Source: Myxococcaceae bacterium (GTDB lineage: Bacteria > Myxococcota > Myxococcia > Myxococcales > Myxococcaceae). Taken from it: 38,171 bases of DNA. Where the stretch lies: contig JALHOS010000018.1 of NCBI GenBank assembly GCA_022842905.1, positions 1-38,171 of the forward strand, written 5' to 3'. Shown one piece after another: positions 1 to 38,171 of this stretch. How positions within the stretch are numbered: the first letter of the stretch is position 1; each line of letters begins with the position of its first letter. The notes under the pieces were generated by a model. It worked only from the letters and a program-made list of their open reading frames with translations, had not been told where the DNA came from and did no database searches. The translations under genes were made by a program, and so were the position numbers.

Positions 1-823
1 TCGCGGCGAGGGCCAGCTCCGGCGTCGCCGTGGCGTTCCCCGCCAGATCCAACACGCCGCGCAGGCGCAGCTCGTACGTGCAGCCCACGCGGCCGGGGCG
101 CGCCGCCGCGAAGTCGAGCACCCCTCCCGCGTTCGACGTCGCCTCGAACGTCGCCTCGTCGCCACAGCCCGTCGACACCGCGCGCAGCGCCGCGCCGGGC
201 CGCACGCGCTCCGACATGACGACCCGTACGGCCACGCTGTCCGTCGGCGCGACGTCCAAGGACTCGCGGGCGCCACCGTCGCTGCGACTGGCGCGCGGGC
301 CGACGAAGGCCACGCTCCGCGGCTGGGGAGGCGTGAAGTCCACCGTGAAGGTGCCGGCCGGCTGGCCGACGGCCTCCAGCCCGCTCTCGTCGATCAGGTC
401 AACCACGAGCTGGGCGAGGCCCTCCACGTCGGCGCCCGCCTCGACGCGGTAGGCCAGCTCGTAGGTCGGCGGGGTGCCCGTCGGGCCCTGCGTGGGAGTG
501 GCCTTGGCGCTGCGCCCAGCCTGCACCACCGTCACGTCGGGTGGCAGGGCGAGGCCCTCGCTGACCTCGACCGACAGCCGCAGCAGCTCGCCCGAGCGCA
601 GGTGCTCCGCCGACAGCCGCGAAGACAGCAGTCGCGGGGCCTCGCCGTCCCCGCTGCCGTCGCGAAGGCAGCGGAGCAGCCGCGGGTGACACGCGTAGCC
701 CGACGGGCAGCGCGCGGTGGCGTCACACAGGACAGCGAGCCGCTCGGGCACCCGCGCTTCGAACGCGCAGGCCGAGAGCAGCAGCGCGGCGGCGAGCGGG
801 CGGAGCTTGGACGGGACGTTCAC
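1..823 (-). CDS. Ig-like domain lipoprotein, 3' part cut by window edge
   Basis: A GTG start at 823 overlaps the stop of the upstream lipoprotein gene as GTGA, and the frame stays open for 274 codons to the window edge. The N-terminus is a lipoprotein signal with lipobox LSAC (lipid-modified Cys19). A short Cys-rich segment of the form C-x5-C-P-x4-C-H-x4-R-C-L follows, then beta-rich Ig-like sequence containing DVAPTDSVAVRV and GCTYEL. These segments align with the first ~270 residues of the neighbouring 820-4980 protein (CPEAFRCHPHLRRCL, DVRPTDAVVLRL, GCTYAV), so the two are tandem paralogues. It is probably an outer-membrane or surface lipoprotein. Whether it also ends in Kelch repeats cannot be seen here. 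The function is unknown. Confidence 0.85.
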   Translation of the reverse strand, partial: MNVPSKLRPLAAALLLSACAFEARVPERLAVLCDATARCPSGYACHPRLLRCLRDGSGDGEAPRLLSSRLSAEHLRSGELLRLSVEVSEGLALPPDVTVVQAGRSAKATPTQGPTGTPPTYELAYRVEAGADVEGLAQLVVDLIDESGLEAVGQPAGTFTVDFTPPQPRSVAFVGPRASRSDGGARESLDVAPTDSVAVRVVMSERVRPGAALRAVSTGCGDEATFEATSNAGGVLDFAAARPGRVGCTYELRLRGVLDLAGNATATPELALAA

Positions 824-3800
824 GGGCGCACGTACCGGAGCACGAGTTCGACGTAGTCCACGCTCACGATCGCCTCGGACAGGGACGCGTTGGCGCCAGC
901 GCTGGTCGCCGCCAACGAGAGCTTCCCGTCACCGCTGCCGAGCAGGCGGTTGATGAGGGCCGCGTCCGCGGTTCGCCAGACGACCTCTTGCGGGGTCGAT
1001 GCCGGCGCCGGGGTGCTCGCCACGTCCACGAAGCTCAGGCCGTCGAGCAAGGTCAGCGCCGCGCCAGGCGTCGGCGTGCCCGCAAGCTGACCCGTACCGC
1101 CCAGAATCCACCGCGACTCCACGTCGCGCACGCTCGCCCCCGCCCCCATCGCCGCGGCGAGCACGTCGAAGCGGACGACCTGCGCCGGCCGGCTGCCCAC
1201 CTGGAGCCCGTACTCCCACGTGTCCGAGAGAGAGTTGATGGCGGTGAGGTTGCCGAAGCGCTGCGTGGTGGTGCCGCCCTGCACGACGATCCGCCGTCGG
1301 TCAGGGTCGTACGCCATGCCGAAGCCGTGCCGAGCAATGGGGACGAGGAAGCGGCGCTGGACCCACCCCTGTGCGCCGTATTCCCAGTGATCGGTCTGCG
1401 AGCCTCCGGCCTCGCGGTAGCCGCCGAGCAGCACCAGCGTCCCGGCCAGCGGTCCGGGCGTCAGCCGCCCGAGGAGTCGCTGGGGTGGGCCCGGCTCAGC
1501 GAGCGCGCGCCAGCTCGTGCCTTGCAACTCCCAGGTGTCGGACAGCTCGCCGCCATACCCTTCGCCCGCGAACAACAGGCCGGCGCCCGTCGGTCCGAAC
1601 GTGAAGCTGTGGTTGCCGCGCGGCGGCGGGGCCCCGCTGACCGTCCGCTGCGTCCACGCCGAGCCACTCCAGTCCCAGGTGTCGCCGTGCATGCCGCCGT
1701 CTTCGGCGAAGCCGCCGGTGAGCGTGAGGGTCTGCCGCGTCGGGTCGAAGCTCATCGCCGCGCCGTAGCGAGGCGCGGGGCCCGCGACGTTCACCGCGCT
1801 CCACGTCGCGCCGTTCCAGCGCCAGGTGTCGGACAGGTACGGCGGGTCCAGCCGGCCGGGGTCGACGAACCCCTGGCGGTTTCCGCCGAACACGATCACC
1901 TCACGGCGCGCGGCGTCGTAGGCGATCGCGTACCCCGTCCGCGCGGAGGGTCCGAGGGCCTGCTGGGTCCAGCTTCCACCGTCCCAGGCCCAGGTGCGCA
2001 TGCGCGGCGGCGCCGCGAGGTTGTCGGGGGTGAGCCCGAGGCTCACCCGGCGTGCCCCATCGTAGACGAGCTGTTCGGTGTTCCCGCCAGGTCCTCCGGA
2101 CGCACCGAGGGCCCAGGAGCCGCCGTCATAGGTCCACGTCTCACTCGAGGACCGGCCGTGGGTCACGACGAACACGCCGCGCGCCTGGTCGAAGGCGCCC
2201 GCCTGCCAGGTTCCGCGGGGCGGTCCGGCGGGGGAGGGCAGCTGCGGGAGCGCCTGCACCCAGCCGCCCGGCAGCCGCTCCCAGACGTCGCCGGGGTGAT
2301 CGTTGTCGCCGTTGATCTGGGGCTCGCCGCCGAAGAAGACCATTCGACCGCGCCGGCTGTCGTAGGCGAGCACCCCGCGGCCTCGCGCGGGCGGAGGCGT
2401 CCCGCTGGCGCGCTGCCAGGCGCTCCCATTCCAGTCGAACGTCACGCCGACGGCGGTGCCGGTGCCTGGGTCCTCACACGTCACGAGCGTCACGGCCTGC
2501 CGACCTTCGTCGTACGCGAGGACCGGCGAGCCGACCGTCACGGGGCCCGTCGTGGACACCCGGGCCCAGACCGTCCCGTTCCATTCCCACGTCTCGGTGG
2601 AGGGCACGCCGCGGTTGACGGCCCGGCCGCCAAAGAGGACCGTGCGCTGCCGCTGAACGTCGTAGGCCATGGCCGCGTCGATGCGCCCCGGCGGGCCAGC
2701 GTCGGCCCGCTGTGTCCAGAGCGTGCCGTCCCACTCCCAGGTGTCCGAGAAGGTGACGCCTCGAGAGAGGCCCCCGAACACCACCAAGCGGCCCCGGCCG
2801 CGGTCGAAGGCCATGGCGTGACTAGCGCGAGGAGGTGGCGCGACCCCCAGCCACTGAGTCCACCGCGCGCCGTCCCATTCCCACGTCTCGTCGAGCTGGG
2901 TGTTGGCGCTGCTGCTGCCACCGAAGAGCACCACCCGCTGGCGCGTCGGCGCGTACGCCGCCTGGGCCAAGTACCGGGCGTCGGGTCTGGGCTTGGCCCA
3001 GCTGGCGCCTCCGCGGACGACACCCGCGTCACCGTCAGCGTTGGCGAGCGGTCCAGCCGGCGGCTCCTGCCGGTCTGCGTCTTCGGGCTGCCGTTGGAAG
3101 TCCTGTCGGACCTCGTAGCGGTGCGGGTTGTCGACGACGGCGCCCGTGCTTCGCTGCCCGAGCGTGGCGCGCCACTCGACGCGCTTGACGTCGACGGGCG
3201 CAAGCTCGTTGCAGGCCTGATCCGTCACCGTCACGTAGACCACTGGCCGATCGGCACGAATGAGCGGCGCCTGCACCGCGCCGGTAGCGCTCGCCACGGC
3301 TCGGCCCACCTCCGCGGCCGTGCCGAGCTCGGGTCGGTCGTAGACGCGCAGCGTGGAGAGCGGGTCGACGCTCCCCGGCGGGCCCACCACGTCGAACCGC
3401 GACGGCCCCGCGCGTTCACCCCACGGCGCGCGCACGTACACCAGCCCGCCGTCGCCGCTGAGCACCGGGGCGGGGGGCGGGGTCGTGTCGACGGTGGGGG
3501 CCGTGCTGAGCCGGTGGGTGGCGAGGTTCCCCAGCCCGTCGGACACGTGCACGTCGAGCGTGTGCACGCCCTGGGCGTACGTCTGTCCGGCGAGGAGCTG
3601 CGCGGTGAACGTGAAGGCGCTGGGGGCGCGGCGCTCGAGCGTGAAGCCGAGGTTCGAAGGAGCGGTGGTCACCCAAGACGTGCCGGGCTCGTCCACCGAG
3701 AAGGACAGCCGCGCCGTCGCGCCGGTGCCCAGCGCGCCGACGGCCGGCAACGGGCAGCGAGGCGGCGCCTCGAGCGACAGCTGCACGGTCGACGCCAAGA

Positions 3801-4980
3801 GCCGAGGTGCAGAGAAGTCGAAGACGAGCGGGGCCGACGCGCTGCCGCCGCTGCCGGCGGCGTTGCTCACTGACAGCGACAGCTCATGAGGGCCTTCGGT
3901 GTCGGCGCTGACGACGGGGCGCGCGCAGAGGCAGCTGCGGAAGCCGCCGTCGGTCTGGGTGCAACGATCGAGGGTGCACCCCGCCACCGGCGCGCCGTCC
4001 AGCCGGGGCAGCACGCTCTGCACCGTGGGGCCAACCCGGAAGCGGTAGGTCACGACGTCGAAGGGCGCCTGTCGGCTGAACACCGCGCTCCGGGTCAGCC
4101 CGCCGTCTTCTTCGCGGAGGATCTCCAGGCCTTCGATCGCGGCGGCGTCCGCGTCGATCCGGTAGGAGAGCCCCGCGGAGGTCGCGCTCGAGCCCAGCAC
4201 GTTGCCGGCCACGTCGCTCGCGCCCTCGAAGGTCACCGCGTAGGTGCAGCCCGCAGCGCCGGGCGTCTGCGCCGCCACGTCGAGGACCCCTTCGGTCAGC
4301 GACACGAGCTGGAACGCCACGGCGGGGCCGCACCCCGAGGCCGCCGCCAGCACCCGCGTCCCCGGCTGAAGGGGCTCGGAGAACGTCAGGCGCAGCACGA
4401 CGGCGTCGGTCGGGCGCACGTCGAGGAGCGCGGTCGCCCCGCCGTCGGCCACCAGGGTGCGCGGAGCCACGAAGCTCGCGCTGGCCAGGCGCGGGGCGGT
4501 GAAGTCGGCCTCCACCTGGCCCGCAGGCTGGGCGATGGCCTCGACGCCGGTGCGATCGACCAGGTCCACCAGCGCCTGGCTGGTGCCCTCCGCGTCGACA
4601 CCGGCGCGGAAGCGGTGCCGGAAGGTGTACGTGGGCCGCTCGCCCTCGACGACGCCCACCAGCGCCGGCGTCACCACGCGGCCCGTCTGGACGAGGCGGA
4701 AGGCAGGGATCTCCGCCAGCGGCTCCGTCACCTCGATGGTGAAGTCCACGTCTTCCCCGGAGCGGACGAGGGTGCGCGACACGCGGCTCGAGTGGATCCG
4801 CGGCGCCTCGTTCCCCGGCCCGCTGACCGGCAGGCAGCGCCGAAGGTGCGGGTGACAGCGGAACGCCTCGGGGCAGTCGGACGACGAGGTGCAGCGCACG
4901 TCGGCCTGGGCCTCGAGCTTCGAGTCGAAGCTGCAGGCGGCCAGGCACAGGAAGACGGCGCACGACGCGAAGGAGCGCAC
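820..4980 (-). CDS. Large lipoprotein with Ig-like domains and a 12-repeat Kelch propeller
   Basis: The product has 1386 residues from a GTG start; no Shine-Dalgarno sequence precedes it. Lipobox LAAC gives Cys16. Residues ~27-60 hold a small Cys-rich motif, and ~60-620 look like several bacterial Ig-like or Big-type domains (repeated DFTAPRL and DTTPPPAP linkers). Residues ~668-1262 carry 12 Kelch/galactose-oxidase-like repeats of about 48 residues, with the pattern AxAYD-x2-R-x2-VVFGG...DTWEWDG-x2-W. A final domain of ~120 residues (RPAQVVRFDV to YVRP) resembles a jelly-roll or discoidin-like fold. The protein should be exported and lipid-anchored; a role in surface binding is inference. 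No enzyme residues of galactose oxidase were recognised. It is translationally coupled to its truncated paralogue downstream. Confidence 0.9.
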   Translation of the reverse strand: MRSFASCAVFLCLAACSFDSKLEAQADVRCTSSSDCPEAFRCHPHLRRCLPVSGPGNEAPRIHSSRVSRTLVRSGEDVDFTIEVTEPLAEIPAFRLVQTGRVVTPALVGVVEGERPTYTFRHRFRAGVDAEGTSQALVDLVDRTGVEAIAQPAGQVEADFTAPRLASASFVAPRTLVADGGATALLDVRPTDAVVLRLTFSEPLQPGTRVLAAASGCGPAVAFQLVSLTEGVLDVAAQTPGAAGCTYAVTFEGASDVAGNVLGSSATSAGLSYRIDADAAAIEGLEILREEDGGLTRSAVFSRQAPFDVVTYRFRVGPTVQSVLPRLDGAPVAGCTLDRCTQTDGGFRSCLCARPVVSADTEGPHELSLSVSNAAGSGGSASAPLVFDFSAPRLLASTVQLSLEAPPRCPLPAVGALGTGATARLSFSVDEPGTSWVTTAPSNLGFTLERRAPSAFTFTAQLLAGQTYAQGVHTLDVHVSDGLGNLATHRLSTAPTVDTTPPPAPVLSGDGGLVYVRAPWGERAGPSRFDVVGPPGSVDPLSTLRVYDRPELGTAAEVGRAVASATGAVQAPLIRADRPVVYVTVTDQACNELAPVDVKRVEWRATLGQRSTGAVVDNPHRYEVRQDFQRQPEDADRQEPPAGPLANADGDAGVVRGGASWAKPRPDARYLAQAAYAPTRQRVVLFGGSSSANTQLDETWEWDGARWTQWLGVAPPPRASHAMAFDRGRGRLVVFGGLSRGVTFSDTWEWDGTLWTQRADAGPPGRIDAAMAYDVQRQRTVLFGGRAVNRGVPSTETWEWNGTVWARVSTTGPVTVGSPVLAYDEGRQAVTLVTCEDPGTGTAVGVTFDWNGSAWQRASGTPPPARGRGVLAYDSRRGRMVFFGGEPQINGDNDHPGDVWERLPGGWVQALPQLPSPAGPPRGTWQAGAFDQARGVFVVTHGRSSSETWTYDGGSWALGASGGPGGNTEQLVYDGARRVSLGLTPDNLAAPPRMRTWAWDGGSWTQQALGPSARTGYAIAYDAARREVIVFGGNRQGFVDPGRLDPPYLSDTWRWNGATWSAVNVAGPAPRYGAAMSFDPTRQTLTLTGGFAEDGGMHGDTWDWSGSAWTQRTVSGAPPPRGNHSFTFGPTGAGLLFAGEGYGGELSDTWELQGTSWRALAEPGPPQRLLGRLTPGPLAGTLVLLGGYREAGGSQTDHWEYGAQGWVQRRFLVPIARHGFGMAYDPDRRRIVVQGGTTTQRFGNLTAINSLSDTWEYGLQVGSRPAQVVRFDVLAAAMGAGASVRDVESRWILGGTGQLAGTPTPGAALTLLDGLSFVDVASTPAPASTPQEVVWRTADAALINRLLGSGDGKLSLAATSAGANASLSEAIVSVDYVELVLRYVRP

Positions 4981-5296
4981 GGTGGAGGAAGGTGCTGGGG
5001 CAGCGGGTTGGTCCGCAGCCTAAGGGAGGGGGGAGGGAAGGCGGAAGCCCGGCTCGCGCGCGCCGCCGTCGACGCAACCTACGAATCGGCGATCCGCGCG
5101 TCACGACGTGTGTGCCAGAGCCCAGGTCTGCCACCTTCGCGTCGGCCGAGGACACGACGGGCTTCGGTGTTCTTGCGCGCCGCACCCTGAGTGCAGGAGC
5201 CGTCGATGACCGTCACGGCGCGTGCAGCCTGGCCGCCGGGCACGCTCGACACGGCAGCGCGCTCTTCCGGGTGACCCCAAGCCCGCGCGGCCCACG
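4981..5296. other. 316-bp gap with no supported gene
   Basis: This gap lies between the end of the GT39 gene and the start of the Kelch lipoprotein, both on the minus strand. Short open frames run through it on both strands, but they have no ribosome-binding site, no family resemblance and only the composition expected of high-GC shadows. The promoter of the lipoprotein pair is expected here, but no convincing -35/-10 pair could be picked. No strong hairpin with a T-tract was seen. Confidence 0.5.
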
Positions 5297-7183
5297 TCAC
5301 CGCCGTCGATACACGACGATCTGCGGCGTCTCGTCCACGTACAACCCGGCCACCGGCTTCGTCGTCCCGAACGCCTGCCACGTGTCGAACTCGTGCTGCC
5401 GGAACTCCTGGTGGTACTGGTACGCGACGATGTCGGCGTCGTTCGGCGAGCCGACGAACTGCAGGTCCGCCCGGACCATGCCGTTCCGCCGGTAGTCCGC
5501 CACCTGGCCGCCGTGGTTCTCGTGCAGATACACGCGCTCCCCTTGTCGCGCGTTCTGGTTGATCCACTCGAACACGCCGGTCGCGTTGTTCGCCCAGAAC
5601 TGCCGCTGCATGCCCAAGCTCGCCGCGCCGGGCAGCCCGCCGGCCAGCTCCGAGTAGTGGCTCGTCCCGTACGGGTAGACGCGCGCGCCGGCGATGAGCG
5701 CGGGGATCGTCACCGCCACCGCGAGGCCCGCGAACAGCTGCACGGCAGTCACCTTCGGGAAGCGCTCGGCCCCCGCCTTGGCCGCTTCCCACAGCGCGCC
5801 GCCGGCCAAGAGCGCGAGGAACGGCATCGACGGGAACCAGTGCTTCACGCCGCCGAAGTGCGGCACGTTCGGGTGGCTGATGACGGCGATGGACATGAGC
5901 CCGTTGGCCACCACCAGCGCTTCGAACCAGCTCAGTTTCCGCTGCGCGGCGCGCAGCACCATCCACCCCAGGCCCACCACCATCGGCACGAAGAGGCTCG
6001 TCGGCACCGTCAGCGCCGTCTTCACCACCACGTACGCCAGCGGGAACGGCGGGGCGCGCAGCATCTCGCCCAGGTAGAACCACGCGTAGTGGTTGTGCGT
6101 CGCGTGGAACGCCAAGTACCAGGCGGTCCGATCCACCGGGTGATGCCAGAGATACGGCCAGTGCAGGTAGAAGAGCACCGGCCCCAGTCCAGCCATGGCG
6201 ACCAGCGGCGCCACGGCGCGGAACGTCGGCACGTCGTGCGCGTACAGGCGGTGCAGGAGCGCGCCTCCGCCGGCCAGCATGAGCAGGTACAGGCCGACCT
6301 GAGGGCTGAGCAGCAGGAACGTCTGCTGCACCCGCTCGAGCCCCAGCGTCACACCCAGCACGCCGTACAGCGCCGCGCCGAACACGAACACCGCGTTGAC
6401 GCCCAGGAACAGCTGCCGCGCCTGCGGCTTGCCTTCCGATCGCTGCCACCCTCGCACGAGTGAGAACGGAATCAGCACCGCGGGAATGAAGTACGCGTTG
6501 TGCTTGGTGCCCAGGGCCGCGCCGAACGCCACGCCGGTCCAGATCCACCACTTGGGCTCATCGACCGCGCGCCAGAAGCAGTACACGACCAGCAGCCACA
6601 TCGTGGCGATCGGCACGTCGAAGCAGGCCAAGTGCGCTTCGAAGAACTGTCGCGGCACCAGCAAGAAGCACACGCCCGCGAAGGCCGCGGCCCAACGCCC
6701 GAAGCGCTCCCGCCCCAGCGCGTAGGTCAGCGGGAGGATCGCCGCGGCGAACGCGAAGGCGGGCACTCGAAACGCCGCCGCCGGGCGCAGCCAGCCCAGC
6801 CACTTGTGGAAGACGAGGAAGGACAGGCCAAACAGGTTCTTCAGCAGCGCGGGGTGTTCGTGGTTGAAGTCGTAGCTGCCGGTGATCGCCTCGTCGCTGA
6901 ACGCCCGGCCCAGCGCGCCGAAGTCGAAGCTGATGAGCGCCTGGAAGACGCTCTGAAACCACCGCGCGTGCTGCTCCGCTGCGTAGAAGTAGACCGACTC
7001 GTCGCGCACGAAGCCCGCCGGCTTCTCCGTGGCCCACAGCACCACGAAGCCCACCGCGAACAGCCCCCAGGCCACCCAGCGATCGAGCTTCGCGTCTGGC
7101 GCAGGCACCGCGGGCGCTGCGGCGACGGGCTCCACCGAGGCTCCTTCGGCCGGCGCGGCGTCGGCCCTCTTCTTCTTGCTCAC
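5297..7183 (-). CDS. GT39/PMT-family integral membrane glycosyltransferase
   Basis: GTG at 7183 overlaps the upstream stop (GTGA), so the start VSKKKRADAA is preferred over a longer reading, giving 628 residues. After a charged, Ala/Pro-rich cytoplasmic leader, many hydrophobic segments follow from residue ~36 on. The first periplasmic loop begins with RDESVY (D61-E62), the acidic catalytic pair expected in PMT/ArnT-type enzymes. NHEHP (107-111) matches the conserved H-E-H-P region, and a soluble tail follows the last helices. Enzymes of this clan move a sugar from a polyprenyl-phosphate donor to a lipid or protein in the periplasm; the acceptor here is unknown. It is last in the carD-carG transcription unit. 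The family call is firm; the substrate is not known. Confidence 0.85.
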   Translation of the reverse strand: MSKKKRADAAPAEGASVEPVAAAPAVPAPDAKLDRWVAWGLFAVGFVVLWATEKPAGFVRDESVYFYAAEQHARWFQSVFQALISFDFGALGRAFSDEAITGSYDFNHEHPALLKNLFGLSFLVFHKWLGWLRPAAAFRVPAFAFAAAILPLTYALGRERFGRWAAAFAGVCFLLVPRQFFEAHLACFDVPIATMWLLVVYCFWRAVDEPKWWIWTGVAFGAALGTKHNAYFIPAVLIPFSLVRGWQRSEGKPQARQLFLGVNAVFVFGAALYGVLGVTLGLERVQQTFLLLSPQVGLYLLMLAGGGALLHRLYAHDVPTFRAVAPLVAMAGLGPVLFYLHWPYLWHHPVDRTAWYLAFHATHNHYAWFYLGEMLRAPPFPLAYVVVKTALTVPTSLFVPMVVGLGWMVLRAAQRKLSWFEALVVANGLMSIAVISHPNVPHFGGVKHWFPSMPFLALLAGGALWEAAKAGAERFPKVTAVQLFAGLAVAVTIPALIAGARVYPYGTSHYSELAGGLPGAASLGMQRQFWANNATGVFEWINQNARQGERVYLHENHGGQVADYRRNGMVRADLQFVGSPNDADIVAYQYHQEFRQHEFDTWQAFGTTKPVAGLYVDETPQIVVYRRR

Positions 7184-8067
7184 CGCGCACCTCCGAAGCC
7201 GTACAGCTCGAAGCACAGCGCGCGCTCGTGGGGGTTCGCCGCCGACGAGGCCACCCGCACCGTCGAGCCCGCGGGCACCGGGCCCAGCTCGAGCACCTTG
7301 AGGCCTTCGTCCTTGCGCTTGAGCACCAGCGCCCGGCGCTGCTCGCCGATCTCCACCGTCAGCTCCGCGTCCGTCACCCCTTCGTAGAAGCTGCCCTTGT
7401 CGGCGATGTACCCGGCGTACAGCACCAGGTTCGACGCGGGCACGCCTTGAAACTCCGCCACGCGGCGCTGCCCCGGCCCCGGCGCGTCCAACCGAATGCA
7501 CCGGCGCGGCGCGAAGAGCACCTCGTTCCAGCTGACGGACAGCGGCGCGCTCTGGCGTTGATCCCCCCGCTCCACGGAGCCCTGCGCTTGGCTCAGCGCG
7601 CTGCGCGCGTCGAACAGCACCGGCTTCGCGCGCCCGTTGGTGAAGCGCTGCAAGGTCAGGTTGCCGAAGGACCGCGCCGCGCCGTCTTCGGTCCGCCCGG
7701 GACGAAACGCGCTCCAGAACGCGTCGAGGCCAGCGTTCGGCAGGTGAGGTTCGGCCAGCACCCAGATCCGCGGGTGCAGCACCAGGTCGTCCGCGGCGCT
7801 GTGGAGGTGGCCTTCGACGGGCAGCCCTTCAGGCAGGAACAGCCGCGCGCGCTCGGTCCACCAGGGCGCCAGCGTCACCACGTCACCCGGCTGCGCTTCG
7901 GCCTGAAGCACCTGCGCCACCGCTTCGTAGTCGGCGGTCGAGGCGAGCTTTCCGGGCAGAGTCAGCTGGAAGTACAGGCACCAGAGCGCGACGAGGACGA
8001 AGAGCGCACAGGCGCCGAGCCAGACGGACGGCGTCGCGCGGGCGGAAGGCGGAGCGGCGGCCGTCAC
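7180..8067 (-). CDS. Membrane-anchored protein of unknown function
   Basis: The product has 295 residues and starts at a GTG that overlaps the carG stop as GTGA. One transmembrane helix lies at residues ~14-34 (WLGACALFVLVALWCLYF). The rest is probably periplasmic and has a beta-rich character. Two halves can be distinguished: ~45-130 (EAQPGDVVTLAPWW, later HPRIWVLAEP) resembles the soluble tail often attached to GT39 glycosyltransferases, and ~165-290 looks like a jelly-roll domain. Its 3' end overlaps the GT39 gene by GTGA, so the two are likely made together and may act as partners. No catalytic motif was recognised. Confidence 0.75.
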   Translation of the reverse strand: MTAAAPPSARATPSVWLGACALFVLVALWCLYFQLTLPGKLASTADYEAVAQVLQAEAQPGDVVTLAPWWTERARLFLPEGLPVEGHLHSAADDLVLHPRIWVLAEPHLPNAGLDAFWSAFRPGRTEDGAARSFGNLTLQRFTNGRAKPVLFDARSALSQAQGSVERGDQRQSAPLSVSWNEVLFAPRRCIRLDAPGPGQRRVAEFQGVPASNLVLYAGYIADKGSFYEGVTDAELTVEIGEQRRALVLKRKDEGLKVLELGPVPAGSTVRVASSAANPHERALCFELYGFGGAR

Positions 8068-8576
8068 GACTTCGTCTGGCGAATGCGCGCTTCCGACAGC
8101 TCGCGGCAGAAATTGCAGAAGATCGAGTCGCCGTTCGTGTAGCCGAGCGACCAGTTCGGGTACATCGAGCAGCGCGCGTCGAGGCAGTGGTGCAGCCCGA
8201 ACGTGTGCCCCAGCTCCTGCATGCAGTAGCGCGCCAGCAGCTTGGGGTTGTCGACCACGTTCTTGATGGTGGCCGTCGAGACGATCGCCCGCTGGCTGTT
8301 GTACCGCGCCAAGCCCAGCGTCGGCGCTTCACCCGACATGAGCCGCCGCGGCGCGAGCTTGCGCATGGTGAGGAAGAGCACCTTGTCGTCGGCGAAGGCC
8401 TGCACCTTGGGCAGCGCGTCGATCAGCTTGTTGGCGTCGAACGGCTCCTGCATGCCGGACGGCACCGACGTTCCGCCGCTGTGCTCCGCGCCGACGCCGA
8501 AGGCCTGGTACAGCACCTTGGTCAGCTGCTTGAGCAGTGCGGGATCGAACTCATCCAGCGTGACGACTCGAATCAC
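8064..8576 (-). CDS. carG: CarG, zinc-binding partner of CarD (archaemetzincin-like fold)
   Basis: The product has 170 residues from a GTG start. It carries an archaemetzincin-type zinc signature: QELGHTFGLHHC (120-131), then C136, M138 and a C-x2-C pair at 154/157. In a protease the first position would be His (HExxHxxGxxH); here it is Gln120, while E121, H124 and H130 remain. In Myxococcus, CarG is a zinc-bound factor without protease activity that is recruited by CarD and acts with it in light-induced carotenogenesis and development. Position directly after carD supports that identity. It should act in the cytoplasm as a transcriptional co-factor. Misreading it as an active metalloprotease is the main annotation risk. 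Confidence 0.85.
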   Translation of the reverse strand: MIRVVTLDEFDPALLKQLTKVLYQAFGVGAEHSGGTSVPSGMQEPFDANKLIDALPKVQAFADDKVLFLTMRKLAPRRLMSGEAPTLGLARYNSQRAIVSTATIKNVVDNPKLLARYCMQELGHTFGLHHCLDARCSMYPNWSLGYTNGDSIFCNFCRELSEARIRQTKS

Positions 8577-8624
8577 GGGCGGCCTCGCGTCAGGGCAAGA
8601 GAGGAAAGGGCAGGGCGCTGCGGG

Positions 8625-9578
8625 TCACTTGGGCTTGGGCGGGCGGCCGCGCTTCTTCGCCGGCTCTTCGACTTCACCTTCGGGCTTCGGCTTGGGAGGA
8701 CGACCCCGCTTCTTCGGAGCCTCTTCCGGCGCGCCTTCGGGCTTGGGCTTTGGCGGACGGCCGCGCTTCTTGGGCAGCAGCGCGTCGGTCAGCGCGGCGG
8801 TGGCAGCCTGGGTCACTTCTTCGTCGGAGACGATCGTCTTCTTCGGCGGGCGGCCCGGCTTCTTCTTCGCGGCTTCGGCGGCGGGCTTCGCGGCGGCCTT
8901 GGGCTTGGCTTCTCCGTCCTCGCCCTCTTCACCTTCTTCACCTTCGCCGGCCTCGGTCGCCGCGTCGTCACCTTCGGCGGCCGCCGGGGCTTCACCTTCG
9001 GCCAGCGGATCTTCGCCGCCGAGCAGCAGGTCGAGATCTTCTTCTTCAGCGCCGCCGAACTCCGCCGGAGACAGCCGCGGCCGTTCCTTGCCGACGGGGA
9101 AGAGCACCACGTCGATCAGATCTTCGGCTTCGGCTTCGTGCACCGCGAGCGCGACCGCCAGCTCGGCGATCAACAGGTCCCGCGCGTCGTTGTACTGCTC
9201 ACGCTCCTTGGGCGGCAGCGCGTGCAGGCCGGCGACGTCGTAGTGGTTCTTGAGCACCTTGGCCAAGTCGACCAGCGCGCCCTTCGCGAGCAGATCGCCG
9301 TTCTCCTTGGCGCGGATCTTCCAGTTCGTCGAAGGCGCCGGCGTCTGCGAGCGGAGGTAGTCCAGCACCGCCTTGGCGTCTTCCTGGCTGGCCACCCGCC
9401 GCACGCCGTTCTTGGCGAGCTTCTCGGCGGGGACCTTCACCTTCGCGCCGGTGTCGCTGAACACCAGGCTCACGAAGGTCAGCTTCTGGCCTGCGATCTC
9501 TTCGATCTTGATGTCGGTGACGGTGCACAGCCCCTGGTTCGGGTACACCACCCGCTCGCCGACTTGCAGTTGCAGCAT
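8625..9578 (-). CDS. carD: CarD, HMGA-like global transcription regulator
   Basis: The product has 317 residues, close to the 316 I recall for the Myxococcus protein. Residues 1-~160 form the CarD/CdnL/TRCF domain, which contacts the RNA polymerase beta subunit (VGERVVYPNQGLCTV at the start). Residues ~172-225 are strongly acidic (EEGEEGEDGE). The tail holds four AT-hooks: a variant KPGRPPKK near 239-247 and three KKRGRPPKPK near 270, 289 and 308. Together the acidic and basic parts mimic eukaryotic HMGA proteins and bind the minor groove of AT-rich DNA. CarD with CarG supports ECF-sigma-dependent promoters in Myxococcus. The gene is 48 bp upstream of carG on the same strand. Confidence 0.95.
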   Translation of the reverse strand: MLQLQVGERVVYPNQGLCTVTDIKIEEIAGQKLTFVSLVFSDTGAKVKVPAEKLAKNGVRRVASQEDAKAVLDYLRSQTPAPSTNWKIRAKENGDLLAKGALVDLAKVLKNHYDVAGLHALPPKEREQYNDARDLLIAELAVALAVHEAEAEDLIDVVLFPVGKERPRLSPAEFGGAEEEDLDLLLGGEDPLAEGEAPAAAEGDDAATEAGEGEEGEEGEDGEAKPKAAAKPAAEAAKKKPGRPPKKTIVSDEEVTQAATAALTDALLPKKRGRPPKPKPEGAPEEAPKKRGRPPKPKPEGEVEEPAKKRGRPPKPK

Positions 9579-9627
9579 GCCCGCGGGTGACTAGCACAGC
9601 GGGTCGTCAAGGAAACCGTTTTGGCGC

Positions 9628-9795
9628 TCACGGGTGCCGCGCGTTCAGCGCCCGCAACATCTCGTGCAGGCGCCCGTCGATCGCCGCCTGGACCTGCGCC
9701 TGCGTCGTCTGCTTCGGCGTCACCTTCGCCGCCGCGTACGCCGCGCCGGCCACGGCCATGATCGAGAGCCCCACCACGGTGATCAGCGTCTTCAT
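9628..9795 (-). CDS. 55-residue exported protein
   Basis: The start at 9795 is fixed by a strong ribosome-binding site, AAGGAG, 7-8 bases upstream; a longer reading from 9855 would bury this site. The product starts MKTLITVVGLSIMAVAGAAYA, a signal peptide with an AxA-type cleavage site. It leaves a mature peptide of about 34 residues rich in Gln and Ala (TTQAQVQAAIDGRLHEMLRAL) that should form one amphipathic helix. No Cys residues, so disulfides are not possible. It lies 49 bp upstream of carD on the same strand and may share its transcript. The function is unknown. Confidence 0.65.
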   Translation of the reverse strand: MKTLITVVGLSIMAVAGAAYAAAKVTPKQTTQAQVQAAIDGRLHEMLRALNARHP

Positions 9796-9827
9796 GTGCG
9801 TCTCCTTGGGTGCTGCGAGATGCACAC

Positions 9828-9855
9828 ATGGTAGGAGCGCTACGTAGTGGATCAA
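9828..9855 (-). promoter_or_regulatory. Candidate sigma-70-type promoter for the 55-residue gene
   Basis: Read on the minus strand, TTGATC (9855-9850) and TACCAT (9833-9828) are separated by 16 bases. Each box matches four of six consensus positions. The -10 box lies about 32 bases before the ATG at 9795, in an AT-richer patch that stands out from the surrounding high-GC DNA. It could also drive carD and carG if transcription reads through. This is read from sequence only. Confidence 0.4.
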
Positions 9856-9905
9856 TTTTCCGCGCGCGCACGCTCGGGAAGTTGCGATCAGCTTCGAGTT
9901 GGTGA

Positions 9906-12182
9906 TCAGCGCGGCTTGTAGACGATCTGCCGCACCTCGACGCGGAGCCGGCCTTCGTAGCCCTCGCCCGTGTCGTCGAGCACCGACAGCCAGAGCCGTC
10001 GCGCCTTTCGCACCACCGCCGGCTTGTCCAGCTCGAGCACCGTCAGTCCCAGCGGCGCGCCGAGGAGCGCGGAGGTGATCTGCGCGCCCGACGCGCGCTT
10101 GGCCGGCGTGGCGCCCTGGCGCAGCGTCACCTCGTAGTCGAGCGTCGGGTCGAGCCCGGTGAGCGTGACGCGCGCGGTCTCGGGGAAGTCGAGCCGCGGT
10201 GAGATCTTCACCACCGTCGGGCGGCCGCGGCCCGGGCGCACCGTGAGCGCGCGCGGGCGCGTCTCTTCCTTGGCGTCGGCGTCGGTGAGCAGCTGCGTGG
10301 GCACGCGCAGCACGTAGAGGTGACTGGCGCCTCGGATCTCCAGCGGCTGCGCTCCGAACGTCCCGGGCGCCGCCCCCGCCGAGTTCACCACGTCGAACAG
10401 CCAGCCCAGGTACGGCCCGCGCGCCAGGCTGACGCGGTACGTCTGGCCCGGCGACAGCTCGATCTTCGTCGCGCCGGCCTTGCCCAGCTGGAGCCGGTGG
10501 AGCGCAGGCTCCAGCTCGAAGCTCTCGTTGGGCCAGCTCACCGCGTGCGGCGCCGGGCCGGGCGGAGCTTTGGGCGTCAGCTGGGTGCCTTCGACCACCA
10601 CTTCGATCGGCGGCTTCTCCGGCACCAGCTCCGCGGGGACCACCAGGTGCTGGCCCTTCTTCAGCTCGACGCGATCCGAGCGCCAGGGATCGAAGCCGGC
10701 CTTGGCGACCTCCACGCTGTAGCTGCGCGGCTCGAGCCCTTCGACGGTGACCGGCGTGCGCTGCTCGAGCGCGCGCCCGTCGAGCAGGACCACCGCGCCC
10801 GACGGCGTGGACCGGACCTCGAGCGTGCCCTTGGTCAGCCGCGCGTAGAGGAAGGACCCCGCCACCCCGGCGACGACGACGGCGATGCCGAGCGCCGCGG
10901 GCATCACGTACGGGCGGCTCGCTCCTCGGCTCGACGGGGCGGCGGCGGTCGCGGTGGGCGGGCGGTGCGCGGCTTGGCGCCGCGATTCGGGCTTGGGCTT
11001 GGGCGGCACCGGCGCGGGTGCGGGCTCCTTGGGCAACAGCGCCGTCGGCTCCCCTTCGACCGGCGCGTCGCGGGTCTCGGGCTCCGGCTGCCCGCGGCCA
11101 ATGCTCATGGTGTTGTCGCCGGTCGGATCTTCCAGCTCGTCGGCCGGCGGCAACGGGCTGAGCGCCGTCTCCGGCACGGGCTCCTTCCAGTCTTCCAGCC
11201 GCCGCCCGAAGTCCGACGGGAGCTGCACCGGCCGGCCCTGCTTGACCAGCTCGTCTTCGAACAGGAACTGGAGAAACTGCCCCAGCCGCGCCGGCGTGAA
11301 GTCGGGGTGGTTGTTCACCACGTAGCGGTTCAGATCGTCAGCGAACGCGAGCGCCGTCGGGTACCGGTTGCTGCGCTCGTTGGCCATGGCCTTGAGGATG
11401 ATCCGCTCGAGCTCGGTGAGCAGCCGAGGGTTGCGCAGCCGCGGGCTGTGGAACTGGCCGCGCACCAGCCGGGTGAGCGCCTCCATCATCTTCCCTTGGA
11501 AGGGGAGGTCGCCGGTCACCAGCTCGTACAGCACCACGCCGGCGGCGAAGACGTCGGTGCGCGCGTCGAGCTCGTGGGCCTTGGCCTGCTCGGGCGCGAA
11601 GTAGGCGTACTTTCCTTTGACCGCCGCCGAGCCCGTCTCTTCCGGCCCCGCGTTCTTCGCCCGGGCGATGCCGAAGTCGACCAGCTTCACCTGCCCCTCG
11701 TAGGACAGCAGCGCGTTCTGCGGGCTGATGTCCCGGTGGACGATGTGGAGCGGCTTGCCGTGCTCGTCCAGCCGGGTGTGCGCGTAGTGCAGGCCCTTGA
11801 GCACTTCGCCCACGACGAAGGCGGCGATCTCCGGGGGAATGACGGGAATGCCGACGGCCTTGGCCCGCTTGATGACCTTGGACAGCGGCGGGCCGTCGAC
11901 CAGCTCCATGGCGAGGAAGTAGTCCCCGTCGATGCTGCCGAAGTCGAAGACCTGGGCGATGTTGCCGTGGGACAGGCCCATGGCGATCTTCGCCTCGTTG
12001 GTGAACATGCCGATGAAGGACTTGTTCGCCGCGTAGTGCGGGAGGATCCGCTTGATGACGACCTGCTTGGTGACGCCCGGCGCCGGCGCGTACAGCGCTC
12101 GGAAGATCTCCGCCATACCGCCAGCGGCGATACGTTCGAGGAGCTCGTATTTTCCGAACTGGGTGCCTGGTGTTGCGCTCAC
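9906..12182 (-). CDS. Transmembrane Ser/Thr protein kinase with PEGA repeat
   Basis: GTG at 12182 (VSATPGTQFGKYELLERI) fits the usual kinase N-terminus, giving 758 residues; longer readings run into the divergent gene. Kinase domain 10-~290: Gly loop IAAGGMAEIF, Lys44 (VVIK), Glu63, catalytic HRDISPQN (149-156), DFG (169-171) and FAPEQA. A Pro-rich linker follows (~330-425), then one transmembrane helix (~428-447). A PEGA-type repeat starts at ~452 (GTLEVRSTPSGAVVLLDG) and a further beta-rich periplasmic region runs to the end. All catalytic residues are present, so it should be active in the cytoplasm and sense something outside. The HRDISPQN and AAGGMAEIF forms are typical of myxobacterial kinases. 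Its target is unknown. Confidence 0.93.
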   Translation of the reverse strand: MSATPGTQFGKYELLERIAAGGMAEIFRALYAPAPGVTKQVVIKRILPHYAANKSFIGMFTNEAKIAMGLSHGNIAQVFDFGSIDGDYFLAMELVDGPPLSKVIKRAKAVGIPVIPPEIAAFVVGEVLKGLHYAHTRLDEHGKPLHIVHRDISPQNALLSYEGQVKLVDFGIARAKNAGPEETGSAAVKGKYAYFAPEQAKAHELDARTDVFAAGVVLYELVTGDLPFQGKMMEALTRLVRGQFHSPRLRNPRLLTELERIILKAMANERSNRYPTALAFADDLNRYVVNNHPDFTPARLGQFLQFLFEDELVKQGRPVQLPSDFGRRLEDWKEPVPETALSPLPPADELEDPTGDNTMSIGRGQPEPETRDAPVEGEPTALLPKEPAPAPVPPKPKPESRRQAAHRPPTATAAAPSSRGASRPYVMPAALGIAVVVAGVAGSFLYARLTKGTLEVRSTPSGAVVLLDGRALEQRTPVTVEGLEPRSYSVEVAKAGFDPWRSDRVELKKGQHLVVPAELVPEKPPIEVVVEGTQLTPKAPPGPAPHAVSWPNESFELEPALHRLQLGKAGATKIELSPGQTYRVSLARGPYLGWLFDVVNSAGAAPGTFGAQPLEIRGASHLYVLRVPTQLLTDADAKEETRPRALTVRPGRGRPTVVKISPRLDFPETARVTLTGLDPTLDYEVTLRQGATPAKRASGAQITSALLGAPLGLTVLELDKPAVVRKARRLWLSVLDDTGEGYEGRLRVEVRQIVYKPR

Positions 12183-12216
12183 GAAGCGGCCTTTGCTGCG
12201 GCGCGGGCAAGCTACC

Positions 12217-13233
12217 ATGCGACGCCACATGCGCCGCCCTGAATCAACGCGAGCCGTTGGCCTCGCCCTGGCCCTGGCTCTCCTCATGGGCACGGCCGTC
12301 GACGCGGGCCCCAAGGTCCTGCTGCTGCCCGCGATCGGCGCTCCGAGCGGGCTCACGGTGGGTGGCCGGGTGCTCAAGGCGGCGCCCAAGGACGGCCACA
12401 GCAGCTTCACGCGGAACTTGAGGCGGCTGGGCGCGAGCGGCTGGCCAGAAGTGGCGGTCGAAGTGCGCTGCCTGGGTGGCGTGGCGCGGACGACGACGAA
12501 CGCCGAGGGCGGCTTCGAAGTGCAGCTCACTCCCGCCGCCGGCCAGCAGTTCCCCGTCGGTCGAGCCGACTGCGAGGCTCGCGCGGCGAAGGCGGAGCCG
12601 GGGCTGGCGCCGGTGGAGATCGTCGCCCCGCAGGCGCCCTTCGTGGTGCTGTCCGACTTCGACGACACGCTGGCGATCACCAATGTGGTCGACGGTCCCA
12701 AGCTCGTGGAGGCAGCGCTGCTGCAAGACGAGAACAGCCAGCCGGTCGTGCCCGGCATGGCCGACTTCTACCGGTGCCTGCGCGCCGACAAGCCGGCGAC
12801 GCCGGGCTTCGCGTTGGTGTCCGGCTCGCCGCTCCAGTACACGACGCGGGTGGCGCGCTTCTTGGGCAAGCACGGCTTCCCCTTCTTCGGGCTGTACCTG
12901 CGCGATCTGGGGCCGGACACGCTGCGCGGGTACAAGCAGCCCGTGCTGCGGGCGCTGCTGCGCCAAGTGCCCAACGACGTCGTCCTCGTCGGCGACTCCG
13001 GTGAGCACGACCCCGAGGTGTACGCTCAGATCCGCAGCGAGGCTGGCCCGCGGATCAAGGCCATCTACATTCGGAACGCGGGCAGAGCGGCCGATGTCAG
13101 TCGCTTCAAGGACATGGTGCTCTTCGACGATCCGGCCTTCGCCGCGCGTGACGCCGCGGGCCGAGGCCTCGCTTCACCCGACTGCGTCGCGCAGGCCTTC
13201 GGCGCCGACGCCGGGGTGGGGCTTTCAAGGTGA
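12217..13233 (+). CDS. Secreted App1-type phosphatidate phosphatase (HAD-like)
   Basis: The product has 338 residues (ATG 12217; a second ATG at 12229 is possible). Residues ~12-30 form a signal peptide, and a small beta domain precedes the catalytic part. From ~142 the App1 catalytic domain (DUF2183) begins: DFDDT (147-151) supplies the HAD nucleophile motif, SGSP (202-205) the second motif, K240 a candidate motif III lysine, and GDSGEHD (259-265) the acidic metal-binding motif. App1 enzymes remove phosphate from phosphatidic acid; the exact substrate in bacteria is not established. It is divergent from the kinase with only 34 bp between the starts, and first in a four-gene plus-strand run. 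Confidence 0.85.
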   Translation: MRRHMRRPESTRAVGLALALALLMGTAVDAGPKVLLLPAIGAPSGLTVGGRVLKAAPKDGHSSFTRNLRRLGASGWPEVAVEVRCLGGVARTTTNAEGGFEVQLTPAAGQQFPVGRADCEARAAKAEPGLAPVEIVAPQAPFVVLSDFDDTLAITNVVDGPKLVEAALLQDENSQPVVPGMADFYRCLRADKPATPGFALVSGSPLQYTTRVARFLGKHGFPFFGLYLRDLGPDTLRGYKQPVLRALLRQVPNDVVLVGDSGEHDPEVYAQIRSEAGPRIKAIYIRNAGRAADVSRFKDMVLFDDPAFAARDAAGRGLASPDCVAQAFGADAGVGLSR

Positions 13234-13265
13234 ACTTGTTCAAAGAGGTTCAAGGAGCAGGTTGC

Positions 13266-14069
13266 GTGTTCTCTCGAGGCTTCTGGGGGTTGGCCTGGCT
13301 CGTCGTCACCGTCCTGGCGGGCTGCACCAAGTCTTCTGCCGAACCCAAAGCCGCCAAGCCGCCACCGGTGGTCAAGCGCTTCGACCCGCTGGTCCGCGCG
13401 CCCGCGTCAGCGCCCGGCGACGACGGAGGCCTCGGCGGCCCGCAGTTCGAAGTCGCGCCCTTCACCCCCTACGGCCCGCCGCGACCCGAGGGCGCGCTGA
13501 CGCTGACACTCGACGGCGAGAAGGTGCTGCGCGACGGCAAGCCGTTCGACCCGGCGGCGCTCCCCGAAGGGGCCGTCGTCCTGCTGGTCCCTGTCGACGA
13601 CACGTTTCTGGCGCAGGTGCTCGGCACGCTGGAAGCGCTCGAGCTGCGCAAGGTGGAGGCGTGGCTCGCACACCCCAACGGCAGCCTCGCGTACCCGGTG
13701 CAGCTCTTCGATGAGGTCGAGTTCGGCGCCTGGCTCGACGATCCAAGCCCGGGAAAGCTGCGAGTCGTGCAGCGCGCCGACGGGTTCGAGCTGCAGACCA
13801 ACATGGGGAAGCTGCCCGGCGTCGACCCCAACGGACCGTCGGTGCCGCTGCGCGGCGGCGAGCTCGACCTGGCGACCCTGCGCGACGGACTCGAGAAGAT
13901 CCGCGGGCGCTTCATGACCGCCACCCAGGTCTGCTTTCTGCCCAGCTACGGCACGCCGCTCGAGCAGCTCGCCCGAGCCATGGCCGCCAACTACGTGTCG
14001 GCCGATCGCGCACACTTCGAGCGCACCTGCTGGGTGTACCCGCGACGTCGTGGACGCGACGGGGGCTGA
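13266..14069 (+). CDS. Lipoprotein with possible ExbD/TolR-like periplasmic halves
   Basis: GTG 13266 is chosen because AAGGAG sits eight bases upstream and because the product then begins with a proper lipoprotein signal (lipobox LAGC, Cys20). An upstream in-frame GTG at 13230 overlaps the previous stop but would add 12 residues before the signal. The 267-residue product has an Ala/Pro-rich linker and then segments such as LTLTLDGEKVLRDGKPFD and VVLLVPVDDTFLAQVLGTLEAL. These read like the periplasmic domain of ExbD/TolR, and a second, weaker copy lies near 190-250 (TQVCFLPSYGTPLEQLARAM). There is no ExbB partner in the window. The family call is tentative; a lipid-anchored envelope protein is well supported. 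Confidence 0.7.
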   Translation: MFSRGFWGLAWLVVTVLAGCTKSSAEPKAAKPPPVVKRFDPLVRAPASAPGDDGGLGGPQFEVAPFTPYGPPRPEGALTLTLDGEKVLRDGKPFDPAALPEGAVVLLVPVDDTFLAQVLGTLEALELRKVEAWLAHPNGSLAYPVQLFDEVEFGAWLDDPSPGKLRVVQRADGFELQTNMGKLPGVDPNGPSVPLRGGELDLATLRDGLEKIRGRFMTATQVCFLPSYGTPLEQLARAMAANYVSADRAHFERTCWVYPRRRGRDGG

Positions 14070-14087
14070 GCGTTACCTTCCAGCGTC

Positions 14088-15269
14088 ATGACGACCCTGG
14101 GGTCCAGTGGTGCTTCGACGCTGAAGGACACACAAGCCGCGGTCACCGCCGCCATTGCGCAGGCGAAGGCCAAGGTGCCCAGCCCGAGCCTGGGCGTGTT
14201 GTTCGTCGGCGGCGCGCACTCCGTCGACCTCGCGTTTCGCGCCGCCAAGGCCGCAGCGCCCGGGTGTCAGTTCGTTGGCACGCAGACGGCCGGTGAGATC
14301 ACCGAGCGAGGCCTGACCCGCGGCGGCGTCGCGGTGCTGCTCTTGTCCGGTGACGGACTCATGGTGGAGACGGCGGGCGCCGTCGGCGTCAAGGCGAACC
14401 CGGCGAACGCGGCCAAGGTGTTGTGTGCGAACTTCGGCGCCCTGTCCGAGCGCGCGGCCACGGCGGGCATGACGCTCGCGACCAGCGTCGTGCTGCTCGA
14501 CACGCTCGGCGGCACCGGAGAGCAGGTCGTCAAGGACGTGCTGGCCAACACGCGGCGCTTTCAGCAAATCGTCGGCGGCGCCGCTGGCGACGACGGCAAG
14601 TTCCAGACGCCGGGCGTCTTCGGTGGCGCGGTGGCGGCGACCGACGCGGCCGTCGCCGCGCACGTCTTCCACAAGGCCGCCTGGGGCGTCGGCGTCGATC
14701 ACGGCCTGCGCCCGATGACGCAGCCCATGACCGTCACCAAGGCCGGCAAGGCCACCATCTTCGAACTCGACGGCCGGCCGGCCTTCGACGTGTACAAGGA
14801 GTTCGCCAAACAGCGGAACGTGAACCTGACGCCTTCGACGGCGGGGAACTTCCTGATCAGCCACGAGCTGGGCGTGTATTTCCTGGACGAGCTGCACCAC
14901 GCGCGGGCGCCGGTCGGCGTCGGCCCACAAGGGGAGCTCAAGCTCGTGGCCGACGTGCCCGAGCGCGCGAAGGTCTGCATTCTCGACGGCGACAACGACG
15001 CGATGATCGCCGCGTGTACCCGCGCGGCGAAGCAGGCCAAGGACGCGATCGGCGGCGGCAAGGCGGCGGCGGTGCTGCTGTTCGACTGCGTCTGCCGCGG
15101 CATGATCTTGGGCGACAGCTTCGACCGTGAGGTCGCCGCGGTGAAAGAGGTGTTCCCGGGGACGCCGATCGGCGGCTTCCTGACCTACGGAGAGATCGCC
15201 CGCTTCCGTGGACGCCTGGACGGCTGGCACAACACGACCGCCGTCGTCGTCGCCGTCCCCGAAGCCTGA
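14088..15269 (+). CDS. FIST-domain sensory protein
   Basis: The product has 393 residues and no signal or membrane segment, so it is cytoplasmic. The N-terminal half (about 30-220) matches the FIST_N pattern: LGVLFVGGAHS, FVGTQTAGEITERG and a Gly-rich IVGGAAGDDG. The C-terminal half ends with LLFDCVCRGMILG and a GGFLTYGEIAR block, the FIST_C hallmark. FIST proteins are thought to bind small ligands such as amino acids and are often tied to signalling proteins; here it stands alone with no kinase, cyclase or chemotaxis domain fused. It follows the lipoprotein gene by 18 bp and precedes the thioesterase by 4 bp, so co-transcription is likely. Confidence 0.85.
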   Translation: MTTLGSSGASTLKDTQAAVTAAIAQAKAKVPSPSLGVLFVGGAHSVDLAFRAAKAAAPGCQFVGTQTAGEITERGLTRGGVAVLLLSGDGLMVETAGAVGVKANPANAAKVLCANFGALSERAATAGMTLATSVVLLDTLGGTGEQVVKDVLANTRRFQQIVGGAAGDDGKFQTPGVFGGAVAATDAAVAAHVFHKAAWGVGVDHGLRPMTQPMTVTKAGKATIFELDGRPAFDVYKEFAKQRNVNLTPSTAGNFLISHELGVYFLDELHHARAPVGVGPQGELKLVADVPERAKVCILDGDNDAMIAACTRAAKQAKDAIGGGKAAAVLLFDCVCRGMILGDSFDREVAAVKEVFPGTPIGGFLTYGEIARFRGRLDGWHNTTAVVVAVPEA

Positions 15270-15273
15270 GGTG

Positions 15274-16089
15274 ATGGTGAGGCCAGCGGTGTTGAACGAC
15301 CTGCTCCAGGTCCGCCCGCTGGGAGACCAGCGCTTCGGCTTCGCCGTTCCCGACGGCTGGCAGCAGGGGAGAGGCGCCTTCGGCGGGCTGCTCATGGGCG
15401 CGCTCGTCGAGGCGCTCCAGGCCGTGGTCGGCGACCCGCAGCGGCGACTGCGCGCGCTGACCGGCGAGTTCACCGGCCCCGTCGGGGTGGGTGACGCGAC
15501 GATCGAGTGTCGGGTGCTCCGGCAAGGCAGCGCGGTGTGGTGTGTCAGCGCCGCGCTGTCCCAGGGCGGCGACGTGCTCACCCACGCCGTCGGCACCTTC
15601 GCCCTGGCGCGCGCAGCGGCCACGAGCGGCGACGGCCTCTGGCTTGCGCCGCCGACCAGCGCGAGCCCCGCTGCGTGGGAGCGCGCCGAGGTGGTCGACA
15701 TCGCCGCGCCCGTCGCGCCGGTCTTCACCCAGCACTACGAGTACCGCCCGACCGGCGTGATCCCCTACAGCGGTGCGCCCGAAGGCACGTCCGAAGGGTG
15801 GATTCGCCCGCGGCACACCTCCGGCTGGACCGTGTCCAGCGTCGCCTGCACCGCCGACGCCTGGTGGCCGGCCATGGCCGCGCGCCTGGACGGCCCCAGG
15901 CCGATCGCCACCATCGCCTTCACGTTCGACTTGCTGGCGGACCCCGCGGGCCTTCCTGCCGCCCCACTGCTGCACCGCGGCCGGGAGTACGCCTGCGCCG
16001 ACGGCTATTCGGTGGAGCTGCGTGAGCTGTGGTCCGCCGACGGGCGGCTGGTGAGCCTCAACCACCAGACGGTGGCGATCATCAAGTGA
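15274..16089 (+). CDS. TesB-like acyl-CoA thioesterase family protein
   Basis: ATG 15274 lies four bases after the FIST stop; an earlier in-frame reading would overlap that gene by over 60 bases. The 271-residue product has the layout of a double hot-dog (4HBT_3/TesB-like) thioesterase. The first half contains GWQQGRGAFGGLLMGALVEAL, where the AFGG turn and following helix are typical, and VGDATIECRVLRQGSAVW. The second half contains IATIAFTFDLLADP and ends with a DGRLVSLNHQTVAI strand like the C-terminus of this family. Such enzymes hydrolyse acyl-CoA; chain length is unknown. The last 75 bases of the gene are part of a tandemly copied segment. Confidence 0.8.
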   Translation: MVRPAVLNDLLQVRPLGDQRFGFAVPDGWQQGRGAFGGLLMGALVEALQAVVGDPQRRLRALTGEFTGPVGVGDATIECRVLRQGSAVWCVSAALSQGGDVLTHAVGTFALARAAATSGDGLWLAPPTSASPAAWERAEVVDIAAPVAPVFTQHYEYRPTGVIPYSGAPEGTSEGWIRPRHTSGWTVSSVACTADAWWPAMAARLDGPRPIATIAFTFDLLADPAGLPAAPLLHRGREYACADGYSVELRELWSADGRLVSLNHQTVAIIK

Positions 16090-16638
16090 CGGGCAGCGGG
16101 CGCGGCGAAACGCGCGGGCGACGTCGGCTTCGTGGCTGGGCGGGCGACCGCGCACCGAGTGGTGGCGCTGCGTGAGCGGTGGTCGGCCCGACGGGCGGCT
16201 GGTGCGCCTCGACCACCAGAACGGTGGCGATCATCCCGTGACTGGCAGCGTGCTCAGCCAGTCGGCGAACGCGCGAGCCAGGTCGTGTTGTGTCGAGAGA
16301 CAGGCCGCCGCGCACCCGAGTGGTGGAGCTGCGTGAGCGGTGGTCGGCCGACGGGCGGCTCGTGCGCCTCGACCACCAGAACGGTGGCGATCATCCGGTG
16401 ACTGGCAGCGGGCTCAGCGAGTCGGCGAACGCGCGAGCCAGGTCGTGGTGGTGTCGAGAGAGGCCGCCGCGCACCCGAGCGGTGGAGCTGCGTGAGCGGT
16501 GGTCGGCCGACGTGGCGGCTGGTCGGGCCCCGCCCAAAGCGGTGGCGATCACCCAGCGACGGGCAGCGGGCGCAGCCAGTCGGCGAACGCGCGGGCGACG
16601 TCGTCTTCGTGGTTGGGGGAGCGACCGCGCACCGAGTG
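16015..16638. repeat. Four degenerate tandem copies of a convergent gene junction
   Basis: Four units begin with G[AC]GCTGCGTGAGC at 16015, 16165, 16326 and 16495, so the spacings are 150, 161 and 169 bases. Each unit joins the last ~75 bases of the thioesterase gene to the last ~75 bases of the opposing SRPBCC gene. Unit 1 contains the true thioesterase 3' end and unit 4 the true SRPBCC 3' end. The two middle units are close to each other and share a one-base insertion (CAGAACGG for CAGACGG) that breaks the thioesterase frame. Joints fall at a GTG shared by both genes (CCGAGTG and CGGTGGAGCTG). The region 16090-16548 holds no other gene. Confidence 0.85.
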
Positions 16639-16941
16639 AAGGTCGAGCGTGAAGCGGCAGCCCCCGTCGGACGCTTCGAAGCTCGCCTGGCCGGAGATGC
16701 CGTCCAGCGCGCCCGCCGAGGGCACCCAGCGCACTCGGCGGGTCGCGTCGTCGTAGTGGTAGACGAGCGCGTACGAGAGCGCGTCGCCGAACTCGTAGGC
16801 GACCTCCAGCGCGTGGCCCGAAGCGTCGGAGCGGACGAGCGTGACGCGCTTGAGGCCGGGTACCCACAGGCGCGCGACGCTGACGTCGCAGAAGGCTCGG
16901 TAGGCGTCGTCGGCGGAGCGGGGCAGCGGCAGGGTGATCAT
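16549..16941 (-). CDS. Small SRPBCC-fold protein
   Basis: The product has 130 residues from ATG 16941 (MITLPLPRSADDAYRAFCDVS); a GTG at 16971 would add ten residues. The sequence fits the polyketide-cyclase/START-like SRPBCC fold: an opening strand with PRSADDAYRAF, LWVPGLKRVTLV, then alternating strands (EVAYEFGDALSYALVYHYDD, RRVRWVPSAG) and a long C-terminal helix (DDVARAFADWLRPL). This fold binds hydrophobic ligands in a cavity; neither ligand nor reaction can be read from sequence. It converges on the thioesterase gene, and its 3' end is the source of half of the repeat unit at 16015-16638. Confidence 0.75.
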   Translation of the reverse strand: MITLPLPRSADDAYRAFCDVSVARLWVPGLKRVTLVRSDASGHALEVAYEFGDALSYALVYHYDDATRRVRWVPSAGALDGISGQASFEASDGGCRFTLDLHSVRGRSPNHEDDVARAFADWLRPLPVAG

Positions 16942-17020
16942 GTTCGCGAGCAGCCAAGGACTGTACGGCACCGGCCCCTGACGCGTCTGTGACGTTCCTG
17001 TTGCGTCGGCGTGTCCGGAG

Positions 17021-18304
17021 CTACCGCTCGGTCAACGGCAGCCCGGCGCTCAGCAACAAGACGGTGCGCGCGCTCGCCAGCTCGGTCAGCGCGGTGATCT
17101 CGTTGACCTCGGCGCCGAACAGGTCGCGGTCGGCTTGGATCACCTCGACCTGCGTGGCGGCGCCGACGGCGTAGCGGTCTTGCGCCACCTGGGCGGCGCG
17201 CCGGGCCGCGTCGAGCTGGGCCTGGGCGGCGCCCACCTTGAGCTGCGCCGCGCCCAGCCGCTGGCTGGCGTTGAAGATCTGATCCCGCGCCGCGTTCTGC
17301 GCCCGCTCCACCCCCAGCTGCGCCGTCCGCTCGTTGATGCGCTGGACCTCCATGGCCTGGAACGTCGGCGCGTCGAGCCGCCAGCTCAGATTGATGCCGC
17401 CGTTGTACGAGGCGACCTGCCCGGCGAAGCCCGTCGCGTTGGTGAGCCGCTCGGTGAACTGCGCGCTGAGCAAGGGCACCAGCGCCAGCGACTGGGCCGT
17501 GGCGAGGCGGCCGACGGTGGCCACGTCCAGCTTGGCGGCCTTCACCTGCGGCAGCTCGTCGATGCGGCCCAGCAGCGTGTCGAGCGGCTCGACGCTCGCG
17601 CCGGCGTCGGCCGCGGGCGGCTCCACGTCGGCGCCGGGCTGGAGGCCGGACAGGGTGTGCAGCAGCCGCCCGGTGATGGCGATCGCCGCCGCGGTGTCGG
17701 CCACGAGCTGCTTGGTTCGCTGGACCTCGGCGCGCGCGCGCAGCACGTCGAGCTCGGTGGCCGCCCCGGCTTCGCTGCGCGCGGTGATGAGGTCGAGCTG
17801 CGCCTGGGCGACCTGGGCCGAGCGCTTGGCCGCGTCGTGCACTTTGAGGGACGCGGCGTAGTTGAAGAAGGCCTGCGCCACCTGCAGCTCCACGCCGTCT
17901 TGCCCGGCGCGTTCGCGCTCCGCCGCGGCGCTCTGCGCTTCGTCGCTCGCCAGCGTGCGGAACCACAGCGGCACGTTGACCAGCGGCAGGTCGACGCGGA
18001 ACACGCCGTCGAACTGGTTCTGCGGAATGATCACCAGCTTGTTGGGCGGCGTCGTCGCGCCGGTGGGAATGGTCGCCGCGGCTTCGAACTGGTTGTTGGT
18101 CCAGCCGGCGCTCACCGACAGCGTGGGCAAGAGCGCCATCCACGTCTGGCGAAACTCGGCCTGGGCCCGCGCGCGCTGCTGGGCGAGCACGCGGACGTCG
18201 ACGTTGTTCGTCTGCGCCGCGTCCAAGAAGCGCTGCAGCGTCTGCGGCTGGGCGCTCGCCGTCGCGGCCAGCGCGGTGGTCAGGATCATCAGCAGCCGGT
18301 TCAT
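17021..18304 (-). CDS. TolC-family outer-membrane efflux protein
   Basis: The product has 427 residues from an ATG that overlaps the pump gene stop as ATGA. A signal peptide ends near AATASAQ (~19). The remainder has two long Ala/Gln-rich alpha-helical stretches (QQRARAQAEFRQTW and RSEAGAATELDVLRARAEVQRTKQL in the first half; QAQLDAARRAAQVAQDRYAVGAATQVEVIQADRDL in the second). Each is followed by strands that would form part of a 12-stranded trimeric barrel. The repeated pattern G-A-A-T-x-x-[DE]-V is a family hallmark. It provides the outer-membrane duct of the tripartite efflux pump encoded just upstream. Confidence 0.93.
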   Translation of the reverse strand: MNRLLMILTTALAATASAQPQTLQRFLDAAQTNNVDVRVLAQQRARAQAEFRQTWMALLPTLSVSAGWTNNQFEAAATIPTGATTPPNKLVIIPQNQFDGVFRVDLPLVNVPLWFRTLASDEAQSAAAERERAGQDGVELQVAQAFFNYAASLKVHDAAKRSAQVAQAQLDLITARSEAGAATELDVLRARAEVQRTKQLVADTAAAIAITGRLLHTLSGLQPGADVEPPAADAGASVEPLDTLLGRIDELPQVKAAKLDVATVGRLATAQSLALVPLLSAQFTERLTNATGFAGQVASYNGGINLSWRLDAPTFQAMEVQRINERTAQLGVERAQNAARDQIFNASQRLGAAQLKVGAAQAQLDAARRAAQVAQDRYAVGAATQVEVIQADRDLFGAEVNEITALTELASARTVLLLSAGLPLTER

Positions 18305-21300
18305 GCGCCGTGCGCCTCCTTCGCGGTCGACTCTGGCAGCGGCTCGTAGACGTCCACGGGGCGCCACTTGCGCCACACGCGCCAGAAGGCCTGGCTCACG
18401 TCGTCGAGGAACGAGTACACGACCGGCACCGCCAAGAGCGTCAGCAGCAGCGACAGCGACTGGCCGCCCACGACGACACCGGCCGTCGCCCGGTTGAAGC
18501 CGGAACCGACGCCCTTTGCGGTGACGAGCGGCACCATGCCCGCCACGAACGCGAGGGTGGTCATGAGGATCGGCCGCAGCCGGTCCTTGTTCGCCTGGAG
18601 GATCGCCCGCATTCGCACCGCCTTCGCCAGCGCGCGCTTGGCCTTGGCCGGCGTCGGGGCCGCCATGGCCTGCTCGATCGCCGTCAAGTCGGCCGCGCCC
18701 GCCAGCACCTCGTGGGCCTCGCGCGCGGTCGCCGGGCCGGGACCCCGCTCGTCGATGATGCGCAGCGCGCGGTCGAGCCGCTCGGCAGAGTGCTCGCGCA
18801 GCTGGTTGGTGTGATCGATCTGAAGGATCGCGTTCTTCTTCACCACCCCGAACAGCACGAAGATCCCCAAGAAGCCGTACAGGTCCAGCGCCGTGTCGAA
18901 GAGGATGATCGACAGGATCGCGAAGGGCAGCGTCAGCGGCAGCGACACCAAGATCGTCACCGGGTGCAGCCACGATTCGAACTGCGCGGCGAGGATCAGG
19001 TACATGAACACGAGCGACGCGAGCAGGCCGAAGATGAAGCTCAGCCCCGTCTCCCGCATCAGCTTCGTCTGTCCCTGCGGCTTGACGGCGTAGCCCTTGG
19101 GCATGGCGGCGACTTCCTTGTCGAGGATCCCGCGGATTGCCTCCGACAGCTCGCCTTCGCTCGTGCCCGGGCCGGCGTTCGCGACGAAGGTCACCTGCCG
19201 CTCGCGCTGGTAGCGCTGAATCGTGGTCGGGCTGTCGCCGCTGCGCACATTCACCACGTCGGCCAACGCCACCAGCCCCAGCTTGCGGGACGGCACCGTC
19301 AGCTGGCGCAGCGCGTCTTCGCTGCTGCGGTAGTCCGCGGTCGCCCGCAGCCGCACCTCGTACTGCTCTCCGCCCTCGGCGTAACTCGACACCTTGAGCC
19401 CCGCGACCAGGTACTGGAGGGCCTGGGCCACGTCCACGACCTGCACGCCCAGATCCGCCGCCTTCGCCCGGTCGATGAAGACGCCCAGCTCGGGCTTGCC
19501 GGTGACCAGCGTGCTGTCCACGTCCACCGCGCCGGGCAGCTTTTTCATCTCCGCGAGGATCCGCGGCATCGCGCGCTCGAGCACGTCGAGCTCCGGGCCA
19601 CCGACCAGGAACTGAATGCGGGCCGTCGCCTGCGCGCCGCCGAACTCGTTCACGTCCGCCACGGTCAGCTTGAGCTCCGGAGGGAGCGTGGGGAGGATCT
19701 GCTCGCGGATCACGTTCTTGAAGTCGTTCTGGCTGACCGTGCGCTCTTCGGGCGGCGTCATCTTCACGAAGATGCGGGCCACGTTCGGTGTGCGCGCGGC
19801 GTCGTCGCCGACGGTCAGCAGCGTCGCTTCGACTTCCTTGCGCTCGCGAATGAGGCGGGCCACGCGCTCACCAACCAGCTCCGTCGCCGCCACGCTGCGG
19901 CCTTCGGGCAGCCGGACCAGGACCTCGAACTGGGCGCGGTCGTCGATCGGCAGGAAGCCCTTGCGCGCCTTCTTGGCGAGCGCCGGCATGGCCCCGAGCG
20001 CGGCGACGCAGGCCAGCACCACGATCCACCGGTGCCGCATGCAGAAGCCGAGCAGCGCCACGTACCCGCGTTCCCATGGGCGGTAGCCCCAGTCGACCAC
20101 GCGCTCGAGCGCCGACTTCTTCTTCCCCGCGCGGTGGGGCTCGAGCCACCGCGACGCGAGCATGGGGGTCAGGGTGAAGCTGACGAACAGCGACACGGCA
20201 ATCGCCATGCTCATCGTCACGCCGAAGCTGGCGAGGAAGCGCCCGGGGACGCCGGCGACGAAGGCGATCGGCAGGAACACCGCGATCAGCGACAGCGTGG
20301 TGGCCATGACGGCCAGGCCGATCTCCTTGGTGCCGTTGATCGCCGCGATCTTGGGGTGCTCGTGCTTCTCCTCGACGTGCTTGAAGATGTTCTCGAGCAC
20401 GACGATCGCGTCGTCGATCACGATGCCCACCGCCAGCGCCAACGCGAGCAGGGTGATGGTGTTCAGCGTGTAGCCCATGAGCTTCATGAGCGCGAACGTG
20501 CCGACGATCGACGTGGGGATCGCCAGCGCCGCGATGATCGTCGACCGCGCGTTGCCCAAGAAGAAGAGCACGATGAACGCGGCGAACAAGGCGCCCAAGA
20601 TCAGGTGTTCGGTCACCGCCTCCACGCTGGTGCGCAGGGCCGCCGAAGCGTCTCGCTGAATCGCCAGCGTGAAGCCCTTGGGCAGCTCAGGCCCCAGCTC
20701 GGCCATGCGCGCCTTGACCGTGTCCACGACCTCCACCGTGTTGGTGCCCGACTGCTTGCGGATCGCCAAGATCACACTCGGCTCGCCGTTCCACCGCGCG
20801 GACGAGGTGGCCTCTTCGACGCCGTCTTCGACCTGCGCGAGCTCGTCCAGGCGGATCGAGCGGCCCGACTGATCGCGAATGACGATCGCCCGCAGCTCAT
20901 CGACCGTCTCCACGCGGCCCTGCACCCGCAGCGTCAGGTAGTCGCGGCTGGTGTCCACCCGCCCACCGGGGAGCGTCAGGTTCTGCGCGTTGATCGCCGC
21001 GCCCACCTCGAGCGGAGAGATGCCCAGCGCCTTGAGCTTGAGCGGGTCGATCTGCACGTTGATCTGCCGCTTGCGCCCGCCGATGAGGGTCGCCTGCCCG
21101 ACGCCGCTGATCGACTCGAGCCGGCGCCGCACGACTCGATCGGCGATGTCGGTGACCTCCCGCGTCGTCTTGCCGGAGCCGCTGACCGCGACGAAGAGCA
21201 CCGGGCTGGCGTCGGGGTCGACCTTCTGCACCACCGGCGGATCGATGCCGCGGGGCAGCTCGGCGAGCACCGTGTTGATCCGCTGCTGCACTTCGTTGAC

Positions 21301-21615
21301 CGCCACGTCCACGCTCTTCTCGAGCTTGAACTGAATGATCACCCGGCTGATGCCTTCGGAGCTGTCCGAGCGCAGCTCGTCGATGCCGCTGACGGTGTTG
21401 ACCGCGCCTTCGATGCGGTCCGTCACCTCGCGCTCGATGTCCTCGGGGCTCGACCCGGGGAGGATCGTCGACACCACGACGACGGGGAACTCGATCTTCG
21501 GGAACTGGTCCAGGCCGAGCTGCCGGTAGAACACCAGGCCCACCACCATGATCACCAGCGACAGCACCGTCGCGAAGACGGGCCGCTTGACGCACAGCTC
21601 AGCGAGCCACTGCAT
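18301..21615 (-). CDS. RND (HAE-1-like) efflux pump, inner-membrane subunit
   Basis: The product has 1104 residues, against ~1030-1050 for AcrB-type pumps. It opens with MQWLAELCVKRPVFATVLSL, the first helix, and shows the docking and porter halves twice. The proton-relay pair lies in LALAVGIVIDDAIVVLENI (helix 4), and RLRPILMTTLAF is the conserved entry to a late helix. Just before this motif a loop of ~73 residues (about 939-1011) replaces the ~22 residues found in AcrB, an insertion of roughly 45-50 residues rich in Ala, Arg and Glu. The first 17 bases overlap the membrane fusion gene. It should export drugs or lipophilic compounds by proton antiport; substrate unknown. Confidence 0.93.
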   Translation of the reverse strand: MQWLAELCVKRPVFATVLSLVIMVVGLVFYRQLGLDQFPKIEFPVVVVSTILPGSSPEDIEREVTDRIEGAVNTVSGIDELRSDSSEGISRVIIQFKLEKSVDVAVNEVQQRINTVLAELPRGIDPPVVQKVDPDASPVLFVAVSGSGKTTREVTDIADRVVRRRLESISGVGQATLIGGRKRQINVQIDPLKLKALGISPLEVGAAINAQNLTLPGGRVDTSRDYLTLRVQGRVETVDELRAIVIRDQSGRSIRLDELAQVEDGVEEATSSARWNGEPSVILAIRKQSGTNTVEVVDTVKARMAELGPELPKGFTLAIQRDASAALRTSVEAVTEHLILGALFAAFIVLFFLGNARSTIIAALAIPTSIVGTFALMKLMGYTLNTITLLALALAVGIVIDDAIVVLENIFKHVEEKHEHPKIAAINGTKEIGLAVMATTLSLIAVFLPIAFVAGVPGRFLASFGVTMSMAIAVSLFVSFTLTPMLASRWLEPHRAGKKKSALERVVDWGYRPWERGYVALLGFCMRHRWIVVLACVAALGAMPALAKKARKGFLPIDDRAQFEVLVRLPEGRSVAATELVGERVARLIRERKEVEATLLTVGDDAARTPNVARIFVKMTPPEERTVSQNDFKNVIREQILPTLPPELKLTVADVNEFGGAQATARIQFLVGGPELDVLERAMPRILAEMKKLPGAVDVDSTLVTGKPELGVFIDRAKAADLGVQVVDVAQALQYLVAGLKVSSYAEGGEQYEVRLRATADYRSSEDALRQLTVPSRKLGLVALADVVNVRSGDSPTTIQRYQRERQVTFVANAGPGTSEGELSEAIRGILDKEVAAMPKGYAVKPQGQTKLMRETGLSFIFGLLASLVFMYLILAAQFESWLHPVTILVSLPLTLPFAILSIILFDTALDLYGFLGIFVLFGVVKKNAILQIDHTNQLREHSAERLDRALRIIDERGPGPATAREAHEVLAGAADLTAIEQAMAAPTPAKAKRALAKAVRMRAILQANKDRLRPILMTTLAFVAGMVPLVTAKGVGSGFNRATAGVVVGGQSLSLLLTLLAVPVVYSFLDDVSQAFWRVWRKWRPVDVYEPLPESTAKEAHGA

Positions 21616-22708
21616 GGTCGCCTCCCACCGCGCCCTTCACTTGAATCGTCGCGCCGTCGAACAGCCCCGCCGGCGGGTTCACGATCGCCAGGTCTTCGGG
21701 CTTGAAGGTCTCGTACACGGCGATGCGGCCGTCCTTCGTCACCCCGGTGCGGACGATCATCTCGTACGCCGTCGCCCCCCGCGCCACGAAGAGCCGGCGC
21801 ACCGTGCCGTCGGTCTTGATCGCCGCCGTGGGCACCGTGGGTAGCTCTTCTTCGCCGACGGTCAGTCGCACCGTGGCGAACATGCCCGGCTTGAGCTTGA
21901 GCTCGTCGTTCTTCGCCTGCGCTTCGAGCAGCAGATCGCGCGTGGTGGTGCGCAGCGTGGGGGACAGGAAGCGCACCACGGCGGGGAACGTGCGGTCCGG
22001 CCAGGCCCCCACCGCGACGTCCAGCGACAGCCCTTCCTTCACCAGGCCCACCGCTGACTCGGGAATGCTGACCAACACTCGCACGGGGTTGATGGCGTGC
22101 ACGCTCGCCACCCGCGTCGGCGGCTGCACGTACTCACCCACGTTCACGTAGCGCTCACCTACGGTGCCGTCGATCGGCGCGCGGATCACCGTGTCGCCGG
22201 CGAGCTTGCCCGCCAGGTCAGCGTTCGCCTGCGCGGCGTTGGCTTGGTACAGCTGCGCGGTGCACTGCGACTTGAGGCGGTCGTACTCCGTCTTGGGAAT
22301 GGCGCCCTTGCCGAAGAGCGTGTCAGCGCGGTCACACTCCTGCTTGGCGAGCTGCACCTGCGTCTGGGCGGCCTGGCTCTGCGCCTGCGCGGCGGCCACC
22401 TGGAAGCCCGCGGCCTTCGAATCGACCACCGCCAGCACCTGGCCTTGCTTCACCGGCATGCCGCGCTCGACGTAGGTGGCCGTCACCCGGCCAGACACGT
22501 TCGCCGCGACCTCCGACTGGCGGTCCGGGGTGATCGACCCGGTCAGCGTCACCAGCTTGGGCATCTTCTGGGTGACGATCGCGGCGGTCTCCACCCACAC
22601 CGTCGCCGCGGCCGCCACCCCCTTCGCTTGGGCCGGCTTCTCGTCGCCTGGCGGCTTCTTGCACGACGCTACGACGAGCACTGCGAACCACGGAACGAGG
22701 CGAAGCAT
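21599..22708 (-). CDS. RND membrane fusion (periplasmic adaptor) lipoprotein
   Basis: The product has 369 residues. Lipobox VASC places the lipid anchor on Cys16. A linker is followed by a first beta half-barrel and a lipoyl half-motif (VSGRVTATYVERGMPVKQGQVLAVVD), a helical hairpin (~105-170, AAQAQSQAAQTQVQLAKQEC), and the second lipoyl half (TVIRAPIDGTVGERYVNVGEYV). A beta-barrel and a membrane-proximal domain follow. This order is diagnostic for the HlyD/AcrA family. It links the RND pump to TolC. It starts four bases after the tetR stop and overlaps the pump gene by 17 bases, so the whole set is one transcript. Confidence 0.93.
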   Translation of the reverse strand: MLRLVPWFAVLVVASCKKPPGDEKPAQAKGVAAAATVWVETAAIVTQKMPKLVTLTGSITPDRQSEVAANVSGRVTATYVERGMPVKQGQVLAVVDSKAAGFQVAAAQAQSQAAQTQVQLAKQECDRADTLFGKGAIPKTEYDRLKSQCTAQLYQANAAQANADLAGKLAGDTVIRAPIDGTVGERYVNVGEYVQPPTRVASVHAINPVRVLVSIPESAVGLVKEGLSLDVAVGAWPDRTFPAVVRFLSPTLRTTTRDLLLEAQAKNDELKLKPGMFATVRLTVGEEELPTVPTAAIKTDGTVRRLFVARGATAYEMIVRTGVTKDGRIAVYETFKPEDLAIVNPPAGLFDGATIQVKGAVGGDHAVAR

Positions 22709-22712
22709 GGGC

Positions 22713-23345
22713 TTACTTCTCCTTGAGGGCGGGCGACGGGGGGAGCCCGAGCGCCTTGGCGAAGAGGAACGTCACTTCTTGAACGAACGCCCGCTGCGCG
22801 CGGGCGGAGACCTGCGCCTGGGCGAAGTGGGCGAAGATGAACCGCGACTGGAGCGCGCCGAGCAGCGCCGTGGCCACGCTGTCCGCGGGCACCGTCGCGA
22901 AGAGCGTCGGATCCAGCAGCCCCCGCTCCGCCGCGCGCTCGAGCCACTGCTTGACGAGCTGCACCGTCCGTAGCGGCATGGGGAGCGCTCCGTCGGTGCG
23001 GTACGCCTCCGCGACGTCGATGCCCGCCGCGCGGATCGCCATCAACCGTGGCAGGTGCTCCGCGAAGAACTCCCCCATCAGCCCGATCGCCTCGGCCAGC
23101 TGTTCGCGAAACGGCCGCTCGTCAGGACCCACCCGCAGCGTCTGGTACCACCCCGGCTCCGTCGGCAGCCCCAGCGACGCCATGACCAGCGCGTGCCGCG
23201 AGCCGAAGCGCTTGAGCAGCGCCGGCGTCGACAGCTTCAGCTCCCGCGCCACCACGTCCAGAGACACCGACGCGCCGTGCTCCAGCATGGCGCTGCGCAT
23301 GGCCGTCACCATTTGCTCGTCGCTGACTCGCCGGGGCCGCGCCAT
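22713..23345 (-). CDS. TetR-family repressor of the efflux operon
   Basis: The product has 210 residues. The N-terminal helix-turn-helix is clear (SVSLDVVARELKLSTPALLKRFGSRHALV, residues ~26-54), followed by an all-helical ligand and dimer domain. It is the first gene of the tetR-MFP-RND-TolC operon. A perfect inverted repeat begins ten bases upstream of its start codon, so it very likely represses its own operon and is released when a pump substrate binds. The ATG has no clear Shine-Dalgarno sequence. The inducer is unknown. Confidence 0.9.
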   Translation of the reverse strand: MARPRRVSDEQMVTAMRSAMLEHGASVSLDVVARELKLSTPALLKRFGSRHALVMASLGLPTEPGWYQTLRVGPDERPFREQLAEAIGLMGEFFAEHLPRLMAIRAAGIDVAEAYRTDGALPMPLRTVQLVKQWLERAAERGLLDPTLFATVPADSVATALLGALQSRFIFAHFAQAQVSARAQRAFVQEVTFLFAKALGLPPSPALKEK

Positions 23346-23355
23346 TGGAGGGCAT

Positions 23356-23377
23356 GGTTAGTAATCGTTCACTAACC
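23356..23377. promoter_or_regulatory. Palindromic operator, likely TetR-family site
   Basis: GGTTAGT (23356-23362) and ACTAACC (23371-23377) form a perfect 7-bp inverted repeat around an 8-base spacer, 22 bases in total. It ends ten bases before the tetR start codon and is AT-richer than its surroundings. TTAGT-type half-sites at this spacing are common for TetR-family repressors of efflux pumps. Binding would block transcription of the efflux operon. It could also affect the divergent plus-strand genes, although their start is 200 bases away. Confidence 0.75.
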
Positions 23378-23433
23378 AAAGACACGTGAAACAGTGTGAA
23401 GCCGCCGCGCACGGGTGATGGGGCGCATGAGTT

Positions 23434-23453
23434 GGGTTGATACAGGTCAACCC
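23434..23453. promoter_or_regulatory. Second inverted repeat in the divergent intergenic region
   Basis: GGGTTGA (23434-23440) and TCAACCC (23447-23453) form a perfect 7-bp inverted repeat with a 6-base spacer. It sits 126 bases upstream of the first cyclase-like gene and 89 bases from tetR. It differs from the TetR operator in sequence and spacing, so a different regulator is likely. It is not followed by a T-tract, which argues against a terminator. The binding protein is unknown. Confidence 0.45.
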
Positions 23454-23578
23454 CCGGTGGGCTTTCTGACGCGTCAACGAGCTGGCGCGAGTCATGTTTG
23501 CCCCAGGGCCGTTCGAGCGGTCTGAGGGGGTTGTGGGCTGGGTCCGGGCGGCCCCGGGTGTGCTCTGGCAGCGGTCCC

Positions 23579-24490
23579 ATGGCGAGCACGACGACGAGCG
23601 TCCCTTGGGGAGTGCAGGCGACTTGGACGCGGCGGGCTTCCGTCGCGGAGCGCGCGTGGTGGGGCTTCTTGGCGGTCGCGCTGTTGAGCCCGGTGCCGAG
23701 CCTGGTGGCGACGGGCCGGCAGTACACGCTGAGCTTGCTCATGTTCGTGGCGCCAGTGGTCGCCCTGGTCGCCGGGCTGGTGCGCCGGGGCAGCTGGGCG
23801 GCGAGCTGGCGGCCGTTGGTGTTCTCGCTGGGGGTGCTGTTCCCCATGGGGGCGGTGCTCAACGTGCTGTTCGCTGACGACTTCTTCACCTACCCGAACG
23901 CCGCCGCGACGCTGGGGTGGTCGGTGCCGGCGGTGCGGGGCTTCGCGCTGTCCGACAGCCACCCGATCCCGCTCGAGGAGTTCGCGTTCTACGGGTTCGG
24001 CTTCGCGGCGATCTTGCTGGCCTATGTCTGGGTCGGCGACGTGTGGCTGCCGGCGAAGGCGCCGCGGGTGGACTGGACGGCCGGGCGGGCGTCGGCGCTG
24101 ATCGTCCCCGCCGTGGCGGCGGCCTGTGCGTTTCCGCTGCAAGAGCTGCTCGCGCCGGGGCGCGCGTTCCCGGCGTACCTGACGTACCTGCTGCTCGTGC
24201 CGCTGCCGGTGGCGCTGTGGCTGTGGCCGTGTGTGCGGCCGGCGGTCAACTGGGCGGCGCTGGCGTTGGTGACGGCGGCGCTGTTGGCCTTGTCGGTGGT
24301 CTGGGAGGTCTCGCTCGCCATTCCCCAAGGGTGGTGGGGCTACCGCGCCGACGCCATGGTCGGGCTCCATGTGCGCGCGTGGCACGGCCTGCCGATCGAG
24401 GCGGTCTTGGTCTGGGTGCTCACGCCGATCACCACGGTGTTCGTCTTCGAAGCGGCGCGCGGGGCGCTCTTCGCTCGGAGGGCCCCATGA
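23579..24490 (+). CDS. Multi-pass membrane protein with lycopene-cyclase-like domains (first of pair)
   Basis: The start is chosen at ATG 23579 (MASTTTSVPWG); upstream frame is low-quality leader and the site has no strong SD. The 303-residue product has about seven to eight membrane helices. It shows two copies of the pattern seen in CarR/CrtYc/CrtYd-type lycopene cyclase domains, where an aromatic stretch is followed by a PxE motif on a helix. These are PLEE at 131-134 (HPIPLEEFAFYGFGF) and LPIEA at 271-275 (WWGYRADAMVGL upstream). The second motif lacks the usual second Glu/Gln. The fold call is moderate; cyclase activity is not established, since no other carotenoid gene is adjacent. It overlaps the next gene as ATGA. 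Confidence 0.6.
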   Translation: MASTTTSVPWGVQATWTRRASVAERAWWGFLAVALLSPVPSLVATGRQYTLSLLMFVAPVVALVAGLVRRGSWAASWRPLVFSLGVLFPMGAVLNVLFADDFFTYPNAAATLGWSVPAVRGFALSDSHPIPLEEFAFYGFGFAAILLAYVWVGDVWLPAKAPRVDWTAGRASALIVPAVAAACAFPLQELLAPGRAFPAYLTYLLLVPLPVALWLWPCVRPAVNWAALALVTAALLALSVVWEVSLAIPQGWWGYRADAMVGLHVRAWHGLPIEAVLVWVLTPITTVFVFEAARGALFARRAP

Positions 24491-25446
24491 GCGCCGACGG
24501 GTCGACGGACCGCACGCCGCACGGAGCGCTGCTGGGGCGGCTGATCGGGCTGAGCCTGCTGATGTTGGGCATGATCGCGCTGCGCTGGGGCTTGGCGGCG
24601 CTGGGCCGCACCGGGCCCTGGTACCTGCTGCACGAGCTCGTCGTGCTCTTGGTGCCCATGGCGTTCTTGCTCGTCGAGGTGTGGGGGCGGCTGGCGCCCA
24701 ACGAGCGGCTGGCCTTCGTGGCCACCAGCGGCCTCTTCATTTCCCTGTCGGCCGTCGCGGAGATGATCGCCATCGAGCAGCGGTACTGGTGGTTCTTCAC
24801 CGAGCTCGACCCGCTCAGCGGCTTCGACTTGGGGGCGATCCCCGCGGAGGAGTTCCTGTCCTACCCGCTGCTGCTCAACCTCCCGGTGCTCTGGTACCTG
24901 TGGCTTCGGCGGGTCCTCCCCGGGCTGGCGACCGGCGTGGCCCCGTCGGCGCGCGTGCGCTCTGCGCTCTTCGTCGCGGCGGGCCTGTGTGGCGTGGCGG
25001 CGCTGGTGCTCATGGGGTTGGCCTGGCGCAACTTCGGTCCCATCGACCGGGTGACGCAGCCCTTCGTCGATGTGGCCGGGGCGGTGCGCTACGTGGCCGG
25101 GCCCAAGCAGTACGGCTGGACGATCGTCCAGCTGCTGGGCTGGGTGGGGCTCCTCGTCGTGGCGACCAAGGCCTGGCCGTCGGTGCACCCCGGTCGGCTG
25201 TTTCTCATGACGGTGACGTACTTCCCGTTCGCGCTGTTCTTCGAACTGCTCGCCTGCGGGCGCGGCTGGTGGGTGTGGAACGCGCAGCAGACCCTCGGGG
25301 TGTTCACCTGGGTGCTGCCGATCGAGAGCTTCAGCATGTACCTGACGGGGGCGCTGTTCCCAACGCTCACCTTCGAGCTGCTGGCCGCTGCCCTGCGGGG
25401 GCTCGACCCGGCGCAGGTGAGCGGCTCGGTGCCGGCGACCCGCTGA
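24487..25446 (+). CDS. Multi-pass membrane protein with lycopene-cyclase-like domains (second of pair)
   Basis: The product has 319 residues and its ATG overlaps the stop of the preceding gene (ATGA). It has seven to eight membrane helices. Two PxE motifs are again present: PAEE at 119-122, preceded by YWWFFTELDPLSGFDLG, and LPIES at 277-281, preceded by WWVWNAQQTLGVF. The W-x-[FW]-N-x-x-x-x-LG-[IV]-x8-10-P-I-E layout is the recognisable part of the lycopene cyclase domain. The pair may form a heterodimer, as CrtYc and CrtYd do, but each partner here already has two domains. The substrate is unknown. Some resemblance may reflect only a shared membrane fold. Confidence 0.6.
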   Translation: MSADGSTDRTPHGALLGRLIGLSLLMLGMIALRWGLAALGRTGPWYLLHELVVLLVPMAFLLVEVWGRLAPNERLAFVATSGLFISLSAVAEMIAIEQRYWWFFTELDPLSGFDLGAIPAEEFLSYPLLLNLPVLWYLWLRRVLPGLATGVAPSARVRSALFVAAGLCGVAALVLMGLAWRNFGPIDRVTQPFVDVAGAVRYVAGPKQYGWTIVQLLGWVGLLVVATKAWPSVHPGRLFLMTVTYFPFALFFELLACGRGWWVWNAQQTLGVFTWVLPIESFSMYLTGALFPTLTFELLAAALRGLDPAQVSGSVPATR

Positions 25447-25501
25447 AGCCTGGGTCAGGTGCGCCGCGGGGCCCAAGGAGCGTACGCTGCGGGCCTCCCG
25501 C

Positions 25502-27175
25502 GTGTTTGCAGCCCTGTGGACACTGTTGACTGAGCCGGCCCCGGCGGTGGTGGACCCGCAGGGGCGGCGCCAAGCGCGCTTGATGGCGGCGGTGCTCGTC
25601 GTCGCGCTGCCCGCCTACGCGGTGATGGCGCTGGCCGCGGGGCTGACCCGGGAAGTCCCCGTCCAACCTGCGGACGCCGGGCTGGGACTGCTGCACTTCG
25701 CGCTCGGTGTCCTCGCGTACGGGCTCATTCGAACGCGGCACTACCGCGTGGGGGCGACGCTGCTGGCGGCGACGGCCGTCGTCTCGTCGGTCACCGTGGG
25801 CATTCGCGAGCAGGATCCGCTGCGGGCGCTGGTCAGCTTCATGTTGGGGCTGACCGGCGTCGTCTACGCGGGCTTCATGCTGTCGTCCCGCACGACGCTG
25901 GTCGCGGGGATCGCGCACGTGTTGTTGGTCGGGTTGGGGGTCGCCCTGCACGTGTCGGTGACCGTGGGCGCGGCGGTGCTGCCGCTGTTCCTGCTGCTCT
26001 TCGTGCACGCGCTGACGGTGGCCGGCGCCGCGTTGCGAGAGCGCCACGTCGCCGATCTCGAGCGCCAGAAGGAGCTGCTCGAAGCGACCACCCGCGCCGC
26101 CCATGACGCGGTGGTGGTGCTGGACGGCGAGCAGCGCGTGCTGAGCTGGTCCGGCCAGGCCGAGGCGATCTTCGGGCTGAGCGCCTCGCAGGCCGTCTGC
26201 CGGCGCCTGGCAGAACTGGTGCTGCTCGAGCCCGACGAAGGCAGCCGAGCGGTGCTCGAAGCGCTGGTGCAGCGACGCCGGGCGCAGCTCGAATTTCGCG
26301 CGGTCACGTCCGCCGGCCGAGCGTTTCCGTGTGAAGCGTCGCTCTCGCCGCTGAGCGCGCCTCACGGTGCCGTCGTGTTCTTCCGCGATCTGTCCGAGCG
26401 CAAGCGCGTGGAAGGCAAGCTCGTCTTCGCCGACCGCCTGGAGACGATGGGGCGGCTGGTGGCCGGCGTGGCGCACGAGATCAACAACCCGCTGGGCTTC
26501 ATTCGGTCGAACCTGGCCTTCCTCAAGGAAGAGCTGGCCTCGGCGGCCGTCGAGCCGGACGTGCTCGCGGCGATCGACGAGACCGCCGACGGCGCGCGGC
26601 GCATTCAGGCGATCGTGCAGGATCTCCGTGGCTTCGCGTACGACGGGCCTTCGTACGATCGCCTCGCGCCGGTCGACGTGGAGCGCGCCCTCGACGCCGC
26701 GATTCGCTTGGCCGAGTCGCAGCTGCGCACTCGCAGCGCCAACGTCCGCCGGGAGTACGGAGAGGTCGGCAGCGTCATGGCGGTCGAGAACCGCGTCTGC
26801 CAGGTGTTCCTCAACATCTTGGCGAACGCCGCGCAGGCGCTGCCCAAGGACGGCAGCGGCAGCCGAGAGATCGTGGTTCGCACCAAGGAGGTCGACGATC
26901 GCGTGGCGATCGCCATCGAAGACAAGGGCAGCGGCATCGCCCCGGACGTCGCCGCGCGGCTGTTCACCCCGTTCTTCACCACCAAGGCCGTCGGCGAAGG
27001 CACCGGGCTGGGCCTCTACATTTGCCAGCTCATCGTCTCGGGGCTGCGAGGGGAGATCCGCGTCGACAGCGCGCCGGGGCGCGGCAGCGTGTTCGAGGTG
27101 TGGCTGTGGAGGGACGGCCCCGCCGCGGCCGATCGAGAGACGGCGGCGACGCCCAAGGCCGGCGAGCAGCCCTGA
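25502..27175 (+). CDS. Membrane PAS-domain sensor histidine kinase (orphan)
   Basis: The product has 557 residues from GTG 25502, 55 bases after the cyclase-like pair. About five membrane helices lie between ~27 and 178. A PAS domain follows (~195-295, AAHDAVVVLDGEQRVLSWSG), then the phosphoacceptor box VAGVAHEINNPLGFI with His325. The ATPase domain shows the N box (NILANAAQA, ~438-446), G1 DKGSG (474-478), the F box TPFFTTK and G2 GTGLGLYI (~500-507). All catalytic residues are present, so it should be active. HEINNPLGFI is the form seen in HisKA kinases of NtrB/ZraS type. No response regulator is encoded in the window. Confidence 0.92.
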   Translation: MFAALWTLLTEPAPAVVDPQGRRQARLMAAVLVVALPAYAVMALAAGLTREVPVQPADAGLGLLHFALGVLAYGLIRTRHYRVGATLLAATAVVSSVTVGIREQDPLRALVSFMLGLTGVVYAGFMLSSRTTLVAGIAHVLLVGLGVALHVSVTVGAAVLPLFLLLFVHALTVAGAALRERHVADLERQKELLEATTRAAHDAVVVLDGEQRVLSWSGQAEAIFGLSASQAVCRRLAELVLLEPDEGSRAVLEALVQRRRAQLEFRAVTSAGRAFPCEASLSPLSAPHGAVVFFRDLSERKRVEGKLVFADRLETMGRLVAGVAHEINNPLGFIRSNLAFLKEELASAAVEPDVLAAIDETADGARRIQAIVQDLRGFAYDGPSYDRLAPVDVERALDAAIRLAESQLRTRSANVRREYGEVGSVMAVENRVCQVFLNILANAAQALPKDGSGSREIVVRTKEVDDRVAIAIEDKGSGIAPDVAARLFTPFFTTKAVGEGTGLGLYICQLIVSGLRGEIRVDSAPGRGSVFEVWLWRDGPAAADRETAATPKAGEQP

Positions 27176-27208
27176 GCGTCACCTCGTGCGTCGCGCTTCC
27201 GCGGCCGA

Positions 27209-28978
27209 TCAGGCGACCCGAGACAGCAGCATCTGCCGGATCAGCTCGAGCGTCTTGGGCATGCGCTCGCCGAACTGGTCGAAGAACGCCTTCTGGTTCT
27301 CGAGCTCCGCCTTCCATTCCCCTTCGTTGATGCTGGTCGCTTCGTCCACCTTGGCGGGGTCGATGTCGAGGCCCGACAGGTCGATGTGGCCCTGCTTGGG
27401 CACCCACCCGAACAGCGATTCCTGCGCGCCGACGTTGCCGTGCGCGCGATCGACGATCCACTTGAGCACGCGCATGTTGTCGCCGTAGCCCGGCCACAGG
27501 AACTTGCCGTTCTTGTCCTTGCGGAACCAGTTCACCATGAAGATCTTGGGCGGGTAGGGGACCCGCTTCTGCATGGCCAGCCAGTGCGCGAAGTAGTCGG
27601 CCATGTTGTAGCCAGCGAAGGGCAGCATCGCCATGGGGTCGCGGCGCACCACGCCCTGCTGGCCGGCGGCGGCGGCGGTCGTCTCACTCGCCAGCGTCGC
27701 GCCCAGGTACACGCCGTGCGCCCAGTTGAACGACTGCATCACCAGGGGCACCGTGTTCGAACGCCGCCCGCCGAAGATGATCGCCGAGATCGGCACGCCC
27801 CTCGGATCGTTCACGTGCGCGGAGAGGATCGGGTTGTTCGCCGCGGGCGCGGTGAAGCGGCTGTTCGGGTGCGCGGCCTTCTCGGCGCTGCCCTTCTTCC
27901 ACGGCCGGCCCTGCCAGTCGGTGAGCTCGTCGGGCGTCTCGCCGTCCAGGCCTTCCCACCAGACGGTGTTGTTCTTCGTCACCGCGACGTTGGTGAAGAT
28001 GGTGTTCTTCGCGATCGTCTTCATCGCGTTCGGGTTCGACTGCCAGTTGGTGCCCGGCGCCACGCCGAAGTAGCCGTTCTCGGGGTTGACCGCCCACAGC
28101 CGGCCGTCGTCACCCACGCGCAGCCAGGCGATGTCGTCGCCCACCGTGGTGACCTTCCACCCGTCGAAGCGCTTGGGCGGGATCATCATGGCGAAGTTCG
28201 TCTTGCCGCAGGCCGACGGGAAGGCGGCGGCCACGTAGGTGGTCTGCCCTTCGGGGCTCTCGACGCCCAGGATCAACATGTGCTCGGCCAGCCACTCTTC
28301 CTTGTTGCCCAGGTAGCTGCCGATCCGCAGCGCGAGGCACTTCTTGCCCAGCAGCGCGTTGCCGCCGTAGCCCGAGCCGAAGCTCCAGATCGCGTTGTCC
28401 TGGGGGAAGTGGCAGATGTAGCGGCGGTCCGGGTTCAAGTCGCCGGTGCAGTGGAGGCCGCGGTTGAAGTTGTTCGACGCGCCGAGCATGTCGAGGGCCG
28501 GCTTGCCCATGCGCGTCATGATGCCCATGTTCAGCGCCACGTAGACGCTGTCGGTCAGCTCCACGCCGATCTTCGAGTGCTCCGAGCCCAGCGGGCCCAT
28601 GACGTAGGGCACCACGTACATGGTGCGGCCCTTCATGGATCCTTCGAACAGCCCCCTGAGCAGCGTGTACGCCTCGTCCGGCGCCTTCCAGTTGTTGGTG
28701 GGCCCCGCTTCTTCCTTCGTCGGCGTGCAGATGAACGTGAGGTGCTCGACGCGGGCGACGTCGTTGGGGTTGCTGCGGTGGAGGTAGCAGCCCGGGTGCT
28801 TCTCCTGGTTGAGGGGCGCGAGAATGCCCTTGGACACCGCGAACTCGGTCAGGCGCTTGTTCTCGTCCTCGCTGCCGTCACACCACACCACCTGGTCGGG
28901 CTGGCAGAGGGTCACCTTCTGGGCGACCCAATCGAGGAGGAACTTGTTGGACGTGAGATTGGTCGAAACCGAGGCCAT
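27209..28978 (-). CDS. pckG: Phosphoenolpyruvate carboxykinase, GTP-dependent
   Basis: The start at 28978 (MASVSTNLTSNKF) has AAAGGAG about 11 bases upstream; an in-frame extension to 29062 is not needed. The 589-residue product matches the GTP-class enzyme in length. Key motifs are present: the kinase-1a P-loop FPSACGKTNFAM (253-264) with the mobile Cys and Lys259/Thr260, VGDDIAWL (279-286) supplying the metal-binding Asp, and GRRSNTVPLV later. The reaction is oxaloacetate + GTP to PEP + GDP + CO2, the first step of gluconeogenesis. That is central for an organism living on amino acids and lipids. It stands alone, convergent with the histidine kinase across 33 bp. Confidence 0.97.
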   Translation of the reverse strand: MASVSTNLTSNKFLLDWVAQKVTLCQPDQVVWCDGSEDENKRLTEFAVSKGILAPLNQEKHPGCYLHRSNPNDVARVEHLTFICTPTKEEAGPTNNWKAPDEAYTLLRGLFEGSMKGRTMYVVPYVMGPLGSEHSKIGVELTDSVYVALNMGIMTRMGKPALDMLGASNNFNRGLHCTGDLNPDRRYICHFPQDNAIWSFGSGYGGNALLGKKCLALRIGSYLGNKEEWLAEHMLILGVESPEGQTTYVAAAFPSACGKTNFAMMIPPKRFDGWKVTTVGDDIAWLRVGDDGRLWAVNPENGYFGVAPGTNWQSNPNAMKTIAKNTIFTNVAVTKNNTVWWEGLDGETPDELTDWQGRPWKKGSAEKAAHPNSRFTAPAANNPILSAHVNDPRGVPISAIIFGGRRSNTVPLVMQSFNWAHGVYLGATLASETTAAAAGQQGVVRRDPMAMLPFAGYNMADYFAHWLAMQKRVPYPPKIFMVNWFRKDKNGKFLWPGYGDNMRVLKWIVDRAHGNVGAQESLFGWVPKQGHIDLSGLDIDPAKVDEATSINEGEWKAELENQKAFFDQFGERMPKTLELIRQMLLSRVA

Positions 28979-29114
28979 GGCGGCGTGCGCTCCTTTGGAC
29001 AGGACGGACCTACGAGGGAGGTCGGCGAAGTCGCACGGATCCGCGCGGCCGCGCAAGCGCATTGCTCTTACAGCTGCCGTAACTTTCGGTGGAGCAGGCG
29101 CCCAGCGCCCGACT

Positions 29115-29375
29115 TCACGGCTCTTCTTCTTCGGCCGCTTCCTCGACGTCGTCGACTTCTTCGGCTTCTTCTTCGGCGCCCTCCGCGGGGAGCACCGGCT
29201 CTTCGATCTTCGGGATCGCGGTCGCCAGCCGGCTCTTCCGCTCGGTCTTCACCGCCGTGGCGGCCTTCTGGTTGGCGCCACACTTGGGGCAAATGGGCTC
29301 GGGCTTCTTCAAGTCGTAGAACTTGGAGCTGCACTTGAAGCAGATGAACTTGGAGCCGAGGTCCTTGGCGGGCAT
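29115..29375 (-). CDS. FYDLN-type zinc-ribbon protein with acidic tail
   Basis: The product has 86 residues. The start MPAKDLGSKFICFKC is preceded by GAGGA about 12 bases upstream. A zinc ribbon is formed by C-x2-C (residues 12 and 15) and CPKCG (29-33), with FYDLKKPEPICPKCG between and around them. This matches the small family named for its FYDLN motif. The last ~35 residues are mostly Glu, Asp and Ala (EEEAEEVDDVEEAAEEEE). The role of this family is unknown. The gene is divergent from the GltJ-like gene across 140 bp and 137 bp upstream of pckG on the same strand. Confidence 0.85.
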   Translation of the reverse strand: MPAKDLGSKFICFKCSSKFYDLKKPEPICPKCGANQKAATAVKTERKSRLATAIPKIEEPVLPAEGAEEEAEEVDDVEEAAEEEEP

Positions 29376-29515
29376 GGCGGTCGAAATCCTCGAATGCGGT
29401 GGGCGGCGAAACCTGCCGAAAGGCGGCGGCTTGCTAGCCTCGCCAATGTTTCAAGTCAACGTTTGGTGCGCTAGGGTCGGCCGCCGTTGCCGTCTCTCCT
29501 TGAAGGCCGGACTTC

Positions 29516-31258
29516 GTGAACATCACCTGCGACAAGTGCGGAAAGAAGTACTCGATCCCCGACGCCAAGATCGAGGAAATGCAGAAGGCCGGCAAGGGCT
29601 CCGCGAAGGTCCGCTGCAAGCAGTGCAGCAATCAGATCACCCTCTCGCTCGCCCCAGCCGCCGCGGCCCCCGTCGCGTCGCGTTCTTCGGGGCTCCGGGC
29701 GTCGCCGGCCGCCACGGCTGACGGCGGCGCTGCGCTCGGCGGTGACGTGGGCGACGACGGCGGCGTGGTGCCCAAGGCTGGACCCGCCTGGGAAGAAGAG
29801 CGCACCCGCGCGATGCCGGCGCTCGACATGTCCGTCACCTGGTTCGCGATGATCGGCGGCGCGCAGCAGGGCCCGTTCGATCTGGCGACCCTCAAGTCGA
29901 AGGTCGACGGCGGCGAAGTCACCCTGCGCACGTACTTGTGGAAGCCGGGCATGGCCGACTGGAAGCGGGCCAGCGACGTGCCGGAAGTCAGCCCTGTCTT
30001 CGCCGGCGTGTCCGTCGGTGCCACGGCCACCGGGCCCACGCAGCCAGCGTCGGTGCCGAAGAATGATGTCGCCGTCGCGACCGAGGTGCCCGCGCCCGAG
30101 GTGACCGACCGGGTCCCGCGCGATCCGGCTCCCGCGCGGACGAGCGGCGCCCCGAGCAAGGGCAACGGTCACGCGCCCGCGGCCTCCGAGCCGGATCCGT
30201 CGCTGTCCGTGACCCAGCCTCCGGACGAGCCCCAGGCCCAGGCGCTGCGGCAGGCGGCGGTCAAGCCCAACCCCCAGCTCAACGATCTCTTCGCCGACTT
30301 CCATGGCGACGGTGGGTCCACGGCCGAGGCCCCCGCGCCTTCGGAGTCGTCGACGGAGCAGCCAGCCAAGCCCGCCCCTCGCGCCGATCCGTTCGCGCAG
30401 CTGTCACAAGACGACGGGGTCGAGCCTCCCCCGCCGGGTGAGGCGACCAAGTTCTTCATCGCCCAGGCCGGCGTGAACAAGCGCAACCCGCCGTGGAAGA
30501 TCGCGCTCTTCGTCGCGTCGCTGATCGCGCTGCCGGCGGCCGTGCTGTACCTGCTGTCCACCTTCAAGGTGATTCCGCCCGTCACGCGCACCACGGAAGA
30601 CGGGCGCGTCGAGCAGGTCAGCTGGTTCTCGGGCGAAGGTGTGGCGGGCCTCAAGGACATGCTGACCGGCGAAGCCAAGCGCAAGCAGGAAGAGGCCGAG
30701 CGCACGCGGCAGGCGGCGCTCGAGGCCAAGCGCAAGGCCGCCGAAGCCGCAGCCAAAGCCCAGGCCGCCGCGGGCGCTCCACCCGAAGCGCCGACCACCC
30801 CGGACAAGGGCGCCGCGCCGACCCCCACCAGCCCCGCCGACAACGCCAAGGCCATGGCCGAGTGGGAAAAGCAGATGATGGCGGAGAACACCGGGGGCAT
30901 TGGCGCGAAGACGCCCAAGGTGCGCCTCGAAGACCGGCAGGCCCAGGCCGCGCTGAACACCGGCGGAGGGCTGTCCGCCGAGGTGATCTCCAAGACCGTC
31001 GCGCAGAAGATGGGTGGCTTCGAGGCCTGCATCACCAACGCGCTGCGCCGCAACCCGAACCTCGCCGTCGGCAACATCGAGCTCGTGCTCGACGTGGGCA
31101 CGTCGGGCACGGTCAAGAGCGCCACGGTGGACCCCAAGAAGCACGAAGGCGCGGACTGGGCGCAGTGCATGGTCGCCGCGGGCAAGCGCATCGTCTTCCC
31201 CGCGTCGAGTGAGGCCAGCGAGGTCCGGCTGCCCTTCAAGATCGGCGTCGCGCTGTAA
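29516..31258 (+). CDS. AgmX/GltJ-like protein: zinc ribbon, GYF domain, TM helix, AgmX-type C-terminus
   Basis: The product has 580 residues from GTG 29516. Residues 1-40 form an MJ0042-type zinc ribbon (C5, C8, C34, C37). Residues ~107-155 are a GYF_2 domain (WFAMIGGAQQGPFDLATL, then LWKPGMADWKRASDVPE). A low-complexity Pro/Ala linker leads to one membrane helix (~328-348) and a charged coiled coil (~385-420). The last ~95 residues (VAQKMGGFEACITNALRRNPNL, then AGKRIVFPASSEASEVRLPFKIGV) match the AgmX/PglI-type TonB-like C-terminus. This is the order seen in GltJ/AgmX of the Myxococcus gliding machinery, where the N-terminal part faces the polarity GTPase MglA in the cytoplasm. No other glt gene is nearby, so it may be a paralogue with another task. 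Confidence 0.85.
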   Translation: MNITCDKCGKKYSIPDAKIEEMQKAGKGSAKVRCKQCSNQITLSLAPAAAAPVASRSSGLRASPAATADGGAALGGDVGDDGGVVPKAGPAWEEERTRAMPALDMSVTWFAMIGGAQQGPFDLATLKSKVDGGEVTLRTYLWKPGMADWKRASDVPEVSPVFAGVSVGATATGPTQPASVPKNDVAVATEVPAPEVTDRVPRDPAPARTSGAPSKGNGHAPAASEPDPSLSVTQPPDEPQAQALRQAAVKPNPQLNDLFADFHGDGGSTAEAPAPSESSTEQPAKPAPRADPFAQLSQDDGVEPPPPGEATKFFIAQAGVNKRNPPWKIALFVASLIALPAAVLYLLSTFKVIPPVTRTTEDGRVEQVSWFSGEGVAGLKDMLTGEAKRKQEEAERTRQAALEAKRKAAEAAAKAQAAAGAPPEAPTTPDKGAAPTPTSPADNAKAMAEWEKQMMAENTGGIGAKTPKVRLEDRQAQAALNTGGGLSAEVISKTVAQKMGGFEACITNALRRNPNLAVGNIELVLDVGTSGTVKSATVDPKKHEGADWAQCMVAAGKRIVFPASSEASEVRLPFKIGVAL

Positions 31259-31290
31259 CGTTCGCCTGCGCCCGGGCGGTCCGCTTCAGC

Positions 31291-31968
31291 TCACTTCGTG
31301 GGCGCGTGCACGGGGAACGCCTTGAAGCGCGCGGCGCGCAGCGGCTCGAGCTCGCTGCTGCTCAGCTCCGGCACCGTTCCACCCAGCGTTCGGGCGACGG
31401 TGAGGATCTTCGCGTAGTGCTCCACCAGCTCCATGCGGAGCAGCGTCAGCGAGAGCTCGTCGGCCACCGTGAGCGCGCCGTTGCCGCCCAGGAGCATGGC
31501 GTCGGCCTTCGCCGCGGCGCCTTCGACGGCCTTCACCAGCGCGTCGGTCTTGGGCATGAGCCGGGGGATAAGGGGGATCTGCTCGCCCAACGAGACGACG
31601 ATCTCCGGCATGGCCACGGGCCCCAGCTCGAGCCCGAGCAGCCCGAAGGCGGTCGCGTGTGGCGGGTGGGCGTGCAGCACGGCCTGCACGTCGGGCCGGG
31701 CCCGGTACGCGGCCAGGTGCAGCTCCAGCTCGCCGAACGGCTTGCGGCGGCCCTCGAGCACCTTGCCCGCCGCGTCGACGACGATCAGCAGGTCCGCGTC
31801 GACGTCGCGCTTGGACACCGCCGTCGGGGTGCACAGGAAGCGGTTCCCCGACAGCCGCACCGACACGTTGCCGTCGTGGTTGGCCACCCAGCCCAGCTCG
31901 TGAATGCGCCGCGACACGGCGACGAGGTCTGCCTTCAGCTTCGGCGTCAGCGGGCGAGGTGAGCTCAC
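31291..31968 (-). CDS. Class II aldolase/adducin-family protein, BMC-cluster associated
   Basis: The product has 225 residues from a GTG overlapping the upstream BMC gene stop (GTGA). The fold is clear: GNVSVRL near 33-39, KPFGELELHLAAYRARPDVQAVLHAHPPHA giving E80, H99 and H101, and LLRMELVEHYAKIL near the C-terminus. Family members use three His residues for Zn and split sugar phosphates such as fuculose 1-phosphate. The third ligand normally lies in an [NG]HG turn; here the turn reads GGNG, with Asn163 in that place. The metal site may therefore be altered. Vertex-protein neighbours suggest a metabolosome role. The substrate is unknown. Confidence 0.85.
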   Translation of the reverse strand: MSSPRPLTPKLKADLVAVSRRIHELGWVANHDGNVSVRLSGNRFLCTPTAVSKRDVDADLLIVVDAAGKVLEGRRKPFGELELHLAAYRARPDVQAVLHAHPPHATAFGLLGLELGPVAMPEIVVSLGEQIPLIPRLMPKTDALVKAVEGAAAKADAMLLGGNGALTVADELSLTLLRMELVEHYAKILTVARTLGGTVPELSSSELEPLRAARFKAFPVHAPTK

Positions 31969-32261
31969 GGCGTTTCGCGCGAGTCCCGGGCGTCGAGCGA
32001 CACCTGATCGACCACCCCGACGATGACGGAGCGGATCGGCGCCGTGGGGTCCTTGAGGATCTGCCGGGCCCCGCCGCCTTCGTTCATGACCAGCACCACG
32101 TCACCTTGCCCCGCGCCGGTGTGCTCGTCGACCGCGAGGAAAGACTTACCCTGCGCCGCCAGGTGCTCGTCGAGCGGCTGCACGACCAGGATCTTCTTCG
32201 CGTGGAAGGCGGGGTGCTTCTCGGTGGCGACCACCGGGCCCAGCACTCGGCACAGGTTCAT
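31965..32261 (-). CDS. EutN/CcmL-type microcompartment vertex protein (BMC-P), copy 1
   Basis: The product has 98 residues from ATG 32261, which overlaps the previous gene as ATGA. The pattern is the pentamer family: MNLCRVLGPVVATEKHP at the start, KILVVQPLDEH, LAVDEHTGAGQGDVVLVMNEGGGAR in the middle and SVIVGVVDQV near the end. Such proteins form pentamers that cap the vertices of icosahedral microcompartment shells. The C-terminal ~12 residues after the core (DARDSRETP) are an unstructured tail. A longer reading upstream is shadow and adds nothing recognisable. Confidence 0.92.
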   Translation of the reverse strand: MNLCRVLGPVVATEKHPAFHAKKILVVQPLDEHLAAQGKSFLAVDEHTGAGQGDVVLVMNEGGGARQILKDPTAPIRSVIVGVVDQVSLDARDSRETP

Positions 32262-32521
32262 GTGCTCACCTCGTCGACGATGCCGACGATCGCGCTGTCC
32301 ACGGGGACGAACCACGGATCACACGCCAGCGCCGCCTCGCGACTGCCCTCGAGCATGACCAGCGCGCCCGGCCGCGCCGACGCGCGATCCACCGCCACCT
32401 CGGGCTGGCCGTTCGGCTTCTCGTGGTGGTCGACCGGCTGCACGAGCAGAAAGCGCGCGCCTTCCAGCCCGCTGATGCGCTTGGTGCACACCACCGTTCC
32501 GATCACCTTGCCCAGGTACAT
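32258..32521 (-). CDS. EutN/CcmL-type microcompartment vertex protein (BMC-P), copy 2
   Basis: The product has 87 residues from ATG 32521, 20 bp after the lipoprotein gene. Core motifs match the family: MYLGKVIGTVVCTKRISGLEG, FLLVQPVDHH, EVAVDRASARPGALVMLEGSREA and SAIVGIVDEV. It is clearly diverged from copy 1 (for example ARPGALVM for AGQGDVVL), so the two are not a recent duplication. Different BMC-P proteins often coexist in one shell. No hexameric BMC-H or BMC-T protein is in the window, so any shell would depend on genes elsewhere. Confidence 0.92.
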   Translation of the reverse strand: MYLGKVIGTVVCTKRISGLEGARFLLVQPVDHHEKPNGQPEVAVDRASARPGALVMLEGSREAALACDPWFVPVDSAIVGIVDEVST

Positions 32522-32541
32522 GGCGGCGGCCCTCGTCTTCG

Positions 32542-33087
32542 TTACAGCTGCGGGACGACGGGGAAGGACGCGGCGACCAGGCGATCGCGCCCGTCGTGGC
32601 GAACCTGATCGCCGTTCTTGATCGACAGCCGCGCGTCCGTCTTCGGATCCCAGAAGCCGAGCAGCACGTTGAGCCCGCGTACGTTCATGCCCGGGGGAAT
32701 GGGCACCTCGAACTCGTCGCGGATCGTCTGGCCCACTTCCCACTTCGACGTGGGCACCGCGCCGCGCGCCGGGGCGTGGTCCACGTTGAGGCGATCGGCC
32801 CGGCCGTCGACGTCTTCGACGTGGACGAAGACCATGTAGTCGGCGTCGAGCTGCGAGAGCACCTTGAGGTTGAGCAGCATGCGCATGCCTTCCCCGGGGT
32901 AACCCTTGTCGTTGCCCAAGATGACGCTCGTCAGCTCGAGCTTGTCGCCGAAGTTGGCGCCCGACCGCAGCTCGATGGGACGGGCAGCCGGGCGATCCGC
33001 GCGGGTCGGCCCAGACTCGCTGGTGGGCGCCGGGACGATGCAGCCCAGCCCGGCGACGGCGGCGATCACCAAGAAGGAGGTGCGCAT
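32542..33087 (-). CDS. Lipoprotein with a beta-sandwich domain, head of BMC-P operon
   Basis: The product has 181 residues. The signal segment MRTSFLVIAAVAGLGC gives Cys16 as the likely lipid site, although the lipobox -3 position is Gly. From ~45 a beta-sandwich domain follows: GDKLELTSVILGNDKGYPG, MRMLLNLKVLSQLDADYMVFVHVED, PTSKWEVGQTIRDEFEVPIPP and VLLGFWDP. This layout resembles a domain often fused to or encoded beside membrane glycosyltransferases. It lies 20 bp upstream of the BMC-P genes, so it is probably co-transcribed, though a periplasmic lipoprotein has no obvious link to a cytoplasmic shell. The function is unknown. Confidence 0.75.
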   Translation of the reverse strand: MRTSFLVIAAVAGLGCIVPAPTSESGPTRADRPAARPIELRSGANFGDKLELTSVILGNDKGYPGEGMRMLLNLKVLSQLDADYMVFVHVEDVDGRADRLNVDHAPARGAVPTSKWEVGQTIRDEFEVPIPPGMNVRGLNVLLGFWDPKTDARLSIKNGDQVRHDGRDRLVAASFPVVPQL

Positions 33088-33162
33088 GGTGCCGCGCTCT
33101 CTACACCCAAGGCTTGGGCGGCGTCGATCACCGTGTCAGCTGTGTTATGCGCGCGCGCCACT

Positions 33163-34644
33163 ATGACGCACTGGGTGTGGGCGGACGTGGCGCCGCTGCC
33201 GGCGAGCGACGGAGCGGGGTGGCTGGTCTGGCTGGGCGTGGCCGGCTTCGTCCTCTTCCTGGGCTACGCGCTGCGCAAGGTGATGACCCGCGGCGCGCGC
33301 TCCGGTGGCTCGCTGCCAAGCGGCTCGAGCGCTCCGCCGCCGACGACGGGCCCGGCGCTGCCGCCGCCCGAGCCCATCAAGGTGACGCTCGCTCCGAGCC
33401 AGGCCGAAGCGAAGGCCCGCGCTGACGAAGAGGCCGCGCGGCTCAAGGCCCAGGAGCTGCGCGCGCAGCGCGACGCGCTGGCCACCGCCGCCAAGGCTGG
33501 CGACGACGCCGCCGCCCAAGCCCAGGCTGCGCTCAAGACCGCCGAAGAAGACGCCAAGAAAGAGGCGTACCGCGCCAAGAAGGCCGCCGAGGCCGAGGAG
33601 AAGGATCGCCGGGCCCGCGAGAAGGTCGAAGCCGAGCGGCTGAAGGAAGAAGAGGCGGCCCGGCAGAAGGCGGACGCCGAGCGCGCGGCCAAGGAGAAGG
33701 CGGACGCCGAGCGGCGGAAGATCGAAGCCGAGGCCGGGCAGACGCTCAGCGCGGGCCTGGCCAAGACGCGCAGCGAAGGGTTCATCGCCAAGCTCAACGG
33801 CCTGTTCGGCGGCGGGCCCAAGGTGCTCGACGAGAAGGTGCTGGGCGAGCTCGAAGAGGTGCTCTTCACCGCCGACATCGGCGTGCAGACCGCCAGCGGC
33901 CTGGTCGAAGCCGCCCGGGAGAAGGTGCGCGCCAAACATGTGGACGACATCGGCAAGCTCAAGGCGCTCATTCGCGACGAGATCGCCCGCATCGTCGATC
34001 TGCGCACCTCGACCGCGCTGTCCGGAGGGGGCCCGCCGCACGTGATCATGGTGGTCGGCGTCAACGGCGCCGGCAAGACGACCACGATCGGCAAGCTCGC
34101 CGCCAAGGCCAAGGCGAACGGAAAGAAGGTGGTGCTGGCCGCCGGAGACACGTTCCGCGCCGCCGCCGCCGAGCAGCTCGACGTGTGGGCCGCCCGCGCC
34201 GGCGCCGAGCTCATCAAGGGCAAGGACGAGGCAGACCCGTCGAGCGTCATCTTCGACGCGATCAAACACGCGCAGGCCCAGGGGGCGGATCTGGTGATCG
34301 CCGACACCGCCGGCCGGCTGCACACCAAGTCGAACCTCATGGACGAGCTCAAGAAGGTCCGCCGGGTGATCGACAAGGCGCTGCCCGGCGCGCCGCACGA
34401 GGTGCTGCTCGTGCTCGACGGCACCATGGGCCAGAACGCGATCGCCCAGGCGCGGCAGTTCCACGACGCGGTGCAGGTCAGCTCCATCGCCGTCACCAAG
34501 CTCGACGGGACCGCCAAGGGGGGCGCGTTGATCGGCATTTGCGCGGAGCTCAAGCTGCCCGTCTCGTGGATCGGCGTCGGCGAGAAGGTCGAAGATCTCA
34601 AGCCCTTCGAGCCCAAGGACTTCGTCGGCGCGCTGTTCGACTGA
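33163..34644 (+). CDS. ftsY: FtsY, signal recognition particle receptor
   Basis: The product has 493 residues. A membrane helix at ~20-37 anchors the N-terminus. A Pro-rich linker and a long charged Ala/Glu/Lys coiled coil (~78-195) precede the NG domain. The N domain starts near 200 (GLAKTRSEGFIAKLNGLF). G-domain motifs: GVNGAGKTT (299-307), DTFRAAA (329-335), DTAGR (381-385), TKLDGTAKGG (445-454) and GVGE (471-474). It binds the SRP-ribosome complex at the inner membrane and hydrolyses GTP to hand over nascent membrane proteins. The membrane-anchored N-terminus differs from E. coli FtsY, which has an acidic domain instead. It is first in a plus-strand run with surface-polysaccharide genes. 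Confidence 0.97.
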   Translation: MTHWVWADVAPLPASDGAGWLVWLGVAGFVLFLGYALRKVMTRGARSGGSLPSGSSAPPPTTGPALPPPEPIKVTLAPSQAEAKARADEEAARLKAQELRAQRDALATAAKAGDDAAAQAQAALKTAEEDAKKEAYRAKKAAEAEEKDRRAREKVEAERLKEEEAARQKADAERAAKEKADAERRKIEAEAGQTLSAGLAKTRSEGFIAKLNGLFGGGPKVLDEKVLGELEEVLFTADIGVQTASGLVEAAREKVRAKHVDDIGKLKALIRDEIARIVDLRTSTALSGGGPPHVIMVVGVNGAGKTTTIGKLAAKAKANGKKVVLAAGDTFRAAAAEQLDVWAARAGAELIKGKDEADPSSVIFDAIKHAQAQGADLVIADTAGRLHTKSNLMDELKKVRRVIDKALPGAPHEVLLVLDGTMGQNAIAQARQFHDAVQVSSIAVTKLDGTAKGGALIGICAELKLPVSWIGVGEKVEDLKPFEPKDFVGALFD

Positions 34645-34677
34645 TCGCGGCTTCTCTTCGGCCTTCTGCGCCACGCC

Positions 34678-35799
34678 ATGGATCCTCGGCTCGTCTTCGT
34701 CGTCAACCGGCTCGAGTTCCTGCTCAGCCACCGGCTGCCGTTGATCGTCGCCGCCCAGCGCGCGGGCTACGACGTGCACGTCATCGCCCCGCCGGGGGAC
34801 GACCAGTCCACGCTCGACGCGAAGGGGGTGCCGGTGCACTCCTGGCGGCTCGATCGCGGCAGCCAGCGCCTGCCCTCCGAAGCCGCCGCGCTCTCGCAGC
34901 TGACGGCGCTCTACGCCCGGCTGCGCCCGCGGCTGGTGCACCACGTCACCGTCAAGCCGGTGCTGTACGGGAGCCTCGCCGCGCGCGCGACCGGGGTGCG
35001 CGGCGTCGTCAACGCGGTGTCCGGGCTGGGCTACGTGTTCATGTCGAGCGGCCCCAGCGCCCAGCTGCGCCGTGCCGTGCTCCGGCCGCTCTACCGGGCC
35101 GCGCTGGGGGGCCCGCGCTCGGTGGTGCTGCTGCAGAACGAGGGCGATCGCGGCGAGCTCGAACGGCAAGGCCTGCTCGCTGGGGCGCGCGTCGTGATGA
35201 TGCCGGGCTCCGGCGTGGACGTTCGGCGCTTCGAACCGCAGCCCGTGCCCGCAGGCCCGCCGCTCGTGGTGCTGCCCGCGCGGCTCCTGAAGGACAAGGG
35301 CGTCGGCGAGTTCGCGCAGGCGGCCGCGGCGCTCAAGGCCGAAGGGGTCCAGGCCCGCTTCGCCCTGGTCGGAGACTTCGACGCGTCCAACCCCAGCTGC
35401 GTCAGCCAGGCGGAGCTCGACCGCTGGGTTCGCAGCGGCGTGCTCGAGTGGTGGGGCCGGCGCACCGACATGCCGCAGGTGTACGCGCAGGCCGCCGTCG
35501 TCTGCCTGCCGTCCTACCGAGAAGGCATGTCCAAGGCGTTGCTCGAAGCGGCGGCGGCGGGCCGGCCGATCGTGACCAGCGACGCGCCTGGCTGTCGGGA
35601 GGTCGTCGACGGCGGCCGATTGGGTCCGTTGGTGCCCGTGGGCGACGCCAGCCGCTTGACGCAGGCCTTGCGCGAGCTGCTCGACAATGGGCCGAAACGA
35701 CTGGAGCTCGGCGCGGCGTTGGCACGGTTCGCGCGTGAGCACTTCGATGAACAGGTGGTAGTGGAGCGCCACTTACGCGTGTGGAGTGAGTTGGTGTAA
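34678..35799 (+). CDS. GT4-family glycosyltransferase
   Basis: The product has 373 residues and starts 33 bp after ftsY. It shows the GT-B two-domain layout. The N-terminal acceptor domain opens with LVFVVNRLEFLLSHRLPL and contains LVHHVTVKPVLYGSLAAR and GLGYVFMS. These are typical of enzymes such as PglA/CapM that add a sugar to undecaprenyl-linked intermediates. The C-terminal donor domain has ARLLKDKGVGEFAQAA, the nucleotide-binding SYREGMSKALLEAAAAGRPIVTSDAPGCREVV (E-x7-E pattern) and a final helix. It uses a nucleotide sugar in the cytoplasm. The next gene makes the lipid-linked first sugar, which suits a shared pathway; sugar and linkage are unknown. Confidence 0.9.
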   Translation: MDPRLVFVVNRLEFLLSHRLPLIVAAQRAGYDVHVIAPPGDDQSTLDAKGVPVHSWRLDRGSQRLPSEAAALSQLTALYARLRPRLVHHVTVKPVLYGSLAARATGVRGVVNAVSGLGYVFMSSGPSAQLRRAVLRPLYRAALGGPRSVVLLQNEGDRGELERQGLLAGARVVMMPGSGVDVRRFEPQPVPAGPPLVVLPARLLKDKGVGEFAQAAAALKAEGVQARFALVGDFDASNPSCVSQAELDRWVRSGVLEWWGRRTDMPQVYAQAAVVCLPSYREGMSKALLEAAAAGRPIVTSDAPGCREVVDGGRLGPLVPVGDASRLTQALRELLDNGPKRLELGAALARFAREHFDEQVVVERHLRVWSELV

Positions 35800-35854
35800 G
35801 CGGCTGCGTCGGTGAATGGGGCTCCCGCGGTCGGGGACCTCTTGCGCGAGCGCG

Positions 35855-37351
35855 ATGCAGATCTACGTCCTCAGCTTCGTGGCGGCCACGGTGCTCAGCG
35901 CCCTGCTGACGCCGTTGGCGCGCGCGGTGGCGTTCCGGCTCGGCGCGGTGTCGCAGCCCGGAGGCCGGCACATTCACGGGCGAGCGATTCCCCGGCTGGG
36001 TGGCGGCGGCATCTTCTTCGCGGCGCTGGTCACCCTGGGCGGCTTGGCGGCGCTGGGCCACCTCGCCCCGGCGGACGAGCGGGAGCTCAAGCTGTGGGTG
36101 GGCCTGCTCGTCGCGGCCTCGCTCATGTTCGGCGTCGGCGCCTACGACGACGTCAAGGGGGCGCGGGCGGTCACCAAGCTCGGCTTCCAGTTGCTGGCCG
36201 CCGTCGTCGCCTGGGCCTGCGGGTTCCGCGTCGACGTCGTCGATCTGCCGATGATGGAGTCGTTCTCGGTGGGGGTGCTGTCGCTGCCGCTGACGGTGCT
36301 GTGGGTGGTCGGTATCATCAACGCGGTCAACCTCATCGACGGGCTCGACGGGCTGGCCGCGGGCGTCGTGTTCTTCGCCGGCATCACCAACTTCGTCGTG
36401 GCGACGCTCATGGGCACCGACTTCGTCGCGCTGATCATGGCGACGGTGACGGGGGCGGTGCTGGGCTTCCTCTTCTACAACTTCAACCCGGCGCGCATCT
36501 TCATGGGGGACTCGGGGAGCTACTTCCTGGGGCTGACCCTGGCGCTGTGCGGCATCTCCGGGCCCCTGCAGAAGGCGTCGGCGGCGGTGTCCATCGCCGT
36601 GCCGATCGTCGCGCTGGGCGTGCCGATCATCGACACGCTGCTGGCCATGCTGCGGCGCTTCCTCGAGCGGCGGCCGATCTTCTCGCCGGACCGCGGCCAC
36701 ATTCACCACCGGCTGCTGGACATGGGCATCACCCACCGGCGGGCGGTGCTGATCATCTACGGCGTGACGGTGGCGCTCTGCATCTTCTCGGTGGCGATCG
36801 CCTTTGGGCGCAACCTGGCCGTGGGCATGGCGATCTTGGGCGTCAGCACCGTGCTCTTCGGGCTGGTCCGCTTCATCGGCTTCTTCGAGTACCTGGCCCT
36901 CGTCAAACGCGAGAAGCAGCGGATCCGCAGCCGGCACACCGAGTGGCTGCGCAAGGTGATCATGCAGCTGCCCGCGCGGCTGGACCGGGCGCGCACTGAC
37001 GACGACGTGGTGGACGCGCTGCGGTGGCTGGTGCGGGAAGCCAAGCTCTCGTCGGCCGAGCTCAAGCCGCCGAACGCCGACGCGCTGGTGTTGGCTGGCG
37101 ACGACTACCAGGACATGGACGAGCGCGACGTGACCCAGACGACGTTCGTCGTTGGGCAGGGTGGGCGGCTGCGCTTCTTGTGGAAGAGCGAGTTCGGCGA
37201 CGTCCCGCCGCAAATGGACATCTTGCTCCAGCTCGTGACCGATCAGGTCGAGCTGCACCTGCGCCGGGTGGGCTGTGCATGGGTGCGCGTGCCTCAGCCC
37301 GAAGCCGTGTCGCCGGTCGGCGTCGGCGCGCCCAGCGCCCAGCAGGGCTAA
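35855..37351 (+). CDS. WecA/TagO-type polyprenyl-phosphate sugar-1-phosphate transferase with C-terminal extension
   Basis: ATG 35855 (MQIYVLSFVAAT) begins the first helix. The 498-residue product has about 11 membrane helices up to ~345. Conserved cytoplasmic motifs: RIPRLGG-like AIPRLGGGG (44-52), GAYDDVKG (95-102) with the Asp pair D98/D99, NLIDGLDGLAAG (159-170), FMGDSGSYFLG (216-226) and the HIHH sequence at 282-285. The enzyme moves a sugar-1-phosphate (usually GlcNAc-1-P) from UDP-sugar to undecaprenyl phosphate, starting O-antigen, exopolysaccharide or wall polymer synthesis. Residues ~346-498 form an added cytoplasmic domain not found in the family core (KREKQRIRSRHTEW onward, then a beta-rich part). 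Confidence 0.92.
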   Translation: MQIYVLSFVAATVLSALLTPLARAVAFRLGAVSQPGGRHIHGRAIPRLGGGGIFFAALVTLGGLAALGHLAPADERELKLWVGLLVAASLMFGVGAYDDVKGARAVTKLGFQLLAAVVAWACGFRVDVVDLPMMESFSVGVLSLPLTVLWVVGIINAVNLIDGLDGLAAGVVFFAGITNFVVATLMGTDFVALIMATVTGAVLGFLFYNFNPARIFMGDSGSYFLGLTLALCGISGPLQKASAAVSIAVPIVALGVPIIDTLLAMLRRFLERRPIFSPDRGHIHHRLLDMGITHRRAVLIIYGVTVALCIFSVAIAFGRNLAVGMAILGVSTVLFGLVRFIGFFEYLALVKREKQRIRSRHTEWLRKVIMQLPARLDRARTDDDVVDALRWLVREAKLSSAELKPPNADALVLAGDDYQDMDERDVTQTTFVVGQGGRLRFLWKSEFGDVPPQMDILLQLVTDQVELHLRRVGCAWVRVPQPEAVSPVGVGAPSAQQG

Positions 37352-37372
37352 AGAGAAAAAGCGCGCTCACCC

Positions 37373-38171
37373 GTGGCCCTCTCTTCGCTCTCGAGCCTCC
37401 TGCGCGACGCGCCGATCCTCGCCACGCTGCAGGCCCAGCCCCAGCTCGCCGCGAAGCACGGGCTGCTGGCGCTGCTCGTCGACGCGGGGCTCGTGACGGA
37501 AGCAAGCCCGTGGCTGCGCTCGGAGGTCCGCGCGGTGATCGCCCAGGCCCAGCGCCACCGCGTGGCCCTTCGCAACGCGCTCGCCGCCCTCGTGGCCGCC
37601 GGCGTTCAGGTGACGCCGCTCAAGGGCTTCGCGCTGGCCAGCCGCCTGTACCCGTCCCCGCTGACGCGGCCGAGCACCGACGTCGACCTGCTGGTGCGCC
37701 CCGAAGCGCTGAGCGCCGCGACGGCCGTGCTCGAAGGGCTGGGGTATCGGCTCCACGCCGACGCCGCCGTGGCCGATCCGGCGCAGGACCACCACCACCT
37801 GGCCTTCGTCGGGCCCTGCTCGGTGGAGCTGCACTTCGCGCTGTCGTCGGGGTTCGGCGGCGCCACCATCAGCTCCGACGGCGTGTGGCGACGAGCGCGG
37901 CCGATCGAGGTCGAGGGCGTCGCCTGCGCGCGGCTGAGCCCCGAAGACGAGCTGGTCTTCCTCGCGGCGCACGCCGCCTCGCACGGCTTTCTGCGGCTGG
38001 GCTGGCTGCTCGACCTGCACGTGCTCCTTTCGGCTGCGCCGGTGGCCACGCTGGTGCCGCGCCTTCGGGGCGGCGTCGGCGACGTCCTTCGCGCTCTCGA
38101 CCTCGCGGACGCGGACGTCGAGCGCGAGGTCCGTGAGATGGAGGCGGTCGCGTACGGCAAGACGGCGAACC
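37373..38171 (+). CDS. Nucleotidyltransferase-fold protein (NTP_transf_5-like), 3' end cut by window
   Basis: A GTG start at 37373 lies 21 bp after the preceding stop, and the frame stays open for 266 codons to the window edge. The sequence matches the family often called 'nucleotidyltransferase family protein'. VTPLKGFALASRLYPSPLTRPSTDVDLLVRP (~80-111) contains LKG and the acidic D-V-D pair expected for metal binding, followed by AATAVLEGLGYRLH. Later HHHLAFVGPCSVELHFAL and LSPEDELVFLAAHAASHGF fit the same family. These proteins commonly occur in surface-polysaccharide and peptide-modification clusters, but their substrate is unknown. Confidence 0.8.
   Translation, partial: MALSSLSSLLRDAPILATLQAQPQLAAKHGLLALLVDAGLVTEASPWLRSEVRAVIAQAQRHRVALRNALAALVAAGVQVTPLKGFALASRLYPSPLTRPSTDVDLLVRPEALSAATAVLEGLGYRLHADAAVADPAQDHHHLAFVGPCSVELHFALSSGFGGATISSDGVWRRARPIEVEGVACARLSPEDELVFLAAHAASHGFLRLGWLLDLHVLLSAAPVATLVPRLRGGVGDVLRALDLADADVEREVREMEAVAYGKTAN

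What the first reader, a model, noticed from the sequence alone, without database searches (positions are those of the whole stretch)
31291..33087. Shell-less microcompartment cluster: two BMC-P vertex proteins with a class II aldolase
Two diverged EutN/CcmL-type pentamer genes and an aldolase-family gene are joined by ATGA and GTGA overlaps behind a lipoprotein gene. No BMC-H or BMC-T shell gene, aldehyde dehydrogenase, alcohol dehydrogenase or phosphotransacylase lies in the 38-kb window. Aldolases occur in known metabolosomes (planctomycete and Haliangium types), so this may be a satellite part of a scattered locus. It may instead be a remnant, or a pentamer-only structure with a different use. 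Pentamers without hexamers would be unusual.
Basis: partly seen in the sequence, partly recalled or inferred. Interest (0 to 1): 0.78.

Follow-up and report, generated by a model that had tools for sequence, protein, structure and literature searches.

The report
Satellite operon of Haliangium-type bacterial microcompartment
The two vertex-protein genes and the aldolase-family gene are a detached piece, already described in the literature, of a complete protein-shelled metabolic organelle whose other genes lie elsewhere in the same myxobacterial genome, so this is not a shell made only of pentamers.

Summary
On the minus strand the window encodes two BMC-P (EutN/CcmL) proteins and a PF00596 class II aldolase-family protein, joined by ATGA and GTGA overlaps. 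The 'shell-less' reading does not hold. The same genome carries a main locus on contig C104 (BMC-T, BMC-H, a third BMC-P, aldehyde dehydrogenase, BMC-T) and an ethanolamine module on C41 (EutB, EutC, EutL-like BMC-T). [quoted passage not shown] All 73 of 195 Myxococcota genomes with pentamers also have BMC-domain proteins. The gene order is kept across many families; the lipoprotein gene is not part of the unit. Two refinements may be new. The third metal-ligand histidine of these aldolases (FucA H155) is His in 42 and Asn in 56 distinct relatives, never anything else; the window has Asn and no encapsulation tail. A deoxyribose-phosphate aldolase with an encapsulation-like N-terminus and a Cys-rich linker tracks the compartment, and sits next to this satellite in several lineages. 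Likeliest role: vertices and an accessory enzyme for an acetaldehyde-oxidising metabolosome. The cluster itself is ordinary.

The parts
32258..32521 (-). BMC-P vertex protein (87 aa), first gene of the conserved module
   Evidence: PF03319 E = 1.9e-24; whole-genome search 85.4 bits; conserved first in the order BMC-P > BMC-P > aldolase
31965..32261 (-). BMC-P vertex protein (98 aa), second gene, ATGA overlap with the first
   Evidence: PF03319 E = 3.2e-23; AlphaFold model matches EutN/CcmL pentamer structures
31291..31968 (-). PF00596 class II aldolase-family protein (225 aa, GTG start), GTGA overlap with the BMC-P gene; N163 in place of the third metal-binding His; no encapsulation-like tail
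   Evidence: PF00596 E = 1.6e-40; model pLDDT 95.5 matches L-fuculose-1-phosphate aldolases; alignment to FucA; tail comparison
32542..33087 (-). lipoprotein-like gene (181 aa), adjacent but not part of the conserved module
   Evidence: No Pfam or NCBIfam match; not a conserved neighbour of the module

Best explanation
The cluster is the satellite locus of a type I HO (Haliangium ochraceum-type) bacterial microcompartment. Shown by sequence: the genome has one BMC-H, several BMC-T, three BMC-P in all and an aldehyde dehydrogenase of the PduP/EutE kind, split over at least three loci; the window supplies two of the three BMC-P plus a PF00596 enzyme. Inferred: the two pentamers cap vertices of the shell whose facets come from the C104 genes. 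Inferred: the compartment confines acetaldehyde made by an encapsulated deoxyribose-phosphate aldolase (gene on C193) and by ethanolamine ammonia-lyase (C41), and oxidises it to acetyl-CoA with the C104 aldehyde dehydrogenase. Weakly inferred: the window's PF00596 enzyme is an accessory aldolase acting on a ketose 1-phosphate, or an altered derivative of one; its Asn in place of the third metal-binding His and its lack of a targeting tail leave its chemistry and location open. The confidence given is for the satellite assignment; for the acetaldehyde pathway it is about 0.55, and for a ketose 1-phosphate aldolase activity about 0.3.
For: Main locus and EUT module in the same genome. Main-locus BMC-P and BMC-T match H. 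ochraceum shell chains best in the PDB, and the BMC-H does so among natural proteins. PMC8217296 describes exactly this satellite and EUT modules for HO compartments. All 73 pentamer-bearing Myxococcota genomes of 195 also have PF00936. Order BMC-P > BMC-P > aldolase in about 111 of 141 loci, collections overlapping, with the same ATGA overlap in 89. DeoC with an encapsulation-like N-terminus in this genome, aligned in 53 of 68 pentamer-bearing genomes with a DeoC match and about 3 of 114 others, and directly next to the satellite aldolase in several lineages. AldDH and EutC also begin with amphipathic helices.
Against: No protein-level or expression evidence. The AldDH was not placed in a tree with HO, SPU5 and SPU7 enzymes, and the H. 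ochraceum satellite genes themselves were not in the collections used. The window aldolase lacks both an encapsulation-like tail and the third metal His, so its place in the lumen and its activity are doubtful. The DeoC-compartment association is not corrected for relatedness, counts unprinted low-scoring matches as lacking the extension, and two genomes (G073, G074) have the extended DeoC without any compartment.
Confidence: 0.92

Rival explanations
1. Pentamer-only structure: the two BMC-P proteins form pentamers used without hexamers, for instance as a scaffold or regulator for the aldolase.
For: No hexamer gene within the 38-kb window.
Against: One BMC-H and several BMC-T genes are in the same genome, and none of 73 pentamer-bearing Myxococcota genomes lacks PF00936.
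Confidence: 0.02
2. Decaying remnant: the satellite is a leftover whose aldolase, and perhaps whose pentamers, no longer serve the compartment in this genome.
For: The window aldolase has Asn at the third metal-ligand position, lacks an encapsulation-like tail, and has diverged faster than its sister sequences (64% against 75% mean identity to outgroups) while the two pentamers have not.
Against: All three frames are intact. Asn is fixed in 56 distinct relatives and no residue other than His or Asn occurs there, which decay would not give. E80, H84, H99 and H101 are invariant. Ten Asn forms still carry the encapsulation-like tail.
Confidence: 0.05
3. PVM/GRM5-like compartment: the PF00596 enzyme is the signature aldolase for fuculose or rhamnulose 1-phosphate, giving lactaldehyde.
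For: Same Pfam family and the fold of L-fuculose-1-phosphate aldolase.
Against: Third metal His replaced by Asn; best solved relative by sequence is the 5-deoxyribulose-1-phosphate aldolase DrdA, though E. coli FucA scores almost as well; the genome has an encapsulation-tagged DeoC and a EutB/EutC module, both acetaldehyde producers; shell genes match the HO type.
Confidence: 0.08

Closest known systems
HO bacterial microcompartment, type I (Haliangium ochraceum model; PMC8217296)
   Same: Three BMC-P in all, two of them in a satellite with an aldolase; main locus with BMC-H, BMC-T, BMC-P and aldehyde dehydrogenase; EUT-module satellite.
   Different: Nothing that excludes membership was found. 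The window aldolase has Asn at the third metal position and no encapsulation-like tail; whether the H. ochraceum protein shares this was not checked.
HO microcompartment, type II
   Same: Same shell and enzyme set.
   Different: In type II the two BMC-P, DeoC and aldolase are in the main locus (family f11, L091-L097); those aldolases have His, and most have an encapsulation-like tail.
L-fuculose-1-phosphate aldolase (FucA, 1fua)
   Same: Fold, about 30% identity in the structural match, catalytic Glu and first two metal His.
   Different: N163 in place of H155.
DrdA, 5-deoxyribulose-1-phosphate aldolase of Bacillus thuringiensis (6btd; PMC6079011)
   Same: Best sequence match of the window aldolase in the PDB, E = 5e-18; releases acetaldehyde and DHAP.
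   Different: Low identity; DrdA keeps the His where the window has Asn.

Membership tests
HO microcompartment, type I | Three BMC-P proteins (the BMC-P triplet) | tested here: met
   Exactly three PF03319 proteins in the genome: one on C104, two in the window
HO microcompartment, type I | Satellite locus with two BMC-P and an aldolase | tested here: met
   definition from PMC8217296
HO microcompartment, type I | Separate main locus with BMC-H, BMC-P, BMC-T and aldehyde dehydrogenase | tested here: met
   Contig C104, L010:7007-10455
HO microcompartment, type I | BMC-T of the double-pore kind similar to H. ochraceum HO-5816 | tested here: met
   Best PDB match 5v74 (HO-5816), E = 1.1e-77
HO microcompartment, type I | EUT-module satellite (seen in some HO genomes) | tested here: met
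   EutB, EutC and EutL-like BMC-T on C41; EutA not searched
HO microcompartment, type I | AldDH grouping with HO, SPU5 and SPU7 enzymes in a tree | not tested
HO microcompartment, type I | Assembled shells in cells | not testable with these tools
   Needs microscopy or purification
PduL-type complete-core metabolosome | PduL phosphotransacylase (PF06130) | tested here: not met
   No match in the genome; PMC4207490 lists the H. ochraceum locus among metabolosomes with an incomplete core
FucA-type zinc class II aldolase | PF00596 fold | tested here: met
FucA-type zinc class II aldolase | Catalytic Glu and first two metal His (FucA E73, H92, H94) | tested here: met
   E80, H99, H101 in the window protein, invariant among 39 relatives
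FucA-type zinc class II aldolase | Third metal His (FucA H155) | tested here: not met
   N163 in the window protein; 56 Asn against 42 His among distinct relatives
Pentamer-only system | No BMC-H or BMC-T in the genome | tested here: not met
   PF00936 proteins on C104 and C41

The most novel reading that the evidence does not exclude
The satellite PF00596 enzyme of most type I HO compartments is not a standard zinc aldolase: a conserved Asn replaces the third metal ligand while the rest of the site is kept, giving a changed metal site or reaction (for instance a ketose 1-phosphate aldolase feeding acetaldehyde to the same compartment as DeoC and EutBC), and in the window's lineage the enzyme has also lost its encapsulation tail and may have left the lumen.
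Probability: 0.25. Interest if true: 0.5.

Novelty: new member of a known kind. Interest (0 to 1): 0.3.

Why it matters
The HO compartment is the structural model for microcompartment shells, yet its function was called enigmatic in the 2021 catalogue (PMC8217296). The cluster itself adds one more member. The survey adds testable points: a DeoC with an encapsulation-like helix and a Cys-rich linker tracks the compartment across the phylum and sits beside the satellite in several lineages, and the satellite aldolase exists in a His and an Asn form. Both give direct biochemical tests of what the model compartment does.

Tried and rejected
Pentamer-only reading: rejected by the genome-wide and phylum-wide searches for PF00936. 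Lipoprotein as a fourth module gene: rejected, no conserved neighbourhood. Misassembly as the cause of the split: rejected, the same split is seen in dozens of independent assemblies. The C268 PF01791 match as the encapsulated aldolase: rejected, its frame has no N-terminal extension and it reads like a class I fructose-bisphosphate aldolase (my reading); the C193 match is the DeoC. Correlation of His/Asn with the encapsulation-like tail: suggestive in raw counts, but only one independent pair on supported branches, so no claim. Paper searches for the H. ochraceum locus tags and for Asn-variant aldolases found nothing. No sigma-70-like promoter or terminator was seen near the cluster.

Full report
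What is there. The minus strand from 33087 to 31291 reads: a lipoprotein-like gene (32542-33087), a BMC-P (32258-32521), a second BMC-P (31965-32261) and a PF00596 aldolase-family gene (31291-31968). Sequence and reading frames were checked directly. Pfam gives PF03319 for both small proteins (E = 1.9e-24 and 3.2e-23) and PF00596 for the third (1.6e-40). The AlphaFold model of the 98-aa protein matches solved EutN/CcmL pentamers, among them the H. ochraceum shell. The aldolase model (pLDDT 95.5) matches L-fuculose-1-phosphate aldolases.

The rest of the shell is elsewhere in the genome. Searching the window's own assembly (7.85 Mb, 667 contigs) found PF00936 on C104 and C41 and a third PF03319 on C104. 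C104 reads BMC-T, BMC-H, BMC-P, aldehyde dehydrogenase, BMC-T, aminotransferase. The first BMC-T and the BMC-P match H. ochraceum shell chains best in the PDB, and so does the BMC-H among natural proteins (an engineered tandem BMC-H fusion scores higher). C41 carries EutB, EutC and an EutL-like BMC-T. No PduL phosphotransacylase was found.

It is a known arrangement. [quoted passage not shown] The window genome shows each of these.

Phylum-wide test. Of 195 Myxococcota genomes, 73 have PF03319 and 76 have PF00936; each of the 73 is in the second set (sets compared by hand). I fetched about 60 regions around pentamer genes and 80 loci with organism names. About 111 of 141 loci (the collections overlap) hold BMC-P > BMC-P > aldolase in that order, and the ATGA overlap between the pentamer genes recurs in 89. 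One family (f11) has all parts in one locus, the type II form. A pentamer-only system and a misassembly are therefore both excluded.

The aldolase is unusual. Aligned to FucA, the window protein keeps the catalytic Glu (E80) and the first two metal His (H99, H101), but has N163 where FucA has its third metal-binding His (the roles of these FucA residues are from general knowledge). Among 98 distinct relatives with that position, 42 have His, 56 have Asn and none has anything else. On a tree built without that column the label needs at least four changes, and the window lies in supported all-Asn groups. Most His forms and ten Asn forms end in a linker and an amphipathic helix like an encapsulation peptide; the window and its near relatives do not. 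The window aldolase has diverged faster than its sisters while its two pentamers have not. It is the only PF00596 protein found in this genome. Its best solved relative by sequence is DrdA, which releases acetaldehyde and DHAP. That is a lead, not a function.

Likely function. The genome's DeoC on C193 begins MSQDTNALVDDIAERVRRRLEAAR, then a Cys-rich linker, then the catalytic domain. AldDH and EutC also begin with amphipathic helices; the moment of the DeoC helix alone is not significant against shuffles. PMC8217296 noted EP-like extensions on some PF01791 enzymes of HO genomes. Here the extension aligns in 53 of 68 pentamer-bearing genomes with a DeoC match, against about 3 of 114 others (low-ranked matches that were not printed are counted as lacking it, relatedness is not corrected for, and two genomes have it with no compartment). 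The same DeoC follows the satellite aldolase within about 80 nt in several lineages, and lies just upstream of it in type II loci. I infer a compartment that turns acetaldehyde from deoxyribose 5-phosphate and ethanolamine into acetyl-CoA. The window supplies two vertex proteins and an accessory enzyme whose reaction is open.

Verdict. The cluster is a new example of a described kind; the His/Asn split and the DeoC linker are the parts worth following.

Noticed in passing
L183:1231-2145 (own genome, contig C193) and L184-L213: DeoC with an N-terminal amphipathic helix followed by a conserved Cys-rich linker (for example C-x3-C-x2-C-x5-C), which could bind Fe-S or zinc; other Cys spacings occur in other lineages, type II loci included.
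   Followed up: partly
window 31291-31968, residue N163, and relatives L041-L180: Strict His/Asn alternation at the third metal ligand of the satellite aldolases (42 against 56 distinct sequences, no other residue).
   Followed up: partly
genomes G073 and G074 (genome search handles): Extended DeoC without any BMC-domain or pentamer match, perhaps compartment loss that left the cargo enzyme behind.
   Followed up: no
L169 (CAMBIK010000023.1): A record titled Klebsiella pneumoniae MAG carries the myxobacterial-type satellite; its aldolase groups with Deltaproteobacteria sequences, so the record is probably mislabelled.
   Followed up: no
window 9906-12758 and 29516-31258: Ser/Thr kinase with a PEGA domain, and a zinc-ribbon/GYF-domain protein that converges on the module from the opposite strand.
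   Followed up: no
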